From: Clostridia bacterium
GTDB lineage: Bacteria > Bacillota > Clostridia > TANB77 > CAG-508
DNA: 64,000 nucleotides
NCBI GenBank assembly: GCA_017936925.1
Contig: JAGBEP010000002.1
Coordinates: 1 to 64,000 of the forward strand
Direction: 5' to 3'
A model generated the notes under the pieces. The model made no database searches. It saw only the letters and a list, made by a program, of their open reading frames with translations, and was not told the DNA's origin. Made by a program: the position numbers and the translations under genes. Positions 1 to 64,000 of this stretch are shown here, piece after piece (within the stretch, counting starts at the first letter, position 1; each line of letters starts with the position of its first letter).

Positions 1-1
1 T

Positions 2-91
2 CCTACAAGTGCACTTATAGATTTAATGAATGATAAACCACTAAAGTTATCAGAAATATTAGCAAAAGAAAAAGATGAAAAAAGCAATTAA
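2..91 (+). CDS. C-terminal end of an unidentified gene (partial)
   Basis: An open frame enters from the left edge and runs 29 codons to a TAA stop at 89-91. The tail is hydrophilic (it ends KEKDEKSN), as expected for a protein C-terminus, and a hairpin overlaps and follows the stop. I do not recognise the family from this fragment. The gene is cut by the window edge, not necessarily broken. Confidence 0.5.
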   Translation, partial: PTSALIDLMNDKPLKLSEILAKEKDEKSN

Positions 92-107
92 TTTCATCTT
101 CTTTTTC
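67..107 (+). terminator. AT-rich hairpin at the end of the left-edge gene
   Basis: GATGAAA at 74-80 pairs with TTTCATC at 92-98, extended by flanking A/T pairs and followed by a CTTTTT run. The stem includes the last codons of the partial gene. It is weak because nearly all pairs are A-T, but the position is right for a terminator. Confidence 0.45.
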
Positions 108-140
108 GTACAATCATTTATCTAGGCTGTGAATAGTAAC

Positions 141-162
141 AAAAAATGCACGATATTTCATA
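141..162. repeat. Left copy of a 22-bp exact direct repeat
   Basis: The 22 bases at 141-162 recur exactly at 512-533, 371 bp away. Both contain GCACGATATTTCAT. The right copy forms the left arm of a terminator hairpin; this left copy has no partner arm. The two copies bracket the toxin-antitoxin-like locus, so they may record an insertion or duplication event. Confidence 0.8.
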
Positions 163-180
163 TTTGAACTAATTAACATC

Positions 181-209
181 TTGAAGATAATTTAAATATA
201 TGATAGTAT
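181..209 (+). promoter_or_regulatory. Promoter for the candidate antitoxin RNA
   Basis: A -35 TTGAAG (181-186), a 17-bp spacer and a -10 TAGTAT (204-209) face right. Nothing protein-coding lies directly downstream on this strand; the first structure met is a 7-bp stem-loop at 214-232 and then the terminator at 293-317. This suits a promoter for a short RNA. Confidence 0.45.
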
Positions 210-212
210 GAA

Positions 213-320
213 TATGTAAGGAAGACTTACATAAAATAAAAAAGGAACACCTAATTTTGGATGTTAAGTGATTACCTTTTTGTAGTTTTCACAAAACCCC
301 CTGTTTATGGTGGTTTTTAT
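213..320 (+). ncRNA. Candidate antisense (antitoxin) RNA, about 105 nt
   Basis: A predicted transcript starts just after the -10 at 204-209 and ends at the hairpin terminator 293-317. It opens with a perfect stem-loop (ATGTAAG, loop GAAGA, CTTACAT; 214-232) and carries no credible open frame. It would be fully complementary to the 3' part of the minus-strand message for the 31-residue peptide, like RatA against txpA mRNA in Bacillus. The existence and ends of the RNA are inferred from sequence only. Confidence 0.4.
293..317. terminator. Bidirectional hairpin shared by convergent small transcripts
   Basis: AAAACCCCC (293-301) pairs with GGTGGTTTT (309-317) around the loop TGTTTAT, with one C/T mismatch. 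Read right, it is followed by TATTTT; read left, by GTTTTG. It lies immediately after the stop of the minus-strand peptide gene and at the end of the candidate plus-strand RNA, so it can end both. Confidence 0.65.
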
Positions 321-412
321 TTTAACACTATCATTTTAATAATAATATAGAATAAAATAAAAATAATTATAAATAAATTAATTAAAATAAAATATAATAA
401 TTTCTTATTCAC
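317..412 (-). CDS. Small hydrophobic peptide, candidate type I toxin
   Basis: A GTG-started frame of 31 codons on the minus strand encodes MNKKLLYFILIN followed by a nearly unbroken run of I, L, F and Y and a basic end (IKMIVLK). This is a single membrane helix with positive ends. An AGAAAGAGGTGA ribosome site lies 5 bases before the start, a promoter lies at 481-510, and a hairpin terminator directly follows the stop. Size, charge pattern and the convergent RNA fit type I toxins of the TxpA/BsrG or Fst kind. I see no sequence match to a named family, so the function is inferred. Confidence 0.5.
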   Translation of the reverse strand: MNKKLLYFILINLFIIIFILFYIIIKMIVLK

Positions 413-480
413 AACTATCACCTCTTTCTATAAAAAGAATAGAAGTAATCACCTAAACAATTAAATGTTCCTTAGGTAAT

Positions 481-510
481 AGAATATCAAATTATAAGAT
501 GTTAGGTCAA
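481..510 (-). promoter_or_regulatory. Minus-strand promoter for the small peptide message
   Basis: Read on the minus strand, TTGACC (510-505), an 18-bp spacer and TATTCT (486-481) make a usable sigma-A type promoter. Transcription would begin near 474 and give a leader of about 60 nt before the GTG at 412. The leader contains the 5' arm of the inverted repeat. Confidence 0.5.
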
Positions 511-511
511 G

Positions 512-533
512 AAAAAATGCACGATATTTCATA
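512..533. repeat. Right copy of the 22-bp exact direct repeat
   Basis: This is identical to 141-162. Here the repeat supplies the left arm of a complete terminator hairpin, suggesting that this is the original context and that the left copy is the orphan. Confidence 0.8.
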
Positions 534-560
534 ATTAAAAAATGTCGTGTTTTCTTTTTT
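520..560 (+). terminator. Strong terminator upstream of the Nudix-like gene
   Basis: CACGATATTT (520-529) pairs with AAATGTCGTG (540-549), ten pairs including one G-T, followed by TTTTCTTTTTT. It would stop plus-strand read-through into the gene at 603, whose extended -10 lies only a few bases downstream. Confidence 0.75.
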
Positions 561-564
561 AGTA

Positions 565-573
565 TGATATAAT
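565..573 (+). promoter_or_regulatory. Extended -10 promoter for the Nudix-like gene and ung
   Basis: TGATATAAT at 565-573 is an extended -10 element (TG, one base, TATAAT). No good -35 is seen, which is usual for extended -10 promoters. The gene begins 30 bases downstream after the ribosome site AGAGGAGA. Confidence 0.5.
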
Positions 574-602
574 AAAATTGTTAATAAGAGGAGATGTAAC
601 TT

Positions 603-1418
603 ATGTACAATAGTGAAGAAGAATTTTTAAAAAATTATGATTCAAGTAAATTTGAAAAGTTATCATTAACAACTGATATATTAATTATTTCAATTGCAAA
701 TGAAAAGGTTGATAATTATCGTAAAACTTCAAAAAAGAATATGAGTATTTTGTTAGTTAAAAGAGATGATTATCCATTTAAGGATAAATGGTGTTTACCA
801 GGAGGTTTTTTAGATGTACATGAAGACTTAGAAGATGCTCCAAATAGGATATTAAAAAGAGAAACTAATTTAGATAATATTTATTTAGAACAATTATATA
901 CATTTGGTGATGTTCATAGAGACCCTAGAATGCGTATTGTTTCAACAGCTTATATGGCATTAATTGATAAAAATAGATTAAATACTAAACTAATGGAAAA
1001 TGCTTCTTGGTTTAATGTTAGTGTTAAAGAAGAAAATGGAATTGTTACAATTATTCTTGATAATGGTAAAGATATATTAAAAACTAGAATTAAGAAGACA
1101 TTAAAAGATAAAACAACTGATAGATATAAGTTTGAAATAGTTGAAAATAATGATTTAGCGTTTGATCATGCGTTAGTTATTTTATCTGGAATTGAAAGAT
1201 TAAAAAATAAGATAATGTATACAGATATTGTGTTTAATATGATGCCTAAGGAGTTTACATTGGGAGAGTTACAACAAGTTTATGAGGTTATTCTTAATAA
1301 GAAATTACTAGATCCTGCTTTTAGAAGAATTATTGCTAATAAGGTTGAAGCAACGGATGATTATAAAACTGGTGAAGGACATAGGCCATCTAGATTATTT
1401 AGATATAAGAAGGATTAA
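603..1418 (+). CDS. NrtR-like Nudix-fold transcriptional regulator
   Basis: This 271-residue protein has an N-terminal Nudix fold and a C-terminal winged-helix region (about 190-265, with LGELQQVYEVIL and LDPAFRRII) as in NrtR regulators of NAD metabolism, which sense ADP-ribose. The Nudix box begins GGFLDVHEDLEDAP at residues 67-80 but continues RILKRETNL where active enzymes have REL-EE-GL, so metal-binding glutamates are missing. I infer a ligand-sensing repressor without hydrolase activity, although annotation pipelines often call it ADP-ribose pyrophosphatase. It starts at ATG 603 after AGAGGAGA. ung follows two bases after its stop, in the same transcript. Targets cannot be read here. 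Confidence 0.75.
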   Translation: MYNSEEEFLKNYDSSKFEKLSLTTDILIISIANEKVDNYRKTSKKNMSILLVKRDDYPFKDKWCLPGGFLDVHEDLEDAPNRILKRETNLDNIYLEQLYTFGDVHRDPRMRIVSTAYMALIDKNRLNTKLMENASWFNVSVKEENGIVTIILDNGKDILKTRIKKTLKDKTTDRYKFEIVENNDLAFDHALVILSGIERLKNKIMYTDIVFNMMPKEFTLGELQQVYEVILNKKLLDPAFRRIIANKVEATDDYKTGEGHRPSRLFRYKKD

Positions 1419-1420
1419 TT

Positions 1421-2068
1421 ATGATTGGTAATGATTGGGATAATGTTTTAAAAAATATATATGATGGTGAATATTTTAGACCACTACTTTTAAAAGTACA
1501 AAATGAATATAAAAATAAAGTAATATTTCCACCTAAACATGAAGTATTTAATGCTTTTAGATTAACTCCTTTTGCTAATGTTAAAGTGGTAATTGTAGGA
1601 CAAGATCCATATCATGGAGTAGGTGAAGCACATGGATTATCATTTTCAGTTAGAGATGGTGTAAAATTACCACCAAGTTTAAAAAATATCTATAAGGAAT
1701 TATATGACGATTTAGGAGTTCCAATAAGAACTAGTGGCGATTTAAGCTCGTGGGCCAAACAAGGAGTTTTGATGCTTAACTCAACTTTAACAGTTGAAAA
1801 AGATAATGCGAATAGTCATAGTAATATAGGTTGGCAACAATTTACAGATGATGTTATTAGATTAATTGATAATAATAAAAGAGATGTTGTTTTTATACTA
1901 TGGGGTAATTATGCAAGAAGTAAGAAAGCGTTAATTAAAAATAATTTTATTATTGAGAGTGCTCATCCATCACCTTTTAGTGCATATAATGGATTTTTTG
2001 GCTCTAAACCATTTTCAAAGTGCAATAATTATTTAAAGAGCAAAGGGTTAGAAGAAATTAAATGGTGA
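1421..2068 (+). CDS. ung: Uracil-DNA glycosylase (family 1)
   Basis: Ung removes uracil from DNA to start base-excision repair. The 215-residue length is typical. The water-activating motif GQDPYH is at 60-65 (Asp62 catalytic), and the minor-groove loop HPSPFS starts at 182 with GFFGSKPFSKCN after it. The LMLNSTLTV and VVFILWGN strands are also present. It starts two bases after the NrtR-like gene and ends in a terminator whose stem includes the TGA stop. All key residues are intact, and identification is secure. Confidence 0.96.
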   Translation: MIGNDWDNVLKNIYDGEYFRPLLLKVQNEYKNKVIFPPKHEVFNAFRLTPFANVKVVIVGQDPYHGVGEAHGLSFSVRDGVKLPPSLKNIYKELYDDLGVPIRTSGDLSSWAKQGVLMLNSTLTVEKDNANSHSNIGWQQFTDDVIRLIDNNKRDVVFILWGNYARSKKALIKNNFIIESAHPSPFSAYNGFFGSKPFSKCNNYLKSKGLEEIKW

Positions 2069-2092
2069 ATAGTTGGATTATTCACTTTTTTG
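2065..2092 (+). terminator. Terminator after ung
   Basis: GTGAATA (2065-2071) pairs with TATTCAC (2079-2085) and is followed by seven Ts. The ung stop codon lies within the left arm. Confidence 0.8.
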
Positions 2093-2101
2093 AAAAATAT
2101 A

Positions 2102-2130
2102 TTGACGAACATATGTTTATAATATATAAT
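2102..2130 (+). promoter_or_regulatory. Consensus promoter for the LiaF-like operon
   Basis: TTGACG (2102-2107), a 17-bp spacer and TATAAT (2125-2130) form a near-perfect sigma-A promoter. A second -10-like sequence, TATGATAAAAT, near 2169 matches a pattern seen before other genes here and could be a downstream promoter. Confidence 0.7.
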
Positions 2131-2202
2131 GTGAATATGGAACAAAAATATATTTAATTTTAATAATCTATGATAAAATTGTTATGGAAGGATATGATAA
2201 TT

Positions 2203-2700
2203 ATGAGAAATAAAAATATTTATTTATTAGGAATAATTTTGATAATTATTGGTATAATGTTTGGATTTGAAGTATTGAATTTTAAAATTTTTAGATTGAT
2301 TGTTAAATTGATATTATCAGTTATTATTATTTGGCTTGGATTTAATGTTATATCCAGCGATAAAAGTGATAATAAATGTTTAGATAATGATTATTGGACT
2401 ATTTTTAATGATAAAAAGTTTATAATTAATGATAATAGTGTAAAAGTGTTTAAAACTACGGCATTATTTGGGAATATTACTTTAGATTTAAGAAATATAG
2501 ATTTAAGCGATGATATAGTAATAGATAATTATGTTGTGTTCGGGAAAGTTAATTTGTATGTTACTGATAATGTTAAGGTGGTTAATAACGTATCTACTGT
2601 GTTTGGAAGAACTAATATTAAATATAAATCAGTTGATGAAAAAATAATAAATATTAATTTAAAGGGAATTGTTTTGTTTGGAGGTGTAAGTGTTAAATGA
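2203..2700 (+). CDS. LiaF-like membrane protein
   Basis: The N-terminus has two or three closely packed membrane segments (NIYLLGIILIIIGIMFGF and IVKLILSVIIIWLGF). The soluble C-terminus has repeated beta motifs (TALFGNITLDLR, VVFGKVNLYV, TVFGRTNI, VLFGGVSVK), as in LiaF and other cell-wall-stress response proteins. LiaF inhibits the LiaRS two-component system at the membrane, but no LiaRS genes are in the window. I chose ATG 2203 because GGAAGGA at 2186 is correctly spaced; the ATG at 2170 lies in a probable -10 element. Its end overlaps the next gene (ATGA), so the two are translationally coupled. The exact role is inferred. Confidence 0.7.
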   Translation: MRNKNIYLLGIILIIIGIMFGFEVLNFKIFRLIVKLILSVIIIWLGFNVISSDKSDNKCLDNDYWTIFNDKKFIINDNSVKVFKTTALFGNITLDLRNIDLSDDIVIDNYVVFGKVNLYVTDNVKVVNNVSTVFGRTNIKYKSVDEKIININLKGIVLFGGVSVK

Positions 2701-3434
2701 ATAATACACAAAAAGTTATTAAATATTTAGTTACTTTTTTAGCATTAATGTTAATTTTCTTTATAGTTTATATTCCATTTATGTTTATAAGTAGTGCGAT
2801 TAATGGAATCCATAAAGTTTTATTTGTTACTTTACCAAGTGATTTGATTATGGAAAAAGCTGAGTTAGATAATTTTGATTTTTCAAAAATATCTATTGAC
2901 GTTAGTTCTAGTAATATAACAGTTAATGATGGAAGTGAGTTTAATGTTAAATCTAATAATGATAAAATAAAATTTGAAGTTATTGGTGATACTTTATATG
3001 TAAAAGAAAATGGTAATAGAAAATCTAATGATTATAAATTAAACTTAACTATTCCAAAGGAAATGATTAATTTATTGGATGTTAAAGTAGCTAATGGAAA
3101 TATTAATGTAGAAAATGTTATTATTAATGAGTTAAATATTGATATTAAACATGGAGATGTAAATATAGATAATTCTATATTTAATGAAACTAGTTTTAAT
3201 TTAAAAATGGGTAATTTTAATTTTGATGGTAAAATAAATGAAAGTATTTATATTAATAATAATATTGGTGATATAACACTTATGGTTAATGATAATATTG
3301 AAAATTATAAAGTTAATACAACAAATATTATTGGAAGTGTTTTAATTAATGGGAAAAATAATGAAAATGTTAATAATGGTAATAAAATGATAAGTGTAAA
3401 AAATAAAGTTGGTTCTATTAGTGTAAATTTTTAA
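2697..3434 (+). CDS. DUF4097-like beta-solenoid membrane protein
   Basis: This 245-residue protein has one N-terminal membrane segment (about 12-35) and an extracellular, asparagine-rich repetitive beta domain with short repeats such as VKVANGNINVENV, IDIKHGDVNIDNS and LKMGNFNFDG, typical of DUF4097/adhesin-like solenoids. It overlaps the LiaF-like gene by four bases, with GGAGGTG before its ATG. DUF4097 and LiaF-type domains often occur together in envelope-stress systems, so the pair probably works at the membrane. No enzymatic motif is seen. Confidence 0.65.
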   Translation: MNNTQKVIKYLVTFLALMLIFFIVYIPFMFISSAINGIHKVLFVTLPSDLIMEKAELDNFDFSKISIDVSSSNITVNDGSEFNVKSNNDKIKFEVIGDTLYVKENGNRKSNDYKLNLTIPKEMINLLDVKVANGNINVENVIINELNIDIKHGDVNIDNSIFNETSFNLKMGNFNFDGKINESIYINNNIGDITLMVNDNIENYKVNTTNIIGSVLINGKNNENVNNGNKMISVKNKVGSISVNF

Positions 3435-3449
3435 AGGAAACATTATATT

Positions 3450-3932
3450 ATGGAAGGATATAAAATTTTTATAGGTAGTAAAGATAATTTTGTAAATAAT
3501 TATGGATTTCAGTTTGAAGAAGGAAAAATATACGAAACTGATCAAGATATTTGCCCTAAAAAAGCAGGATTTCATTTTGCTAAAAGATTAGAAGATACAT
3601 TAAGATATGGTAATGCTCGTGAAGAGGATGTAATTATATGTAAAGTTACTGCTCTTGGAAAAATAATTGAATATGAAGATGATTATTATGGTTATTATGA
3701 CTTATACGTTACTGATAAAATTAAGATTGATAAAATTTTAACTAGAGAAGATATAATTAGTTATGCTTTGGAATTACCCGAATATAGACTTGAAAGATTT
3801 ATTCAAACTATGAAATTAAGTGATGAAGAGGTAAAATTGTTTATGGGTAAAAGTTCATTGATAGATAAATATATATTGTTTTATCATTACAATGATAAAA
3901 ATGTTTTTAATACTCAATATAAAGGAAGATAA
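3450..3932 (+). CDS. Uncharacterised protein, DUF7666-like
   Basis: This soluble 160-residue protein begins MEGYKIFIGSKDNF, with GFQFEEGKIYE and then CPKKAGFHFAKRLEDTLRY. The order resembles the DUF7666 family found in phages and Bacillota (start of a Gly-Phe-Gln-Tyr segment, then Gly-Phe-His-Phe). No function is known to me. It follows the DUF4097 gene by 15 bases and precedes the MazG-like gene by five, so it is probably in the same transcript. The family name is from memory and not certain. Confidence 0.5.
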   Translation: MEGYKIFIGSKDNFVNNYGFQFEEGKIYETDQDICPKKAGFHFAKRLEDTLRYGNAREEDVIICKVTALGKIIEYEDDYYGYYDLYVTDKIKIDKILTREDIISYALELPEYRLERFIQTMKLSDEEVKLFMGKSSLIDKYILFYHYNDKNVFNTQYKGR

Positions 3933-3937
3933 ATATT

Positions 3938-4288
3938 ATGGAAGATAAAAAAATTTTTAATAAGCTTGTTAGAGATAATATAATTGAAAAAATTACTAAT
4001 AATGGAGAGTTTGTTTCATATAGAGTTCTTGATGATATAGAATATAAAAGAGAACTCTTAAAAAAATTAAAAGAAGAATGTAATGAAGTTATTGATGCAT
4101 TTGCTTACGGGCAAAGTGGGGATATGGTTATAGAACTTGCTGACGTTTTAGAAGTTTTAAATTATTTAGCTAAGTCTATAAATGTTAATATGCAAGAAGT
4201 TAACGATGTGGCTATGATGAAAAAAGCAAAAAATGGTGGTTTTGATAAAAAATATTATTTAGAAAAAACTATGAAAAGAAAGAAATGA
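3938..4288 (+). CDS. MazG-like nucleoside triphosphate pyrophosphohydrolase
   Basis: This 116-residue all-alpha protein has the phosphoribosyl-ATP pyrophosphohydrolase/MazG fold: FNKLVRDNIIEKI at the start, EECNE at 46-50 and ELADVLEVL from 66, which give the ExxE...ExxD magnesium-binding set, and GGFDKKYYLEK near the end. Members hydrolyse non-canonical or excess NTPs to NMP and pyrophosphate. Length and motifs are normal. Its TGA stop overlaps the ATG of the next short frame at 4285. The substrate cannot be deduced. Confidence 0.8.
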   Translation: MEDKKIFNKLVRDNIIEKITNNGEFVSYRVLDDIEYKRELLKKLKEECNEVIDAFAYGQSGDMVIELADVLEVLNYLAKSINVNMQEVNDVAMMKKAKNGGFDKKYYLEKTMKRKK

Positions 4289-4395
4289 TAAAATTGAATT
4301 ATTTGGATACAATAGATAATAGGTTAAAAGAGTATTATGGAATATTGTCATGGGATTTTCCTCATTTTTTAAATGATTATATTTTTACTAAATAA
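4285..4395 (+). pseudogene. N-terminal piece of the HD-domain gene, ended by an in-frame stop
   Basis: A 36-codon frame (starting MIKLNYLDTIDNRLKEYY and ending NDYIFTK) overlaps the stop of the MazG-like gene by ATGA. Its TAA at 4393-4395 is followed at once by ATG 4396 in the same frame. Homologues, as I remember them, run straight through this point (Tyr-Ile-x-Thr-Lys-Glu-Met-Gln), so the TAA looks like a GAA-to-TAA nonsense change in one original gene. Termination-reinitiation at TAAATG could still yield the C-terminal part. Confidence 0.65.
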
Positions 4396-5337
4396 ATGCA
4401 ACATCAAAAGGAAATAAGTGTAACATGTGGTAAAATATATTCAAAAATGTTTAAATATGGCTATCCTTATACAAGTTTAGATCATAGTGTTGGTGTTGCT
4501 TTAATTGTTTGGAATTTTACGGCTGATAAGAAACAAACTTTGGCAGGATTATTTCATGATATTGCTTCTCCTGTTTTTAAACATACTGTTGATATATTTA
4601 ATGGAGATGCTGATAAACAAGAATCAACAGAAGAAAAGACCTCAGATATTATTAAAAATTCGGAAGATATTATGACATTACTTGAAAGAGATGGTATTAA
4701 ATTAGAAGAGATCAATGACTATTATATATATTCAATTGCTGATAATGATACTCCTAGATTATCAGCTGATAGATTAGAATATTCACTTTCAAATGCTTTG
4801 TTCGTAAATGAATTATGTGATATAGAAGAAATAAAAAGATTTTATGAAAATATTTATGTGGGAGTTAATGAAGATAAAGAATTAGAATTATGTTTTGATG
4901 ATGAAGATATTGCAGATAAATTTGTGGAGTTAACTAGTAGGTTATCAATATTGTATCGTGATGATAAAACAAGATTTTCAATGGGATTATTAAGTGATAT
5001 TTTGAAATGGTTAGTTAAAAATAAATTAATAACTATTGATGATTTATATGAATTAAGTGATGATGAAGTTGTTGAAATAATTAATAAATCTAGATTAAAA
5101 AATGTCTTTGGCAAATGGGCAAATATGAAAGATGTTAAAGTTTCTAAAAATATGCCTGATGATTATTATTGGGTGAGATCTAGAGCTAAAATAAGATATA
5201 TTGATCCATTAGTTAATGATAGCAGAATTTCAAGTTTAAGTGAAAATGCAAGAAAAAATATAGCTAATAATTTTAATTATGATATGGAAAATTATGTATA
5301 TTCTGATTCAATTAAGCTAAAGAAACTTGAAAAATGA
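4396..5337 (+). CDS. HD-domain phosphohydrolase, main part after an in-frame stop
   Basis: The 313 residues from ATG 4396 hold an HD domain: LDH at 28-30, then FHD at 53-55 (His54, Asp55), and later SIADNDTPRLSADRLEYSLS, which supplies a further Asp. HD proteins of this kind hydrolyse phosphate esters, often of nucleotides (dGTPase-like). The true N-terminus is probably the 36 codons before the TAA at 4393. There is no ribosome site of its own, so expression would depend on read-through or reinitiation. It overlaps the next, frameshifted gene by ATGA. The fold assignment is firm; activity is uncertain. Confidence 0.7.
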   Translation: MQHQKEISVTCGKIYSKMFKYGYPYTSLDHSVGVALIVWNFTADKKQTLAGLFHDIASPVFKHTVDIFNGDADKQESTEEKTSDIIKNSEDIMTLLERDGIKLEEINDYYIYSIADNDTPRLSADRLEYSLSNALFVNELCDIEEIKRFYENIYVGVNEDKELELCFDDEDIADKFVELTSRLSILYRDDKTRFSMGLLSDILKWLVKNKLITIDDLYELSDDEVVEIINKSRLKNVFGKWANMKDVKVSKNMPDDYYWVRSRAKIRYIDPLVNDSRISSLSENARKNIANNFNYDMENYVYSDSIKLKKLEK

Positions 5338-5824
5338 ATAAGGAAGAGGTATATGACTTTTTAAAGAAAAATAATATTAAATTTGAAGTAGATGAACATA
5401 TTTTGGTATTTAATATGAATGATTTAAAAAGAGTTTCACTAAAATATCAAAATTATGATGGAACAAAATATATTTTTGAGAGATGATAAAAAAGAAAATT
5501 ATTATTTAGTAACGGTTTTAGGAAATAAGAAAATTGATTTGAAAAAATTTAGAATAGAAAATGGATTGAGACATCTTTAGCTTTGCAAGTGATGTGGAAC
5601 TATATAATTATTTAAAATTAATTTCTGGGGTGGTTACACCTTTAGGATTATTAAATGATAAAGACAAAGTTGTAAAACTTTATATAGATGATAATTTTTT
5701 TAAAGATCCATTTATAATTGGAGTTCATCCTAATGATAATTCAGCAACTAATTGGTTAAATGTAAATGATTTCGTTAGTATTATAAAAAATAATGGTAAT
5801 GAAGTTCATTTAACTAAGATTTAA
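5334..5824 (+). pseudogene. YbaK/PrdX-like aminoacyl-tRNA deacylase, two frameshifts
   Basis: The N-terminal frame starts at ATG 5334 (MNKEEVYDFLKKNNIKFEV). It is lost near 5466, where one extra A moves the match to the next frame (NIFLRDDKKENYYLVTVLG), and again at 5578, where one extra T moves it to SFASDVELYNYLKL and VTPLGLLNDK, ending at 5824. Joined, the pieces match the prolyl-tRNA editing family that clears mischarged Ala or Cys from tRNA-Pro. Both lesions lie in A or T runs, so sequencing or assembly error is a real alternative to decay. Confidence 0.75.
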
Positions 5825-5825
5825 C

Positions 5826-5855
5826 TTGATTAAAGAATTAAAATTCTTGTATAAT
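5826..5855 (+). promoter_or_regulatory. Promoter for asnB with an internal palindrome
   Basis: TTGATT (5826-5831), an 18-bp spacer and TATAAT (5850-5855). The spacer contains AGAATTAAAATTCT (6-bp arms, 2-bp centre), which could bind a repressor or be chance in such AT-rich DNA. Confidence 0.5.
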
Positions 5856-5878
5856 TTTTAAAGAAAGAGTTGATTTAA

Positions 5879-7714
5879 ATGTGTGGTTTTTGTGCATTTT
5901 ATGATAAAACAAAAATAGAAAATAAAAAGAAAATAATTAAAGATATGGCTGATAGAATTAAACATAGAGGGCCAGATAGTGATGGATATTATGTTGATAA
6001 AGATATTGCTATGGGTTTTAGAAGATTATCAATTATTGACTTAAAAGGTGGAAATCAACCTTTATATAATGAAGATAATAATATAGTTGTTATGTTTAAT
6101 GGTGAAATATATAATTTTCAAGAATTAAGAGAAGAATTAAAAAAACATAACCATATATTTACAACAAATAGTGATACCGAAGTAATTGTTCATGGATATG
6201 AAGAATATGGAACTAATGTTTTCAATAAATTAAGAGGTATGTTTGGAATAATTATTTATGATAAGAAGAATAAGACTTTAGTTGGAGCTAGAGATTATTT
6301 TGGGATTAAACCTGTTTATTATTATAATCATAATGGATTATTTATGGTGGGTAGTGAAATTAAATCATTTTTGTCACATCCTGATTTTAAAAAAGAACTA
6401 AATAATAAAGTTTTAGGATTATATTTATCGTATGGTACTAATCATTTAGAAGATACTTTCTTTAAATATACTAAAAAATTAAAACCAGGTCATTATTTTA
6501 TTTATAAAAATGGTAAAATAGATGTTAAAAGTTATTTTAAACCTTGTTATGAAAAGGAAAATAATAGTTATGAATATTACGAAAAATTAGTAAAAGAAAC
6601 TTTAGAAAGTTCAATTAAATATCATCAAATAAGTGATGTAGAAGTTGGTTCTTATTTAAGTGGTGGAGTTGATTCTTCATATGTTGTAAGTCTTGCTAAA
6701 CCAAATAAAACATTTACGGTCGGTTTTGAGGGGAAAGGATTTAGTGAAATAGAATATGCTAAGAGTCTATCAGATCATTTTCATGTAAAACATTATAGTA
6801 AGGTTATAACTGGTGATGAATTTTTTGATATATTACCAACTATTCAATATCACTGTGATGAACCAAGCGCAAATGTAAGTACAGTTCCTTTATATTTCTT
6901 AAGTAAATTAGCAAGAAGTCAGGTTAAAGTAGTTTTATCAGGAGAAGGCGCTGATGAAATGTTTGGTGGATATAATGAGTATAATGATTCAAAGATAGAA
7001 AAAATATATTTAAGTTTACCATTATTTATTAGAAGTGGCATTGCTAAAGTAATTAAACCATTGCCTTATTTTAAAGGAAAACATACATTAATAAAATATG
7101 GTAAAGATATAAGCAAACGATATTATAATAAAACAGAAATGTTTTTACCAGAAGAAATACCAGAAATATTAAATAAAAAATATATTTCAGATATTAGTCC
7201 AAATGATTTATGTAAACCGTTTCATGATGAAACTAAAGGAGAAAATGACATTTTAAGAAAAATGTATATTGATTTAAATTTTTGGCTTCCTAATGATATA
7301 TTATTAAAAGCAGATAAGATGTCAATGGCTAATAGTGTTGAACTTAGAGTACCATTTTTAGATAAAGAAGTTTGGAATATTTCTAAAAAATTACCAACAA
7401 AGTATATGGTACATGACGGACAAACTAAATATATTTTTAGAAAAGTTGCCGAAAAAGTTATTCCAGAAGAATGGGCTAAGAGAAGAAAACTAGGCTTTCC
7501 AGTGCCATTTGGTAATTGGATTCAAGAAGAAAAATATTATAATAAAGTAAAAGAAATATTTAATAAAGATTTTACAAGTGAATTTTTTGATAAAGTTAAA
7601 ATAAATGAAATGCTTGATAATCATTATAAAAATATTGAACGTAACGGGAAGAAAATTTATACAATATATACGTTCTTAATATGGTATGAAAGATTCTTTG
7701 TTACTGAAAAATAA
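5879..7714 (+). CDS. asnB: Asparagine synthetase, glutamine-hydrolysing
   Basis: AsnB makes asparagine from aspartate, ATP and glutamine. The 611-residue protein begins MCGFCAFYD; Cys2 becomes the N-terminal nucleophile of the class II glutaminase (about 2-190, with RHRGPDSDG and FNGEIYN). The synthetase half carries the ATP pyrophosphatase loop SGGVDSS from 261, SGEGADEMFGGY, and LLKADKMSMANSVELRVPFLD. Length and motifs are complete. The gene stands alone between its promoter and a terminator, downstream of two damaged genes. The start is fixed by the catalytic cysteine. Confidence 0.95.
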   Translation: MCGFCAFYDKTKIENKKKIIKDMADRIKHRGPDSDGYYVDKDIAMGFRRLSIIDLKGGNQPLYNEDNNIVVMFNGEIYNFQELREELKKHNHIFTTNSDTEVIVHGYEEYGTNVFNKLRGMFGIIIYDKKNKTLVGARDYFGIKPVYYYNHNGLFMVGSEIKSFLSHPDFKKELNNKVLGLYLSYGTNHLEDTFFKYTKKLKPGHYFIYKNGKIDVKSYFKPCYEKENNSYEYYEKLVKETLESSIKYHQISDVEVGSYLSGGVDSSYVVSLAKPNKTFTVGFEGKGFSEIEYAKSLSDHFHVKHYSKVITGDEFFDILPTIQYHCDEPSANVSTVPLYFLSKLARSQVKVVLSGEGADEMFGGYNEYNDSKIEKIYLSLPLFIRSGIAKVIKPLPYFKGKHTLIKYGKDISKRYYNKTEMFLPEEIPEILNKKYISDISPNDLCKPFHDETKGENDILRKMYIDLNFWLPNDILLKADKMSMANSVELRVPFLDKEVWNISKKLPTKYMVHDGQTKYIFRKVAEKVIPEEWAKRRKLGFPVPFGNWIQEEKYYNKVKEIFNKDFTSEFFDKVKINEMLDNHYKNIERNGKKIYTIYTFLIWYERFFVTEK

Positions 7715-7722
7715 TTATTTAG

Positions 7723-7758
7723 TATGGGATAGATAAAGAAATATTTATTCCATATTTT
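7723..7758 (+). terminator. Terminator after asnB
   Basis: TATGGGATA (7723-7731) pairs with TATTCCATA (7746-7754), allowing one G-T, and is followed by TTTT. Confidence 0.6.
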
Positions 7759-7762
7759 AATG

Positions 7763-7790
7763 TTTACAATATTTGTTTATTGATTGTAAA
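7763..7790. promoter_or_regulatory. Inverted repeat upstream of the OatA-like gene
   Basis: TTTACAAT (7763-7770) and ATTGTAAA (7783-7790) are perfect arms 12 bp apart, about 40 bp before the -10 TATAAT at 7829-7834. The position suits an operator, but no regulator is suggested by neighbours. Confidence 0.35.
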
Positions 7791-7864
7791 TAGTTAACGA
7801 TTTTTAAATAAAATTCTTAAAAATAAGGTATAATAAAATTAGATGAGATCTGGATGTGATGAGT

Positions 7865-10066
7865 ATGAATAATGAAAAAATAAATTATTATAGAAAATTA
7901 GATGTTATTAGAATAATATGCGCTATTGCAATACTTTTTTATCATTTAGGATATATGAGCGGTGGATATTTAGCAGTATGTACTTTCTTTGTGTTAAGTG
8001 GTTATTTGGCAGTTGTTAAAAATATTAAAGATGATAATTTTTCATTAAAAAAATATTATTTAAAAAAGATAAAGAAACTATATATTCCTTTATTACTAGT
8101 AGTTTTTTTATCAATAGCAGTTGTATCTAATATTCCTAATACTTATTGGCTTAATATTAAGAATGAAACAACATCAGTGTTATTAGGATATAATAATTAT
8201 TGGCAAATAAACGCTAATTTAGATTATTTTGCTAGACATATTGATTCACCTTTTATGCATTTGTGGTATATTTCAATTCTTATACAATTTGATTTGGTTT
8301 TTCCTTTTATATTTGTTCTTTTAAATAAATTAAAGGAAAAGATAAATAATTTTATGCCAATAATTATAATGTTTATAATAAGTGTATTAAGCTGTTTATA
8401 TTTTTATCAACTAAGTAATGTAAATTTAATGAGTGCATATTACAATACATTTAGTAGAATATATTCATTATGTATAGGTGTAATGCTAGGATATATTCAT
8501 AATGATTATGGTAAGATTTTTACTTTAGATATTACATCAAATAAACTTAAGAATTTAATATTTTACTTATATATTATAATTGTTATAGTTATGTTTAAGT
8601 ATTTGCCAGCAACTTCGCCATATTTTATAACAAGCATGATTCTTATTAATTTTATATCATGTAGATTAATAGATTATGCTGTTTCATATAAAAAAGATAG
8701 CAAAAATGATAATTTGATTAGGAGTGTTGCTAATATGACATATGAAATTTATTTGGTACAGTATCCAGTTATTTATGCTTTTCAATATTTAAATATAAAT
8801 CATTCAATTAAATTTCCTATTATTATAGCAATTGTTTTATTACTTTCATTTTTACTTCACTTTGCATTGAGTAGTAAAAAGAAACATAAAAATATTAAAG
8901 AGTTGTTATTAATATTGTTTATTGCTGGTTCATTATATGGTGCGATAAGATATATTAGTGCTAAATCTTATGAAAAAGAAATGGAAGAATTAAGAACACA
9001 ACTTGCAGAAAATGAAAAAGAAATGCAAGAAAAACAAAAAGATTATGAATTAAAACAGCAACAAGATGAAGAGGATTGGAACAAACAGTTAGAAAAGTTA
9101 GAAAATCCTAGTAATTATGAAGAATTAGTTAAAGAACTTCCTATTACATTTGTAGGGGATTCAGTTATGCTTGGGGCGATGAATAATATAACTAAAATGT
9201 TTCCTAATAGTTATTTTGATGCTAAAGAATCTCGTGCTTTAACAACTGGAGTTTCAATACTATCCAACTTAAAGAATAGTAATAAACTAGGCGAAGTTGT
9301 AGTACTACATTTAGGAACTAATGGTGATTGTGCTAATAATTGTAAAGAAAATATTATGAATATCTTAAATGATAAAATTGTTTTTTGGCTTAATACGACA
9401 AATAATGAAAAAGTTAATAATAGTTTAAATGAACTTGCTACTAAATATGATAATTTACATATTATTAATTGGCATGATTTATCGCTTAGCCATGATGACT
9501 GGTTCTACTATGACGGAATTCATTTACCTCCAATTGGTAGAAAAGAATATACCAAAATAATCTATAATGCGATATTTGATGTTTATAAAGATAAGTTTAA
9601 AGAAAAGAAACAAGCATTAATTGAGGAACATCAAGAAGAATTGAGAAATAAAATATCTTTCTATGGAAATGATTTATTATTCTATGATTTTAATGATTTA
9701 CAAAATAATTATACAGATTCAAGATTTATGATCAAATTAAATTATAGTTATAAAGATTTAAAAGAAGATATAGAAAAAACAATTAGTGAAAATACTTTAT
9801 CTAATAAAATTGTATTTGGATTTGATAATTCAACAATTATAAGTGTTAAGGAATATCAAGAATTAATTGATCTATGTAAAGAAAGAGAAATATATATTAT
9901 TTCGACAGTTAAACCGTTAAATAGTTTGAATGGTAAAAATGTTTATATAATTAATTTTTATAAAGAGATTCAAAAGCATAAAGATTACTTAATGGCTGAT
10001 GGTATTCATTTAACTGAAAAAGGCAATGCACGATTAAATGAGTTAATAAATGAAAAATTAAAATAG
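7865..10066 (+). CDS. OatA-like acyltransferase with C-terminal SGNH domains
   Basis: An N-terminal acyltransferase-3 domain of about ten membrane segments (opening RKLDVIRIICAIAILFYHLG) is followed by a coiled coil rich in E, K and Q (about 365-420) and an extracellular SGNH hydrolase-like domain with FVGDSVM near 430 and DGIHLP near 549. Such proteins O-acetylate peptidoglycan or other cell-wall glycans and give lysozyme resistance. A further 150 residues end in ADGIHLTEKG near 711, like the last block of a second SGNH domain lacking its GDS block. I chose ATG 7865, spaced correctly from GGATGTGAT; GTG 7856 and ATG 7859 fall in that site. The substrate is unknown. Confidence 0.8.
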   Translation: MNNEKINYYRKLDVIRIICAIAILFYHLGYMSGGYLAVCTFFVLSGYLAVVKNIKDDNFSLKKYYLKKIKKLYIPLLLVVFLSIAVVSNIPNTYWLNIKNETTSVLLGYNNYWQINANLDYFARHIDSPFMHLWYISILIQFDLVFPFIFVLLNKLKEKINNFMPIIIMFIISVLSCLYFYQLSNVNLMSAYYNTFSRIYSLCIGVMLGYIHNDYGKIFTLDITSNKLKNLIFYLYIIIVIVMFKYLPATSPYFITSMILINFISCRLIDYAVSYKKDSKNDNLIRSVANMTYEIYLVQYPVIYAFQYLNINHSIKFPIIIAIVLLLSFLLHFALSSKKKHKNIKELLLILFIAGSLYGAIRYISAKSYEKEMEELRTQLAENEKEMQEKQKDYELKQQQDEEDWNKQLEKLENPSNYEELVKELPITFVGDSVMLGAMNNITKMFPNSYFDAKESRALTTGVSILSNLKNSNKLGEVVVLHLGTNGDCANNCKENIMNILNDKIVFWLNTTNNEKVNNSLNELATKYDNLHIINWHDLSLSHDDWFYYDGIHLPPIGRKEYTKIIYNAIFDVYKDKFKEKKQALIEEHQEELRNKISFYGNDLLFYDFNDLQNNYTDSRFMIKLNYSYKDLKEDIEKTISENTLSNKIVFGFDNSTIISVKEYQELIDLCKEREIYIISTVKPLNSLNGKNVYIINFYKEIQKHKDYLMADGIHLTEKGNARLNELINEKLK

Positions 10067-10092
10067 AAATCACCTTTTAGGTGGTTTTTATT
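10067..10092 (+). terminator. Terminator after the OatA-like gene
   Basis: AAATCACC (10067-10074) pairs with GGTGGTTT (10080-10087) around a 5-base loop, and TTTATTT follows. Confidence 0.75.
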
Positions 10093-10151
10093 TGTAACAA
10101 TGTTGGAATATTATATATATATTATAAATAAAAGCGTAATATAAATACTTT

Positions 10152-10179
10152 TTGATAAAAATTTGATACAATTATATTG
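10152..10179 (+). promoter_or_regulatory. Promoter for the P-type ATPase gene
   Basis: TTGATA (10152-10157), a 16-bp spacer and TATATT (10174-10179), 30 bases before the start codon. Moderate match. Confidence 0.4.
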
Positions 10180-10208
10180 ATAATATTGAAGAGAGTTGTT
10201 TTATTTAT

Positions 10209-12545
10209 ATGAAGAAGATAAATGGTTTAACAAATAGGGAAGTAGAAGAAAAAATTGCACTTGGTAAGGTTAATAAAATAAATTTTGAGACAAGTGAAAG
10301 TATATCTACTATCATTAAAAAGAATATTTTTACTTATTTTAATGTAATTTTTATGATGCTTGCTATTTTAGTGACTTTTGCCGGAGCATTCCGAAATTTA
10401 ACTTTTTTAATAGTAGTAACAATAAATGTATTAATAGGTATTTTTCAGCAAATTAGATCTAAGATGGTATTAGATAAATTATCTCTTTTAGATAAGTGTA
10501 AGTATAGTATTATTAGAGATAATAAAGAGATAATTGTTTATTCTGATGAATTGGTTGAAGGAGACTATGTAAAGCTTTCAAGTGGAAACCAAGTTCCAGC
10601 AGATGGAGTACTTGTTGATGGTAAACTTTTTGTTAATGAATCTTTATTAACTGGTGAACAAGATGAAAGGGAAAAAATGGTTAATTCAAGCTTATTATCT
10701 GGTAGTTTTGTTGTATCTGGTAGCGCTATAGTTAAATTAACAAATGTTGGTGATGAGTCATATTCTTCTAAAATAATGAAAGAATCTAAAAAGATTAAAG
10801 AAAATAAAACGGAAATGATTAAAGCTATTGATAGAATTGTACTTGTTGCAGGAATTGTTATTATTCCGATTGGATTACTTTTATTTGGCGAATCATATTT
10901 TGTTAATAAATTCAGTTATAGTGAAAGTGTAGTTAGAATGGTATCGGCATTAATAGGTATGATTCCTGAAGGACTATATTTATTAACTACTGTTGCACTG
11001 GCACTTAGTGCTATGAGGCTAGCTGAGAAAAAGGTTTTACTCCATGATATGAAAAGTATTGAAAGTTTAGCTAGAACTGATGTTTTGTGTATTGACAAAA
11101 CAGGTACAATTACGACTAATGAGATGGATGTTATTGATATTTTTGATGAAAATGGAGTTAGTTATTTAGATAAGAAAAAGGATAAAAAACTATTGGAACT
11201 TGCTAATTACGTTAATTCAATAAATGATAATAATGCGACCATAAATGCTTTAAGAGAATATTTAAAAAATATTAGTAAACAAAAGTTGAACATGCTTAAA
11301 TATGAAAACTTTAATTCTAAAAATAAATATTCATATATAAAAATGAGTGAAAATGTTACCTATAAATTAGGTGCACCGGATGTTCTTCTTAATAAAGATT
11401 ATAATCATTTAATTAGCAAAAGAATAATTAATGGTGAAAGAATTATAGTATTTGTAAAAGAAGAAAATAATGAGTGCGCACCAATATTATTTATAAGTTT
11501 AAAAAATGAGATTAGAAAAAACGCTAGGGAGATTATTAAATTCTTTAATGATAGAGAAGTTGAAATAAGAGTTATTTCAGGAGATAATCCTGTAACAGTT
11601 TCTTCTATTGCTAAAGAAGTTGGAATTAAGAATTATGATTTGTTTGTTGATTGTAGTTTACTAAAAACTAGAGATGAACTAAAAAATGCAGTTGATAAAT
11701 ATAAAATATTTGGTAGAGTAAGTCCTGAACAGAAAAGAGAAATAATTAAATTAATAAAAGAAAATGGATTAAAAGTTGCTATGACTGGGGATGGAGTAAA
11801 CGATATATTAGCTATGAAGGAAGCTGATTGCTCCATTGCTATGGGAAATGGATCTGATGCAGCAAGGGAAGCAGCTCAAGTTGTTCTTTTAGATTCCGAT
11901 TTTGGAAATATGAGAAATATTGTTTATGAGGGAAGAAAAAATATAAATAATATAACTAGATCAGCATCACTATTTACTTATAAAAATATATTTTCATTGT
12001 TACTTTCAATTTATGCAATAATTTTTACAATCGCTTACCCTTTAGAACCTAATCAAGTATCACTTGGAAGTGCATTTACAATTGGAATACCGGCATTTTT
12101 CTTAACCTTTGAAGAAAATCAAAAGAAACAACAAAATGATGAATTTTGGAAAAATATATTTTTAAAATCTTTACCATCCGCAATTATTTCTTTTTTAGCA
12201 ATTGTTTGTATGGTTAAATGTTCAGTTATATTTGATATTAACTCTAATGATTTGACAACTGCTTGTAGTTACTTATTTTTTACTGGTGGATTTATAATTT
12301 TATATAAATGTGCTAAACCTTTAAATAAGTATAGAACGATAGTCTTTATTGGATGCATATTAGGAATGATTATTACTATAAATATGATACCAGAATTTTT
12401 TAGTATTAGATCAATATCTTTAAAGGCATCTATTTTGGTTACGATGTTTGCTTTATTTGAAATAATTGTTGCAAGAGAAATTTTATTATTATTTAATAAT
12501 TTTAAAGAATTCATAGAGGATAAAAGAAAAAATATTAAATTATAA
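10209..12545 (+). CDS. Cation-transporting P-type ATPase, CtpE-like
   Basis: The 778-residue ion pump contains the phosphorylation loop DKTGT (Asp296), the actuator-domain motif TGEQ near 148, and the hinge TGDGVNDI near 525, with membrane segments in the usual 2-2-6 arrangement. The segment before DKTG reads GMIPEGLYLLTTVALALS, like CtpE-type transporters, for which calcium uptake has been shown in mycobacteria; calcium is therefore the likeliest ion but is not proven here. All catalytic motifs are intact. It has its own promoter and seems monocistronic. Its last six bases overlap a minus-strand gene remnant. Confidence 0.85.
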   Translation: MKKINGLTNREVEEKIALGKVNKINFETSESISTIIKKNIFTYFNVIFMMLAILVTFAGAFRNLTFLIVVTINVLIGIFQQIRSKMVLDKLSLLDKCKYSIIRDNKEIIVYSDELVEGDYVKLSSGNQVPADGVLVDGKLFVNESLLTGEQDEREKMVNSSLLSGSFVVSGSAIVKLTNVGDESYSSKIMKESKKIKENKTEMIKAIDRIVLVAGIVIIPIGLLLFGESYFVNKFSYSESVVRMVSALIGMIPEGLYLLTTVALALSAMRLAEKKVLLHDMKSIESLARTDVLCIDKTGTITTNEMDVIDIFDENGVSYLDKKKDKKLLELANYVNSINDNNATINALREYLKNISKQKLNMLKYENFNSKNKYSYIKMSENVTYKLGAPDVLLNKDYNHLISKRIINGERIIVFVKEENNECAPILFISLKNEIRKNAREIIKFFNDREVEIRVISGDNPVTVSSIAKEVGIKNYDLFVDCSLLKTRDELKNAVDKYKIFGRVSPEQKREIIKLIKENGLKVAMTGDGVNDILAMKEADCSIAMGNGSDAAREAAQVVLLDSDFGNMRNIVYEGRKNINNITRSASLFTYKNIFSLLLSIYAIIFTIAYPLEPNQVSLGSAFTIGIPAFFLTFEENQKKQQNDEFWKNIFLKSLPSAIISFLAIVCMVKCSVIFDINSNDLTTACSYLFFTGGFIILYKCAKPLNKYRTIVFIGCILGMIITINMIPEFFSIRSISLKASILVTMFALFEIIVAREILLLFNNFKEFIEDKRKNIKL

Positions 12546-12731
12546 AAGATTAATATTACCAATAACAGGATTGTTTTCTCCAACAATCATAAATATATTT
12601 AAATCTTTATTGTTACAATTATATAATTTTTTCTTAAAGGCATTAATTTGTAAATTATATAAATCAATAAATCCATTAGTAGTAGATTTTATAGTATCAT
12701 AATTCATATTATTACAGAAAAATTGTACCAA
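12540..12731 (-). pseudogene. Remnant of an alpha/beta hydrolase gene
   Basis: A 63-codon minus-strand frame includes DLNIFMIVGENNPV, which resembles the strand and Gly-Glu-x-Asp-Pro-Val motif of serine aminopeptidase S33/lysophospholipase hydrolases, with Asn where the acidic residue normally lies. The nucleophile region and the histidine-bearing end are both missing. No convincing ribosome site precedes it. Together with 12732-12869 it fills the gap between the ATPase and the next gene; beyond this remnant I see only AT-rich spacer there. Confidence 0.4.
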
Positions 12732-12869
12732 ATTTTATCCATAAAGTCTTTTTGCTTTATTTGAAATATTAGAAAGACGATAATTGTATATTTAAGTTTT
12801 CAATCTAGACTTGATAGAATTTATTTTGATTTGATTAATTTTATTTATATATAAGAATAGAGGTAAAAC

Positions 12870-13259
12870 ATGACTAAAAAAGATATTATTGAAACATTAA
12901 ATAATTATAATTTAGATAAAGATAAATTTATTATTATAAGTGGAGCTGCTTTAGTTTTACAAAATTTTAGTAATCAAACTCATGACATTGATATTTGGGT
13001 TTCAAAAGATTATTATGAACATCTATTAAGTAATTTTATTTGTGAATTTGATAGAATAAATGAATTTGGAAATAAGGCTTTTATGATAGATGATGTAATA
13101 AATTTTAGCTTTGATTTTTGTCCAATAAATTATGTATATATAAATGGTTATAAAGTTGCTTCTTTAAAAGATTGCTACAATGTTAAAAAACTTTTAAATA
13201 GAGATAAAGATAAAATATTATTACTTAAATTAGAAAAAGAATTAAATAAGCGTTTATAA
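12870..13259 (+). CDS. Small nucleotidyltransferase-fold protein
   Basis: The 129-residue protein has IISGAALVLQNF followed by THDIDIWV, which is the glycine-rich helix plus Asp-x-Asp pattern of minimal nucleotidyltransferases (DUF6036 and AbiEii-related). The third acidic residue could be in FSFDFCPI. Some relatives are toxins or act on RNA, others are uncharacterised. AGAGGTAAA precedes ATG 12870. It stands alone, with no partner gene that would support a toxin-antitoxin reading. Confidence 0.6.
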   Translation: MTKKDIIETLNNYNLDKDKFIIISGAALVLQNFSNQTHDIDIWVSKDYYEHLLSNFICEFDRINEFGNKAFMIDDVINFSFDFCPINYVYINGYKVASLKDCYNVKKLLNRDKDKILLLKLEKELNKRL

Positions 13260-13289
13260 TAGTTAAAACAACAAGGAAAATATATATTA

Positions 13290-13315
13290 AAAGAAGAACT
13301 TTTAGGATCTTCTTT
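13290..13315. terminator. Bidirectional terminator between convergent genes
   Basis: AAAGAAGA (13290-13297) pairs with TCTTCTTT (13308-13315), with a 10-base loop. A runs on one side and T runs on the other allow it to work for both the gene at 12870 and the minus-strand M16 operon. Confidence 0.55.
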
Positions 13316-13316
13316 A

Positions 13317-14555
13317 TTAATTTATGATACTTATATCAGTATAATTATTAAAATCAAGGCTTTTAATTGTAGCAACATATTCCTCATATGTTAAATTGTA
13401 AACATCTTCTAGTGTATCAATATATGGATAATCATAAAAAATTACATTAGTAATAAATGGATTAATCATTTTAAATATACTTTCATCTCTTAATATTAGT
13501 TCCATTATAAAATCTTTCTTATTTAAATTAAATATTGTAGTGTTAAACTTTTTCATAGATTTAACTGTGTCAATAATTTTTTTAGATAAAATATCTCCGT
13601 TTGTTGTGTAGTTACCAATAGTTATAAGAAGGTAGTTATCTATTTTTCTCATACTACAATTCATTATATCAGTAATAACGTTTTTCTTGACTAATTCTTT
13701 ATAAAGCGTGGAAGTTACTCCAAAGAATGTACTAAAAAAACATGATATATAAAATTCAAGATTTAATTTTTCTTTATTTGTAAATTTACTACAATTAATT
13801 TTAAAAGCAATTTCCCTATATTCTTTAGGAGTAGGGAAATTTAATACATCTTTTTTCTTTAATACAGAATCTACATAATTGTTTTTAATTATTTCAACAT
13901 GATGTTTTTTCCTTTTAAGATTCATAAAATATTCTTTTATTATATTAATAACATTTTCTTTATTAAAATTACCTGCAATTAATATAATTTGATTATCTGG
14001 TTTATAACAAGCATTGTAAAGAGCCTCAACTTCATCTATAGTAGCATTTTCTATATCTTTAATATCTCCACCAACATCAATATAATTTTCTTCACCAAAT
14101 ACATCATTCATAACCATTTTATTTAAATGATAAAATTTATTATCCATTCTATTTCTTATTTCTTGAATAATAGGCTTTTTTAATTTATTAAGGTTTTCTT
14201 CATTAAACTTAACATTATTAACTGCATCAAGGATTGTTTTAATTCCAATGTCAATATTTTCAACTGCTTGAAAGTAGTATTCGGTATATATATCACTTGT
14301 TTCAGCGTTCGTGCTCATCTGCATTTTACCTAATTTTTTTATAAAATTCCCATTATTATTACATTCAACTATATAATGTTCTAATATGTGAGCAAGACCA
14401 TCATTTAAATGATATTTAGTTCCATCAAGAATAAAGTTTTTTCTTTGGCCTCCACCTAAAGTGATATAAGTAAAAAATGTTTTATGTCTTCTTTTATCTT
14501 TATATAAAAATATTCTTAAACCATTATCTAAAGTAACTGTTTCTATATTATTCAT
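13317..14555 (-). CDS. yfmH: M16 family zinc peptidase, YfmH-like (catalytic subunit)
   Basis: This 412-residue insulinase-family protein carries the inverted zinc motif HILEH at 56-60 (His56, Glu59, His60), with the later zinc-binding glutamate probably in PIIQEIRNR. Its partner, encoded just upstream and overlapping by 8 bases, lacks the motif, so this is the catalytic half of a two-subunit M16 peptidase. The YfmF/YfmH pair in Bacillus has been linked to maturation of 5-aminopentanol-modified EF-P. The start is ATG 14555 with GAAGGAGAAAG before it. Confidence 0.8.
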   Translation of the reverse strand: MNNIETVTLDNGLRIFLYKDKRRHKTFFTYITLGGGQRKNFILDGTKYHLNDGLAHILEHYIVECNNNGNFIKKLGKMQMSTNAETSDIYTEYYFQAVENIDIGIKTILDAVNNVKFNEENLNKLKKPIIQEIRNRMDNKFYHLNKMVMNDVFGEENYIDVGGDIKDIENATIDEVEALYNACYKPDNQIILIAGNFNKENVINIIKEYFMNLKRKKHHVEIIKNNYVDSVLKKKDVLNFPTPKEYREIAFKINCSKFTNKEKLNLEFYISCFFSTFFGVTSTLYKELVKKNVITDIMNCSMRKIDNYLLITIGNYTTNGDILSKKIIDTVKSMKKFNTTIFNLNKKDFIMELILRDESIFKMINPFITNVIFYDYPYIDTLEDVYNLTYEEYVATIKSLDFNNYTDISIIN

Positions 14556-15798
14556 GATCTTTCTCCTTCAAAAAATATATTGTATCTAATACTAATCTAT
14601 TTACAAAATTGCTTATATCTTCACAACTAATATTTTTATATTTTTCATAGTATTCTTCAAGAGTGTCATCTAAATTTAAAGTACTAGAAATATAGTCATC
14701 AAAAATAATAAATTTATTATCTTTCTTTTCAATAACATCTAATCTTTGCCTTTCAATTAAATTATTTAATTCATCTTTAAATACTTCAGGATTTTTTAAA
14801 CTATCAACTTTTTCTATAATTTTATTTTTGGCAAGTTCCATATTATTTTTATTAATAAATGCTTTAATTTCTAATAATCCATAACGAGAATATGGTTGTA
14901 CTTTTACTGAATAAACAATTTCTAAATCTTCTCTTAAGGTTTTACTAAGTAATCCTAAAGAAATAGATGTTAATATATCTCTTACATAATTTAAATAAAT
15001 ATAGTCAAATTCATTTGCATCCTTTACTTTATATACAATAGATAAACATGAATTATTAAAAGAACTTTCTTCTGTAACTTCTAAAATTTTCTCTCTTGTA
15101 TTCATAAAATAATCAAGTTTAATGTTAATTTCTTTATTTTTAAAATTCTTATATAAATATTTATTACATAATTTCTTTATTTTATTTTCATCAACATTAC
15201 CCATTACAAATATGATAGGGGAATTATCAATAATAATCTTTTTATAATATTTATATAAATTACTAGGTGTTACTTTTTCAATTAAATCAGTATTTCTAGC
15301 AAGATTTAATGATAATATATTATCTTCATCAATGATTTCTTTAAGTCTTAAATTTTGATATGTACCAATATTTTTTAATGAATTATCAATATCAAAAAGG
15401 ATATTTTTCTTTTCTTTTTCTAGTTCAAATGAAGTAAAACAATTATTTTCTATTAAAGGATTATAAATCATTTCACTAAATAAGCTAAATTGTTTTTCTA
15501 ATAAATTTTCTTTAAGTGAATTAGTATCTGGAATTATCATATCAAATGTAAAGAATCCATTTAATCCAATTCTAGAGTATCCACAATGATTATTTAAAAT
15601 ATATAATTTTTTATTAGCAAGTAAGAATTTATCTTCGGAAGGATATTTATTATTCATAAATTGTAGCATATTAGGAAGAATATTAATATATGCTAAGTTT
15701 TCTTTTTTGATTTTTATAGGAAACATTACATGAATTTGGATTGTTCTAAAGTCTTTATTATTTAATATATATGGCTTTTTTTGTATATTAATTTTCAA
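14548..15798 (-). CDS. yfmF: M16 peptidase-like inactive partner, YfmF-like
   Basis: This 416-residue M16-fold protein has no HxxEH motif, as expected for the non-catalytic partner that forms the chamber with YfmH. Family features are DLIEKVTPSNLYKYYKK, IFVMGNVDENKI and the C-terminal DYISSTLNLDDTLEEYYEKY. It is first in the operon and overlaps the YfmH-like gene. The start is TTG 15798, chosen because GAGGTGAAG lies at the right distance upstream and the extended -10 TGCTATAAT is just beyond. Confidence 0.78.
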   Translation of the reverse strand: MKINIQKKPYILNNKDFRTIQIHVMFPIKIKKENLAYINILPNMLQFMNNKYPSEDKFLLANKKLYILNNHCGYSRIGLNGFFTFDMIIPDTNSLKENLLEKQFSLFSEMIYNPLIENNCFTSFELEKEKKNILFDIDNSLKNIGTYQNLRLKEIIDEDNILSLNLARNTDLIEKVTPSNLYKYYKKIIIDNSPIIFVMGNVDENKIKKLCNKYLYKNFKNKEINIKLDYFMNTREKILEVTEESSFNNSCLSIVYKVKDANEFDYIYLNYVRDILTSISLGLLSKTLREDLEIVYSVKVQPYSRYGLLEIKAFINKNNMELAKNKIIEKVDSLKNPEVFKDELNNLIERQRLDVIEKKDNKFIIFDDYISSTLNLDDTLEEYYEKYKNISCEDISNFVNRLVLDTIYFLKEKDHE

Positions 15799-15817
15799 TT
15801 TTCTTCACCTCAAATTG

Positions 15818-15826
15818 ATTATAGCA
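15818..15826 (-). promoter_or_regulatory. Extended -10 promoter for yfmF-yfmH
   Basis: On the minus strand TGCTATAAT (15826 to 15818) lies about 20 bases before the TTG start of yfmF. Confidence 0.5.
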
Positions 15827-15892
15827 AAGTTACTATTAAATTTATATTATAATTTTAGTTTTGTTTTATAGATAGATAAGTAAATTATGGGG

Positions 15893-15906
15893 TGTTAACA
15901 TTAACA
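15893..15906. promoter_or_regulatory. Palindrome between divergent genes
   Basis: TGTTAACATTAACA is an inverted repeat with 6-bp arms and a CA centre, extended outward by GGG and CCC. It lies between the divergent yfmF and RdgB-like genes and could be an operator for either. No regulator is evident. Confidence 0.35.
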
Positions 15907-15959
15907 ACCCAAAATCTGGAAATAGTAATATTACGATGTAATTAAATTGGAATAACATG

Positions 15960-15968
15960 TGGTATAAT
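15960..15968 (+). promoter_or_regulatory. Extended -10 promoter for the RdgB-like gene
   Basis: TGGTATAAT (15960-15968) lies 22 bases before ATG 15991; the ribosome site AAGGAGA sits between them. Confidence 0.5.
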
Positions 15969-15990
15969 TGAATATGTAAGGAGATATAAT

Positions 15991-16605
15991 ATGTATCTAA
16001 TTTTTGGAACTACTAGTAAAAGAAAGGTAGAAGATTTACAAAACATAATTAATGAAATGAATTTAGACATTCAAGTTGTTAGTATGGATGATATAGGTTG
16101 GGATAGAGGTGAAATTGAAGAAAATGGTTTTACAATAGAAGAAAACTCGTTAATTAAAGCAAAAGCTATATTTGCTTTTTGTAAAAATCATAATATAAAT
16201 TATCCAATAATGACAGACGATGCTGGGTTATTTGTAGATGCATTGAATGGAGAACCTGGTATATATACTGCTAGATATGCAGATGATGAACTTACTTTGA
16301 ATCCGAATTTACCTAAACATCAGTGTGTTATTAAATTACTTAGAAATCTTAATAATAAAGTGAATAGAAATGCAAAATACAGATGTTGTGTAACATGCAT
16401 TATGCCTAGTGGAGATTATAAACAAGAAATTGGTGAAAGTAATGGGACTATAGCAAAAGAAATAATTGGAGAATTAAAGAAACCATACTTTTATTCAGTA
16501 TTCGTATTGGAAGGTACAAATGTAGCTTTTAATGAATTAAAGGGTGAAGAACTTGATAATACTTATAGATATAATGCTTTAAGAAAGTCATTGAAAAAAT
16601 TTTAA
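15991..16605 (+). CDS. RdgB/HAM1-like non-canonical purine NTP pyrophosphatase
   Basis: This enzyme hydrolyses XTP, ITP and dITP to monophosphates, keeping deaminated purines out of nucleic acid. The 204-residue protein begins IFGTTSKRKVEDL (substrate loop) and contains the signature TDDAGLFVDALNGEPGIYTA with the catalytic Asp pair, then RYADDE. The C-terminal half is typical (GTIAKEI, GEELDNTYRYNALRK). The ribosome site AAGGAGATAT precedes ATG 15991. It is monocistronic, with no clear terminator in the 160 bases after it. Confidence 0.85.
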   Translation: MYLIFGTTSKRKVEDLQNIINEMNLDIQVVSMDDIGWDRGEIEENGFTIEENSLIKAKAIFAFCKNHNINYPIMTDDAGLFVDALNGEPGIYTARYADDELTLNPNLPKHQCVIKLLRNLNNKVNRNAKYRCCVTCIMPSGDYKQEIGESNGTIAKEIIGELKKPYFYSVFVLEGTNVAFNELKGEELDNTYRYNALRKSLKKF

Positions 16606-16737
16606 ACAACTTGTAAGATTAAAATATTATGATTTGCCATATATCCTGGGTATTATAGTTAATATATGATACCATTTTATGGTAACCATAGAAATGAATC
16701 AAAAATTGACGGAATTATACTAAATTTCGTTTTTTTA

Positions 16738-16746
16738 TGCTATAAT
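16738..16746 (+). promoter_or_regulatory. Extended -10 promoter for the leader ORF and sulfur module
   Basis: TGCTATAAT lies 23 bases before the ATG at 16770. A TTGACG at 16706 is too far away to serve as its -35. Confidence 0.5.
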
Positions 16747-16769
16747 TGAATAGAAATGGAGTGATTCCT

Positions 16770-16838
16770 ATGGATAATAAAACAAATATTAACTGGGATA
16801 TCGGGAAATATGTAAAACCACTTGCAAACCTTTATTAA
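16770..16838 (+). CDS. 22-residue leader-like ORF
   Basis: ATG 16770 follows a good ribosome site (GGAGTGA) and opens a 22-codon frame: MDNKTNINWDIGKYVKPLAN then LY and stop. A hairpin at 16826-16848 includes the stop, then the PP-loop gene begins 50 bases later. It could be a leader peptide with an attenuator, or the start of a gene broken by rearrangement. A related sequence (KTPINW and stop, then a similar hairpin) lies at 18133-18238. I do not recognise the family. Confidence 0.4.
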   Translation: MDNKTNINWDIGKYVKPLANLY

Positions 16839-16848
16839 TAAAGGGTTT
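16826..16848 (+). terminator. Hairpin overlapping the leader ORF stop
   Basis: AAACC and TTTA (16826-16834) pair with TAAA and GGTTT (16839-16848) with one bulged G. No long T run follows (CTCTAAAAT), so it may be an attenuator or RNA-stability element more than a strong terminator. Confidence 0.4.
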
Positions 16849-16899
16849 CTCTAAAATAATTTATTACAGATTTTACTAAAATTGGAGGAAAAAAGTAAT

Positions 16900-17607
16900 A
16901 TGAAGGAATGTTTAGCACTATTTTCAGGTGGAAAAGATTCACTATTAAGTACTATATTGTTAATTGAACAAGGGTATAAAGTAAAGTTAGTTCATTATGA
17001 TAATATGTGTACAATAGGATGCAATAATGTAAAGAATGGTTATAAAAGATTGGTGAAAAAATATGGTTCTGATAAAATTGAATACATTGGAACAAAGAAC
17101 ATCGCTTGCTTTTTTAGAAATTTTATAAATGTAATATATAATATGCACATTGATGAAATTAAAGAAAAATATGGAAATATAACTATATCGCAATTAAATT
17201 GTTTATCCTGTAGATTATCTATGTATATTGCCTCAATTATAATCTGTAAAAAGTATAATATAAAATATGTTGCAGATGGGGCAAGAAATAGTCAACTATT
17301 TGCAATAGAACAAGATGAAATGTTACAAATATTTAAAAGATTGTTTGATGAATATAATATGGAATTGTTGTTTCCTGTTAAGAATATTAGAGATGATTTT
17401 GATGAAAAAAATCAATTTATTATAAGAGGTATTATTCCTAAAGTGAATGAATCTCAGTGTTTATTGGGAATGCCTCTTCAAGATTCAATAGTGGATCAAG
17501 AATCGCTTAAAACATGTATCAATATATATGAAGAAATATTTAAAAATATGGCACAAAATATGATTGAGAAATTCTCCAATATTGAAATAGGAGAGGGATT
17601 TATCTAA
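16900..17607 (+). CDS. PP-loop ATP pyrophosphatase-like protein
   Basis: The 235-residue protein opens with the PP-loop LALFSGGKDSLLS, which binds ATP and adenylates a substrate, as in tRNA thiolases (TtcA, ThiI, MnmA), QueC and related enzymes. Cysteines cluster in CTIGC (near 35-40), LSCRLSMY (near 107-112) and QCLLG, possibly for metal or sulfur handling. I cannot place it in a named subfamily. ATG 16900 is used because GGAGG lies just upstream; the longer frame from 16882 would include the ribosome site. It overlaps the next gene by one base (TAATG), so the two form a coupled unit with a TudS-like protein. Confidence 0.7.
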   Translation: MKECLALFSGGKDSLLSTILLIEQGYKVKLVHYDNMCTIGCNNVKNGYKRLVKKYGSDKIEYIGTKNIACFFRNFINVIYNMHIDEIKEKYGNITISQLNCLSCRLSMYIASIIICKKYNIKYVADGARNSQLFAIEQDEMLQIFKRLFDEYNMELLFPVKNIRDDFDEKNQFIIRGIIPKVNESQCLLGMPLQDSIVDQESLKTCINIYEEIFKNMAQNMIEKFSNIEIGEGFI

Positions 17608-18179
17608 TGAGTGATAATAGAAGTAAAAAATTTATTTTTGTTCCCTTTTGTTTAATGGCCCAGGCATATCAAGCACAAGGTATTGTTAAATATGACTGGA
17701 AAGGGACTATTAAAGCTATAATGCAGCTGTTAATTGATAATGAAATAAATATTATTCAGATGCCTTGTGCAGAAAGCTTATATAAAAATAGTTTAATTAG
17801 AGAACCTAAAGGGTTATCTAAATACGATACTGAAGAATTTAACAATCATTGTAATGATTTAGCGGAAACTGTTTTCAATGAAATCAATAATATAATAAAT
17901 TCGGGATATGAAGTAATTGCAATATTAGGTATAGAACATTCCCCATCTTGCTGTATAAATTATATATACACGAATAATGGAATGGAAAAAAGAAAGGGTT
18001 TGTTTATAGATAAGTTATTTAAAAGATTACAAAAAGAAAATATAGAAATTCCTATGATAGGAATTAATAGAAAATATATAAATAAATCAATAAAAGAGTT
18101 AAAATTAATTATAGAGAAAGGAAGTGATTTATATGGCAAAAGAACAAGAGGAAAAGGTGTTTCACAAAACTCCGATTAA
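17607..18179 (+). CDS. TudS-like (DUF523-related) iron-sulfur protein
   Basis: This 190-residue protein has FVPFCLMAQAYQAQGI, IQMPCAESLY and ILGIEHSPSCCIN. The PFC, MPC and PSC cysteines match the three ligands of the [4Fe-4S] cluster in 2-thiouracil desulfurase (TudS) and its DUF523-type relatives, which remove sulfur from thiolated bases. Coupling to a PP-loop protein suggests a sulfur or thio-base pathway: activation by one, desulfuration by the other. The last dozen residues overlap a short frame in another register (18133-18186). The substrate is unknown. Confidence 0.65.
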   Translation: MSDNRSKKFIFVPFCLMAQAYQAQGIVKYDWKGTIKAIMQLLIDNEINIIQMPCAESLYKNSLIREPKGLSKYDTEEFNNHCNDLAETVFNEINNIINSGYEVIAILGIEHSPSCCINYIYTNNGMEKRKGLFIDKLFKRLQKENIEIPMIGINRKYINKSIKELKLIIEKGSDLYGKRTRGKGVSQNSD

Positions 18180-18186
18180 CTGGTAA
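18133..18186 (+). CDS. Short ORF, possibly a truncated third gene of the sulfur module
   Basis: A strong ribosome site (AAGGAAGTG) precedes ATG 18133, which opens 17 codons: MAKEQEEKVFHKTPINW, then TAA at 18184-18186. It overlaps the TudS-like gene in another frame. The end meets the first of two 21-bp repeats that may mark the element end, so this may be a gene truncated by integration. Its TPINW end resembles TNINW in the leader ORF at 16770. Confidence 0.4.
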   Translation: MAKEQEEKVFHKTPINW

Positions 18187-18206
18187 GTTCCGACATAAGT
18201 TAACTC
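18186..18206. repeat. First copy of 21-bp direct repeat (att-like)
   Basis: GTTCCGACATAAGTTAACTC with one preceding A recurs exactly at 18299-18319. Both copies are preceded by GGTA. The location between chromosomal genes and the first mobile-element gene fits an attachment-site core or scar. Confidence 0.7.
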
Positions 18207-18215
18207 TAGCTCAAT

Positions 18216-18238
18216 CCCTTTATTTATAAGGGTTTTAT
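18216..18238 (+). terminator. Terminator of the sulfur module
   Basis: CCCTT (18216-18220) pairs with AAGGG (18228-18232) and TTTTAT follows. It closely resembles the hairpin at 16826. Confidence 0.5.
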
Positions 18239-18298
18239 ATAAATTCCTTTTTACATTTTTAAGGTAAAAATATTAGAAAAATGAATAAAAAATGAGGT

Positions 18299-18319
18299 AG
18301 TTCCGACATAAGTTAACTC
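18299..18319. repeat. Second copy of 21-bp direct repeat, candidate attL
   Basis: An exact copy of 18186-18206, 113 bp further on. It lies directly before the promoter of the first small element gene, so I take it as the likely left boundary of the conjugative element. A third copy beyond the right end of the window would confirm this. Confidence 0.5.
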
Positions 18320-18325
18320 ACACAT

Positions 18326-18354
18326 TTAACATTTAAATATGAATCAATTATAAT
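18326..18354 (+). promoter_or_regulatory. Promoter of the first element gene
   Basis: TTAACA (18326-18331), a 17-bp spacer and TATAAT (18349-18354), placed seven bases after the att-like repeat and 42 before the ATG at 18396. Confidence 0.6.
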
Positions 18355-18395
18355 ATAAGTAAATATATTATTCAATAAGTTGGAGTGTGATTTCT

Positions 18396-18542
18396 ATGAA
18401 AAAAATTAAATTGGATAACTTTGAATTAAAAGTAGTTATTAAATCATTAAATGAAATGAGAACACAATTACTTAATCAAAATAAAGCAACAGATTTTATA
18501 GATGAACTACTTTTGAAATATATAACTGTATTAGAAAAATGA
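18396..18542 (+). CDS. 48-residue conserved element protein, paralogue of 40082-40270
   Basis: ATG 18396 follows GGAGTGTGA. The protein reads LDNFELKVVIKSLNEMRTQL and then TDFIDELLLKYI. The gene at 40082 encodes LDKYEVGLVINALNEMRNK and TFIDEVLIRII, so the two are clear paralogues. A Leu-Asn-Glu-Met-Arg helix and a second amphipathic helix make up nearly the whole protein. The function is unknown; short proteins of this type are common in conjugative elements. It has its own promoter and terminator. Confidence 0.75.
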   Translation: MKKIKLDNFELKVVIKSLNEMRTQLLNQNKATDFIDELLLKYITVLEK

Positions 18543-18559
18543 TATAATTAACATATTTT

Positions 18560-18588
18560 GAACTGATTATAATGTCAGTTCTTTTTTT
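18560..18588 (+). terminator. Terminator after the first element gene
   Basis: GAACTGA (18560-18566) pairs with TCAGTTC (18575-18581), followed by seven Ts. Confidence 0.85.
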
Positions 18589-18611
18589 ATGCCTATTAGA
18601 GCATAACTACA

Positions 18612-18639
18612 TAGCCACCTTATTAATTTAAGGTGGCTA
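18612..18639. promoter_or_regulatory. Perfect palindrome upstream of parA
   Basis: TAGCCACCTTA (18612-18622) and TAAGGTGGCTA (18629-18639) are perfect 11-bp arms around TTAATT. No T run follows. Its place 29 bases before parA suits a centromere-like site for ParB or an operator for ParA autoregulation. Related TAGCC hairpins occur at 34777-34826, so it may be a structural element shared within the ICE. Confidence 0.5.
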
Positions 18640-18667
18640 AATTTAAAAGAAAGGAGGATGAAGAAGT

Positions 18668-19495
18668 ATGTCACAATGTGAAATAATTGCTATTGCAAAT
18701 CAAAAAGGTGGCGTAGGTAAAACTACTACAACATTTAATCTTGGTGCAGCACTGGCTAGTCAAGGTAAAAGAGTATTATTAATTGACGCAGATCCACAAG
18801 GTAATTTAACTACTTATATGGGTTGGACAGAAGATGAATTGTCAGTTACTCTAAATGATTTATTAATAAATACTCTCAATGATAGAAAAAACAATTTTGA
18901 TAGTTGTATTAAACATCATAGTGAAAATCTTGATTTAATACCTAGTGATATTCAATTATCTAGTATTGAAATGACATTAGTTGGTGCAATGAGCAGAGAA
19001 TATACAATGAGAAATTCAATTAAGGAATTAAAAGAAAAGTATGATTATATATTGATAGATACACAACCTGCTTTAGGAATGTTAACTATAAATGCTCTAG
19101 CTAGTGCAGATAAGGTTATTATACCTTTACAACCACAATATCTTGCAGCAAAAGGTATGACACAATTATTTTCTACTATTATTAAGATTAGACAACAGAT
19201 TAATCCTAATATAAAAATAGATGGAATTGTATTAACAATTGTTGATAAACGAACAAATCTTACAAAAGATATATATAATCAATTGCAAGAAAATTATGGT
19301 AGTGCTATTAAAATTTATGATACACAAGTGCCAAGAGCAATTAAAGTTGCTGAATCAACTGCTCACGGGAAAAGCATTTTTACTTATGATAAGAATAGCA
19401 AAGTAGCAGAAGCTTATTCATCTCTTGCAAAGGAGGTGCTAATTGATGGAAAAGAAAGACACAAAAATGCAAATTCCAAAGATTACACTAGATGA
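18668..19495 (+). CDS. parA: ParA-family partition ATPase
   Basis: The 275-residue protein carries the deviant Walker A KGGVGKTTT near residue 14, the switch region IDADPQGN and the Walker B-like YILIDTQPAL. ParA ATPases move ParB-bound DNA along the nucleoid and stabilise circular elements; here they would help keep the excised ICE. There is no N-terminal DNA-binding domain, so it is the short (Soj-like) type. AAGGAGGATGAAGAAGT precedes ATG 18668. parB overlaps its end by 50 bases. Confidence 0.93.
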   Translation: MSQCEIIAIANQKGGVGKTTTTFNLGAALASQGKRVLLIDADPQGNLTTYMGWTEDELSVTLNDLLINTLNDRKNNFDSCIKHHSENLDLIPSDIQLSSIEMTLVGAMSREYTMRNSIKELKEKYDYILIDTQPALGMLTINALASADKVIIPLQPQYLAAKGMTQLFSTIIKIRQQINPNIKIDGIVLTIVDKRTNLTKDIYNQLQENYGSAIKIYDTQVPRAIKVAESTAHGKSIFTYDKNSKVAEAYSSLAKEVLIDGKERHKNANSKDYTR

Positions 19496-20396
19496 TTTAT
19501 TTTCAACACAAGAACAAAGAGATAATGCTAATTTAGAAAAAGTCATTGATATTAAAATTGATGAAATTGATGATTTTCCTAATCACCCATTTAAAGTTAT
19601 TGATAACGAAGAAATGCAAGATATGAAAGAAAGCATTATTGAAAATGGTGTTATAATTCCAGCACTTGTAAGACCAAAATCAGATGGAAGATATGAAATG
19701 GTATCTGGTCATAGGAGAAAATTTGCAAGTCAGTTAGCATTAAAAGAAACTATGCCCTGTATTGTTAGAAATTTATCAGATGATGAAGCAACAATAATAA
19801 TGGTAGATAGTAATATGCAAAGAGAAGAAATATTGCCAAGTGAAAAAGCATTTTCTTACAAGATGAAACTTGAAGCATTAAGTCATCAAGGAAAAAGAAA
19901 TGATTTAGTAAATGATTTAACTTCCGACCAAGTTGGTCGAAAGTTAGAAATAACTGGAATTATTGGTAAAGAAAATGGAGATAGTCAAACTCAAGTTAAA
20001 AGGTATATAAGATTAACAAACTTAATTCCTGAATTACTGGATAAAGTTGATGAAAAAGAAATTGCTTTTAATCCAGCAGTTGAAATCTCTTACTTAACAG
20101 AGGAAGAACAATATGCACTATTAGATTGTATTGAATACAATGACGCTACACCATCACACGCACAGGCAATTGTACTAAAAAAATTAAGTCAAGAAGGAAA
20201 ACTAGACGAAGATAAGATAGACGATATTTTATCACAAGAAAAACCTAATCAGATTCCAAAAATAAAATTAAGTGAGGAACGAATTAGAAGTGTTTTACCA
20301 AAAAATGTTGAAAATGCGAATATTGAAGACTTTGTTGTTAAAGCCATAGAGTATTATTCAAAGCATTTAAGGCAAAAAGAAATGGGTGCAAGATAG
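19446..20396 (+). CDS. parB: ParB-family partition protein
   Basis: The N-terminal ParB/Srx domain (IDEIDDFPNHPFKV, ENGVIIPALVRPKSDG, MVSGHRRKFASQ with the GHRR nucleotide-binding motif) is followed by NMQREEILPSEKAFSY and a helix-turn-helix region. In the family the domain binds and hydrolyses CTP to slide along DNA from parS; that activity is inferred here. The start is ATG 19446, seven bases after GGAGGTG inside the end of parA, giving 316 residues; TTG 19443 is an alternative. It is coupled to parA. Confidence 0.9.
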   Translation: MEKKDTKMQIPKITLDDLFSTQEQRDNANLEKVIDIKIDEIDDFPNHPFKVIDNEEMQDMKESIIENGVIIPALVRPKSDGRYEMVSGHRRKFASQLALKETMPCIVRNLSDDEATIIMVDSNMQREEILPSEKAFSYKMKLEALSHQGKRNDLVNDLTSDQVGRKLEITGIIGKENGDSQTQVKRYIRLTNLIPELLDKVDEKEIAFNPAVEISYLTEEEQYALLDCIEYNDATPSHAQAIVLKKLSQEGKLDEDKIDDILSQEKPNQIPKIKLSEERIRSVLPKNVENANIEDFVVKAIEYYSKHLRQKEMGAR

Positions 20397-20447
20397 TGTA
20401 TAGCCATTTTCCATTAAATCCCTCCTTACAAACCACCCTAGTATATA

Positions 20448-20497
20448 TTACTAACTGTTATATTTACTAACTGAAAAGAAATATATATAACTAACTA
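20448..20497. repeat. Three ACTAACT repeats upstream of the secreted-protein gene
   Basis: TTACTAACTG occurs at 20448-20457 and 20464-20473, and AACTAACTA at 20489-20497. The cores begin at 20450, 20466 and 20490, spacings of 16 and 24 bases (multiples of 8). The array lies in the 160-base gap between parB and the next gene and could bind a regulator. Iteron-like origin repeats are less likely with only three copies. Confidence 0.5.
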
Positions 20498-20565
20498 TAA
20501 ATTCGTACAAGTGAAATTATATTTAATTTATGCTAGATTGAAAGTAAGAAAGGGAGATGATTGTA

Positions 20566-21258
20566 ATGAGAAAAATTATAGTTTTAATATTCAGTGTTAT
20601 GTTTTTAGTTGGTGGATTTGGAAGTAGTAAAATTTTTGAAAATAAAATTCAAAATGAAAAAATTGATGATACAAATATTGTTGAAGTTTTAGAAGATGAG
20701 AAAGAAAAAGAAGATTTTACAACAGAAGTAGTTGTAGAAGAACAACAAGAAACACAAAAAAATGTTGATGAAGTAAAAACAGAAAAGGTAGAGGAAAAAG
20801 CAAAAACTACAAATAATCAAAAAACTAATACTTCAAATGTTAATACTAAAAAACAAGAAAATGTAAGTTCTAATACAAAACAAATTGAAACAAAAGTAAA
20901 TCAAGATATTCAACCAATAGAGCAACCAAAGACAGAAACTAAAGAACAAGAAACAACAAAAGATACAACACAAAATAATATTGTATCTACAACATTTTAC
21001 GATTCAATTACACACGGAAGAAAAGAATTTAAATCTGAAGCAGAAGCAATTGCAAGAGGAGATAAAATAGTGGACAATGAATTAAATTATGTTTTAGATT
21101 ACAATGAAACACATCCAGATAATCCAATACAACCATCAATAAATTATTACAGAATTTATCCATCAGCAATTGATGAAAATGGACAATATTGGTATTATTT
21201 GCATTTCTTTACAACAAATGGAGAGGGACAAGATGATATATTAAAATCAAAATTCTAA
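20566..21258 (+). CDS. Secreted protein with an E/K/Q/T-rich linker
   Basis: A signal peptide (MRKIIVLIFSVMFLVGGFG) is followed by about 120 residues of low-complexity sequence rich in E, K, T, Q and N, and a compact C-terminal domain (about 145-230) with TFYDSITHGRKEFKSEAEAI and YWYYLHFFTTNG. No lipobox cysteine or sorting signal is seen, so it is either released or kept by the signal anchor. ATG 20566 is preferred over ATG 20557 because GGGAG is correctly spaced to it. It lies beside an adhesin and sortase, so a surface role during mating is plausible. I do not recognise the domain. Confidence 0.6.
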   Translation: MRKIIVLIFSVMFLVGGFGSSKIFENKIQNEKIDDTNIVEVLEDEKEKEDFTTEVVVEEQQETQKNVDEVKTEKVEEKAKTTNNQKTNTSNVNTKKQENVSSNTKQIETKVNQDIQPIEQPKTETKEQETTKDTTQNNIVSTTFYDSITHGRKEFKSEAEAIARGDKIVDNELNYVLDYNETHPDNPIQPSINYYRIYPSAIDENGQYWYYLHFFTTNGEGQDDILKSKF

Positions 21259-21286
21259 TGGCTCTAATTTTAGAGTCATTTTTTAT
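21257..21286 (+). terminator. Terminator after the secreted-protein gene
   Basis: AATGGCTCTA (21257-21266) pairs with TAGAGTCATT (21271-21280), ten pairs including one G-T, followed by TTTTTT-like sequence. Confidence 0.75.
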
Positions 21287-21299
21287 GGAGGTAAGTAAA

Positions 21300-21425
21300 T
21301 TGATAAAAACAATATTAATTATATTAGCACTTTTATTCGTGGGAATATCAGTGCTTTTTTGCTATTCTGCTTGTGTCATTTCGGGTAGATGTAGCAGAGA
21401 GGAGGAAAGAAGAAATGATAGGTAA
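21300..21425 (+). CDS. 41-residue membrane peptide upstream of the adhesin
   Basis: GGAGGTAAG precedes TTG 21300. The frame reads IKTILIILALLFVGISVLF (one membrane helix), then CYSACVISGRCS and a charged end. It overlaps the adhesin start by 11 bases, and its last codons contain the adhesin ribosome site (AGAGGAGG), so translation is probably coupled. Three cysteines follow the helix. The function is unknown. Confidence 0.5.
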   Translation: MIKTILIILALLFVGISVLFCYSACVISGRCSREEERRNDR

Positions 21426-24150
21426 AAAATTAAGTAAATATTTATTGGTAGCGGCTTGTATTTTTACAGGCATTGCTATTGGAACTCCTGCAGTTCAAGC
21501 AGCAAGTTTAAATATGCATTATTCAGATTATTGGTATAATAGAGCAAAAGCAGATGGAAGTGATCATCATTCTTGGCATTATACTTTATATGAAGTAGAT
21601 GGAGAAGTTGCTTATTGTATTGAACCAAATATTCCAGAAGGAACAAATTATAATCAAGGAACTTGGGAACAAACAGGACTTTCTAATGATATAAAAGAAA
21701 GAATATTATTAACTGGATATTATGGTTATACTTATCCAGGGCATCAAACATTAAAATATAGAGCAGCAACACAAGGACTTATTTGGGATACAATAGTAGG
21801 TAGTGGAGCTCATACTACTTTCTGGACAGAAAGATGGGCAAATGGAAGTCAATTTAATGTTGATGCAGAACAAAATGAAATCAATAATTTAATTGCACAT
21901 CACTATGATAGACCATCATTTAATGGAGGTGTTTATAAAGCACAAGTTGGAGAAACAATTACTTTAACAGACACTAATGGGGTTTTATCAAAATTCAATG
22001 TTTCAGTAAGTGGAGCAAATTATAATGTAGATGGTAATATTTTAACAATTACGCCAACAACAAGTGGAGCAATCACTTTAAATTTAACTAAAAATACACC
22101 TTATGATACTGGATATAAATTATTTATAGGAGATGGTATTCAAAATATGTTTGTACCAGGAACAATAGATCCAGTAAGAGCAGCAGTAAGAATTAATTCA
22201 TACTATGGTTCAATTGAACTAAATAAATCAGATGATGAAGCAACAACTGCACAAGGACAAGCAACTTTAAAAGGTGCTAAATATGGTGTTTATGAAAAAT
22301 CAACAGGAAAATTAATAACTACTATTACAACAGATGAAAATGGTAATGCAATAAGTGATAAAGTATTAACATATCAAGATTATTATGTTCAAGAAATTAG
22401 CCCAAGTGAGGGATATTTACTTGATGGAAATAGATATGAAATTGATATGAGAGGTAAAGAAAATACTAAAATTAATGTAAAAGAAAAAGTTGTTAAAAAT
22501 TATATAAGTATATTAAAACAATATGATTATGTAGATGGCAATACAACTTTTTTAAATGCAGAAGCAGGAGTTAAATTTGAAATATATTATCCAGATGGAA
22601 GATTATTTGATACCATAACAACAGATAAAAATGGTTATGCAACAAAAAATATTCCTTATGGTGTATGGAAGTTTCATCAAGTAAATTCAACAACAGGATA
22701 TGAAAAAATATATGATTTTTATATAACTATTAATTATGATAGTGAGAAAGAACAATATTATAATATTTTAAATAATGCTTTATCAGCATACTTACAAGTT
22801 TTTAAAGTTGATTCAGAAACAGGAAAAACAATAAAACTTGCTAATACTACTTTTAAAATATTAAATACAGATACAAATCAATATGTTTCTCAATATGTAG
22901 GTGGTAAAGTTTATACTGAGTTTAAAACAGACGAAGAAGGAAAATTTGTTACTTATTTAAGACTTGAAGCCGGAAATTATAAATTAGTTGAAATCTCTAG
23001 TCCACACGGATATTTAATTAATGAAGATGGACTTAAATTCACTATTGGAGATGATACGCATTATAATTACACAACTTATGGAGCATTTGTTACAATGTAT
23101 TTTTCTAACAGACCAATAAAAGGACAAATAGAAATATTTAAAAGTGGAGAAATATTTAATATAGAAAATAATTCATTCAACTATGATAGCAAAAAATCAT
23201 TAAAGGGAATTGTTTATAATATATATGCAGAAGATGATATAAAATCTGCTGATGGAAATTATTTATATTTTAATAAAGGTGATTATGTAGGAAAGATGAC
23301 TACTGATGAAAAAGGATATGCTATAAGCAAAGAATTACCTTTAGGAAAATACTATGTTGTTGAAGTGGAAACAAATGATGATTATGTATTAGATACAACA
23401 GAATATCACATTACTTTAACTGAAAAAGATAATAAAACAGCAGTAGTTTATAATTCATTAGAATTAACTAATATGTTGAAGAAAGGTACTTTGGAATTTA
23501 CTAAAACTGATTTAGTAAATGGAGATGTAATTCCTAATACAATTATTGAGGTATATACAATAGATGATGAATTAATATTTACAGGAAAAACAGATGAGAA
23601 TGGAAAAGTTATCATAGATAATTTAAAGACAGGTAAATATTATATTTTAGAAAAAGAATCTGCGACAGGCTATGTAATCACAGATGAACAAGTTGTTTTT
23701 GAAATTAAAGAAAATGGCGAAGTTGTAAAAGCAGAAATGAAGAATAAACCTATTACTGGAACATTAGTATTTTCTAAATTAGATGTATCAACAAGTGAAC
23801 CACTTCCAAATACTTTAATAGAAATTTATAATGCTGAAACTGATGAATTAGTTTATAGTGGTAGAACAGATGAAAATGGAGAAATTACTATTGAAGAATT
23901 AAGATTTGGAAAATACTATATTTTAGAAAAAGAAGCTCCAGAGGGCTACACTTTAAATGAAGAAAAGATGTATTTTGAAATCCTAGAAGATGGAGAAATA
24001 GTTAAATGCACAATGGTTGATGAAAAGATAATTATTGAAGTGCCAAATACAGGCGTAGATGATTATCATATTATTGAAATTGTAAGTTCTTTATTAGTTT
24101 TAGGTGGAATAGGAGTTATTGTATATGTTATTAAAAAGAAAAGAAAATAA
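21415..24150 (+). CDS. Thioester-domain adhesin/pilin with CnaB repeats and sorting signal
   Basis: The 911-residue surface protein has a signal peptide (1-29), then a thioester domain with YCIEP (Cys68) and TQGLIWD (Gln120), the pair that forms an internal Cys-Gln thioester able to bind host molecules covalently. Several CnaB/SpaA-like domains follow (e.g. GTLEFTKTD, TDENGKVIIDNLKTGKYYIL, EKEAPEGYTLNE). The C-terminus has a sortase signal VPNTG (876-880), a membrane helix and KKKRK. ATG 21415 follows AGGAGG; upstream extension lacks a start with a ribosome site. The sortase gene overlaps its end, so the pair forms an anchoring unit. In an ICE it may promote cell contact for mating. Confidence 0.88.
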   Translation: MIGKKLSKYLLVAACIFTGIAIGTPAVQAASLNMHYSDYWYNRAKADGSDHHSWHYTLYEVDGEVAYCIEPNIPEGTNYNQGTWEQTGLSNDIKERILLTGYYGYTYPGHQTLKYRAATQGLIWDTIVGSGAHTTFWTERWANGSQFNVDAEQNEINNLIAHHYDRPSFNGGVYKAQVGETITLTDTNGVLSKFNVSVSGANYNVDGNILTITPTTSGAITLNLTKNTPYDTGYKLFIGDGIQNMFVPGTIDPVRAAVRINSYYGSIELNKSDDEATTAQGQATLKGAKYGVYEKSTGKLITTITTDENGNAISDKVLTYQDYYVQEISPSEGYLLDGNRYEIDMRGKENTKINVKEKVVKNYISILKQYDYVDGNTTFLNAEAGVKFEIYYPDGRLFDTITTDKNGYATKNIPYGVWKFHQVNSTTGYEKIYDFYITINYDSEKEQYYNILNNALSAYLQVFKVDSETGKTIKLANTTFKILNTDTNQYVSQYVGGKVYTEFKTDEEGKFVTYLRLEAGNYKLVEISSPHGYLINEDGLKFTIGDDTHYNYTTYGAFVTMYFSNRPIKGQIEIFKSGEIFNIENNSFNYDSKKSLKGIVYNIYAEDDIKSADGNYLYFNKGDYVGKMTTDEKGYAISKELPLGKYYVVEVETNDDYVLDTTEYHITLTEKDNKTAVVYNSLELTNMLKKGTLEFTKTDLVNGDVIPNTIIEVYTIDDELIFTGKTDENGKVIIDNLKTGKYYILEKESATGYVITDEQVVFEIKENGEVVKAEMKNKPITGTLVFSKLDVSTSEPLPNTLIEIYNAETDELVYSGRTDENGEITIEELRFGKYYILEKEAPEGYTLNEEKMYFEILEDGEIVKCTMVDEKIIIEVPNTGVDDYHIIEIVSSLLVLGGIGVIVYVIKKKRK

Positions 24151-24802
24151 TAAAAAAATTAAAAATAAAAAGTTTAATATTAAAGGGAGTCAACTAATTA
24201 TAGTTGGCTCTTTACTTATTTTAGGAGGATTAAGTCTTGTTGGTGGTAAATATTTTTATAATTATTTACAAAACAAAGAAGAAGATAATAAACTACAAGA
24301 TTTTTATGAAGTACAAGAACAAATAGATAATACAGATGAGGAAATTACAAATAATGAAGATAAACTACAAGAAGAAAAGAAAGAAATATCTGTATCTAAT
24401 GAAGAATATATTGCAGTTATAAAAATACCTAAAATAGGATTAGAAAAAGGATTATACAAAAAAGGTAGTTATAACAATAATGTTAATAAAAATATTCAAA
24501 TATTAAATGATTCTAGTTATCCAGATGAAGATAATGGAAACTTTATTTTAGCAGGTCATAGTGGTAATGGAAGAGTTGCATATTTTAAAAATTTACACAA
24601 ATTAGAAAGAGAAGATCAAGTTAGTGTTTTTTATAATGGTTCAGAATATAGATACAAAGTTGTAAATATGTATGATATCGAAAAAACAGGTTCTGCTAAT
24701 ATTATTAGAAATGCTAATAAAAGCACTCTAACATTAGTGACTTGCAGACACAACACAAATAAGCAAATTATTATTATTTGTGAGTTAGAAGAAAAAGTTT
24801 AG
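24125..24802 (+). CDS. Sortase
   Basis: This 225-residue transpeptidase has a basic N-terminus and one membrane segment (23-47), a linker, and a sortase barrel. Catalytic residues are His145 in LAGHSG and Cys207 in TLVTC. The Arg usually found 6-9 residues after Cys is replaced by Lys213 in NKQIIII; Arg208, next to Cys, is the only nearby arginine. It probably anchors the VPNTG adhesin just upstream, which overlaps it by 26 bases. The start is ATG 24125, with AGGAG at 24110; TTG 24119 is less likely. Class is uncertain (class B/D-like). Confidence 0.87.
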   Translation: MLLKRKENNKKIKNKKFNIKGSQLIIVGSLLILGGLSLVGGKYFYNYLQNKEEDNKLQDFYEVQEQIDNTDEEITNNEDKLQEEKKEISVSNEEYIAVIKIPKIGLEKGLYKKGSYNNNVNKNIQILNDSSYPDEDNGNFILAGHSGNGRVAYFKNLHKLEREDQVSVFYNGSEYRYKVVNMYDIEKTGSANIIRNANKSTLTLVTCRHNTNKQIIIICELEEKV

Positions 24803-24813
24803 GAGGTATTAAA

Positions 24814-25056
24814 TTGGAAGAAAAATATAATTTAAATAATATGATTAAAGCATTTGAAAAATTATTTAATGCAGGATTTAATACAAGTAAAAAAATAGCG
24901 ACTCTTGATATAAAAGAAGTTAGAAAAATACCTAATTTAACAATGTCAGATTTTTATATTATTTCTGATTTATGGGAATTAGTAAAAAAGAATAATAATA
25001 AAACTTCTCAACTATTTATAGAGTTTTTAAGTGGTTATAAAGATAAAGGAAATTAA
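24814..25056 (+). CDS. Conserved ICE protein of unknown function (80 aa)
   Basis: TTG 24814 follows AGGAGGTATTAAA. The acidic-basic helical protein (NMIKAFEKLFNAGF, EVRKIPNLTMSDFYIISDLWEL) has no recognisable catalytic motif. Similar small proteins lie in this position in Tn1549-like elements, as I recall. It ends two bases before the next start and belongs to the operon leading to the giant helicase. Confidence 0.6.
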   Translation: MEEKYNLNNMIKAFEKLFNAGFNTSKKIATLDIKEVRKIPNLTMSDFYIISDLWELVKKNNNKTSQLFIEFLSGYKDKGN

Positions 25057-25057
25057 G

Positions 25058-25252
25058 ATGAAAAAATTTGAAATAAATGTAGATATAAATGGAACGATTA
25101 CTTTTGAAGTACAGGCTAAAAATAGAAAAGACGCTCAAAAACAAGTAGATGATATTTTAAGTAATGATTCTGTAAAAGAAGCGTTAGAAAAATATAGAAA
25201 TAATATAACTCTAAATAATAGAGTTAAAGAAATTAATGTTAGGGAAAGGTAG
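25058..25252 (+). CDS. Small conserved ICE protein (64 aa)
   Basis: ATG 25058 follows AAAGGAAATTAAG. The protein MKKFEINVDINGTITFEVQA, then KNRKDAQKQVDDIL, reads as a beta-beta-alpha unit of the DpnD/PcfM-like type found in conjugative elements. A longer frame from 25031 would overlap the previous gene and lacks a ribosome site. The exact function is unknown. Confidence 0.6.
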   Translation: MKKFEINVDINGTITFEVQAKNRKDAQKQVDDILSNDSVKEALEKYRNNITLNNRVKEINVRER

Positions 25253-25261
25253 GTAATTATT

Positions 25262-25600
25262 ATGGCATATCAAAGCAAAACTCCACCAATTAAATTAAAA
25301 GTTACAACAGATACTTATAATTCTTTAATAGAATTTATATCAAAGGTGGAAAATACAAGTCCAGAAGAAGGTAGAGAAAAAGCAACTAAACTAAAAGAAA
25401 AATTGTTAAGATATTGTGTTCCTGTTATTGGAGATAACGAAGAACAATTAGTTGAAATGAGGTTTTATCCTAATGAAGCAGGTAATATGATAGATATCTT
25501 GTTATATGCAGTAGATGGTGTTATTACAACTAATAATTATTATGAAGTTTTACTAGGTGTAAGAGCAAAAATTAAAGAAGAACGAACTAAAAAAGAATAA
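25262..25600 (+). CDS. Conserved ICE protein of unknown function (112 aa)
   Basis: The protein starts MAYQSKTPPIKLKVTTDTYN and has mixed alpha-beta character (KLKEKLLRYCVPV, EAGNMIDILLYAV). It sits directly before the giant helicase gene in the same transcript. No catalytic residues or membrane segments are visible. GGTAGG precedes the ATG. Confidence 0.6.
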   Translation: MAYQSKTPPIKLKVTTDTYNSLIEFISKVENTSPEEGREKATKLKEKLLRYCVPVIGDNEEQLVEMRFYPNEAGNMIDILLYAVDGVITTNNYYEVLLGVRAKIKEERTKKE

Positions 25601-25634
25601 AAGTTATATTTTTAAAGAAATGGAGGTGTAATTA

Positions 25635-28600
25635 ATGGCAAACAAATTAAGACTTATAACAGACCTTTATGGAGAAACATTAACTCAAATAAGCGATAGT
25701 CCGAATGAATGGATGAAGTTTCTAATTACTGCTTCTAATAACTATAAGTATTCATTTAATGATCAAGTTCTAATTTATGCTCAAAGACCAGAGGCAAAGG
25801 CTTGTGCAGATATTGACACTTGGAATAGAAATGTTGGAAGATGGGTAAATAGAGGTTCAAAAGGAATTGCATTAATTAATTATGATAAAGGCTATACAAG
25901 TCTAAAATATGTATTTGATGTAGCAGATACTAATAGTAAATATGGTAAAAGTTTTAGATTATGGTCAATTCCTAAATTATATGAAAATGATGTTATCGAA
26001 TCATTAGAAAATAAGTATGGAGAATTAGAAGACAAAAATAATCTAGCAGAAGCAATAAAATCGGTTTCAAAAATAATTGCAGAAGATAATATGTCAGATT
26101 ATTTATCGGATTTAATGTTTTATAGAGATAATAGTGCTTTTGAAAATGTTGATGAAGAAGATATAAGAAATGTATTTCAATATACTTTGTCTAATAGTAT
26201 AGCTTATTCAATGATGAATAGATGTGGAATTAATCCTAATGAGTATTTTAAAGAAGAAGATTTTGTATATATTTTAACATTTAATAGTTATGACACATTA
26301 ACAAGATTAGGTTTAGCAACTAGCGAAATAACTGAAATGGGATTGAAAGAAATTTATTCTACTGTTAGAAATTTAAGAATAAATGAAATAGAAAAAATTC
26401 GCACATTTGAATCAAATAAAAATATGGAATATGATTATAATGAAAGCAAAAATATTGCTGAAAGGAGTGATTTAAATGGCAGTAATAACTTATACCAAAC
26501 AAGGGGATTACGAGATTCCAGACCTAGTATTAGAGGAGAAGAATCCAAATATTCAAGCGACAGGGAAATACGCAATGTTGAGGTTGAAATATCTGAAAGA
26601 ACAGAAGAAAGCACTATACACAACATTGTTGATGAAAGACCTATTGACAGAACATTTGATGGAGATACAGAATCAAGCAGAAATCAGGATAGAGGAAATA
26701 GTATCTCAATTGAAGAAAACAGAGAATATAACAGAGGAATTGAAACAAACCAATCAAATGAAATGGGTATCAATAATGAACAACTTGAAGATGTCAGCCG
26801 AGGAAATAGTGATGAACGAACTAATTTACTCTTAAATAATTATGAAAAGGACGAGTCGAATCGTTCTTTTTATGTTGTTGTTGATGAAAAGATAAATCAG
26901 ATAATTGCAAAATCTCCTCATAAAAAAGAGAAAAATAGTAGCATTAGAGATTATTTTAATAATGTTAAAGATATTGATGAAAGATTAAAATATCTAAAAG
27001 AATTGTTTAATAATGATTATACAGGAATAATGATAGATAATGAAATGTATGGATATAAAACATTTAATAACGGAATGTTATTCTGGAAGGGTAATTTCTT
27101 ATCAAGGGATACAGAAAGTTTTGTTGAATGGAATGATTTGATAAATCATATTGAGGCAATGATACTTTTAAATCAATTAAATGATAGAATAGAACCTTTA
27201 AAATCTGTAACAGAACAATTAACACTTATTGATAATAATGTGGATAAAACACCAGTAGATTTAGAATTTACACAAGAATTTGTAGATAGATATTTGACTG
27301 AAAGAAGTAGAGAAACAAAGTATTTAATATATGAGGAGTTTAATAAAAGTTATTCATCTCAGTCTAATCAAGAATTTATAAAAAATCTATATGGTCTTGG
27401 TGGTGCAAGTTATACAATTAGTGGTTCTGGTATAGGAGAAGATCATAATTCTAAAGGTATTACTTTTTATAGAGGATATTTTGGAGAAAGTGCAACTAGA
27501 CAATTATTTAAATGGAATTATATTGAACAAAGAATAAAGTTTTTGATTAAAGAAGATAGATATTTAAATCCGAAAGAACTTGAAGAATATCCTAAATGGT
27601 TAGAGCAAAAAGAACAAGAAAGAGAATTTAATTCAAAGGTAAATGAATTAGCTGAAGTAGTAGAAGAATTACCAGTAGAATATGAATATCATTTAGGAGA
27701 TAAAGTTTATATAGGTGCAGATGAATATGAAATATTAAATATAGGAGATATGAATGTTTTACTATACGATTATCGTTATCCATTATTTAATAGAGAAATG
27801 TCAAAAGATGAATTTGATAAAAAAGTAAGAGAAAATCCATCTAATGACCATTTGATAAAAAAGGAAGTTGTAATAGAAGAACAAGAAGAAACACCAACTG
27901 AAATAAAAGAAGAAATAGTAGCAAAGGAAGAAGTTAAGGAAGAAAATCCAGAAGAAGTTATAACTCCTGAATTTACTAAAAAGAAGAAAAGTAAAGTTAA
28001 TACTTTTGATATTCATCCAGAAATAGATATGAATGATAGAAATCAATATAAAATTATTGATGATAATTTAGGAGTTGATACACCTAAAAATAGATTTAAT
28101 AATAATATTGAAGCAATAAAAGTATTAAAGAAGTGTGAAGAAGAAAATAGATTTGCTACAAAAGAAGAACAAGAAATATTGTCGAAATATGTCGGCTGGG
28201 GTGGATTATCAATGGCGTTTGAAGAAGATAATTCATCTTGGAGTAATGAACATTATATTCTTAAAAACCTTCTTGATGAAACAGAATATAATCAAGCACA
28301 AGAATCAACATTAACAGCATTTTATACTCCACCTGTTGTTATAAATTCAATGTATAAAGCATTAGAAAATATGGGATTAAAAACTGGAAATATATTAGAG
28401 CCAAGTTGTGGTATAGGAAACTTTATTGGAATGCGTCCAGAAACATTAAATAATTGTAAAATATTTGGTATAGAACTAGATAGTATAAGTGGAAGAATTG
28501 CAAGACAACTATATCAAAAGTCTAGTATTGCAGTTCAGGGATATGAAAATACTGATTTACCCAATAGTTTCTTTGATGTTTCAATTGGTAATGTTCCATT

Positions 28601-31600
28601 TGGAGATTTTAAGGTATTAGATAAAAAATATGATAAGCATAATTTTTTAATACACGATTACTTTTTTGCAAAAACATTAGATAAGGTTAGACCAGGTGGT
28701 ATTGTTGCATTTATAACAAGCAAAGGAACTCTTGATAAAGAAAACTCTAATGTTAGAAGATATTTAGCACAAAGAGCAGATTTGTTAGGAGCAATAAGAT
28801 TACCTAATAATACTTTTAAAGAAGCAGCAGGTACAGAAGTAACATCAGATATAATTTTCTTACAAAAAAGAGATTCAATAACTGATATTGAACCAGATTG
28901 GGTATATCTTGATACAGATGAAAATGGAATCAAGATGAATAAGTATTTTGTAGATAACCCAGATATGATTATGGGTAATATGCAAATGATTAGTAGTAGA
29001 TTTGGTATGGATAGTGCCTGTATTGCAGATGATACAATTTCTTTAAAAGAAAGATTAAATGAAGCAATTACAAATATACACGCTGAAGTAAAAGAATATG
29101 AAATAGATGATATGGAAGAAGAAGACTTATCTATTCCAGCAGAATATGGTGTTAGAAACTTTTCATATACTTTAAAAGATGGACAAATATATTTTAGAGA
29201 AAATAGCAGAATGTATCCTCAAGAATTAGCACAAACTACTCAAAGTAGAATAAAAGGTTTAATAGAAATAAGAGATTGCGTTAGAACTTTAATAGAGTAT
29301 CAAACAGAGGATTTCCCAGAAGAAGATATAAAATATCAACAGGGAAGATTAAATCGCTTATATGATGAATTTACAAAGAAATATGGACTAATTAATAGCA
29401 GAGGTAATAACTCTGCTTTTTCTAATGATTCAAGTTATTATCTTTTATGTTCATTAGAGATATTAGATGAAAATGGTAATCTTGCTAGAAAAGCAGATAT
29501 GTTTACTAAAAGAACAATTAGACCAAAAGAAAAAATAACAGAAGTTGATAATGCAATAGACGCGTTACTTGTTTCTATATCAGAGAAAGCAAGAGTTGAT
29601 ATTCCTTTTATGAAAGAACTTTGTAAAATGGATGAAAACAAAATGTTATCTGATTTAGAGGGAGAAATATTTAAGATACCTGGAGAAGAAAAATATGTTA
29701 CTGCAGATGAATATTTGAGTGGTAATGTTAGAGAAAAGTTAAAAGTTGCAGAACAATATGCTAATAATGATGAAAAATACAACATTAATGTTAAATATTT
29801 AAAAGAAGTTCAACCAATTGATTTATCAGCAAGTGAAATAAGTGTAAGACTAGGTTCAACTTGGATACCAGAAGATGATATAAAAGAATTTATTAACTAC
29901 TTATTACAACCATCTTGGAATGTATTAAGAAATATAAGAGTTCATTATATGCCTAGCACTTCTGAATGGAATATTGAGGGAAAAAACTATGATAAATACA
30001 ATGTTAAATCTTATAATACTTATGGTACAAACAGAGCCAGTGCATATAAGATTATTGAAGATACACTTAATTTAAAAGATACTAGAATATTTGATTATAA
30101 AGAAGATGAAAATGGTAAAAAAATTGCAGAACTTAATAAAAAAGAAACTGCAATTGCACAGGCAAAACAAGAACAAATCAAGAATGCTTTTACTGATTGG
30201 ATATGGAAAGATCCAGAAAGGCGTGAAAGATTAGTTAAAAGTTATAATGAACAATTTAATTCTATTAGACCTCGTGAGTATGATGGTTCTCATATTACCT
30301 TTGATGGAATGAATCCAGAAATAAGTTTAAGAAAACATCAAGTAAATGCTATTGCTAGAATACTTTATGGTGGGAACACATTACTTGCTCACGAAGTTGG
30401 TGCAGGTAAAACTTTTGAAATGGTAGCTGCTGCAATGGAATCAAAAAGATTAGGATTATGTAATAAAAGTCTATTTGTAGTTCCTAATCATATAGTGGAA
30501 CAATTTGGTCAAGAGTTCTTACAACTTTATCCTAGTGCAAACATTTTAGTAACTACTAAAAAGGATTTTGAAACTGCAAATCGTAAAAAGTTTTGTTCAA
30601 GAATAGCAACAGGAGATTATGATGCAGTAATAATATCTCATTCTCAATTTGAAAAAATACCAATGTCAGTAGAAAGACAAATGGAAATGATAAGACGAGA
30701 AATAGAAGATATTACACTAGGTATAGAAGATTTAAAAAGAAATAATGGAGAAAGATTTTCTATCAAGCAAATGATGAAAACCAAGAAAGCATTAGAAACA
30801 AAAATGGCAAAATTAAATGATACTTCAAGAAAAGATGATGTAGTCACATTTGAGGAATTAGGTGTTGATAGAATATTTGTTGATGAAGCACATTATTATA
30901 AAAACTTATATCTTTATACCAAAATGAGAAATGTAGGAGGAATAGCACAAACAGAAGCACAAAAGTCATCAGACCTTTATATGAAGTGTAGATATTTAGA
31001 TGAAATAACTGGTGGAAAAGGTGTTATTTTTGCTACTGGTACACCAATTTCAAATTCAATGGTAGAACTTTATACTATGCAAAGATATTTGCAATATAAT
31101 GAACTGGCTAAAAGAAATTTACAACAATTTGATGCTTGGGCAAGTACCTTTGGAGAAACAGTAACTGCAATAGAATTATCACCAGAGGGAACAGGATATA
31201 GAGCAAAGACAAGATTTGCAAAGTTCTACAATTTACCGGAGCTAATGGCTATGTTTAAAGAAGTAGCAGACATTCAAACGGCAGATATGCTTAATCTTCC
31301 AGTACCAAAAGCAAACTATCACAATGTAGTAATAGAACCTAGTGATATACAAAAAGATTTAGTAAAAGAGTTATCAGATAGAGCGGAAAGAGTTAGAAAT
31401 AAACTTGTAGATTCAAGTATAGACAATATGCTTAAAATCACAAATGATGGTAGAAAATTAGCACTAGATCAAAGATTATCTAATGATATGTTAGAAGATT
31501 TTGAAAAGAGTAAAGTTGCTACTTGTGCGAATAATATTTATGAAATCTGGAATAAAACAAGTGATAAAAAATCTGCTCAATTAGTGTTTTGTGATTTATC

Positions 31601-32792
31601 TACACCACATAATGATGGAAAGTTTAATGTATATGATGACTTAAAAAGTAAATTAATTGAAAGAGGTATTCCAGAGGAAGAAATTTCTTTTATACACGAA
31701 GCAAATACTGATGTAAGAAAGCAGGAATTATTTAATAAAGTTCGTAAAGGACAAGTAAGGGTTTTAATGGGAAGTACACAAAAAATGGGTGCAGGTACTA
31801 ACTGCCAAGATAGGTTAATTGCATTACACGATTTAGATTGTCCGTGGCGACCTAGTGATTTAACACAGCGTTCTGGAAGAATAATAAGACAAGGAAATAT
31901 GAATCCAGAAGTAGATATATATAGATATGTAACAGAGGGAACTTTTGATGCATATTTATATCAGTTAGTAGAAAATAAACAAAGATTTATAGCACAGATA
32001 ATGACTTCTAAAACACCAGTAAGATTTGCAGAAGATATTGATGAAACTGCTTTATCTTATGCAGAAATTAAAGCATTAGCAGCAGGTAATCCTTTAATAA
32101 TTGAAAAGACAGAACTTGATACACAAGTTGCAAAATTAAAGTTATTAAAGCAAACTCATTTAAGTAATATATATGCAATGGAAGATAAAGTAATAAAATT
32201 TTATCCTAATGAAATAAAAAGATTAGAAATAAGAATACAAAATATAGAAGAAGATATTTCTCATTTGAAAAATAATTCTAAAAATACAGATGACTTCCAG
32301 GGAATGATTATTAAAGGAGAAAACATTATAGAAAAGAAAGATGCCGGTCAAAAAATAATTGATATTTGTAAATCTATGACTAATAAAGAACCTATTGAAA
32401 TTGGAGAATATAAGGGATTTAAAATGATATTAAGTTTTGACACTTTTGATAGAACTTTCCATTTAGATATGAAAAATAAATTATCTTATAATGTTGAACT
32501 TGGAAGTGATCCATTTGGAAATATTACTCGTATTGATAATGTTTTAAATAATATTGAAAACAAACTAGAAACTACAAAAAATAATTTAGAAGACACAAAA
32601 AAACAATTTGAAAATGCTAAATTAGAAACTCAAAGACCATTCCCACAAGAGGAAGAATTAAAGCAAAAATCTAAACGACTAGATGAGTTAAATATTCAAT
32701 TAAATCTTAATGAAAAAGACAAAGAAATAATAGATGATGGACTTGATAACCCAGACAATAATGATAAAAATAGTAGAGATTATCAAAGATAA
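25635..32792 (+). CDS. Giant DNA methylase-helicase fusion (LtrC/SNF2-like)
   Basis: This 2385-residue protein has an N-terminal ArdC/LtrC-like domain (WMKFLITASNNYKYSFNDQV), a charged linker about 280-400, a methyltransferase region with LEPSCGIGNF near 920 and NVPFGD near 985 (motifs I and IV of N6-adenine type, altered from NPPY), then a superfamily 2 helicase with HEVGAGKTFE near 1585, VDEAH near 1748, ATGTPISNSM and QRSGRIIRQGN. A C-terminal coiled coil ends it. Such proteins are a hallmark of Tn1549-type elements; roles in DNA processing or protecting incoming DNA are inferred. GGAGGTG precedes ATG 25635. tnpV lies inside it in another frame. Confidence 0.88.
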   Translation: MANKLRLITDLYGETLTQISDSPNEWMKFLITASNNYKYSFNDQVLIYAQRPEAKACADIDTWNRNVGRWVNRGSKGIALINYDKGYTSLKYVFDVADTNSKYGKSFRLWSIPKLYENDVIESLENKYGELEDKNNLAEAIKSVSKIIAEDNMSDYLSDLMFYRDNSAFENVDEEDIRNVFQYTLSNSIAYSMMNRCGINPNEYFKEEDFVYILTFNSYDTLTRLGLATSEITEMGLKEIYSTVRNLRINEIEKIRTFESNKNMEYDYNESKNIAERSDLNGSNNLYQTRGLRDSRPSIRGEESKYSSDREIRNVEVEISERTEESTIHNIVDERPIDRTFDGDTESSRNQDRGNSISIEENREYNRGIETNQSNEMGINNEQLEDVSRGNSDERTNLLLNNYEKDESNRSFYVVVDEKINQIIAKSPHKKEKNSSIRDYFNNVKDIDERLKYLKELFNNDYTGIMIDNEMYGYKTFNNGMLFWKGNFLSRDTESFVEWNDLINHIEAMILLNQLNDRIEPLKSVTEQLTLIDNNVDKTPVDLEFTQEFVDRYLTERSRETKYLIYEEFNKSYSSQSNQEFIKNLYGLGGASYTISGSGIGEDHNSKGITFYRGYFGESATRQLFKWNYIEQRIKFLIKEDRYLNPKELEEYPKWLEQKEQEREFNSKVNELAEVVEELPVEYEYHLGDKVYIGADEYEILNIGDMNVLLYDYRYPLFNREMSKDEFDKKVRENPSNDHLIKKEVVIEEQEETPTEIKEEIVAKEEVKEENPEEVITPEFTKKKKSKVNTFDIHPEIDMNDRNQYKIIDDNLGVDTPKNRFNNNIEAIKVLKKCEEENRFATKEEQEILSKYVGWGGLSMAFEEDNSSWSNEHYILKNLLDETEYNQAQESTLTAFYTPPVVINSMYKALENMGLKTGNILEPSCGIGNFIGMRPETLNNCKIFGIELDSISGRIARQLYQKSSIAVQGYENTDLPNSFFDVSIGNVPFGDFKVLDKKYDKHNFLIHDYFFAKTLDKVRPGGIVAFITSKGTLDKENSNVRRYLAQRADLLGAIRLPNNTFKEAAGTEVTSDIIFLQKRDSITDIEPDWVYLDTDENGIKMNKYFVDNPDMIMGNMQMISSRFGMDSACIADDTISLKERLNEAITNIHAEVKEYEIDDMEEEDLSIPAEYGVRNFSYTLKDGQIYFRENSRMYPQELAQTTQSRIKGLIEIRDCVRTLIEYQTEDFPEEDIKYQQGRLNRLYDEFTKKYGLINSRGNNSAFSNDSSYYLLCSLEILDENGNLARKADMFTKRTIRPKEKITEVDNAIDALLVSISEKARVDIPFMKELCKMDENKMLSDLEGEIFKIPGEEKYVTADEYLSGNVREKLKVAEQYANNDEKYNINVKYLKEVQPIDLSASEISVRLGSTWIPEDDIKEFINYLLQPSWNVLRNIRVHYMPSTSEWNIEGKNYDKYNVKSYNTYGTNRASAYKIIEDTLNLKDTRIFDYKEDENGKKIAELNKKETAIAQAKQEQIKNAFTDWIWKDPERRERLVKSYNEQFNSIRPREYDGSHITFDGMNPEISLRKHQVNAIARILYGGNTLLAHEVGAGKTFEMVAAAMESKRLGLCNKSLFVVPNHIVEQFGQEFLQLYPSANILVTTKKDFETANRKKFCSRIATGDYDAVIISHSQFEKIPMSVERQMEMIRREIEDITLGIEDLKRNNGERFSIKQMMKTKKALETKMAKLNDTSRKDDVVTFEELGVDRIFVDEAHYYKNLYLYTKMRNVGGIAQTEAQKSSDLYMKCRYLDEITGGKGVIFATGTPISNSMVELYTMQRYLQYNELAKRNLQQFDAWASTFGETVTAIELSPEGTGYRAKTRFAKFYNLPELMAMFKEVADIQTADMLNLPVPKANYHNVVIEPSDIQKDLVKELSDRAERVRNKLVDSSIDNMLKITNDGRKLALDQRLSNDMLEDFEKSKVATCANNIYEIWNKTSDKKSAQLVFCDLSTPHNDGKFNVYDDLKSKLIERGIPEEEISFIHEANTDVRKQELFNKVRKGQVRVLMGSTQKMGAGTNCQDRLIALHDLDCPWRPSDLTQRSGRIIRQGNMNPEVDIYRYVTEGTFDAYLYQLVENKQRFIAQIMTSKTPVRFAEDIDETALSYAEIKALAAGNPLIIEKTELDTQVAKLKLLKQTHLSNIYAMEDKVIKFYPNEIKRLEIRIQNIEEDISHLKNNSKNTDDFQGMIIKGENIIEKKDAGQKIIDICKSMTNKEPIEIGEYKGFKMILSFDTFDRTFHLDMKNKLSYNVELGSDPFGNITRIDNVLNNIENKLETTKNNLEDTKKQFENAKLETQRPFPQEEELKQKSKRLDELNIQLNLNEKDKEIIDDGLDNPDNNDKNSRDYQR
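26476..26835 (+). CDS. tnpV: TnpV-like protein nested in the helicase gene in another frame
   Basis: A complete 119-residue protein is encoded in the +1 frame relative to the helicase. It has its own ribosome site (AAAGGAG, eight bases before ATG 26476). Segments GDYEIPDLVLEEKN, GKYAMLRLKYLKEQKKALY, HLMEIQNQAEIR, EELKQTNQMKWVSIMNN and AEEIVMNELIYS match the transposon-encoded TnpV family along its whole length. In the helicase frame the same DNA encodes only polar E/R/S/N/D-rich linker. TnpV has no firmly established function; it was named in Tn4451/Tn4453-type transposons. Confidence 0.8.
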   Translation: MAVITYTKQGDYEIPDLVLEEKNPNIQATGKYAMLRLKYLKEQKKALYTTLLMKDLLTEHLMEIQNQAEIRIEEIVSQLKKTENITEELKQTNQMKWVSIMNNLKMSAEEIVMNELIYS

Positions 32793-32796
32793 AAAT

Positions 32797-32827
32797 AAGC
32801 GATTTGAGTAATTAACTTGAATCGCTT
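32797..32827 (+). terminator. Hairpin after the giant helicase gene
   Basis: AAGCGATT (32797-32804) pairs with AATCGCTT (32820-32827) over a 15-base loop. The following sequence is AT-rich but not a clean T run, so it may be a partial terminator or a processing site. Confidence 0.45.
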
Positions 32828-32849
32828 TAATTATTATAAGGAGGCAATT

Positions 32850-33203
32850 ATGGATTATGAAATGAAATTAAAACAAGAGTTATATGATAAGTTAGAAAAA
32901 GAATATAACGATTTTATAGAAGATTTAAAAACTAAAACACCAGATGAAATAATCAATAAATCTTATGAAAAAGTTATGAAAGAAGAATTAAAAGAAATGT
33001 TTTATCCAGAGCTTAATAATTATGAGTTATCAGAATTAAAAGCATTAAATAAAACAAAAGCACCTCTTGAAGAATTATATCAAGGATGGATGGATTATGA
33101 TGGTGGAGTTCACGAACCTTTACAATATAGCATAGAAGATACTCTTGAATTTTTGAAAAAAGAACAACAAAAGAATAGAAATAAATCTATGGAAGGTAGG
33201 TAA
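32850..33203 (+). CDS. DUF3848-like ICE protein
   Basis: ATG 32850 follows AGGAGG. The 117-residue helical protein contains YNDFIEDLKTKTPDEIINKSYEKV and then LEELYQGWMDYDG, a pattern I recognise as DUF3848 of conjugative elements. The function is unknown. It ends within the start of the primase-like gene (33203-33209), so the two are coupled. A longer frame from 32817 lies in the hairpin region and lacks a ribosome site. Confidence 0.7.
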   Translation: MDYEMKLKQELYDKLEKEYNDFIEDLKTKTPDEIINKSYEKVMKEELKEMFYPELNNYELSELKALNKTKAPLEELYQGWMDYDGGVHEPLQYSIEDTLEFLKKEQQKNRNKSMEGR

Positions 33204-33208
33204 TGGTT

Positions 33209-34168
33209 ATGGCATATTACACGCCAGAAGAAATAAAAAAAGCAAAAGAAATGGATTTATATACTTATTTAGATAATTATGAACCAGATGAATTAGTTCA
33301 TTTTAGTAGAGATACTTATATGACTAAAACACACGATAGTTTAAAAATAAGTAATGGAATGTGGTACTGGTTTTCACAAGGTGTGGGTGGAAAAAGTGCA
33401 TTAGAATATCTAATCAAGGTAAGAGATTATTCTTTTATTCAGGCAGTAGAAACTATACTAGGATATTCAAAACAGAAAGCACCAATTAGATATCAGCAAA
33501 ATGAAAAAGTAAAAAATATTAATGTAATACTACCAAAAAAAGCACCTAATAATGATAAAGTTATTAAGTATTTAACAGGTAGAGGAATTGATATTGATAT
33601 TATTAAAGAATGTATTGATAATAGATTAATATATCAGCAATATCCTAATAATAATGTTGTATTTGTAGGATATGATAAGAACGATTTTCCAAGATATGCG
33701 AGTATAAGAGCAACTAATTATAGTAGATTTATGCAAGATGCTTATGGAAGTCATAAAGCATTTTCATTTAAATTAGATTCATTAGAAAATAACAATGAAG
33801 TTCATTTGTTTGAAAGTGCAATTGATTTATTATCTTATGCAACTTTACTAAAAATGAATAATAAAGAATGGTATAACACTAATCTTTTATCTTTATCTGG
33901 AGTATATCAACCTGCAAAAAAGATAGATGAAAGTAAGATACCATTAGCATTAAATTATTATCTAAATCAACATCAAAATATAAAAAAAATATATTTGCAT
34001 TTAGATAATGATAGTGCAGGAAGATTAGCAACAACAGCATTAAAAACTATTCTTCCAAAGCAATATGAAGTCATTGATGATCCACCAAAAATAGGTAAGG
34101 ATTTCAATGACTTTTTATGTTATAAAAAAGGAATAAATTATAAAAAAAATTATGAAAGAGTGAGGTAA
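33209..34168 (+). CDS. Primase-like protein (DUF3991 and Toprim)
   Basis: The N-terminus (YYTPEEIKKAKEMDLYTYL, GMWYWFSQGVGGKSALEYLI) is the DUF3991/CHC2-like region without zinc cysteines. The C-terminus is a Toprim fold: HLFESAIDLLSY (catalytic Glu), then KIYLHLDNDSAGR (Asp-x-Asp). Such proteins are thought to prime DNA synthesis during transfer or replication of the element. ATG 33209 is spaced better from GGTAGG than ATG 33203. Length (319) is normal for the family. Confidence 0.8.
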   Translation: MAYYTPEEIKKAKEMDLYTYLDNYEPDELVHFSRDTYMTKTHDSLKISNGMWYWFSQGVGGKSALEYLIKVRDYSFIQAVETILGYSKQKAPIRYQQNEKVKNINVILPKKAPNNDKVIKYLTGRGIDIDIIKECIDNRLIYQQYPNNNVVFVGYDKNDFPRYASIRATNYSRFMQDAYGSHKAFSFKLDSLENNNEVHLFESAIDLLSYATLLKMNNKEWYNTNLLSLSGVYQPAKKIDESKIPLALNYYLNQHQNIKKIYLHLDNDSAGRLATTALKTILPKQYEVIDDPPKIGKDFNDFLCYKKGINYKKNYERVR

Positions 34169-34172
34169 AAAT

Positions 34173-34766
34173 ATGAAATATAATTATTTAGAATTAGCAG
34201 AAGTGCTAAAAGAAAAAAGACAAGAAAAAGGATATTCAACAAGAGAATTAGGAGAAATAGTTGGTGTAAGTCATACAGAAATATCAAGAATTGAAAATGG
34301 TATGCGACCACATTTTTCTTTTGTGATTCTTGCAAAATTATGTAAGGAATTAGATATTGATATGATGAATTTGTTAGATGATGTTGGTGTCTGGGAAGTA
34401 GATTCTGACCAATTATTCTATGTAATGTTTAAACAAGAAGAAGAAAAAAAATTTAAAATTCACGCTAGAAGTGAGGGCGAAGCAATAAGGATTGCATTTG
34501 ATTTTGTATGTGAAAATGAACTGATTGATTTCAGTAAATCAAAGAAAGATTTATTGATAGGAGCAGTAAAAAATCCAGAAGATTTTAATAAAAAGATAAT
34601 AGAAAATTATGAAAGAACCGGTCAGTTAATTGATGAAGATGATGTTGAAATTGACTTAGAAATAACAGGAGATGATGAAGAAAATGATGATGTAGATGGA
34701 ATAATTTGTCCAGAAGATTGTATTTATTATTGTCCTAATTGTGGTAATTGTACTGCAAGAGAATAA
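34173..34766 (+). CDS. XRE-family regulator with acidic, cysteine-rich tail
   Basis: An N-terminal helix-turn-helix (LAEVLKEKRQEKGYSTRELG, EIVGVSHTEISRIENGMRP) is followed by about 80 residues of unknown fold, an acidic stretch (DEDDVEIDLEITGDDEENDD) and a C-terminal cluster CPEDCIYYCPNCGNC that looks like a zinc ribbon or metal site. It lies between the primase and mobilisation genes and could control transfer genes. GAGTGAGGTAAAA precedes ATG 34173. Its tail is unusual for the XRE family. Confidence 0.75.
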   Translation: MKYNYLELAEVLKEKRQEKGYSTRELGEIVGVSHTEISRIENGMRPHFSFVILAKLCKELDIDMMNLLDDVGVWEVDSDQLFYVMFKQEEEKKFKIHARSEGEAIRIAFDFVCENELIDFSKSKKDLLIGAVKNPEDFNKKIIENYERTGQLIDEDDVEIDLEITGDDEENDDVDGIICPEDCIYYCPNCGNCTARE

Positions 34767-34776
34767 TGGATTTAAG

Positions 34777-34826
34777 TCTAGCCAGCACTGAATTTGTATA
34801 GCCACAAATTCCAATGTGGGGCTAGA
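34777..34826. other. Nested inverted repeat upstream of mobC, candidate oriT
   Basis: Outer arms TCTAGCC (34777-34783) and GGCTAGA (34820-34826) enclose inner arms GAATTTGT (34790-34797) and ACAAATTC (34804-34811). CCCC runs follow and no T tract, which argues against a simple terminator. It lies before the MobC and relaxase genes, where origins of transfer with inverted repeats are usually found. The assignment is positional. Confidence 0.4.
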
Positions 34827-34867
34827 CCCCAATCCCCAATAAAAAAGAAAGAGAGGTTTTAGTTATA

Positions 34868-34978
34868 ATGAATGAATTATTATTTTTTTCATTAGGAATG
34901 ATAATCGGTGGATTATCAATCGCAAACTATATGCAATATCAAAAAATAAAAGAGTTAAAAAAATCTATAAATAATTAG
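34868..34978 (+). CDS. 36-residue membrane peptide
   Basis: ATG 34868 after AGAGAGGTTTT opens NELLFFSLGMIIGGLSIANY followed by a charged tail (QKIKELKKSINN). One membrane helix. Its stop overlaps the ribosome site of mobC (TAGGAGG), so they are coupled. The function is unknown. Confidence 0.5.
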   Translation: MNELLFFSLGMIIGGLSIANYMQYQKIKELKKSINN

Positions 34979-34988
34979 GAGGTACAAT

Positions 34989-35327
34989 GTGAGATTAAGA
35001 GAAAAACAAATCGTGTTTCGTACCACTTATGAAGAGTATAAAGAAATTAAAATTAGAGCAGAAAAAGTTGGATTAAATTTGTCAGATTATATCAGAAGTC
35101 GAGCAGTAGGATTTGAACCGAGAGAAAAGCCACCAAAAGAATTTTATGAAGCAATAAAACAAATAAGAATGATAGGAAATAATATAAATCAAATTGCTAG
35201 ACTTGCTAATGAAACGGGTATATTAGATGAACTTGCTTGTAAGCAACAATTTGATAAATTAAATGAGTTGATTATTGAAATAAAAAAGGAGTTTTTACTA
35301 CCAAAAAAAGAACAAGAAATTTTATAA
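34989..35327 (+). CDS. mobC: MobC-like relaxosome accessory protein
   Basis: This 112-residue protein with RTTYEEYKEIKIRAEKVGLN, LSDYIRSRAVG (ribbon-helix-helix-like N-terminus) and GNNINQIARLANETG matches MobC mobilisation proteins, which bind oriT and help the relaxase melt and nick it. The start is GTG 34989; the ATG two bases earlier runs into TGA, and AGGAGG lies five bases upstream. The relaxase gene is 1.7 kb further on, separated by a small cargo insertion. Confidence 0.85.
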   Translation: MRLREKQIVFRTTYEEYKEIKIRAEKVGLNLSDYIRSRAVGFEPREKPPKEFYEAIKQIRMIGNNINQIARLANETGILDELACKQQFDKLNELIIEIKKEFLLPKKEQEIL

Positions 35328-35388
35328 GTAAGATAGTAAATAAATTATAAATATGTTATAATTTTATTTGTTAGGAGAGGATAAAATT

Positions 35389-35580
35389 ATGATTTCTAAT
35401 TTAGAAAATTCTATACTAAAAGAATTAGATAAACAAAACTTTAAAGCAGATATTATTTCATTAGTAATGAGTAAGTTAGATAATGATGATAAAAAGAATG
35501 AATTTCTATCATTTATGATTGATAATAGAAATGTAATTTTATCGTTAACAGACTTGTTTAATCATATAAATATGTTATAA
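35389..35580 (+). CDS. 63-residue protein of unknown function
   Basis: AGGAGAGG precedes ATG 35389, and an extended -10 (TGTTATAAT, 35354-35362) precedes that, so this opens a separate transcript inside the mobilisation region. The protein is acidic and helical (SNLENSILKELDKQNFKADI, NDDKKNEFLSFMIDNRN). It is followed 23 bases later by another unknown gene. The pair interrupts the usual mobC-relaxase order and may be cargo. Confidence 0.5.
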   Translation: MISNLENSILKELDKQNFKADIISLVMSKLDNDDKKNEFLSFMIDNRNVILSLTDLFNHINML

Positions 35581-35603
35581 ATTAATACAAAAAGAGGTTG
35601 ATT

Positions 35604-36290
35604 ATGGAAAATCAAATTGTTAATAGTATAGGCGATACAATAATAGATAATAATAGTGATTTATTAGTAGATATTGGTGAACTTGGTATAGATTTTGTAT
35701 TTGATGATTCACCACTAAAGGAAATACCAGTTGTAAAAACGATATATAGCATTGCTAAAACAGGAATTGCAATTAGGGATAGGCATTTATTAAATAAGAC
35801 ACTTATCTTTATCAATAAACTAAATTCAAATAATTTATCTAGTGAAGAATATAATGAATATAAAAGTAAATTGAAAGAAAAAGACAAAAATATTTATAAA
35901 GAATTAGAACATATAGTTATAATTTTAGATAAATTAGTAGAAAAGGAGAAAGCTGTTATACTTGCTAATTTATATACTGCATATATAAATAAAAAAATTA
36001 ATTTTAGTGAGTTTAAAAATTTTACTTTAATTTTAGATAATTTCTTATTGTTTGACGAGTACAATTTAGGAATGCTATTCAAGCACGATTGTCAATTAAA
36101 AGATATGCAAGATAGTTATGGAACTGCAAGTAGATTGATTTCTTTAGGACTTGCTTATAATATGAGCGGATTTGTTAGAAACACTATAAGTAATAATATA
36201 TCTTTTAATCCACCTAAAAACGATGTGGCTATAACTGATTTTGGAAGAAAATTTTATCAATATGGAATATTAAATGATAAATTAGAGTAA
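35604..36290 (+). CDS. Uncharacterised cargo protein (228 aa)
   Basis: ATG 35604 follows AGAGGTTGATT. The centre reads PVVKTIYSIAKTGIAIRDRH then LLNKTLIFINKLNSN, and the rest is helical with EKAVILANLYTAYINKKI. I remember similar proteins from Bacillota islands with no assigned function; the amphipathic GIAIRDRH segment hints at membrane contact. There is no catalytic motif. It is probably co-transcribed with the 63-residue gene before it. Defence or exclusion roles are possible but unsupported by sequence. Confidence 0.5.
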   Translation: MENQIVNSIGDTIIDNNSDLLVDIGELGIDFVFDDSPLKEIPVVKTIYSIAKTGIAIRDRHLLNKTLIFINKLNSNNLSSEEYNEYKSKLKEKDKNIYKELEHIVIILDKLVEKEKAVILANLYTAYINKKINFSEFKNFTLILDNFLLFDEYNLGMLFKHDCQLKDMQDSYGTASRLISLGLAYNMSGFVRNTISNNISFNPPKNDVAITDFGRKFYQYGILNDKLE

Positions 36291-36317
36291 TTTATAAGTT
36301 AGGAGTGGAATTATTTA

Positions 36318-36572
36318 ATGGTATGTCCAATGTTTAGAGAAGATTATGAAAATAAATCTTTTGAAGAGTTAGTAAAAGAAAGACAAAAACTAATTAAAAG
36401 AATGTTAGAATATGAGAATACTTATATATTTGAAAATGAAAAGGATAAATTAAAAGATGTAGAAGTATTTGTTTGTCCAAGCCCAGATGTTATATGGAGT
36501 GTTGATAATGAAAATCTTATTATGATTACACAATTGATAGAAGAAAAAAGACAAAAAGAAAATTTTAAATAG
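36318..36572 (+). CDS. Uncharacterised ICE protein (84 aa)
   Basis: AGGAGTGG precedes ATG 36318. The protein is hydrophilic with a helical start (NKSFEELVKERQKLIKRMLE) and the segment VEVFVCPSPDVIWSVDNENL. No known domain is recognised. It lies between the cargo pair and a GNAT gene, on the same strand. Confidence 0.5.
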   Translation: MVCPMFREDYENKSFEELVKERQKLIKRMLEYENTYIFENEKDKLKDVEVFVCPSPDVIWSVDNENLIMITQLIEEKRQKENFK

Positions 36573-36592
36573 TAATTTGTAGGTGGAAAATA

Positions 36593-36997
36593 GTGGAATT
36601 TATTGAGTATGATAATAACAGTTTAATTAATTTTTATATAGAAAATGGATTAGAATTTGATGAAAACAAAAATTATTTTGGAACTAATGTAAAATCATTT
36701 GTTATAGTAGAAAACAAAAAAATAAAAGGAGCAGTATCTATTTCATTATATAAAGATAAGAACTTTATTGAAGCATTAGCGGTAGATGAAAAATATAGAT
36801 GTAAAGGTTATGGAAAAATATTATTAGAGAAAGCCATAAAAGAATTAGGAAAACCAGTATATACAATTTCAAAAGTAGATGAGTTTTATCTTAAAAATGG
36901 ATTTGTTTATGATAATGCAGATCTAATAGATAAAGAATGTAAAACTTGTGAAGAATATAATGTTACTTGTTTCCCAAAAGTGGTAGTATATAAGTAG
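36593..36997 (+). CDS. GNAT-family N-acetyltransferase
   Basis: The acetyl-CoA-binding core is visible as EALAVDEKYRCKGYGKILLE (motif A, with R-x-x-G-Y-G) in a 134-residue protein. The C-terminus CKTCEEYNVTCFPKVVVYK resembles the GNAT domain found at the start of citrate lyase ligase. The substrate is unknown. The start is GTG 36593 after AGGTGGAAAATA. A strong terminator follows, separating it from the relaxase gene. Confidence 0.75.
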   Translation: MEFIEYDNNSLINFYIENGLEFDENKNYFGTNVKSFVIVENKKIKGAVSISLYKDKNFIEALAVDEKYRCKGYGKILLEKAIKELGKPVYTISKVDEFYLKNGFVYDNADLIDKECKTCEEYNVTCFPKVVVYK

Positions 36998-37018
36998 TTA
37001 TACAAATTACAATTTTGT

Positions 37019-37049
37019 GAGCAGATCAAAAATGATTTGCTCTTTTTTT
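37019..37049 (+). terminator. Terminator before the relaxase gene
   Basis: GAGCAGATC (37019-37027) pairs with GATTTGCTC (37034-37042) with one G-T pair, followed by seven Ts. Confidence 0.85.
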
Positions 37050-37070
37050 ATTGAAAGAAAGGAGTGAGTA

Positions 37071-38420
37071 ATGGCAACAACAGGTATATGGAAAATAGGA
37101 AAAAGATTAGATAATGTATTAGTATATACAACTAATATTGAGAAAACTAAAAATAGTGAATATACAAAAGAGCCATATTGTAATCTTCACAATGTAATTG
37201 AATATGTAGAAGCAGATTATAAAACGGAAAAACAATTATATGTAACAGGAATTAATTGTGAAGTAGAAACTGCATTACAAGAAATGATGATTACAAAAGA
37301 AAGTTTTAATAAGACTGGTGGTATTTTAGGATTTCACGCATTTCAATCTTTTAAAGAGGGAGAAGTTACTCCAGAATTAGCACATAAAATTGGAGTAAAA
37401 TTAGCAGAAGAAATGTGGGGAGATAGATTTGAAGTTGTTGTATCAACTCACTTAAATACAAAATATTATCATAATCACTTTGTAATAAATTCTGTTTCAT
37501 TTGTAGATGGTAAAAGATATTATGATAAAAGAGAAACTTATGCAGAACTTCGTAAAATATCAGATTCAATTTGTGAAGAATATGGTTTATCTAAATTGAA
37601 AGAAAAATCTTGTAAAAGAAGTAAAATAAATTATGCTAATTATCAAAAAGGTAATTTTGAAAAGAATAATTATTATACAAAAGCAAAGGAAGATTTAGAT
37701 AGAGCAATAGAACAAGCCTATGATTATAAGGATTTTTGTAATGTAATGAAAGCAATGGATTATGAGGTAATGATTAGATATGACAAAATTAGCATTAGGA
37801 GAAAAGGTTATAAAAAGAATATCAGAATTGAAAGATATTTTGGAGAAGATTATTCAATAGATAGAATTAATGAAAGAATAGAAACAACTTATGCACCTAG
37901 AATACCATTTATTGAAGTATTTGGTAATGTTAAATATGAAGTTGATAAGAAAACATATACCAAACCAAAACATAAAGGATTCTACGGCTTATATTTGCAT
38001 TATTGTTATTTATTAAAAGTATTTCCCGTAAAAAATCCTAAACAAAGACTGTCTGCTGAAATTCGTGCAGATATAAGAAAAATGGATAAAATATCAGAAG
38101 AAGCAAGAATGCTCATTAGTAATGATTTAAAAACTAATGAGCAGTTTTTTTGTTTCAAAGAGGAAAAAGAAAAAAGACTAAAAGAACTCACTGATAAAAG
38201 ATATGAACTTTGGTACAAACACAAAAAAGCAAATAGTGTAGAAGAAAAAGAAATTTTATCTAGTCAAATAGATGAAATAAATAAAGAATTAAATCCAATA
38301 AGAAAGGAGGTGGTATTATGTGATGATATTCTTACAAGAAGTAAAGAGATAGAAGAAAAATTATCTCAAGAAGAAAAAGAACAAGGAAAGGAAGTGAAAA
38401 ACAATGAATGCATCAGGTGA
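37071..38420 (+). CDS. Conjugative relaxase, MOBP type
   Basis: The relaxase nicks oriT, stays bound to the 5' end and leads the strand into the recipient. The metal-binding triad is in THLNTKYYHNHFVINS (His127, His134, His136), as in VirD2/MobA-like relaxases of Tn1549 elements; the region GFHAFQSFKEGEVTPELAH lies just before. The 449 residues end in a charged coiled coil. GAAAGGAGTGAGTA precedes ATG 37071. Its end overlaps the PcfB-like gene by 17 bases. Confidence 0.92.
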   Translation: MATTGIWKIGKRLDNVLVYTTNIEKTKNSEYTKEPYCNLHNVIEYVEADYKTEKQLYVTGINCEVETALQEMMITKESFNKTGGILGFHAFQSFKEGEVTPELAHKIGVKLAEEMWGDRFEVVVSTHLNTKYYHNHFVINSVSFVDGKRYYDKRETYAELRKISDSICEEYGLSKLKEKSCKRSKINYANYQKGNFEKNNYYTKAKEDLDRAIEQAYDYKDFCNVMKAMDYEVMIRYDKISIRRKGYKKNIRIERYFGEDYSIDRINERIETTYAPRIPFIEVFGNVKYEVDKKTYTKPKHKGFYGLYLHYCYLLKVFPVKNPKQRLSAEIRADIRKMDKISEEARMLISNDLKTNEQFFCFKEEKEKRLKELTDKRYELWYKHKKANSVEEKEILSSQIDEINKELNPIRKEVVLCDDILTRSKEIEEKLSQEEKEQGKEVKNNECIR

Positions 38421-39180
38421 CGCTGCTGAATCAATTGTTAGAATGAGTTTGCAAGGATTAGAGGTTGCAACAAGAATATCTGGAAGTGGTGCAAAAAATA
38501 TTGCAGCACTTATTTATACTATTATGAAAGATAATACTCAAACAAAAGGTAAAACAAGACTTACTAATATGATAAAAAGTGGTAAGGAATTAAAAGTTTT
38601 CACAGTTAAAGAAGAAAACTTCAAAAAATTCACACAAGAAGCTAAAAGATATGGTGTTTTGTTTTGTGCTTTAAAAGGCAAAGAAAAAAGTATTGATGGA
38701 ATGGTAGATATAATGGTAAGAGCAGAAGATGCAAGTAAAATCAATCGTATAGTTGAAAGATTTAAGTTTGTAACAATAGATACTGCTTCTATCAAAAATG
38801 ATGTTCAAAAATCAAAAGATGGTAAAGACAAAGGTATCATTGTTAAGAGTATAGAAGAAAAACTTGTAGATGATATTTTAACAAAACCAATTAATAAGGA
38901 GGAACAAGAGGTATCAAACCCCCAAGTGGCAAAGATGGAAAAAAGCCCTCTATCAGAGCCTATCTCAAAGAACAAAAACAAATCAGATCAGGGTGCTAAA
39001 TTAGAAAAGCCAAGTGTTAGAGAAGAAATAAAACAAATTAAAGAAGAACAAAAACAAAAGGCAGATAATGATTTAGATAAGTCTGAACTATCAAAAGAAA
39101 AAGTTAGTAAAAATATGGTTAATGAAACTAAACATAAACAACCTAAAAATAAAAAGAAAAAATCAAAAGAAAGAGGTTAG
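38404..39180 (+). CDS. PcfB-like (DUF3801) conjugation protein
   Basis: The N-terminal 140 residues (SIVRMSLQGLEVATRISGSG, KNIAALIYTIMKD, GVLFCALKGKEKS) match the PcfB/DUF3801 family. PcfB of pCF10 works with the coupling protein PcfC to dock the relaxosome at the channel. The C-terminal 110 residues are a charged lysine-rich tail ending in KNKKKKSKERG. It lies between the relaxase and the coupling protein genes, in keeping with that role. AAGGAAGTGAAAAAC precedes ATG 38404. Confidence 0.82.
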   Translation: MNASGDAAESIVRMSLQGLEVATRISGSGAKNIAALIYTIMKDNTQTKGKTRLTNMIKSGKELKVFTVKEENFKKFTQEAKRYGVLFCALKGKEKSIDGMVDIMVRAEDASKINRIVERFKFVTIDTASIKNDVQKSKDGKDKGIIVKSIEEKLVDDILTKPINKEEQEVSNPQVAKMEKSPLSEPISKNKNKSDQGAKLEKPSVREEIKQIKEEQKQKADNDLDKSELSKEKVSKNMVNETKHKQPKNKKKKSKERG

Positions 39181-39185
39181 AAATT

Positions 39186-40070
39186 ATGAATGATATTGAT
39201 GATATAGTTTCAGTGGCAAATAGTAGTACACAAAATAAATCATTTGATAAAAATGCTTGGATGAAAAAAAAACAAGAAGAAAGAAAAAGTGCTTATGATT
39301 TAATTGATAAAACTGCTACTGAAATAGTGAGTGATTCAAGTAAATTTAAAACTTATCTAGATGTTCAAGGTAGAATGAATAAGTATTCAGTTGGTAATGC
39401 GTTACTAATAACTACACAAATGCCAAATGCAACACAATTAAAAGAATTTTCTGATTGGAAAGAAGCGGGAGCATTTATAAAAAAGAATGCAAATAGCATA
39501 ATAATTCTAGAACCAGGAGATTCATACACAAGAGCAGATGGTACACAAGCAACTTCATATAATCCAAAGAAAATGTTTGATATATCACAAACAACTTTTA
39601 AACAAAATAATAAGTTAAATGATTATGATGATAAAACAAAATTAACAGCACTTTTAAAAGATTGTCCTGTTAATATAAAAGTAGTTGATGAAATATCTGG
39701 AACAAATAGAGTTGCTGAATGGAATAAACAAGATAATGTTTTATATGTTAAAAGAGGTGGCGAAACACAAGATATATTTAAAGAATTATCTGAAGAACTT
39801 GCAAGAGCAACATTAGAAGAAACAGGAAATGCAAGTTTAGATAACTTTAAATGTAGATGTACTTCATATATGTTATGTAAGAAGTATGGAATTGATGTTT
39901 CGTCTTTTAATTTGGAATCAATTCCTGATTCTCTTAAAAATATGAATTCTAGTGAAATTAGAAATGAACTAGGTTCAATGAGAAATGCAATGGAAGATAT
40001 AAATATAAGAATGGGACAACATTTTGAAAATATATCTAAAAAAGCAAAAACAAAAGATTTAGAAAGATAG
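39186..40070 (+). CDS. ArdC-like protein with degenerate protease motif
   Basis: The N-terminus (about 30-110, MNKYSVGNALLITTQMPNAT then FSDWKEAGAFIKKNANSIII) matches the ArdC-N single-strand DNA-binding domain of anti-restriction proteins. The C-terminal half aligns with the ArdC metallopeptidase, but the zinc motif (usually HELAH) reads SEELARATLEE near 200, so peptidase activity is probably lost. I infer binding of transferred DNA more than protease-based anti-restriction. It lies between PcfB and a small conserved gene in the transfer operon. Confidence 0.7.
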   Translation: MNDIDDIVSVANSSTQNKSFDKNAWMKKKQEERKSAYDLIDKTATEIVSDSSKFKTYLDVQGRMNKYSVGNALLITTQMPNATQLKEFSDWKEAGAFIKKNANSIIILEPGDSYTRADGTQATSYNPKKMFDISQTTFKQNNKLNDYDDKTKLTALLKDCPVNIKVVDEISGTNRVAEWNKQDNVLYVKRGGETQDIFKELSEELARATLEETGNASLDNFKCRCTSYMLCKKYGIDVSSFNLESIPDSLKNMNSSEIRNELGSMRNAMEDINIRMGQHFENISKKAKTKDLER

Positions 40071-40081
40071 GAGGATTTTAA

Positions 40082-40270
40082 GTGAAAGAAGAAGTTAAAA
40101 TATTGGCTCTTGATAAATACGAAGTTGGACTTGTTATAAATGCACTTAATGAAATGCGAAATAAACAAATTGCAAGAGATGAAGATACAACATTTATAGA
40201 TGAAGTATTAATTCGTATTATTGATACCCCATTTAAAAAGAAACACGTTAAGGTACTTGAATGTAGATAA
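40082..40270 (+). CDS. Small conserved ICE protein, paralogue of 18396-18542
   Basis: GTG 40082 follows AGGAGGATTTTAA. The 62-residue protein (LDKYEVGLVINALNEMRNK, TFIDEVLIRIIDTPFKKKH) shares the Leu-Asn-Glu-Met-Arg and Thr-x-Phe-Ile-Asp-Glu blocks with the gene at 18396. It ends on the first base of the coupling-protein gene, so the two are coupled. The function is unknown. Confidence 0.75.
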   Translation: MKEEVKILALDKYEVGLVINALNEMRNKQIARDEDTTFIDEVLIRIIDTPFKKKHVKVLECR

Positions 40271-42072
40271 TGGATAGTAATAGAGATAATATTCCGAAAT
40301 GGGTTTATTTTCTTGGGTTAATTCCTACAATATGGATTTCACTTTTAATTGCACCATCAATAAGTGGTGGTTTACCACAGATAATAAAGGACTTTCCTAA
40401 ATTAATGGAGAGTCCTTTTTCTATATCTTGGTGTAACAATAGTTTAAAAGTAATTATAATAATGATTTTATGCTACGCAATGGGTATAGGAATATATTTA
40501 TCTACAAGAAAGAATTATCGTAGGAGAGAAGAACACGGAAGTGCAAAATGGGGTATTGCATATGCTATTAATAAAAAGTATGAGCAAAAACCTATTTCGA
40601 ATAATAAGATATTAACTCAAAATGTATCACTTGGATTAAATGGTAAAAAACATAGAAGAAATTTGAATGTTTTAGTATGTGGAGGAAGTGGTGCAGGTAA
40701 AACAAGATTTTATTGTAAGCCTAATATAATGCAAACTAATACTTCATTTGTAATACTTGACCCAAAAGGAGAAATTGTAAGAGATTTAGGTTATTTATTA
40801 AAAAGACAAGGATATGAAGTAAAAATATTAGATTTGATTAATATGGAAAAAAGTCATTGCTATAATCCATTTGTTTATCTAAAAAGTGATAATGATGTTC
40901 AAAAATTAGTGACAAATCTATTTAAAGCAACAACACCAAAAGGTTCATCATCTAATGATCCATTTTGGGATACAGCGGCTTCAATGCTTTTGTTAGCATT
41001 AGTATTTTATTTAAAATATGAAGCACCAGAAGATGAACAAAACTTTCCAATGGTAATGGAATTATTGAGAGCAGGAGAAGTTCACGAAGATGATGATTCT
41101 TATATAAGTCCATTAGATGTTTTATTTAATAGACTTGAAAGCAAGAATCCAGAACATATAGCACTCAAATATTATAGAGATTACCATAGTGGAAGTGCCA
41201 AAACTCTTAAATCAATACAAATTACTCTTGCTGCAAGACTTGAAAAGTTTAACCTAGAAAGTTTGGCATCATTAACTACAACAGATGAATTAGATTTGTC
41301 ATCATTAGGAGAAAAGAAAACTGCATTATTTGCATTAATACCAGATAATGATACAAGTTTTAATTTTCTTGTAAGTATTTTATATACACAATTATTTCAA
41401 CAACTATTTCTACTAGCAGACCATAAATATGGTGGTAGTTTGCCAGTTCACGTTCATTTTGTAATGGACGAATTTGCAAATGTAAGTTTACCAGATGATT
41501 TTGATAAAATCTTATCAGTTATGAGAAGTAGAGAAGTTTCAGTATCTATTATTTTGCAGAATTTAGCACAATTAAAAGCGTTATTTGAAAAACAATGGGA
41601 AAGTATAGTTGGAAATTGTGATGAGTTCTTATATTTAGGTGGTAATGAACAATCTACTCATAAATATGTTTCAGAATTATTAGGTAAAGAAACAATTGAC
41701 ACTAATACTTATGGGAAAAGTAGTGGAAGAAGTGGTAATTATTCAACTAATTATCAAATAAGCGGTAGAGAGTTGATGACTCCTGATGAAGTAAGGTTAT
41801 TAGACAATAAGTATGCTTTATTATTTATTAGAGGAGAAAGACCTATAATGGATTTTAAATACGATATTTTAAAACATCCGAATGTAGTTTATACAACAGA
41901 TGGAAAAGAAAAACCTTACTTACACGGAGGAACAGAAAATGCTATTGCTTCAATTCAATTTGATGAAAATATTGATAATTATGATTTCACAGAGATTGAA
42001 GATATAGCAGAAGAATATGAATTGTTATCTTCAGAAGAACTTGAAGATTATTTTAAAAGAAAAGGAGAATAG
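40270..42072 (+). CDS. Type IV coupling protein, TraG/VirD4-like
   Basis: This 600-residue ATPase connects the relaxosome to the secretion channel. Two N-terminal membrane segments are followed by EEHGSAKWG, Walker A GGSGAGKTRF near 137-146, FVILDPKGEIVRDLG, and Walker B VHFVMDEFAN. The C-terminal MSREVSVSIILQNLAQL-type region (VMRSREVSVSIILQNLAQL) is also present. Length and motifs are complete. ATG 40270 overlaps the previous stop by one base. Confidence 0.93.
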   Translation: MDSNRDNIPKWVYFLGLIPTIWISLLIAPSISGGLPQIIKDFPKLMESPFSISWCNNSLKVIIIMILCYAMGIGIYLSTRKNYRRREEHGSAKWGIAYAINKKYEQKPISNNKILTQNVSLGLNGKKHRRNLNVLVCGGSGAGKTRFYCKPNIMQTNTSFVILDPKGEIVRDLGYLLKRQGYEVKILDLINMEKSHCYNPFVYLKSDNDVQKLVTNLFKATTPKGSSSNDPFWDTAASMLLLALVFYLKYEAPEDEQNFPMVMELLRAGEVHEDDDSYISPLDVLFNRLESKNPEHIALKYYRDYHSGSAKTLKSIQITLAARLEKFNLESLASLTTTDELDLSSLGEKKTALFALIPDNDTSFNFLVSILYTQLFQQLFLLADHKYGGSLPVHVHFVMDEFANVSLPDDFDKILSVMRSREVSVSIILQNLAQLKALFEKQWESIVGNCDEFLYLGGNEQSTHKYVSELLGKETIDTNTYGKSSGRSGNYSTNYQISGRELMTPDEVRLLDNKYALLFIRGERPIMDFKYDILKHPNVVYTTDGKEKPYLHGGTENAIASIQFDENIDNYDFTEIEDIAEEYELLSSEELEDYFKRKGE

Positions 42073-42077
42073 AATTT

Positions 42078-42410
42078 ATGGAAAAGAAAAATAAATTAAA
42101 AATGAGTGATAAAGGGAAAAAATTATTTAAGACTTATGCTTTAGGTGTAAGTCTTTTTGCTTTAACTTTTGGAACAAGTATGACAGTATTTGCAGCTGAT
42201 GATCCTATGTCAGTAGTAAATAATCTATCAAACTTCATATTTGGACTAATCAGAGCAATTGGAATGATAATATTAGGATTTGGTATTGTTCAAGTAGGAT
42301 TATCATTAAAGAGTCACGACCCTAGCCAAAGAGCAAATGGATTTTTGACAGTGGCAGGAGGAATAATCATAACTTTTGCAAAAGAAATTTTAAATATGAT
42401 TACAGGTTAA
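42078..42410 (+). CDS. Maff2-family membrane protein, VirB2-like
   Basis: This 110-residue protein has a signal-like segment (TYALGVSLFALTFGTSMTVF ending AAD) and a second hydrophobic pair (FIFGLIRAIGMIILGFGIVQ, FLTVAGGIIITFAKEIL). It matches Maff2/TrbC-VirB2-like proteins, likely the pilin-like subunit of the mating channel. It lies between VirD4 and the VirB6-like gene, as in other Tn1549-type elements. AAAGGAGAATAGAA precedes the ATG. A stable hairpin follows it. Confidence 0.8.
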   Translation: MEKKNKLKMSDKGKKLFKTYALGVSLFALTFGTSMTVFAADDPMSVVNNLSNFIFGLIRAIGMIILGFGIVQVGLSLKSHDPSQRANGFLTVAGGIIITFAKEILNMITG

Positions 42411-42422
42411 ATTATCAAGTAT

Positions 42423-42444
42423 GAGGCAAGTTATATCTTGCCTC
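42423..42444 (+). terminator. Intercistronic hairpin after the Maff2 gene
   Basis: GAGGCAAG (42423-42430) pairs with CTTGCCTC (42437-42444) around TTATAT. Only a weak T tract follows, so it may stabilise the upstream message or partly terminate, which would give more Maff2 than later channel proteins. Confidence 0.6.
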
Positions 42445-42469
42445 CATCTATTTTAAGGAGGTGTTAATA

Positions 42470-43306
42470 TTGAGTGATAATTGGGTAGTGCAAAATTTAC
42501 AAAATGCACTAGAAACTTGGAACTCTAAATTAGGAGAAATATGGCAATTAGTAACACAAACACCCGAAACCTTTAAAGGTGGAGCAATATGGTCAGTAAT
42601 CGAGAATATATATGGTGCAGTTCAAGCAGTTGGACTTGCTTTGTTAGTTTTATTCTTTGTAGTAGGTGTGATGAAAACTTGTGGTTCATTAACAGAAGTT
42701 AAGAAACCAGAACACGCATTAAAATTATTTATTAGATTTGCAATAGCAAAAATTGTAGTTACTTATGGAATGGATTTATTATTATCAATATTTAAAATAG
42801 TTCAAGGAGTAATATCTACAATAATGAATGCAGCAGGTTTTGGTGGTGCAAGTTCTACAACACTACCACAAGATATAATAACGGCAGTAGAAAAATGTGG
42901 CTTTTTTGAATCAATACCATTATGGGCAGTCACATTGATAGGTGGATTATTTATAACAGTCTTATCATTTATTATGATAATGACTGTCTATGGTAGATTC
43001 TTTAAATTATATCTATATACAGCAATAGCACCTATACCATTATCAACTTTTGCAGGAGAACCAACTCAACAGGTTGGTAAAAGTTTTATTAAATCATATT
43101 GTGCAGTATGTTTAGAGGGTGCAATTATAGTTCTTGCTTGTATTATTTTCTCATTATTTGCTTCAAGTCCACCAGTAGTGGACACAAATGCAGCAGCAGT
43201 CACACAAGTTTGGAAGTATATTGGAGAACTTGTATTTAATATGCTCGTATTAGTGGGAACAATTAAGTTGTCAGATAGAGTTGTAAGAGAAATGATGGGA
43301 TTATAG
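42470..43306 (+). CDS. TrbL/VirB6-like conjugal transfer membrane protein
   Basis: This protein of about 278 residues has at least five membrane segments (AVGLALLVLFFVVGVMKTC, LWAVTLIGGLFITVLSFIM, FKLYLYTAIAPIPLSTFAG, GAIIVLACIIFSLFAS, LVFNMLVLVGTIKL). It matches the VirB6/TrbL-like CD1112 family in Clostridial elements, an inner-membrane part of the channel. TTG 42470 is chosen because AAGGAGGTG is correctly spaced; GTG 42461 lies in that site. Confidence 0.82.
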   Translation: MSDNWVVQNLQNALETWNSKLGEIWQLVTQTPETFKGGAIWSVIENIYGAVQAVGLALLVLFFVVGVMKTCGSLTEVKKPEHALKLFIRFAIAKIVVTYGMDLLLSIFKIVQGVISTIMNAAGFGGASSTTLPQDIITAVEKCGFFESIPLWAVTLIGGLFITVLSFIMIMTVYGRFFKLYLYTAIAPIPLSTFAGEPTQQVGKSFIKSYCAVCLEGAIIVLACIIFSLFASSPPVVDTNAAAVTQVWKYIGELVFNMLVLVGTIKLSDRVVREMMGL

Positions 43307-43319
43307 GAGGCGTTATCTA

Positions 43320-43961
43320 ATGGAAAATAAAATAAAAGCAATTTTAGTTAAAATTGAAAAAGAGCCAGAAGTTATTGAAATGAATACAGAATTAGAAACA
43401 TTACAACATTATGTTGGAGGGTATGTTCAATGTTATAACTTTGATAAAGGTGTTTCTATTTTATGTGATGAAGAAGGTAAAATAAAAGGATTACCTATGA
43501 ATAGAAAAGTTAATAATGATTTTATTGTAGGAGATTTTTTAATTGTTGCTGATGATATTGAAAATGAAGATTTTACTTCATTAACAAGTGAACAAATAGA
43601 TAAATATATGAAACAATTTGATAAAGATAGCATAATTGTCAATGTTAAAGATGAGGATAAAATAAAGTTTTTGGTATCTGGTATTAAGTCTAATGAAGAA
43701 AAACAAAAGTTAGAAGAACTAGGACTATATTGTTATGATTTAAGAGATAGTGATGATGGCAGAGATATTGCTAGTATAGAAAAAAGAGTTGTTGTAAATA
43801 GAATAGGTACAATGATTACTGATAAGGAAATTAAATTAGGAGATAAATATCCTAATGATTTTGTAGATTATAACACTTTTGTAGAACAAAATATTCAAGT
43901 AGATACAATTAAGGAATTACTAGAAAAAAATAAAGATAAAACTAATGAAAGGGGGAGATAA
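43320..43961 (+). CDS. DUF3846-like ICE protein
   Basis: This 213-residue protein opens MENKIKAILVKIEKEPEVIE and LQHYVGGYVQCYNFDKGVSI, then NRKVNNDFIVGDFLIVADD, the pattern of DUF3846, common in conjugative elements and some phages. An added C-terminal segment of about 100 residues has KLGDKYPNDFVDYNTFVEQN. The function is unknown. GGAGGCG precedes ATG 43320, and the gene is in the transfer operon. Confidence 0.72.
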   Translation: MENKIKAILVKIEKEPEVIEMNTELETLQHYVGGYVQCYNFDKGVSILCDEEGKIKGLPMNRKVNNDFIVGDFLIVADDIENEDFTSLTSEQIDKYMKQFDKDSIIVNVKDEDKIKFLVSGIKSNEEKQKLEELGLYCYDLRDSDDGRDIASIEKRVVVNRIGTMITDKEIKLGDKYPNDFVDYNTFVEQNIQVDTIKELLEKNKDKTNERGR

Positions 43962-43963
43962 CT

Positions 43964-44980
43964 ATGAATGAAGTTGTTGATAAAGTTAAAAATGATATTG
44001 AAACATTTTTAATGGAAGATATGGATAATCAAGAAATGAGAGTTGAATTTATTTTATTAAATCCTAAAACAAATGAAACACAAGCGTTGGCAAGTGATGG
44101 TAATGAAAGAATATTCTTATTTGCTCCTTTTACAAAGGAACAAGAAAATGGTTATATGAATGTTCCAGAATGGGATTTTAACTTTGATGAATACTTCTTT
44201 AAAGAACTTGCAAATGGATATGAAGTAGGATTTATAAATGATGATACACATTATGGATTATGGAATACTATTAATGAATTATATCCAGAAGATATTGAAA
44301 ATATAGGTGGAGTTCAAAAGTATTTATCATATTGTAAAGAGCATTTAATAACAAGAGAATATTTAGATGAAACAATGAAGTTAAATGTACCAGATATTAT
44401 GCAATATTATGAATACCCTATAAATGTTATAGAACAAGTTAATGATAATGTAATAATGTCTAAAAAGAATTATGATAAAGAAAGTGAAAAATCATATATA
44501 GCATTTGTATTAGGTTATGATTTGTTAAATAAAAAACTACAAAATTCTAGTTTCCCAGAATGTGATATTTGCTATGATACTTGTTCTTCACTCGCAGAAC
44601 ATTTTATTAATAGTGAAGAATATAAAAACACTAATCATTCTACTTATGAAATGTTGCAAGAATGGATTGATAAAAATCCTAATTTAATAAATGAGTATAT
44701 TGAAGTAGAAGAAAATAATAAAACTAGACAATTAGATAATGGAATGTATGTAATTGATGTTGGTTATAGACGAGAACAGCCTATTGCATTAGTTCAACGA
44801 GGAGAGGGCGAGTATATGGAATATGTAGTCGCTTTTAATTATAGAATTAAAAACAATAAAATTGATTGGGCTTATGGATATTACTATGATAAAGACTTAA
44901 CAAAAGCAAGAGAAGATTTTAATAAAGTAATTGCAGGTGGTAATTTATCAAAAACCTTTGAAAGAAAGGAAGATAGATAA
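43964..44980 (+). CDS. Uncharacterised transfer-operon protein (338 aa)
   Basis: A soluble acidic protein with a centre (YCKEHLITREYLDETMKLNV, DIMQYYEYPINVI) and a C-terminal domain (YVIDVGYRREQPIALVQRGE, YVVAFNYRIKNN, DWAYGYYYDKDL) that resembles the large-polyvalent-protein-associated LPD16 type. No catalytic motif is recognised. AGGGGGAGATAACT precedes ATG 43964. Genes on either side abut it closely, so it belongs to the mating operon. Confidence 0.6.
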   Translation: MNEVVDKVKNDIETFLMEDMDNQEMRVEFILLNPKTNETQALASDGNERIFLFAPFTKEQENGYMNVPEWDFNFDEYFFKELANGYEVGFINDDTHYGLWNTINELYPEDIENIGGVQKYLSYCKEHLITREYLDETMKLNVPDIMQYYEYPINVIEQVNDNVIMSKKNYDKESEKSYIAFVLGYDLLNKKLQNSSFPECDICYDTCSSLAEHFINSEEYKNTNHSTYEMLQEWIDKNPNLINEYIEVEENNKTRQLDNGMYVIDVGYRREQPIALVQRGEGEYMEYVVAFNYRIKNNKIDWAYGYYYDKDLTKAREDFNKVIAGGNLSKTFERKEDR

Positions 44981-45403
44981 ATGGAAGATAGAAGAAAAGT
45001 TGAAATGATAAAAAAGAAATATCCAGTAGGAACAAGAATTAAATTAAATTATATGCAAGATGATTATGCAGTTCCTAGTGGAATGACGGGGACAGTTGAT
45101 TATGTTGATGATGAAGGTCAAATTGGTATGAGTTGGGATAATGGTAGAACATTATCCTTTATTTATGGGGTTGATAGTTTTAGCATAATTGATGAAAAGC
45201 AAAAAGCATTATTTAATACAAAGTTGGCAAGTGATATGAATCGTAATGGAGAAATAGTGGAAATATTATCTTTTGAAAAAGGTAAAGATATTTATAACGA
45301 CCGATATAAAGTTAAGTTTAATGATGGGACTATCAAAGATAATATTATGAGTTGTGAATTGAACTTTAATTATGAAAAAAAGAAAGATGAAAGGAGTAGA
45401 TAA
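44981..45403 (+). CDS. DUF4314-like protein
   Basis: The first 75 residues contain YPVGTRIKLNYMQDDYAVPS, GMTGTVDYVDDEGQIGMSWD and NGRTLSFIYGVDSF, an SH3-like barrel recognised as DUF4314 of conjugative elements. The C-terminal half is another small beta domain (EIVEILSFEKGKDIYNDRYK). The function is unknown. It starts directly after the preceding stop, with AGAAAGGAAG as ribosome site. Confidence 0.72.
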   Translation: MEDRRKVEMIKKKYPVGTRIKLNYMQDDYAVPSGMTGTVDYVDDEGQIGMSWDNGRTLSFIYGVDSFSIIDEKQKALFNTKLASDMNRNGEIVEILSFEKGKDIYNDRYKVKFNDGTIKDNIMSCELNFNYEKKKDERSR

Positions 45404-45405
45404 AA

Positions 45406-45774
45406 TTGGAAGTTAAAATAAATAGAGAAATAAGAAACTATACGGAAAGTATATTTTTTGGACTGTCTTTAAGGCAGTTCATTTTTTCTATATTGGCTTG
45501 TGGTGTTGCAGTAATATTATATTTTGTTTTAAAAGGACACTTTGGTATTGAAACTTTATCTTGGGTATGTATTTTAGGTGCTTCGCCATTCGCTGCAATA
45601 GGCTTTATAACTTATAACGGAATGACGGCAGAAAAATTAGTATATGCGTGGATTAAGTCAGAAATATTGATACCAAAGCATTTAACTTTTAAACCAACAA
45701 ATTATTATAACGAATTATTAAAAGATAAATTAGAAAAGGAGGTTATATATGAAAACCCTAAAAATGTTATTTAA
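45406..45774 (+). CDS. PrgI-family conjugation membrane protein
   Basis: TTG 45406 after AAAGGAGTAGATAAAA. The 122-residue protein begins MEVKINREIRNYTESIFFGL and has two membrane segments (QFIFSILACGVAVILYFVL and WVCILGASPFAAIGFITY), the PrgI/VirB3-like layout. PrgI of pCF10 is a channel component next to the VirB4 ATPase. The virB4 gene overlaps its end by 26 bases, as is usual for the pair. Confidence 0.85.
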   Translation: MEVKINREIRNYTESIFFGLSLRQFIFSILACGVAVILYFVLKGHFGIETLSWVCILGASPFAAIGFITYNGMTAEKLVYAWIKSEILIPKHLTFKPTNYYNELLKDKLEKEVIYENPKNVI

Positions 45775-48082
45775 GCAAGATAAGGAAGCATTTGTTGTTC
45801 CAAAAGGAGTACAAGATGTAATACCTGTAAATAGAATATGGGAAGATGGTGTATTTTTAGTAGGAAAAAACAAATATTCTAAATGCTATAAATTTTCAGA
45901 TATAAATTATGCAGTTGCAAGTAGAAGTGATAAAGAGGGAATGTTTTTAGAATATTCTGAACTTCTTAACTCATTTGATACAGGTGCAACAACAAAATTA
46001 ACTATTATAAATAGAAGATTAAATAAAATAGATTTTGAAAAGAATATTTTATTACCATTAGCAGAAGATAAACTTGATGAATATAGAAAAGAATATAATA
46101 AAATGTTATTAGATAAAGCAACTGGGGCTAATGGAATAATACAAGAAAAGTTTATTACTATTTCAGTAAATAAAAAGAGTATAGAAGAAGCGAGAAATTA
46201 TTTTGCAAGAATTGGTGCAGATTTAATTTCTCACTTTTCTGGTTTAGGCTCAAAGTGTGTAGAACTTGACGCAGTAGATAGATTAAGAATGTGTCACGAT
46301 TTTTATAGAGAGGGAGAAGAAAACTCTTTTAGTTTTGATTTAATTAAAACAATGAGAAAAGGACATAGTTTTAAAGATACAATATGTCCAGATAATTTTG
46401 AATTTAAAAATGATTATTTCAAAATGGGTAAAAAGTATGGTAGAGTTATTTTCTTAAAAGAATATGCAAGTTATATTAAAGATAATATGGTTGCAGAATT
46501 AACTGACTTAAATAGAAACTTAATGATGAGTATAGATGTTGTACCAATTCCAATGGACGAGGCAGTAAGAGAAGTTGAAAATAGAAGATTAGGTGTAGAA
46601 ACTAATATTACTAATTGGCAACGCAGACAAAACTCTAATAATAATTTTAGTGCAGTAATTCCTTACGATATGGAACAGCAGAGAATTGAATCAAAAGAAT
46701 TTTTAGATGATTTAACTACACGAGATCAAAGAATGTTTTTATCAGTATTAACAATGGTACACACAGCAGATACCAAAGAGCAATTAGATAATGATACAGA
46801 AAGTTTATTAACTACTGCAAGAAAACATTTATGTCAGTTTGCTATTCTTAAATGGCAACAAATGGATGGACTTAATACTGCAATGCCTTTTGGTGTTAGA
46901 AAGATAGATACTTTAAGAACTTTAACTACTGAAAGTTTAGCAGTATTTATGCCGTTTCGAGTTCAAGAAATAAATCACGAAAATGGTATTTACTATGGAC
47001 AAAATGTAATAAGTAAAAATATGATTATTGCAGATAGACGCCAACTATTAAATGGTAATAGTTTTATTCTTGGAGTATCTGGTAGTGGTAAATCATTTAC
47101 TGGTAAAAATGAAATTGTATCAGTAATATTAAGAGATCCAAACGCAGATGTAATCGTGATAGATCCAGAGCGAGAATATTCTCAACTAATAAATGCACTA
47201 GGTGGAGAAGTAATCCATATATCAGCAACAAGTGATAATCATATTAATGCTATGGATATGAATAGTGAATATGGAGATGGAGCAAATCCTGTAATATTAA
47301 AATCAGAGTTTATTCTTTCTTTATGTGAGCAATTAATTGGTGGTAGTAATTTAGGTCCAAAACAAAAGTCAATTATAGATAGATGTACTGCTTCTGTTTA
47401 TAGACATTTTCAACAAGGAAACTATATGGGGACACCACCAACATTGCAAGATTTTAGAGAAGAATTATTGAAACAAACAGAGCCAGAAGCAAAAGAAATA
47501 GCACTTGCAATAGAATTATTTACTAATGGAAGCCTTAATACTTTTGCAAAGAATACTAATGTTGATACAGAAAATAGACTTATTTGTTATGATATATTAG
47601 ATTTAGGTAAACAATTACTTCCAATAGGAATGTTAGTTGTATTAGATAGTATTTTAAATAGAATAACAACAAATAGACAAAAAGGTAGAAATACCTTTAT
47701 TTTTATTGATGAAATATATCTATTATTCCAACACGAGTATTCTGCTAATTTCTTATTCACATTATGGAAAAGAGTTCGTAAATATGGTGCATATTGTACT
47801 GGTATAACACAAAATGTTGATGACTTATTACAAAGCCATACTGCTAGAACAATGTTAGCAAACTCTGAATTTATTGTAATGTTAAATCAAGCAAGTACAG
47901 ATAGAATTGAACTTGCAAAATTATTAAATATATCAGAATTACAAATGGGATATATTACAAATGTAGGAGCAGGACAAGGTTTAGTAAAAGTCGGTAGTTC
48001 TTTAATTCCATTTATAAATAAATTCCCAACTAATACGAAACTTTATAAATTAATGACAACAAAACCGGGAGAGGGAAAATAG
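45749..48082 (+). CDS. VirB4/TraE-like conjugation ATPase
   Basis: This 777-residue ATPase powers assembly of the mating channel. Walker A GVSGSGKSFTGKNE is near 442, Walker B TFIFIDEIYLLF near 650, with the VirB4 signature DVIVIDPEREYSQLI between them, and YCTGITQNVDDLL later. AAAAGGAGG lies seven bases before ATG 45749, inside the end of the PrgI gene. Length is typical and motifs are intact. Confidence 0.94.
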   Translation: MKTLKMLFKQDKEAFVVPKGVQDVIPVNRIWEDGVFLVGKNKYSKCYKFSDINYAVASRSDKEGMFLEYSELLNSFDTGATTKLTIINRRLNKIDFEKNILLPLAEDKLDEYRKEYNKMLLDKATGANGIIQEKFITISVNKKSIEEARNYFARIGADLISHFSGLGSKCVELDAVDRLRMCHDFYREGEENSFSFDLIKTMRKGHSFKDTICPDNFEFKNDYFKMGKKYGRVIFLKEYASYIKDNMVAELTDLNRNLMMSIDVVPIPMDEAVREVENRRLGVETNITNWQRRQNSNNNFSAVIPYDMEQQRIESKEFLDDLTTRDQRMFLSVLTMVHTADTKEQLDNDTESLLTTARKHLCQFAILKWQQMDGLNTAMPFGVRKIDTLRTLTTESLAVFMPFRVQEINHENGIYYGQNVISKNMIIADRRQLLNGNSFILGVSGSGKSFTGKNEIVSVILRDPNADVIVIDPEREYSQLINALGGEVIHISATSDNHINAMDMNSEYGDGANPVILKSEFILSLCEQLIGGSNLGPKQKSIIDRCTASVYRHFQQGNYMGTPPTLQDFREELLKQTEPEAKEIALAIELFTNGSLNTFAKNTNVDTENRLICYDILDLGKQLLPIGMLVVLDSILNRITTNRQKGRNTFIFIDEIYLLFQHEYSANFLFTLWKRVRKYGAYCTGITQNVDDLLQSHTARTMLANSEFIVMLNQASTDRIELAKLLNISELQMGYITNVGAGQGLVKVGSSLIPFINKFPTNTKLYKLMTTKPGEGK

Positions 48083-48099
48083 AAAGTAGGTGTTAGTAA

Positions 48100-49782
48100 T
48101 TGGCAGATATTAAAACAAAAGATTCTAAACCTAAAACTATAAAGACTTTAAATAAAGCAGTAGTTGGTACTCAAAATATTAAAGATAATATAGTAAGTAC
48201 CAAAGAAAAGATAAATGAAAATACTCCAAATAAGAATGATGAAAATAATATAGAATATGGTAGCAATACAATTACAGGTGCTAGTAGTATAACTGCTAGT
48301 ACCGTTGCTACTAAATTTAATAAATATGGTAAAAAGTCTTTTGAAGAAACAAAAGAAAATATTATTAAATCAAAAGTAAAAATCAAAGATTTTAAGAACA
48401 AACAACTTGCTAAAAAAATGGAAAAACAAGCAGTTAAAACTGGTAAGGGAACTATTAAAACAAGTAAGAATACTATTAAGAATGGAAAGACAGCAGTAAA
48501 GACAAGTAAAGAAGTAGCAATTAAATCTCAAAGAATGGCAAAAGAAAGTGTTAAAGCAAGTAAAAGAACAATACAAACTGCAAAAGAAACGGCAAAGGCT
48601 ACTGCAAGAGGAATTAAATTAGCAATAAAAGCAACTATATCTGCAATAAAAGGAATTATAGCAGGGACAAAAGCATTAATTGCTGCAATAGTTGCAGGAG
48701 GATGGGTGGCAGTTGTAGTTATATTAGTTGTATGTTTAGTTGCTTTATTATGTGGCTCAATATTTGGTATTTTCTTTTCAAGTGAGAAAACAAGTTCTAA
48801 TAGTATAACAATGAAAGAAGTAGTTGCAGAATGTAATCAAGAATTTTCAGATAAATTGCAAGATATACAAGATAAAAATGAACACGACGATTATGTTTTA
48901 GATGGTAGTATGGCAAGTTGGAAAGACATATTACTTGTATATACTATAAAACAATCCAAAGGAAATAACGAAGAAGAAGTTATGACTATGGATGAAAAGA
49001 AAAAGAAAGTTGTTAAAGATATATTCTGGGATATGAATAGTGTTTCATCAGAAGTGAAAACTGAAAAGGTAACAGAACAAGGTATCAATGCAGATGAAAT
49101 GCCAAAAGAAGTAGAAAAGAAAGTATTGCATATAAAATTAACATCAAAAACTGCTGAACAAATGAAGAATGAATATCACTTTAATAATAATCAACTAAAA
49201 CAATATGATGAATTATCAAGTCCTAAATATGCTAGTTTATGGAGTGGTGCAATATATGGAAGTATTGATTCTGGCGAATATGTTAATTGGAGGCAATCAG
49301 GACAAAGTTGGTCTAATATAAAAATAGGCAATACTAATAGCACATTAGGTCAGATTGGTTGTTTAGTCACATCTATATCAATATTAATTGAAAAGTCTGG
49401 TTGTAATTCAACTATAATACCATTTAACCCCGGTACTTTTTTAGAAGCATTGAATAAAAATAATGCTTTTGATAGTGGAGGTAATTTACAATATGCAGGA
49501 GTGACGAGAGCAGTACCTAACTTTAAATATGCAGGTAATGTCAATTTAAGAGAAAAATCAAGAACAGAAAAATTAGCATTAATTACTCAATACTTTAATC
49601 AAGGTTATTATTTAACAATAGAAGTAAAAGGTGCTACACCTGGTAATCAACATTGGGTAGCAATAACAGGAGTAAATGGTAATAACGTTGTTATAGTAGA
49701 TCCTGCAAGAGATGGTACAGATTTATGGAGTTCTTATGAATGGAGTAAATCATCACAATTTAATTATTTTGCTGCTAATTAA
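48100..49782 (+). CDS. Membrane-anchored C39-like peptidase of the mating apparatus
   Basis: TTG 48100 follows TAGGTG. The N-terminal 190 residues are lysine/threonine-rich repeated helices (KTGKGTIKTSKNTIKNGK), then one membrane segment (GWVAVVVILVVCLVALLCGS, about 205-225) and an extracellular C-terminus. The last 170 residues form a C39-like papain fold: WRQSGQSWSN, GQIGCLVTSIS (catalytic Cys), GNQHWVAITGV (His) and VIVDPARD (Asp). Equivalent proteins in Tn1549-type elements open peptidoglycan for the channel, usually through lysozyme and NlpC/P60 domains, which are not seen here. A role in wall remodelling is inferred. Confidence 0.78.
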   Translation: MADIKTKDSKPKTIKTLNKAVVGTQNIKDNIVSTKEKINENTPNKNDENNIEYGSNTITGASSITASTVATKFNKYGKKSFEETKENIIKSKVKIKDFKNKQLAKKMEKQAVKTGKGTIKTSKNTIKNGKTAVKTSKEVAIKSQRMAKESVKASKRTIQTAKETAKATARGIKLAIKATISAIKGIIAGTKALIAAIVAGGWVAVVVILVVCLVALLCGSIFGIFFSSEKTSSNSITMKEVVAECNQEFSDKLQDIQDKNEHDDYVLDGSMASWKDILLVYTIKQSKGNNEEEVMTMDEKKKKVVKDIFWDMNSVSSEVKTEKVTEQGINADEMPKEVEKKVLHIKLTSKTAEQMKNEYHFNNNQLKQYDELSSPKYASLWSGAIYGSIDSGEYVNWRQSGQSWSNIKIGNTNSTLGQIGCLVTSISILIEKSGCNSTIIPFNPGTFLEALNKNNAFDSGGNLQYAGVTRAVPNFKYAGNVNLREKSRTEKLALITQYFNQGYYLTIEVKGATPGNQHWVAITGVNGNNVVIVDPARDGTDLWSSYEWSKSSQFNYFAAN

Positions 49783-49869
49783 ATGATTAAATCATTAATT
49801 AAATTGTTTATAGGTTTAGTAATCTTAATTATTAAAATTAAAAAGGTTATTTCTAAAATAAAGAAATAG
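49783..49869 (+). CDS. 28-residue hydrophobic-basic peptide
   Basis: ATG 49783 immediately follows the TAA of the C39-like gene. MIKSLIKLFIGLVILIIKIK then a short basic tail forms one membrane helix with many lysines. There is no ribosome site of its own, so it would depend on reinitiation. Its last codons form the terminator stem, which argues that it may be chance. Confidence 0.25.
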   Translation: MIKSLIKLFIGLVILIIKIKKVISKIKK

Positions 49870-49873
49870 CCTT
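49843..49873 (+). terminator. End of the transfer operon
   Basis: AAGGTTATTTC (49843-49853) pairs with GAAATAGCCTT (49863-49873), eleven pairs including one G-T. The loop is AT-rich. A weak T tract follows, but the position between transfer genes and a new promoter supports a terminator. Confidence 0.6.
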
Positions 49874-49899
49874 GATACATAGAAAATATGGAAGAAAAA

Positions 49900-49908
49900 T
49901 GATATAAT
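49900..49908 (+). promoter_or_regulatory. Extended -10 promoter for the 49947 gene
   Basis: TGATATAAT (49900-49908) lies 38 bases before ATG 49947; GAAGGGAG is the ribosome site. It marks the start of independent cargo transcription. Confidence 0.5.
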
Positions 49909-49946
49909 AGCAACTAAATATTATAATCTTATGAAGGGAGTATATT

Positions 49947-50759
49947 ATGATAGATTTAGTTGAATATTATAAAAATAATGTAAAAAAGGATGATTATTAT
50001 TATAGATTTTACGAGGAACTTATTACAATTCCAGAAAAAAAACAAAAGCAAATGGAAGAAGCATTCTGGTTTGATGACGGAGATTATATAAATGATACTA
50101 GATATGAGGTATTTGATGAAGAAGACGCAATTAAAAGATTTAAAGAATTATGCGATCCTAATGAAGATATGACCTCAAACAATACTAATATAGAATTGTT
50201 TTATTTTATATGCTTTTATTTAAAAAGTTCTGGTTTTGTTTTGAAAGAATTTCCAAGATTATTAGAAAGACCACCATTAGAACCTTTTAAATTCACATAT
50301 AATGAAATAAGAAATAGAGCAATAGAAAAGGGGATGGCTGATGAAAATGGTACAGTAAAATATAATACTAGAAGAATGATAATAGCAGATTTTCATTTCG
50401 TAAAAGAAAATTCAAGTATAAAAGTAGATGATGATATAAATAAAAAATTTCAAGAAATATCAACGAGAAATGCAAAATTTGAGGCTATGACAACCGATGA
50501 AAAGATTAAAGAAATTATTAATTTTATTGAAAACATTTTAAAAGAAAATGGTAAATATATAAAACTTGATTATGAAACTATTGCATTAAATACACTAAAT
50601 GATGAAACTATTACTTCATTTAAGAAGAAGATACAATGTTTTAGACATTCTTCTGACGAAGCAATAAAAGAAAGAAATAATTTTACTGAAAAGCAAAAGA
50701 AATTTATTATTGATTATGGTATTATGCTATGTAATTTGATTTATTATAATAAAAATTAA
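49947..50759 (+). CDS. Uncharacterised cargo protein (270 aa)
   Basis: A soluble protein with its own promoter. The N-terminal part is rich in acidic and aromatic residues (DDYYYRFYEELITIPEKKQK); the C-terminal 100 residues are helical and contain IQCFRHSSDEAIKERNNFTE followed by FIIDYGIMLCNLI. The Arg-His pair followed by acidic residues in a helical domain is faintly like HEPN-type RNases, but the spacing does not match the RxxxxH motif well, so I do not assign it. It lies at the junction between transfer genes and cargo, where defence genes are common. Confidence 0.5.
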   Translation: MIDLVEYYKNNVKKDDYYYRFYEELITIPEKKQKQMEEAFWFDDGDYINDTRYEVFDEEDAIKRFKELCDPNEDMTSNNTNIELFYFICFYLKSSGFVLKEFPRLLERPPLEPFKFTYNEIRNRAIEKGMADENGTVKYNTRRMIIADFHFVKENSSIKVDDDINKKFQEISTRNAKFEAMTTDEKIKEIINFIENILKENGKYIKLDYETIALNTLNDETITSFKKKIQCFRHSSDEAIKERNNFTEKQKKFIIDYGIMLCNLIYYNKN

Positions 50760-50773
50760 AAAAATTTTTAAAA

Positions 50774-50807
50774 TGTAACTTAGTTGTAACTTTGGATATT
50801 TTATAAT
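50774..50807 (+). promoter_or_regulatory. Direct-repeat operator and -10 of the ABC transporter operon
   Basis: TGTAACTT occurs at 50774 and again at 50785, an 11-bp period as expected for a dimer of an OmpR-type regulator on one face of DNA. The -10 TATAAT is at 50802-50807 and there is no good -35, so activation is likely. The response regulator encoded at 54193 is the natural candidate to bind here. Confidence 0.6.
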
Positions 50808-50837
50808 GTAAATGTAAAAAGAAAGGAGTTTTTAGTT

Positions 50838-51509
50838 ATGGAAATTTTAAAAGTAGATAATCTAACTAAAATTTATGGTAAAGATTCAACTAAAGTTGTT
50901 GCATTAGATCATATTTCTTTTTCGGTAGAAAAAGGCGAATTTGTAGCGATTGTTGGTGCATCAGGATCAGGTAAATCAACACTACTACATTTGATTGGAG
51001 GTGTTGACCGACCAACTTCTGGCAAAGTATTTATTGATGGCAAAGATATATTTAATTTCAATGATGATAAACTTGCTATATTTAGAAGAAGACAAGTCGG
51101 TTTAATTTATCAATTCTATAATTTAATCCCTATATTAAATGTAGAAGAAAATATAACACTACCACTTTCTTTAGATAATCGTGAGGTTGATAAAGAAAAA
51201 TTAGACAATATGTTAAAATTATTAGGATTACAAAATAGAAAGAATCATCTTCCTAATGAATTATCTGGAGGACAACAACAAAGAACAAGTATAGGTCGTG
51301 CCTTAATCACTAACCCTACAATTATACTTGCTGATGAGCCAACTGGTAACTTGGATTCTAAATCAAGTGATGAAATAGTTGCTCTACTAAAAAAATCAAA
51401 TAAAGAGCTTAATCAAACAATTATAATGATTACTCACAATATGGAAATTGCAAAAGTGGCTGATAGGATAATAAAAATTGAAGATGGAAAAATTGTTGAG
51501 GAGGTATAA
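50838..51509 (+). CDS. ABC transporter ATP-binding protein, BceA/MacB type
   Basis: This 223-residue ATPase has Walker A GASGSGKST near 39, Q-loop LIYQFYNLIPILNV, signature LSGGQQQR and Walker B ILADEPTGNLD. It powers the FtsX-type permease encoded three bases downstream. With the two-component system that follows, this is the layout of antimicrobial-peptide detoxification modules (BceAB-RS and similar). GAAAGGAG precedes ATG 50838. Substrate peptides are not known. Confidence 0.92.
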   Translation: MEILKVDNLTKIYGKDSTKVVALDHISFSVEKGEFVAIVGASGSGKSTLLHLIGGVDRPTSGKVFIDGKDIFNFNDDKLAIFRRRQVGLIYQFYNLIPILNVEENITLPLSLDNREVDKEKLDNMLKLLGLQNRKNHLPNELSGGQQQRTSIGRALITNPTIILADEPTGNLDSKSSDEIVALLKKSNKELNQTIIMITHNMEIAKVADRIIKIEDGKIVEEV

Positions 51510-51511
51510 AT

Positions 51512-54130
51512 ATGAACTTACTTAACAAATTAACAATTAAAAATCTTAAATTAAATAAGAAAAGAACTATTGTTACTATTATTGGTATTATGTTATCAGT
51601 AGCTTTAATAACTGCTGTAGCATCTATTTATGCTAGTGGAATAAAATCATTAATAAAATTTGAAACACACGAAAAAGGAAATTTTCATACTGTTTTTTAT
51701 GATGTTCCTATGACTGATATAGATGTATTTGAGAATAACCGAAATATTGAAACCTTAAATATAACAAAAAGTATAGGTTATGCTAAAATAGATTCAAAAA
51801 ATGAATATAAACCTTATGCTTATATAAAAGCATTTACAAAAGATTCATTAAATAATTTATCAGTTAAATTAGTTAAAGGAAAACTTCCTGAAAATGAAAA
51901 TGAAATAATTATACCTACACATTTACAAACAAATGGTAGATTGTTTCTAAATATTGGTGATTCAATCACTTTAGATATAGGAAAAAGAATTGATAATAGT
52001 AATTATGAATTAAATCAAAATAATCCATATCAAAAAACTGATGAAGAAAATGGCGAATCTATAGTTGAAACAATATCAAAAACATATAAAATAGTTGGTA
52101 TTATAGAAAGACCAGCCACCAATATTGAGAGTTATTCTGCACCAGGATATACATTTATAACTTATATTGGTGAAAATAAATTAATTGGTAATGTTGATAT
52201 ATATGCAAGATTTACAAAAGATGGTGTTAAAAACAGTTATGAAACTATTGCTAATATATTAGGTGTTGATGCTACATTATTTAAAAAAGTAAATAATCAA
52301 GAGGGAGCATCAAATGAAGATATAGAAGAATATCTAAAACAAATGGATAAAGCTAAATATAGCAATATAAATGTAAATACTTATTTAATAGCTTTAGAAA
52401 CAAATCCTATATCAAATAGTGGGATTGGTGGTTTAGGTATTGTTGTAGGAATTGTAATAGGAATAATTGTATTTACTTCTATATTCTGTATTAAAAATAG
52501 TTTTGATATTTCTATTACAGAGAAAATTAAGCAATATGGTATGTTAAGAAGTATTGGTGCTACTAAAAAACAAATTAAAAGAAATGTATTTTACGAAGCT
52601 ACAATATTAGGTGTGATTGGTATTCCACTAGGCATTTTACTAGGATTTATAGCTTCACTTATATTAATTGTTATTAGTAATTATTATTTGGCTGATTCAT
52701 TTGCAGAGGGTTTAAAATTAGAATTTGCATTTTCTTGGTTAGCTATTTTAGTAGCAATTTTACTTGGTATTGTAACTATCTACTTCTCTGCATTTAGAAG
52801 TGCAAAACGAGCTTCAAAAGTATCTCCAATAGATTCTATTAGAAATAGTGCTAATATAAAAATAAATCCTAAAAAAATCAAATCACCTAAATTAATAAAA
52901 AACATATTTGGTATGGGTGGTGAAATATCATTTAAAAATTTAAAAAGAAATAAGAAAAAATATAGAACTACAGTTATCTCAATAGTTGTATCAGTATTTG
53001 TATTTATTGCTTTATCTGGATTTATGGGATTAGCATTTCAACAAGTAGATCACGAATTAGAAATATCAGATTTCAATATTTCATTAAGCACAAGTAATAT
53101 GAATACAGAATCCTATAATAAATTTATAGAAACAACTAAACTAAATGGCATTGAAGATTATTCTATATTTAGAAATAGCGAAATATCATTTACAGGAAAT
53201 CATTATAATAAAGAATATCAAGAATTATTAAAGTTAGAACTTAATCCAAATACTCCTACTTATTTATCAATAATATCTATTGGTAAAGATCAATATAAAA
53301 AGTATGTTAATTCATTAGGTTTAAATTATGATGATATAAAAGACAAAGCTATACTTGTAGATAAAGAATATGTTACAACCTATGATGATAATGACAAATT
53401 AATCACTAAATATATAAGAGAGTTTAATTTTAATAAAGGTGATGTAATTGATTCAACTATAACTTCAACAAATAAAAATGTAAAATTTGAAATTGGCGAA
53501 GTAACAGAAATAAAACCTTTTGGATTAAAAGGTATTAATGCTAGATGGATTATTGTTAGTGATGAAGTTTTTGATGAAGTTGCTAAATCTCCATCTCTAG
53601 CAATTTATTACAAATCGAAAGATGCCAATAAGTTACAAAATGAACTTGATGAGTATTTAAAGGGCGAAAATTATAGTATTAATAATATAGATGAAAATGT
53701 TAAGACAATGAGTAACTTATTTACATTGATAGGAATATTCTTATATGGATTTATAATTGTTATTTCATTAATAGGAATTACTAATATATTCAATACTATT
53801 ACTACTAATATGGAATTAAGAAAGCAAGAATTTGCAATGTTAAAATCAGTTGGTATGACAACAAAAGAATTTAATAGGATGATAAGATTAGAAAGTTTAT
53901 TTATGGGTGTTAAATCATTATTCTTTGGTATTCCTATTGGAATAGCATTATCTTATATAATTTATCACTTCCTATCTGAAGAATCAGGAATACCTTACAA
54001 ACTTCCTATAGTTGCTATTATAATATCTATCGCTGTTGTATTTATACTTATTTCATTGATTATGAAGTATTCAATGAGTAAAATTAATAAACAAAATACT
54101 ATTGAAACAATTAGAAATGAAAATATCTAG
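51512..54130 (+). CDS. FtsX-type ABC permease (872 aa)
   Basis: The protein has an N-terminal membrane helix, a large extracellular domain (about 45-290), three membrane helices of an FtsX domain near 300-430 (GIVVGIVIGIIVFTSIFCIK, ending SAFRSAKRASKVSPIDSIRN), a fourth helix near 490, a second extracellular domain and a final FtsX block (SVGMTTKEFNRMIRLESLFM). The duplicated FtsX layout suits MacB-like mechanotransmission or peptide resistance permeases; BceB is shorter, with one large loop. It is coupled to the ATPase gene. The likely function is removing or releasing peptides at the membrane. Confidence 0.85.
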   Translation: MNLLNKLTIKNLKLNKKRTIVTIIGIMLSVALITAVASIYASGIKSLIKFETHEKGNFHTVFYDVPMTDIDVFENNRNIETLNITKSIGYAKIDSKNEYKPYAYIKAFTKDSLNNLSVKLVKGKLPENENEIIIPTHLQTNGRLFLNIGDSITLDIGKRIDNSNYELNQNNPYQKTDEENGESIVETISKTYKIVGIIERPATNIESYSAPGYTFITYIGENKLIGNVDIYARFTKDGVKNSYETIANILGVDATLFKKVNNQEGASNEDIEEYLKQMDKAKYSNINVNTYLIALETNPISNSGIGGLGIVVGIVIGIIVFTSIFCIKNSFDISITEKIKQYGMLRSIGATKKQIKRNVFYEATILGVIGIPLGILLGFIASLILIVISNYYLADSFAEGLKLEFAFSWLAILVAILLGIVTIYFSAFRSAKRASKVSPIDSIRNSANIKINPKKIKSPKLIKNIFGMGGEISFKNLKRNKKKYRTTVISIVVSVFVFIALSGFMGLAFQQVDHELEISDFNISLSTSNMNTESYNKFIETTKLNGIEDYSIFRNSEISFTGNHYNKEYQELLKLELNPNTPTYLSIISIGKDQYKKYVNSLGLNYDDIKDKAILVDKEYVTTYDDNDKLITKYIREFNFNKGDVIDSTITSTNKNVKFEIGEVTEIKPFGLKGINARWIIVSDEVFDEVAKSPSLAIYYKSKDANKLQNELDEYLKGENYSINNIDENVKTMSNLFTLIGIFLYGFIIVISLIGITNIFNTITTNMELRKQEFAMLKSVGMTTKEFNRMIRLESLFMGVKSLFFGIPIGIALSYIIYHFLSEESGIPYKLPIVAIIISIAVVFILISLIMKYSMSKINKQNTIETIRNENI

Positions 54131-54156
54131 TATAGGGAGCGAAAGCTCCTTATATT
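54131..54156 (+). terminator. Tetraloop terminator between transporter and two-component genes
   Basis: GGAGC (54136-54140) pairs with GCTCC (54145-54149) around GAAA, extended by five outer pairs including one G-T. The T tract is short, so it may only attenuate. Confidence 0.6.
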
Positions 54157-54157
54157 G

Positions 54158-54166
54158 TGGTATAAT
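54158..54166 (+). promoter_or_regulatory. Internal extended -10 promoter for the two-component genes
   Basis: TGGTATAAT lies directly after the tetraloop hairpin and 27 bases before the start of the response regulator, so regulator and kinase can be made without the transporter. Confidence 0.5.
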
Positions 54167-54192
54167 ATTATGTGATGAAAGGAGCTAATTAT

Positions 54193-54849
54193 ATGAATAT
54201 TTTATTAATTGAAGATACAGAATCAATTATTAAAGGTCTTACATATTCTTTTGAAAAAAACAATTATAATTTAACTGTAAAAACAACAATTAAAGATTCA
54301 AAAGAATATTTAATAAATAACTCCGATATAGATTTAATAATACTTGATATTACTTTGCCCGATGGAAATGGATTTGAACTATTTGAAAATACAATTAAGA
54401 GTTTAAGAGTTCCTACTATCTTCTTAACTGCTAAAGATGAAGAAGATGATATTGTTAAAGGATTAAATGTCGGTGCTGAAGATTACATAACTAAACCTTT
54501 TAGCACTAAAGAATTAATGGCAAGAGTTAATAGAATATTATTAAGATCTAAAAAGAAAAGTATTATTAAAATAAAAGATATTTCTTTCGATATGGATAAA
54601 TTAGTATTAATGAAAGATACTACTCCTATTGAACTTACTGCTCTTGAATTAAAACTTGTAAACTTATTATTTAATAACTTAAATAAAGTTGTTAGTAGAA
54701 ATTTAATATTAGATAAAATTTGGGATTGGACTGGAAATTATGTAGATGATCATACAGTTACAGTTTATTTCAAGAGAATAAGAGAAAAAATAGGAACAGA
54801 TATTATAACTACTATTAAGGGTATGGGTTATAGAATAGATGAAGAATAA
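54193..54849 (+). CDS. OmpR-family response regulator
   Basis: The receiver domain has Asp52 (IILDITLPDG), Thr79 and Lys101 (ITKPF) intact. The C-terminal winged helix includes ELTALELKLVNLLF and DDHTVTVYFKRIREKIG, then GMGYRID. It probably binds the TGTAACTT repeats at 50774 and activates the transporter operon. The start is ATG 54193 with AAAGGAG nine bases upstream; GTG 54172 and ATG 54175 lie before that site. It overlaps the kinase gene by 11 bases. Confidence 0.92.
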   Translation: MNILLIEDTESIIKGLTYSFEKNNYNLTVKTTIKDSKEYLINNSDIDLIILDITLPDGNGFELFENTIKSLRVPTIFLTAKDEEDDIVKGLNVGAEDYITKPFSTKELMARVNRILLRSKKKSIIKIKDISFDMDKLVLMKDTTPIELTALELKLVNLLFNNLNKVVSRNLILDKIWDWTGNYVDDHTVTVYFKRIREKIGTDIITTIKGMGYRIDEE

Positions 54850-56050
54850 AATAAGATTAAAACAATATATTATTTCTACTTTTATCGTATCTATATGTTT
54901 ATTTGTTTCGTTCCTAGCATTAAACATATATGAATATAAAACTTATACGAATAATTTTAATAATAAAATTGGTGCTATTATTAATGTAATTAAAGATAAG
55001 TATCCAGAAATAACTGATAAAGAAGTTATTACAATATTAAATAGCAACGACTTTGAATCAAATGATTTTTTTACTAAATATGGAATTGATATAGACAATA
55101 AATCTGTACTTTTAAATAATGATAAAGATTATCATACATTTTTAATAGTTAATATGTCATTTTTAGCACTATCTATTGTTATATTATTAATTGTATTTAT
55201 TAGATATAATCATAAAAAAGAAAATGATATTAAGGAAATTATAAAATGTATAGAACAAATTAATAAGAAAAATTATGAATTACAAATTGATTCAATGTCA
55301 GAGGATGAATTGTCTATTTTAAAAAACGAAATATATAAAACAACTATTATGTTAAAGGAATCTGCTGAAAACTCTAATAAAGATAAAATGAATTTAAAAA
55401 AATCACTTGAAGATATTTCACATCAATTAAAAACTCCACTCACTAGCATATTAGTAATGTTAGACAACATCATTGAAGATCCTGATATGGATATTAATGT
55501 TAGAAATGATTTTATTAGAGATATAAAGCGAAATGTTGTTAATATTAATTTTTTAGTACAAGCTCTTTTGAAATTATCAAAATTTGATGCTAATACAGTT
55601 CACTTTATTAAGAAAGAATATAATTTAAAAAACATAATTAATGAATCAATTAAAAATGTTTCTACTTTATGTGATTTAAGAAATATTAATATTGAATTAA
55701 ATATTAAAAATGATTCAAAAATAATATGTGATTTTAAATGGCAAGTTGAAGCTATAACTAATATATTAAAGAACTCTATAGATCACTCTAAAGATAATCA
55801 AAAAGTAATAATCAATGTAGAAAATAATAATGTTTATTCTACAGTTGAAATTAAAGATTATGGTGATGGTATTTCTAAAAAAGATATATCACACATCTTT
55901 GAAAGATTTTATAAAGGCGAAAATGCAACTTCTGATAGTATTGGTATCGGTCTAGCTTTGGCTAAAACAATTATAGAAGAAGATAACGGAAATATTAGTG
56001 TAGATTCAAATGAAAATGGTACACAATTTGTAATTAAATATTTTAAATAA
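54839..56050 (+). CDS. Membrane sensor histidine kinase
   Basis: Two membrane helices (about 8-28 and 100-120) flank a sensor region of 70 residues. The dimerisation domain has EDISHQLKTPLTS (phosphoacceptor His195), followed by an ATP-binding domain with NILKNSIDHS (N box), DYGDGIS and FERFYKGE, and GIGLALAKTII (G boxes). It pairs with the OmpR-type regulator just upstream and overlaps it by 11 bases. The short external loop is larger than that of BceS-type intramembrane kinases, so direct sensing is possible. Confidence 0.92.
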   Translation: MKNKIRLKQYIISTFIVSICLFVSFLALNIYEYKTYTNNFNNKIGAIINVIKDKYPEITDKEVITILNSNDFESNDFFTKYGIDIDNKSVLLNNDKDYHTFLIVNMSFLALSIVILLIVFIRYNHKKENDIKEIIKCIEQINKKNYELQIDSMSEDELSILKNEIYKTTIMLKESAENSNKDKMNLKKSLEDISHQLKTPLTSILVMLDNIIEDPDMDINVRNDFIRDIKRNVVNINFLVQALLKLSKFDANTVHFIKKEYNLKNIINESIKNVSTLCDLRNINIELNIKNDSKIICDFKWQVEAITNILKNSIDHSKDNQKVIINVENNNVYSTVEIKDYGDGISKKDISHIFERFYKGENATSDSIGIGLALAKTIIEEDNGNISVDSNENGTQFVIKYFK

Positions 56051-56053
56051 AAA

Positions 56054-56080
56054 AAAGGCTATTCATTTTGAATAGTCTTT
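56054..56080. terminator. Bidirectional terminator between kinase and XRE genes
   Basis: AAAGGCTATTC (56054-56064) pairs with GAATAGTCTTT (56070-56080) with one G-T. A runs precede and T residues follow, so both strands get a T tract; the stop of the minus-strand gene is in the right arm. Confidence 0.8.
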
Positions 56081-56312
56081 AATCATCTATTTCATCAAAT
56101 AACTCTGAATCATAAAAATCTTTCATCTTAATTTTTAAAGTTTTACAAATTTGAAATATAACCATAGAACTTGGATTTTCTACATTACAATTAATTATAT
56201 CCCTTAAAGTAGATGGAGGTATTGTTGATGATTCTGCTAAATGATTTATAGTAATATTTCTTTCAGCACATAAATTAGAAATTCTTTGACTTGTTGCTTT
56301 TTTTAAATTCAT
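56079..56312 (-). CDS. XRE-family regulator (77 aa)
   Basis: A single helix-turn-helix domain, RISNLCAERNITINHLAESS then TIPPSTLRDIINCNVENPSS, followed by a short acidic tail. It is of Cro/CI type. GAGGTAG precedes the ATG. A perfect 9-bp inverted repeat lies over its own promoter region (56326-56349), which suggests autoregulation, and a divergent promoter at 56377 may be controlled as well. Confidence 0.85.
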   Translation of the reverse strand: MNLKKATSQRISNLCAERNITINHLAESSTIPPSTLRDIINCNVENPSSMVIFQICKTLKIKMKDFYDSELFDEIDD

Positions 56313-56325
56313 TTTTCTACCTCAC

Positions 56326-56349
56326 TTTCTTATATTATTTTATAAGAAA
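56326..56349. promoter_or_regulatory. Inverted-repeat operator at the XRE promoter
   Basis: TTTCTTATA (56326-56334) and TATAAGAAA (56341-56349) are perfect arms around six bases, 14 bp upstream of the minus-strand XRE start. Likely site for the XRE protein. Confidence 0.55.
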
Positions 56350-56365
56350 AGGCAAGAAAATATGC

Positions 56366-56405
56366 ACGGATATCCGTTGACTTTAATTATTGAAAATGTT
56401 ATAAT
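56366..56405 (+). promoter_or_regulatory. Palindrome overlapping a consensus promoter
   Basis: ACGGATATCCGT (56366-56377) is a perfect 12-bp palindrome with unusually many G and C for this region. Its last base is the first of -35 TTGACT (56377-56382), followed by a 17-bp spacer and -10 TATAAT (56400-56405). A repressor bound there would block the promoter. Confidence 0.65.
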
Positions 56406-56411
56406 ATTTAA

Positions 56412-56472
56412 TGTAAAATTATTACGAATGAGAGCAGTACGAATTAGATATTATAGTGTACTGCTTTTTTTA
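56412..56472 (+). ncRNA. Candidate short RNA or attenuated leader
   Basis: The strong promoter at 56377-56405 is followed within 60 bases by a full terminator: AGCAGTAC (56433-56440), GTACTGCT (56458-56465) and seven Ts. Most transcripts should stop there as an RNA of about 60 nt; the rest would read into the gene at 56518. The RNA is predicted, not proven. Confidence 0.4.
56433..56472 (+). terminator. Leader terminator before the pseudo-receiver gene
   Basis: An 8-bp perfect stem (arms 56433-56440 and 56458-56465) with a 17-base loop and a run of Ts. It lies between promoter and gene, so it acts as an attenuator if the promoter serves that gene. Confidence 0.7.
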
Positions 56473-56517
56473 TCAAAACAAACTTGGGGAAATAGCATAT
56501 TTGGAAGGAGTAATGTA

Positions 56518-57195
56518 ATGGAACAAATATTTATAGTAGTTTTAATGATAATTTTAATAGGTGCAGTTGTTTATTTTAGTATTAAAGAAAGCAAGGAATT
56601 TGAAAAAGAGGATAATAAAAGACAAGAAGATCTTGATAGATATAAGAAAAAGATAATGGAAATAAAGAAAGAATATGGAGAATTAAATTATGATGAAGAA
56701 CCTGTAATGAAAATAGGGGAATGGGAAAAAGAAGTTAGAAAAAATATGGCTTCAATAGTAGATACTAAAACAAAATATAAATCAAATAAGGAATTAAAGG
56801 TATTAGTAGGAGATTATAATAAATCATCTGTATCAAATACAACATCAGTTTTGGAAAGTATGGGATTAAATGTCACTATTGCGAATTCTGGGATTGAAAT
56901 AGTTGAAAGAATAAAGAATAACGAGAAATACGATTTGATAATAAGTAATAATATTTATAATACTGGTCATTGTGATGGACCAGAAACTTTAATGAGATTA
57001 AAAGAAATAGATGGTTTTAATATCCCTGTAATTGTTTTGACAGTTTCAGAGGGAAAACGAGATATGTTTGTTGATGGATATGGCTTCGATGAATATATGG
57101 TTAAATTACTAACACAAGAGAAAGTTAAAGAAACATTACCTAAGTTGTTTAAAGATTTAGAATTTACAAAAATTAAAAGCAATAAGTCTGCATAA
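56518..57195 (+). CDS. Membrane-anchored pseudo-receiver protein
   Basis: ATG 56518 follows GGAAGGAG. The 225-residue protein has an N-terminal membrane helix (4-21), a charged helical linker (22-90) and a receiver-like domain (93-215): KVLVGDY, then YDLIISNNIYNTGHCDG where the phosphoacceptor Asp is replaced by Asn144, PVIVLTVSEG (Thr175 kept) and DEYMVKLL (Lys196 kept). It therefore keeps the fold but should not be phosphorylated. It may interact with the neighbouring two-component system or act as an independent sensor. A longer frame from 56362 would cross the leader terminator and is rejected. Confidence 0.65.
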   Translation: MEQIFIVVLMIILIGAVVYFSIKESKEFEKEDNKRQEDLDRYKKKIMEIKKEYGELNYDEEPVMKIGEWEKEVRKNMASIVDTKTKYKSNKELKVLVGDYNKSSVSNTTSVLESMGLNVTIANSGIEIVERIKNNEKYDLIISNNIYNTGHCDGPETLMRLKEIDGFNIPVIVLTVSEGKRDMFVDGYGFDEYMVKLLTQEKVKETLPKLFKDLEFTKIKSNKSA

Positions 57196-57212
57196 GACCT
57201 ATTGCTTTTTTC
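57178..57212. terminator. Bidirectional terminator between convergent genes
   Basis: AGCAATA and GTCT (57178-57189) pair with AGAC and TATTGCT (57195-57206) with one mismatch, followed by TTTTT. The stops of the pseudo-receiver gene and of the minus-strand regulator lie within or beside the stem. Confidence 0.75.
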
Positions 57213-57639
57213 TACCTAATAACTTATCTATCGAAAATGGTTTATAAATTAAAGTTAAACTATATAAGAAAGTTGTAGGTATTAAGTTTTTTGAATTTTC
57301 GTAATGTGCATAATTTGCTTGTGATGTATTTATTTTATTGGCTACTTCTTCTTGTGTCATATTGTTATTTTTACGAAGTATGCGAAGATTTTTAGATATT
57401 AAATCTAAATCTATATTTAATGGTAAGTATGATTCACAATTTTTATTTGTTATACCAAATAAATAATCTAAACTGAAATTATAATGATTTGCATATTCAA
57501 TTAGTTTTCTTAAAGGAATTGTATCTTTTCCAGTTTCCCAACCAGATATTGTAGTGAAGTTTAAATTAAAGAACTCTGCAATATCTTTTTGTTTTATATC
57601 AAGATTTTCTCTACTATTTCTAAAATTTTTAACTATCAT
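57199..57639 (-). CDS. Tandem helix-turn-helix (XRE) regulator
   Basis: This 146-residue protein has two XRE domains: residues 8-60 (LDIKQKDIAEFFNLNFTTIS, GWETGKDTIPLRKLIEY) and about 83-135 (LRILRKNNNMTQEEVANKIN, TSQANYAHYENSKN). Two domains in one chain would recognise two sites at fixed spacing, which fits the pair of 12-bp repeats 20 bp apart just upstream (57671 and 57691). GGGTGGACGAAA precedes the ATG. It is divergent from the restriction operon and may also control it. Confidence 0.85.
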   Translation of the reverse strand: MIVKNFRNSRENLDIKQKDIAEFFNLNFTTISGWETGKDTIPLRKLIEYANHYNFSLDYLFGITNKNCESYLPLNIDLDLISKNLRILRKNNNMTQEEVANKINTSQANYAHYENSKNLIPTTFLYSLTLIYKPFSIDKLLGRKKQ

Positions 57640-57670
57640 TTTCGTCCACCCTTTATAATTATTCCATTAA

Positions 57671-57702
57671 CTAGGGCAAATATTATTTTTCTAGGGGAAA
57701 TA
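57671..57702. promoter_or_regulatory. Two direct repeats 20 bp apart, candidate operator
   Basis: CTAGGGCAAATA (57671-57682) and CTAGGGGAAATA (57691-57702) differ at one base and lie exactly two helical turns apart, 32 bp upstream of the tandem-domain regulator's start. Confidence 0.6.
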
Positions 57703-57775
57703 GACTATTTTTATATCAAAAAAATAAATATTTGTGCTAAAAACATAAAAAAAAACTTTAAATTTTCAAGATTTG

Positions 57776-57805
57776 TTGTAAAAAAATCAATTTTTGATGT
57801 ATAAT
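57776..57805 (+). promoter_or_regulatory. Promoter of the restriction-modification operon with internal palindrome
   Basis: TTGTAA (57776-57781), an 18-bp spacer and TATAAT (57800-57805). The spacer contains ATCAA, TTT, TTGAT (57786-57798), an inverted repeat ideally placed for repression by the XRE protein encoded first in the operon. Confidence 0.6.
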
Positions 57806-57836
57806 GTCATTAATAAGTTAGTAGGAGGATAGAAAT

Positions 57837-58055
57837 ATGACATTAAGTTATAATAAACTATGGAAATTACTTATTGATAAGAATATCAAGAAGACACAAT
57901 TATGTGATATAGCTGGAATAAACTCTAATGTTGTTGCTAAATTGGGTAGAGATGAATCAGTTCAATTAAAAACAATATTAAAGATATGTGAAGCACTTAA
58001 TTGTGATATTGGAGATATCGTTGAAATAAAAAAGGAGGAAGTAGCAAATGGCTAG
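57837..58055 (+). CDS. XRE-family controller of the type I R-M operon
   Basis: A 72-residue Cro/CI-like protein (LWKLLIDKNIKKTQLCDIAG, INSNVVAKLGRDESVQLKTI, then ALNCDIGDIVEI) of the YozG/controller type. It is the first gene of the hsd operon and overlaps hsdM by 8 bases. Controller proteins delay restriction until new DNA is modified; that role is inferred here. GTAGGAGGATAGAA precedes ATG 57837. Confidence 0.82.
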   Translation: MTLSYNKLWKLLIDKNIKKTQLCDIAGINSNVVAKLGRDESVQLKTILKICEALNCDIGDIVEIKKEEVANG

Positions 58056-59646
58056 TAATAGAGAAAGAGAAGAATTACATAAAGCAATATGGTCTATTGC
58101 TGATGAGTTAAGAGGCTCAGTAGATGGTTGGGACTTCAAGCAATACATATTAGGAATTATGTTTTATAGATATATTTCAGAGAATATTACAAATTACATA
58201 AATGAGGGAGAAAGAAAAGCAGGGGAAACAACTTTTGATTATGCCAAATTAAGAGATAGTGAAGCAGAATTCGAAAGGGAAAATCTTGTTAAAGAAAAAG
58301 GATTCTTTATTCGCCCATCAGAATTATTCTGTAATGTAATTAAATCTGCAAAAAGTGATACTGCAACATTTACAGATGTTGAGGGAAAAACAAAAAGTGT
58401 TAAAGACAATCTAAATGAATATTTAGAAATGATATTTAATAATATTGAAAATTCTGCAAAAGGTGCAGAAAGTGAAGATGACTTTTCTGGATTATTTGAT
58501 GATATAGATGTTAATAGTAATAAGTTAGGTGCAACTGTTGCTAAAAGAAATGAAAAACTTGTTAAGATTTTAGATGGTATAGCAGGTATTAATCTAGGAA
58601 ATTATCAAGATAATAATATTGACGCATTTGGGGACGCTTATGAATTCTTAATGTCAATGTATGCTTCTAATGCAGGTAAGTCTGGTGGAGAGTTCTATAC
58701 ACCACAAGAAGTTAGTGAATTATTAACAAGACTTGCAATAGTAGGTAAAACATCAGTAAATAAAGTTTATGACCCTGCTTGTGGCTCTGGATCATTACTT
58801 TTAAAATCTGCAAAGATATTAGGAAAAGATAATGTTAGAAATGGTTTCTTTGGACAAGAAATAAACCTTACTACATATAACCTTTGTAGAATAAATATGT
58901 TCTTACACGATATTGATTATGATAAGTTTGATATTGCTTGTGAAGATACATTAATAACACCTATGCACTGGGATGATGAGCCTTTTGAAGTTATAGTATC
59001 TAATCCACCATATTCAATTAAATGGGCAGGAGATGATAATGCAGTTCTTATAAATGATCCTCGTTATTCACCAGCAGGTGTATTAGCACCAAAATCAAAA
59101 GCAGATTTTGCATTTATTATGCACTCATTATCTTGGTTAGCAACTAATGGTGTCGCTTCAATAGTTTGCTTCCCTGGTATTTTATATAGAAATGGAGCAG
59201 AACAAAAAATTAGAAAATATTTAATTGATAATAACTTTGTAGATTGTATTATTCAATTACCAGACAATTTATTCTTTGGAACAAGTATTGCTACTTGTAT
59301 TATGGTATTAAAGAAAGGCAAAAAAGATAATAGTACATTATTCATTGACGCTTCAAGAGAATGTGTTAAGGTTACTAATAATAATCAACTTACTGAAAGA
59401 AATATAGCAGATATAGTTAAAATATTTGAGAATAGAGAAGATGTTGAATATACTGCAAAACTAGTATCAAATAAAGAAATAGAAGAAAATGATTACAATT
59501 TATCAGTGTCAACTTATGTAGAACAAGAGGATACAAGAGAACATATAGATATAGATGTATTAAATAAAGAAATAGATGAAATAGTTGAAAGAGAACAAGA
59601 ACTTCGTGATGAAATAAAGAAAATCATTTCAGAAATCGAGGTGTAA
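58048..59646 (+). CDS. hsdM: Type I restriction-modification methyltransferase subunit
   Basis: HsdM transfers a methyl group to N6 of adenine at the site chosen by HsdS. The 532-residue protein has SGGEFYTPQEVSELL, motif I DPACGSGSLLL near 244 and motif IV NPPYSIKW near 318, with a helical N-terminal domain (LHKAIWSIADELRGSVDGWD) and a C-terminal coiled coil. AAAAAGGAGGAAG precedes ATG 58048 inside the end of the controller gene. It is followed by hsdS after three bases. Complete and probably active. Confidence 0.95.
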   Translation: MASNREREELHKAIWSIADELRGSVDGWDFKQYILGIMFYRYISENITNYINEGERKAGETTFDYAKLRDSEAEFERENLVKEKGFFIRPSELFCNVIKSAKSDTATFTDVEGKTKSVKDNLNEYLEMIFNNIENSAKGAESEDDFSGLFDDIDVNSNKLGATVAKRNEKLVKILDGIAGINLGNYQDNNIDAFGDAYEFLMSMYASNAGKSGGEFYTPQEVSELLTRLAIVGKTSVNKVYDPACGSGSLLLKSAKILGKDNVRNGFFGQEINLTTYNLCRINMFLHDIDYDKFDIACEDTLITPMHWDDEPFEVIVSNPPYSIKWAGDDNAVLINDPRYSPAGVLAPKSKADFAFIMHSLSWLATNGVASIVCFPGILYRNGAEQKIRKYLIDNNFVDCIIQLPDNLFFGTSIATCIMVLKKGKKDNSTLFIDASRECVKVTNNNQLTERNIADIVKIFENREDVEYTAKLVSNKEIEENDYNLSVSTYVEQEDTREHIDIDVLNKEIDEIVEREQELRDEIKKIISEIEV

Positions 59647-59649
59647 TCT

Positions 59650-60771
59650 ATGAATAAATTACAAGAATTAATAGATAAATTATGTCCTAATGGAGTAAAA
59701 TATAAAAAAATAAAAGATTTTACAAAAGTATTAAGAGGAAAAAGACTTACTACAAGAGATATTGTGGAAAATGGTAAATATCCAATTTATCACGGAGGAA
59801 TTATTCCAATTGGTTATTATAATGATAATAATAGAGTTGCTAATACAGTTATGATAATTAATGTGGGTGCTTCTGCTGGAACAGTAGGATATTGCGAAGA
59901 AGATTTTTGGGCATCAGATGGTTGCTTTTGTATAGAAAAGAATGAAATAATTAATGATAAATTCCTTTATTACTATTTGCAAATGAATGAAAAAAACTTG
60001 AAATCAAAAGTACGCAAAGCAGGAATACCAACATTAGATAATAAAGTTGTTGAAAATTTAAGTATTCCTATTCCACCAATAGAGATACAATTCGAGGTTG
60101 TTAATATTTTGGATAAGTTGGAGGAATATATATATTGTTTGAAAAAGGAACTAAATTTAAGAGAGAATGCTTATGTGGCTATAATGTATCCATTATTAAA
60201 AAAAGAAAATTTTGAAAAATTTGATATATTAGAAAATTATTGTTATTTTGAAAAAGGTAAAACCCCAATACAAAAAAATAATCCAGGCGTTTATCCTTTG
60301 GTTGCTACAACAGAATATTTGCAAACATCAGATAATTATCAATTTGATTGTGAAACAGTTTGTTTGCCGTTAATATCTGCTAGAGGACACGGAGTGGCAA
60401 GTATTACAAGAATATTTTTTCAATCAGGAAAATTTGCTTTGGGAAATATTTTATGTGCGATAATTCCCAAAGATAATCAAATAAAGGCAGAGTTTTTAAG
60501 AAATTATTTATTTTATTATAAAGATATTTTACTTGTCCCTTTAATGCGTGGGGGAGCAAACGTTGCTTTAACAATTGATTCTTTAAGAAAAGTACAAATA
60601 CCAATTCCTAGTATTGAACAACAAGAAAATATAATAGGTAAAATAAGAAAGTTTCAAGAAATAATAAGTAAAGAAACAGGTTTGCCAGTCGAAATAGAAA
60701 AAAGGCAAAAACAATACGAATATTATAGAGATAAATTATTGAGTTTTAAGGAGGTTGAAGTAAATGAGTAA
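59650..60771 (+). CDS. hsdS: Type I restriction-modification specificity subunit
   Basis: The 373-residue HsdS recognises a bipartite DNA site through two target-recognition domains: the first about 15-130, ended by IPIPPIEIQFEVVNILDKLE, the second about 190-330, ended by IPIPSIEQQENIIGKIRKFQ. The two conserved helices set the spacing. The two recognition domains are unlike each other, so the target is asymmetric. ATG 59650 follows GAGGTGTAATCT. Only one hsdS is present and there is no adjacent recombinase, so there is no sign of phase-variable shuffling. It overlaps hsdR by 8 bases. Confidence 0.93.
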   Translation: MNKLQELIDKLCPNGVKYKKIKDFTKVLRGKRLTTRDIVENGKYPIYHGGIIPIGYYNDNNRVANTVMIINVGASAGTVGYCEEDFWASDGCFCIEKNEIINDKFLYYYLQMNEKNLKSKVRKAGIPTLDNKVVENLSIPIPPIEIQFEVVNILDKLEEYIYCLKKELNLRENAYVAIMYPLLKKENFEKFDILENYCYFEKGKTPIQKNNPGVYPLVATTEYLQTSDNYQFDCETVCLPLISARGHGVASITRIFFQSGKFALGNILCAIIPKDNQIKAEFLRNYLFYYKDILLVPLMRGGANVALTIDSLRKVQIPIPSIEQQENIIGKIRKFQEIISKETGLPVEIEKRQKQYEYYRDKLLSFKEVEVNE

Positions 60772-63700
60772 GTACAATGTAGTAATGGAAATGACAAATG
60801 CTACCGTTGTATCTGAATATGAGCCAGAGAAAAAAAGATCTGACGCATATCAAAGTGAAGCAGCATTAGAAAAAGAATTTATAAGAATGCTTACTGAACA
60901 AGGATATGAATATTTAACAATACACGATTCAGACGCACTTGTTAATAATCTTAGAACTCAATTAGAATTATTAAATGATTATAAGTTTAGCGAAAATGAA
61001 TGGACTAGATTCTTTAATAACAATATTGCTAATAACAATGAGGGAATAGTAGAAAAGACTAGAAAAATACAAGAAGACCATATTCAAGTATTAAAAAAAG
61101 ATGATGGAACAAGTAGAAATATTTATTTAATAGATAAAAAGAATATTCATAATAATAGATTACAAGTTATCAACCAATATGTTGAAAACGATGGTAATTA
61201 TGATAATAGATATGATGTTTCAGTTTTAGTTAATGGACTACCACTTGTTCATATAGAATTAAAAAGAAGAGGAGTAGCATTAAAAGAAGCATTTAATCAA
61301 ATAAACAGATACCAAAGAGATAGTTTCTGGGCAGGTTGTGGACTTTATGAATATGTTCAAATATTTGTTATATCTAATGGAACAAATACAAAGTATTATT
61401 CTAATACAACAAGAGAAAGTCATATTAAAGAACAAACTCAAACAAAAAATAAGAGTAAGAAAACAAGTAATAGTTTTGAATTTACTTCTTATTGGTCAGA
61501 CGCAAGTAATAAAGTAATATCAGATTTAGTTGATTTTACTAGAACATTCTTTTCTAAACATACAATATTAAATATATTAACAAAATATTGTGTATTCACA
61601 TCAGAAGAATTATTACTTGTTATGCGTCCTTATCAAATAGTTGCTACTGAAAGAATATTAAATAAAATAGAAGTATCAACTAACTATAAGAAGATGGGAA
61701 CAATAGAATCTGGTGGATATATTTGGCATACAACAGGCTCTGGTAAAACTCTTACATCATTTAAGACTGCACAACTTGCAAGTAAGTTAGATTATATTGA
61801 TAAAGTGCTATTTGTTGTAGATAGAAAAGATTTAGACTATCAAACAATGAGAGAATACGATAGATTTGAAAAGGGTGCTGCAAATGGTAATAGAAATACA
61901 AAGATATTACAAAAACAAATAGAAGATGATAATACTAGAATTATTGTCACTACAATTCAAAAATTAAGTGAATTTGTTAAGAGAAATGCAACACATCCTG
62001 CATTTCAAAAACATTTAGTTTTAATATTTGATGAATGTCATAGAAGTCAATTTGGAGATATGCACAAATTAATAGTAAGTAATTTTAAAAACTATCATTT
62101 GTTTGGATTTACTGGTACTCCTATATTTGCAAAAAATGCAACAAATAAATCAAATCCAGATTTTTGTACAACTGAACAAGCCTTTGGAGATAAACTACAT
62201 ACATATACTATTGTTGATGCCATAAACGATGGAAATGTTCTTCCTTTTAGAATTGACTATGTTAATACTATTAAGAAAAAAGAAGATATGACTGATAAAG
62301 AAGTTCAAGCAATAAATACTGAAGAAGCATTATCATCTCACGAAAGAGTTAGTAAAATAGTTGAATATATTATTGAACATTTTGACCAAAAAACAAAAAG
62401 AAATTCATTTTATGATTTAAAAGGGCAAAGAGTAAATGGATTTAACTCAATGTTTGCGGTTTCATCAATACCTATGGCAAAAAAATATTATTTAGAATTT
62501 AAAAAGCAACTAGAAGAAAAAAACAAAGATTTAACTATTGCTACAATATATTCTTTTGCAGCAAACGAAGAAGATACATCAGATGGAATATTAGATGATG
62601 AAGGATTTGAACCAGATTTATTAGACCAAAGTTCAAGAGAGTTTTTAGATTTTGCAATTAAAGAATATAATAAGAAATTTAAAACTAATTTTTCATCAGA
62701 GGGTAATGGATTTCAAGATTATTACAAAGACTTATCAGACAAAGTAAAACATAGAGAAATTGATTTATTGATAGTAGTAAATATGTTTCTTACAGGTTTT
62801 GATGCTACAACATTAAATACTTTATGGGTAGATAAAAATCTAAAACAACACGGATTAATACAAGCATATTCAAGAACAAATAGAATATTAAATTCTGTTA
62901 AATCTTATGGAAATATTGTTTGTTTTAGAGATTTGCAACAGGAAACAAATGATGCTATTGCATTATTTGGAGATAAAAATGCAACAGGTATAGTATTACT
63001 AAAATCTTATGAAGATTATTATTATGGATATGAAGATGATAAAGGCAAAAAGCAAATGGGTTATGAAGAAAGAATTGCTTTATTATTACAAAAATATCCA
63101 TTAGGACAACAAATAATTGGGGAACAAGCAAAAAAAGATTTTATTGTTTCTATGGGAAATATATTAAGATTAAGAAATATTTTATCATCGTTTGATAAAT
63201 TTAAAGGAAACGAAATACTATCTGAAAGAGATTTTCAAGACTACATTGGAACTTATACAGATATGTATGAAGAATTTAAACCAAGACCTGGAGATAGTGA
63301 AAGTATTAAAGATGATTTAGTATTTGAAATGGAACTTGTAAAACAAGTTGAAGTAAATATTGATTATATATTAATGTTAGTTGCAAAATATCATCAATCT
63401 AATTGTACCGATAAAGAAATTTTAGGTTCAATAGACAAAGCAATTAAATCAAGTTTAGCATTGCGTTCAAAGAAAGATTTAATTGATAACTTTATTTCAA
63501 GAATAAATGCTAACACTGATGTTATGAATGATTGGACTAAATTTGTTAAAGAGCAAAAGGAAACAGATTTAAAGACTTTAATTGAAGATGAAAATTTAAA
63601 CGAAGAAGAAACAAGAAAATTTATTGATAATTCATTTAGAGATGGTCAAGTAAAAACAACAGGTACTGATATAGAAAAAATATTACCACCTATGAGAAGA

Positions 63701-63787
63701 TTTGGAGGAGGTAATAGAAACGAGAGAAAGCAAAGTATAATTGAAAAAATACTTAAATTCTTTGAAAAATATTTTGGAATAGTATAG
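60764..63787 (+). CDS. hsdR: Type I restriction-modification endonuclease/translocase subunit
   Basis: HsdR translocates and cleaves unmodified DNA. The 1007-residue protein has an N-terminal PD-(D/E)xK nuclease with VNGLPLVHIELKRRG, a superfamily 2 motor with WHTTGSGKTLTSFKTA near 322, FDECHRSQFG near 422, FGFTGTPIF, and later MFLTGFDATTLNTLWVDKN and QAYSRTNRIL. The C-terminal helical part contacts HsdM. Length and motifs are complete. ATG 60764 follows AAGGAGGTTGAAGTA within the end of hsdS. A strong terminator follows. Confidence 0.95.
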   Translation: MSKYNVVMEMTNATVVSEYEPEKKRSDAYQSEAALEKEFIRMLTEQGYEYLTIHDSDALVNNLRTQLELLNDYKFSENEWTRFFNNNIANNNEGIVEKTRKIQEDHIQVLKKDDGTSRNIYLIDKKNIHNNRLQVINQYVENDGNYDNRYDVSVLVNGLPLVHIELKRRGVALKEAFNQINRYQRDSFWAGCGLYEYVQIFVISNGTNTKYYSNTTRESHIKEQTQTKNKSKKTSNSFEFTSYWSDASNKVISDLVDFTRTFFSKHTILNILTKYCVFTSEELLLVMRPYQIVATERILNKIEVSTNYKKMGTIESGGYIWHTTGSGKTLTSFKTAQLASKLDYIDKVLFVVDRKDLDYQTMREYDRFEKGAANGNRNTKILQKQIEDDNTRIIVTTIQKLSEFVKRNATHPAFQKHLVLIFDECHRSQFGDMHKLIVSNFKNYHLFGFTGTPIFAKNATNKSNPDFCTTEQAFGDKLHTYTIVDAINDGNVLPFRIDYVNTIKKKEDMTDKEVQAINTEEALSSHERVSKIVEYIIEHFDQKTKRNSFYDLKGQRVNGFNSMFAVSSIPMAKKYYLEFKKQLEEKNKDLTIATIYSFAANEEDTSDGILDDEGFEPDLLDQSSREFLDFAIKEYNKKFKTNFSSEGNGFQDYYKDLSDKVKHREIDLLIVVNMFLTGFDATTLNTLWVDKNLKQHGLIQAYSRTNRILNSVKSYGNIVCFRDLQQETNDAIALFGDKNATGIVLLKSYEDYYYGYEDDKGKKQMGYEERIALLLQKYPLGQQIIGEQAKKDFIVSMGNILRLRNILSSFDKFKGNEILSERDFQDYIGTYTDMYEEFKPRPGDSESIKDDLVFEMELVKQVEVNIDYILMLVAKYHQSNCTDKEILGSIDKAIKSSLALRSKKDLIDNFISRINANTDVMNDWTKFVKEQKETDLKTLIEDENLNEEETRKFIDNSFRDGQVKTTGTDIEKILPPMRRFGGGNRNERKQSIIEKILKFFEKYFGIV

Positions 63788-63808
63788 CTTATAAAATTAT
63801 ATATTATA

Positions 63809-63838
63809 ACACTAGATTGATTTCTAGTGTTTTTTTTA
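63809..63838 (+). terminator. Terminator of the hsd operon
   Basis: ACACTAGA (63809-63816) pairs with TCTAGTGT (63823-63830), followed by eight Ts. Confidence 0.9.
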
Positions 63839-63921
63839 TTGCGAAATGTTAGTTTTATTACATAAAATACATAAAATCATTAATTTTTTAGTAATTTTTT
63901 ACATTTTATACTATTATTTTT

Positions 63922-63957
63922 ACATTTTGGCATAATTCGACAAATTTTTCAAAATGT
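63922..63957. promoter_or_regulatory. Inverted repeat before the right edge
   Basis: ACATTTTG (63922-63929) and CAAAATGT (63950-63957) lie 20 bp apart, a few bases before a TATAAT at 63964-63969 that may be the -10 of a gene starting beyond the window. No coding frame is recognisable from 63839 to 64000. Confidence 0.4.
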
Positions 63958-64000
63958 ATGATGTATAATAACTCCAATTAGCAATGCCAGGCTGTGTGAT

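What the first reader, a model, noticed from the sequence alone, without database searches (positions are those of the whole stretch)
163..511. Previously unannotated type I toxin-antitoxin-like locus in a gene-free stretch
Seen: a 31-codon minus-strand frame for a hydrophobic single-helix peptide (317-412) with a good ribosome site and promoter (481-510); a convergent promoter (181-209) for an RNA with a 5' stem-loop; a hairpin (293-317) that can end both; and an inverted repeat (244-276, 445-471) letting the toxin message pair its 5' and 3' ends. Known: TxpA/RatA, Fst and AapA systems use convergent RNAs and message folding. Inference: this is a chromosomal type I module, possibly of a new sequence family.
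Basis: partly seen in the sequence, partly recalled or inferred. Interest (0 to 1): 0.72.

Follow-up and report, generated by a model that had tools for sequence, protein, structure and literature searches.

The report
New RNA-controlled toxin family, uncultured Bacilli
The stretch holds a small gene for a greasy membrane peptide and, on the opposite strand, an RNA that probably silences it; over 100 related copies, up to 15 per genome, occur in a group of uncultured Bacilli and match no catalogued RNA or protein family, so this looks like a large overlooked group of bacterial self-poison switches.

Summary
Window 181-510 carries two convergent transcription units: a 31-codon hydrophobic peptide (412-317, minus) with promoter and ribosome site, and a roughly 110-nt plus-strand RNA (about 211-325) with its own promoter, 5' stem-loop and terminator, overlapping the 3' part of the toxin message. 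One detail was wrong: the hairpin at 293-317 ends only the plus-strand RNA. The toxin message most likely runs on to about 238-243 and ends at the 3' arm of the inverted repeat. A covariance model of the antitoxin core found 105 unique homologous loci in uncultured Bacilli: 29 of 41 genomes of one GTDB family have copies, up to 15 per genome, some in tandem. Of 99 assessable loci, 75 encode a hydrophobic peptide with a ribosome site on the opposite strand (same-strand control: 1). The 5' and 3' ends of each toxin message stay complementary while diverging (mean -31.8 versus -19.0 kcal/mol permuted; 0 of 20,000). The Shine-Dalgarno hairpin, the antitoxin stem-loop and the coding frame also show selection. 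Neither Rfam, Pfam, NCBIfam, PHROGs nor PADLOC names it. Best reading: a new, multicopy sequence family of type I toxin-antitoxin modules. Toxicity and transcription are inferred, not shown.

The parts
317..412 (-). Toxin-like open frame, 31 codons plus stop, GTG start: MNKKLLYFILINLFIIIFILFYIIIKMIVLK
   Evidence: opposite-strand homologous frames in 75 of 99 relatives; codon positions under coding selection
418..425 (-). Shine-Dalgarno AGAGGTGA, held in a hairpin with the anti-SD upstream
   Evidence: SD opening cost in the family 6.75 versus 3.15 kcal/mol for shuffled upstream sequence, p 7e-17
418..448 (-). SD-sequestering hairpin of the toxin message
445..471 (-). 5' arm of the toxin message, pairs with the 3' arm
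481..510 (-). Toxin promoter TTGACC - 18 nt - TATTCT
   Evidence: same position relative to the 5' arm as the -10 boxes of homologues read (inference)
244..276 (-). 3' arm of the toxin message and its probable intrinsic terminator (hairpin followed by TTTTTT)
   Evidence: conserved in homologues
181..209 (+). Antitoxin promoter TTGAAG - 17 nt - TAGTAT
   Evidence: Sequence; -35/-10 with 17-nt spacing at the same place in eight loci (read)
211..325 (+). Predicted antitoxin RNA, about 110-115 nt; antisense to about 88 nt of the toxin message 3' part
   Evidence: ends inferred from promoter and terminator
214..232 (+). Antitoxin stem-loop SL1
   Evidence: Covariation: 5 of 7 pairs with two-sided changes in 21 loci and in 105 loci
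244..276 (+). Antitoxin stem-loop SL2; same sense as the toxin message 5' arm; its loop is complementary to an unpaired bulge of the 3' arm
293..325 (+). Antitoxin terminator SL3 (hairpin 293-317 plus T-tract), overlapping the end of the toxin frame
   Evidence: Sequence; terminator-like hairpin at this place in 51 of 75 relatives versus 3.2 expected
138..168 (+). Left copy of a 31-bp direct repeat flanking the module (spacing 371 bp, about one module length)
509..539 (+). Right copy of the flanking direct repeat

Best explanation
This is a type I toxin-antitoxin module of a new sequence family. The minus strand makes a message of about 230-240 nt for a 31-residue single-helix membrane peptide. 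The plus strand makes an antitoxin RNA of about 110 nt that is antisense to the last 90 or so nt of that message. Shown by sequence and comparison: a hairpin holds the Shine-Dalgarno site closed; the message's first and last nucleotides pair with each other; a loop of the antitoxin (SL2) is complementary to a bulge that stays open in that closed form. Inferred: the closed message is stable but barely translated. The antitoxin, made from its own promoter, contacts the bulge through SL2, zips along the 3' part and displaces the 5' arm, and the duplex is cut by RNase III (as for TxpA/RatA). If the antitoxin is lost or its supply stops, the longer-lived message is eventually translated and the peptide damages the membrane.
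For: Homologue with the same layout in L101. Covariance models built on the antitoxin core alone find 105 unique loci. Features that were not in the models then recur: opposite-strand hydrophobic frame with ribosome site in 75 of 99 loci versus 1 of 99 on the same strand; cognate 5'-3' arm pairing -31.8 versus -19.0 +/- 0.76 kcal/mol permuted, 0 of 20,000, and 0 of 100,000 in a smaller set of 16; helix P1 64 of 65 cells paired with four pairs changed on both sides. SD hairpin p 7e-17 and antitoxin terminators 51 of 75 versus 3.2 expected. Codon-position differences 70/48/103 in 26 independent pairs, p 3e-5. SL1 covariation 0 of 500 shuffles. Fold z-scores -6.4 to -10.6 for five toxin messages. 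Multicopy and tandem occurrence. TxpA/RatA literature: about 120 nt 3' overlap, possible loop-loop start, RNase III-dependent decay (PMC3531473).
Against: No transcript, toxicity or neutralisation data. 24 of 99 loci show no such frame under the search rules: some are clear remnants (L073, L092 4285-4367), others may be missed. E-values come from shortened calibration. Permutation tests do not correct for relatedness of loci. The SD stays closed in free, antitoxin-bound and nascent states alike, so how translation is ever switched on is not explained. Antitoxin pairing to the 5' UTR was tested and is not cognate-specific.
Confidence: 0.86

Rival explanations
1. A dispersed, self-spreading DNA repeat (MITE- or REP-like) whose inverted repeats are transposition signals; the small frame is incidental.
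For: Multicopy, tandem arrays, many copies at contig ends, an inverted repeat, a flanking 31-bp direct repeat in the window, patchy occurrence.
Against: Coding selection, ribosome sites held in a conserved hairpin, antitoxin terminator and promoter at fixed places. A comparable flanking repeat was not seen at the other loci checked. The inverted repeats lie inside the transcription units, not at the ends of the unit.
Confidence: 0.06
2. An RNA-regulated small membrane peptide with a physiological role (stress or envelope peptide) rather than a toxin; the antisense RNA tunes it.
For: Nothing in the sequence proves toxicity; single-helix peptides of 25-31 residues can be regulators.
Against: Multicopy, diversified, sometimes decayed copies (L073, L092) and layered repression fit toxin modules better.
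Confidence: 0.1
3. A member of an already named type I family (TxpA, BsrG, Fst or AapA) that has diverged beyond recognition.
For: Same general layout; one very weak Rfam BsrG match on the correct strand of the G031 toxin message (19.1 bits versus cut-off 55, E 0.33).
Against: No Pfam, NCBIfam, PHROGs, PADLOC or Rfam match at or near threshold for window or relatives. Peptides are 24-34 residues with a basic N-terminus, unlike 59-residue TxpA. Repeats are inverted, not direct as in Fst.
Confidence: 0.1
4. Leader or attenuator of the downstream NrtR-like gene (603-1418).
For: It lies just upstream.
Against: Both units are separated from the gene by a terminator-like palindrome (about 516-563) and the gene has its own -10-like box nearby; relatives sit next to unrelated genes.
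Confidence: 0.02

Closest known systems
TxpA/RatA (Bacillus subtilis skin element)
   Same: Convergent RNAs overlapping at 3' ends; hydrophobic peptide with strong ribosome site; antitoxin loop and terminator complementary to the message 3' part; chromosomal (PMC3531473, PMC4147584)
   Different: TxpA is 59 residues, overlap about 75-120 nt; no sequence or profile similarity found; closure of the extreme 5' and 3' ends is described here, not in the passages read for txpA
BsrG/SR4 (B. subtilis SPbeta)
   Same: About 120 nt 3' overlap; SD held in a stem; antitoxin acts from the 3' part (PMC4147584); very weak Rfam match of one relative
   Different: Match far below cut-off; in the model here antitoxin binding does not consistently strengthen SD sequestration
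AapA/IsoA (Helicobacter, other Epsilonproteobacteria)
   Same: Message closed by a 5'-3' long-distance interaction plus SD hairpins (PMC6733600); multicopy family
   Different: Per the paper IsoA3 forms an 80-bp duplex only with the 3'-truncated toxin message; here the antitoxin matches the 3' part and carries the same sense as the 5' arm
Fst/RNAII (par of pAD1)
   Same: Convergent small RNAs, overlap at 3' ends, small hydrophobic peptide (PMC4147584)
   Different: par has direct repeats that let the antitoxin block ribosome binding to the message, and a shared terminator; here repeats are inverted and the two RNAs have separate terminators

Membership tests
Type I toxin-antitoxin system (general kind) | Small hydrophobic peptide, under about 60 residues, with a transmembrane segment and ribosome site | tested here: met
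   Window peptide 31 residues, hydropathy maximum above 3; 75 of 99 relatives
Type I toxin-antitoxin system (general kind) | Antisense RNA gene on the opposite strand with its own promoter and terminator | tested here: met
   Promoter at fixed place in eight loci; terminators 51 of 75 versus 3.2 expected. Predicted, not observed as RNA
Type I toxin-antitoxin system (general kind) | Peptide is toxic and the RNA neutralises it | not testable with these tools
   Needs expression experiments
TxpA/RatA family | Sequence or profile similarity of peptide or RNA | tested here: not met
   No Pfam, NCBIfam or Rfam match
BsrG/SR4 family | Rfam BsrG (RF01412) at gathering score | tested here: not met
   19.1 bits versus 55 in G031; nothing in the window
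Fst/RNAII (par) family | Direct repeats shared by both RNAs and a shared terminator | tested here: not met
   Repeats are inverted; terminators separate
AapA/IsoA family | 5'-3' closure of the message | tested here: met
AapA/IsoA family | Antitoxin that pairs with the 3'-truncated message rather than its 3' part | tested here: not met
   Overlap is at the 3' part; pairing with the 5' UTR is not cognate-specific

The most novel reading that the evidence does not exclude
The antitoxin works as a mimic of the message's own 5' arm: because the repeats are inverted, it competes with the 5' arm for the 3' arm, so it recognises the closed, stored form of the message (through the open bulge) and turns it into an RNase III substrate, instead of binding the translatable form as IsoA does. 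The family would then be a distinct control logic, run in up to 15 parallel, cognate-specific copies per cell.
Probability: 0.35. Interest if true: 0.72.

Novelty: new variant of a known kind. Interest (0 to 1): 0.64.

Why it matters
Type I modules are hard to find because the peptides are tiny and unannotated, and they are reported from few lineages (PMC12390103). A family of more than 100 loci, found through its antitoxin RNA and supported by covariation, extends the known range into uncultured Bacilli with small genomes and offers many natural variants of one design. Multiple copies per genome make cross-talk and specificity directly testable, and the antitoxin-core model gives a way to find such systems without relying on the peptide.

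Tried and rejected
DNA similarity in the genus, phages and plasmids with the window, and with the G031 module in phages and plasmids, gave nothing or only low-complexity AT matches. The peptide as a protein query gave only chance hits. Viral-contig patterns found nothing. Synteny around the NrtR gene does not hold. Linkage to NAD genes: several copies lie near NrtR or NAD genes, which first looked like enrichment, but three of those loci had been fetched by NrtR homology, and once their genomes proved to hold 3-7 copies each about three such neighbours in 80 loci are expected by chance, so this was dropped. Antitoxin pairing with the message 5' UTR, as in Fst, is not cognate-specific. A switch of SD accessibility on antitoxin binding was not consistent. 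False positives inside coding genes: L127-L132 and L139. A shared bidirectional terminator was rejected.

Full report
What was checked. The window begins at base 1 of contig C7 of a 1.72-Mb assembly in 31 contigs. Between the end of a truncated frame (91) and an NrtR-like gene (603-1418: NUDIX plus winged-helix domain) lies a stretch without other evident genes. Promoter-like matches alone mean little in such AT-rich DNA, but the predicted toxin message folds with z -7.2, and its frame has the highest hydrophobicity of the four hydrophobic small frames with a ribosome site in the window.

Finding relatives. The peptide and plain DNA gave nothing useful. A scan of about 0.95 Mb of held loci for small hydrophobic frames with complementary flanks ranked a locus in L101 next to the window copy. 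Its antitoxin strand is plainly homologous, TATGAATATGT..AGG.A.ACTT.CATAAAATAAAAAAGGAA.ACCTA.TTTTG, and so is its layout. A covariance model of this 80-nt antitoxin core then found copies in other genomes of the order. Whole-genome searches with the second model found 3, 7 and 7 copies in the genomes of L101, L073 and L092. With the third model, 29 of 41 genomes in the GTDB family of L073's genome had matches, up to 15 each, some in tandem with a pitch of 340-445 bp. I analysed 105 unique loci.

Independent tests. The models contain only the antitoxin core, so the following were free to fail, apart from point 6. (1) Opposite-strand frame: 75 of 99 loci have a hydrophobic frame of 18-50 codons with a ribosome site ending in the right interval; the same rule on the other strand finds 1 of 99. 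Peptides are mostly 24-34 residues, basic at positions 2-4, then one hydrophobic helix, often a terminal lysine. (2) Coding selection: in 26 independent pairs, differences at codon positions 1, 2, 3 are 70, 48, 103 (p 3e-5). (3) Closure of the message: message 5' arms pair far better with their own 3' arm than with others; mean -31.8 versus -19.0 kcal/mol after permutation, none of 20,000 as good. The 3' arm lies partly inside the modelled core, the 5' arm does not. In five hand-aligned loci helix P1 has 64 of 65 cells paired and four pairs changed on both sides, and in a set of 16 none of 100,000 permutations is as good. (4) SD hairpin: opening the ribosome site costs a median 6.75 kcal/mol, against 3.15 with shuffled upstream sequence (p 7e-17). 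(5) Antitoxin terminators: 51 of 75 versus 3.2 expected. (6) SL1: five of seven pairs with two-sided changes, covariation score above all 500 shuffles; these counts lean towards the model's structure. Permutations and shuffles do not remove relatedness among loci.

Anatomy and mechanism. In the window the antitoxin RNA should run from about 211 to 325: SL1 (214-232), SL2 (244-276), terminator SL3 (293-317 plus T-tract). The toxin message should start near 475-471 and end near 243-237, just after the 3' arm, whose local hairpin followed by TTTTTT looks like an intrinsic terminator. The 293-317 hairpin lacks a T-tract on the minus strand, so it is probably not a shared terminator. The two RNAs overlap by about 88 nt (88-99 in five loci). 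Because the arms are inverted repeats, SL2 of the antitoxin has the same sense as the message 5' arm and is complementary to the 3' arm; its loop (UUUUGGAU in the window, GUCGCA in G031) matches nucleotides left as a bulge when the message is closed. I infer loop-bulge contact, spread along the 3' part, displacement of the 5' arm and RNase III decay, as for TxpA/RatA (PMC3531473). The SD stays sequestered in full-length, antitoxin-bound and nascent forms, so the step that allows translation is open; 3' trimming as in AapA (PMC6733600) is possible but untested.

What is known. Rfam, Pfam, NCBIfam, PHROGs and PADLOC have no convincing match for window or relatives; the only hint is a sub-threshold BsrG match of one relative. 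Full-text searches of the open library found no description of such a family in these bacteria; subscription papers and T1TAdb itself could not be searched. The family works like the Gram-positive 3'-overlapping modules and shares end-to-end closure with AapA, but fails the defining sequence or repeat tests of TxpA, BsrG, Fst and AapA.

Caveats. No RNA or toxicity data. E-values come from shortened calibration. 24 of 99 loci lack a recognised frame. Searches over 40 genomes used strict filters, and the three broad surveys scored only 11-12 candidates per genome, so the counts are lower bounds. NrtR at E 1e-60 or better was found in none of the other 13 genus genomes, and UDG (1421-2068) in none of the other 23 family genomes searched, although other families of the order have it; contig C7 may be foreign or misbinned, so 'chromosomal in this species' is not established.

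Noticed in passing
window contig C7 (window 1-64000): The NrtR-like gene was not found in the other genus genomes, and UDG (1421-2068) was not found in any other genome searched of the genome's own family, though UDG occurs in other families of the order. The contig may be misbinned or horizontally acquired.
   Followed up: partly
window 138-168 and 509-539: 31-bp direct repeat (90%) 371 bp apart flanks the module; together with 539-565 the right copy forms a palindrome with T-tracts on both strands. Could be a tandem-duplication or insertion footprint; not seen at the other loci checked.
   Followed up: partly
L092 1-6000, L101 1000-5830, L136 13200-17800: NAD-metabolism clusters (NadD, NadE, NAD kinase, CinA/PncC-like, ADP-ribosylglycohydrolase, nicotinate phosphoribosyltransferase) around NrtR-like regulators in uncultured Bacilli; toxin-antitoxin copies lie nearby but no more often than chance.
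   Followed up: partly
L165 890-970 and 1327-1407 regions: Two tandem relatives with a strong ribosome site for one frame (MSMWKGYYG...) overlapping, out of frame, a hydrophobic 22-codon frame (MEYLVILAVLILLLGRNSKNKD): possible translational coupling as in mok/hok.
   Followed up: no
L073 1-250; L092 4285-4470: Decayed copies: toxin 5' part replaced in L073, internal deletion removing SD and start in L092, antitoxin core intact.
   Followed up: yes
L092 3357-4268: 303-residue protein between two antitoxin-core copies, no Pfam match.
   Followed up: no
contig ends in G000, G176, G901, G908, G915, G898: Several copies lie within about 200 bp of contig ends, consistent with a repeat that breaks short-read assemblies.
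   Followed up: no
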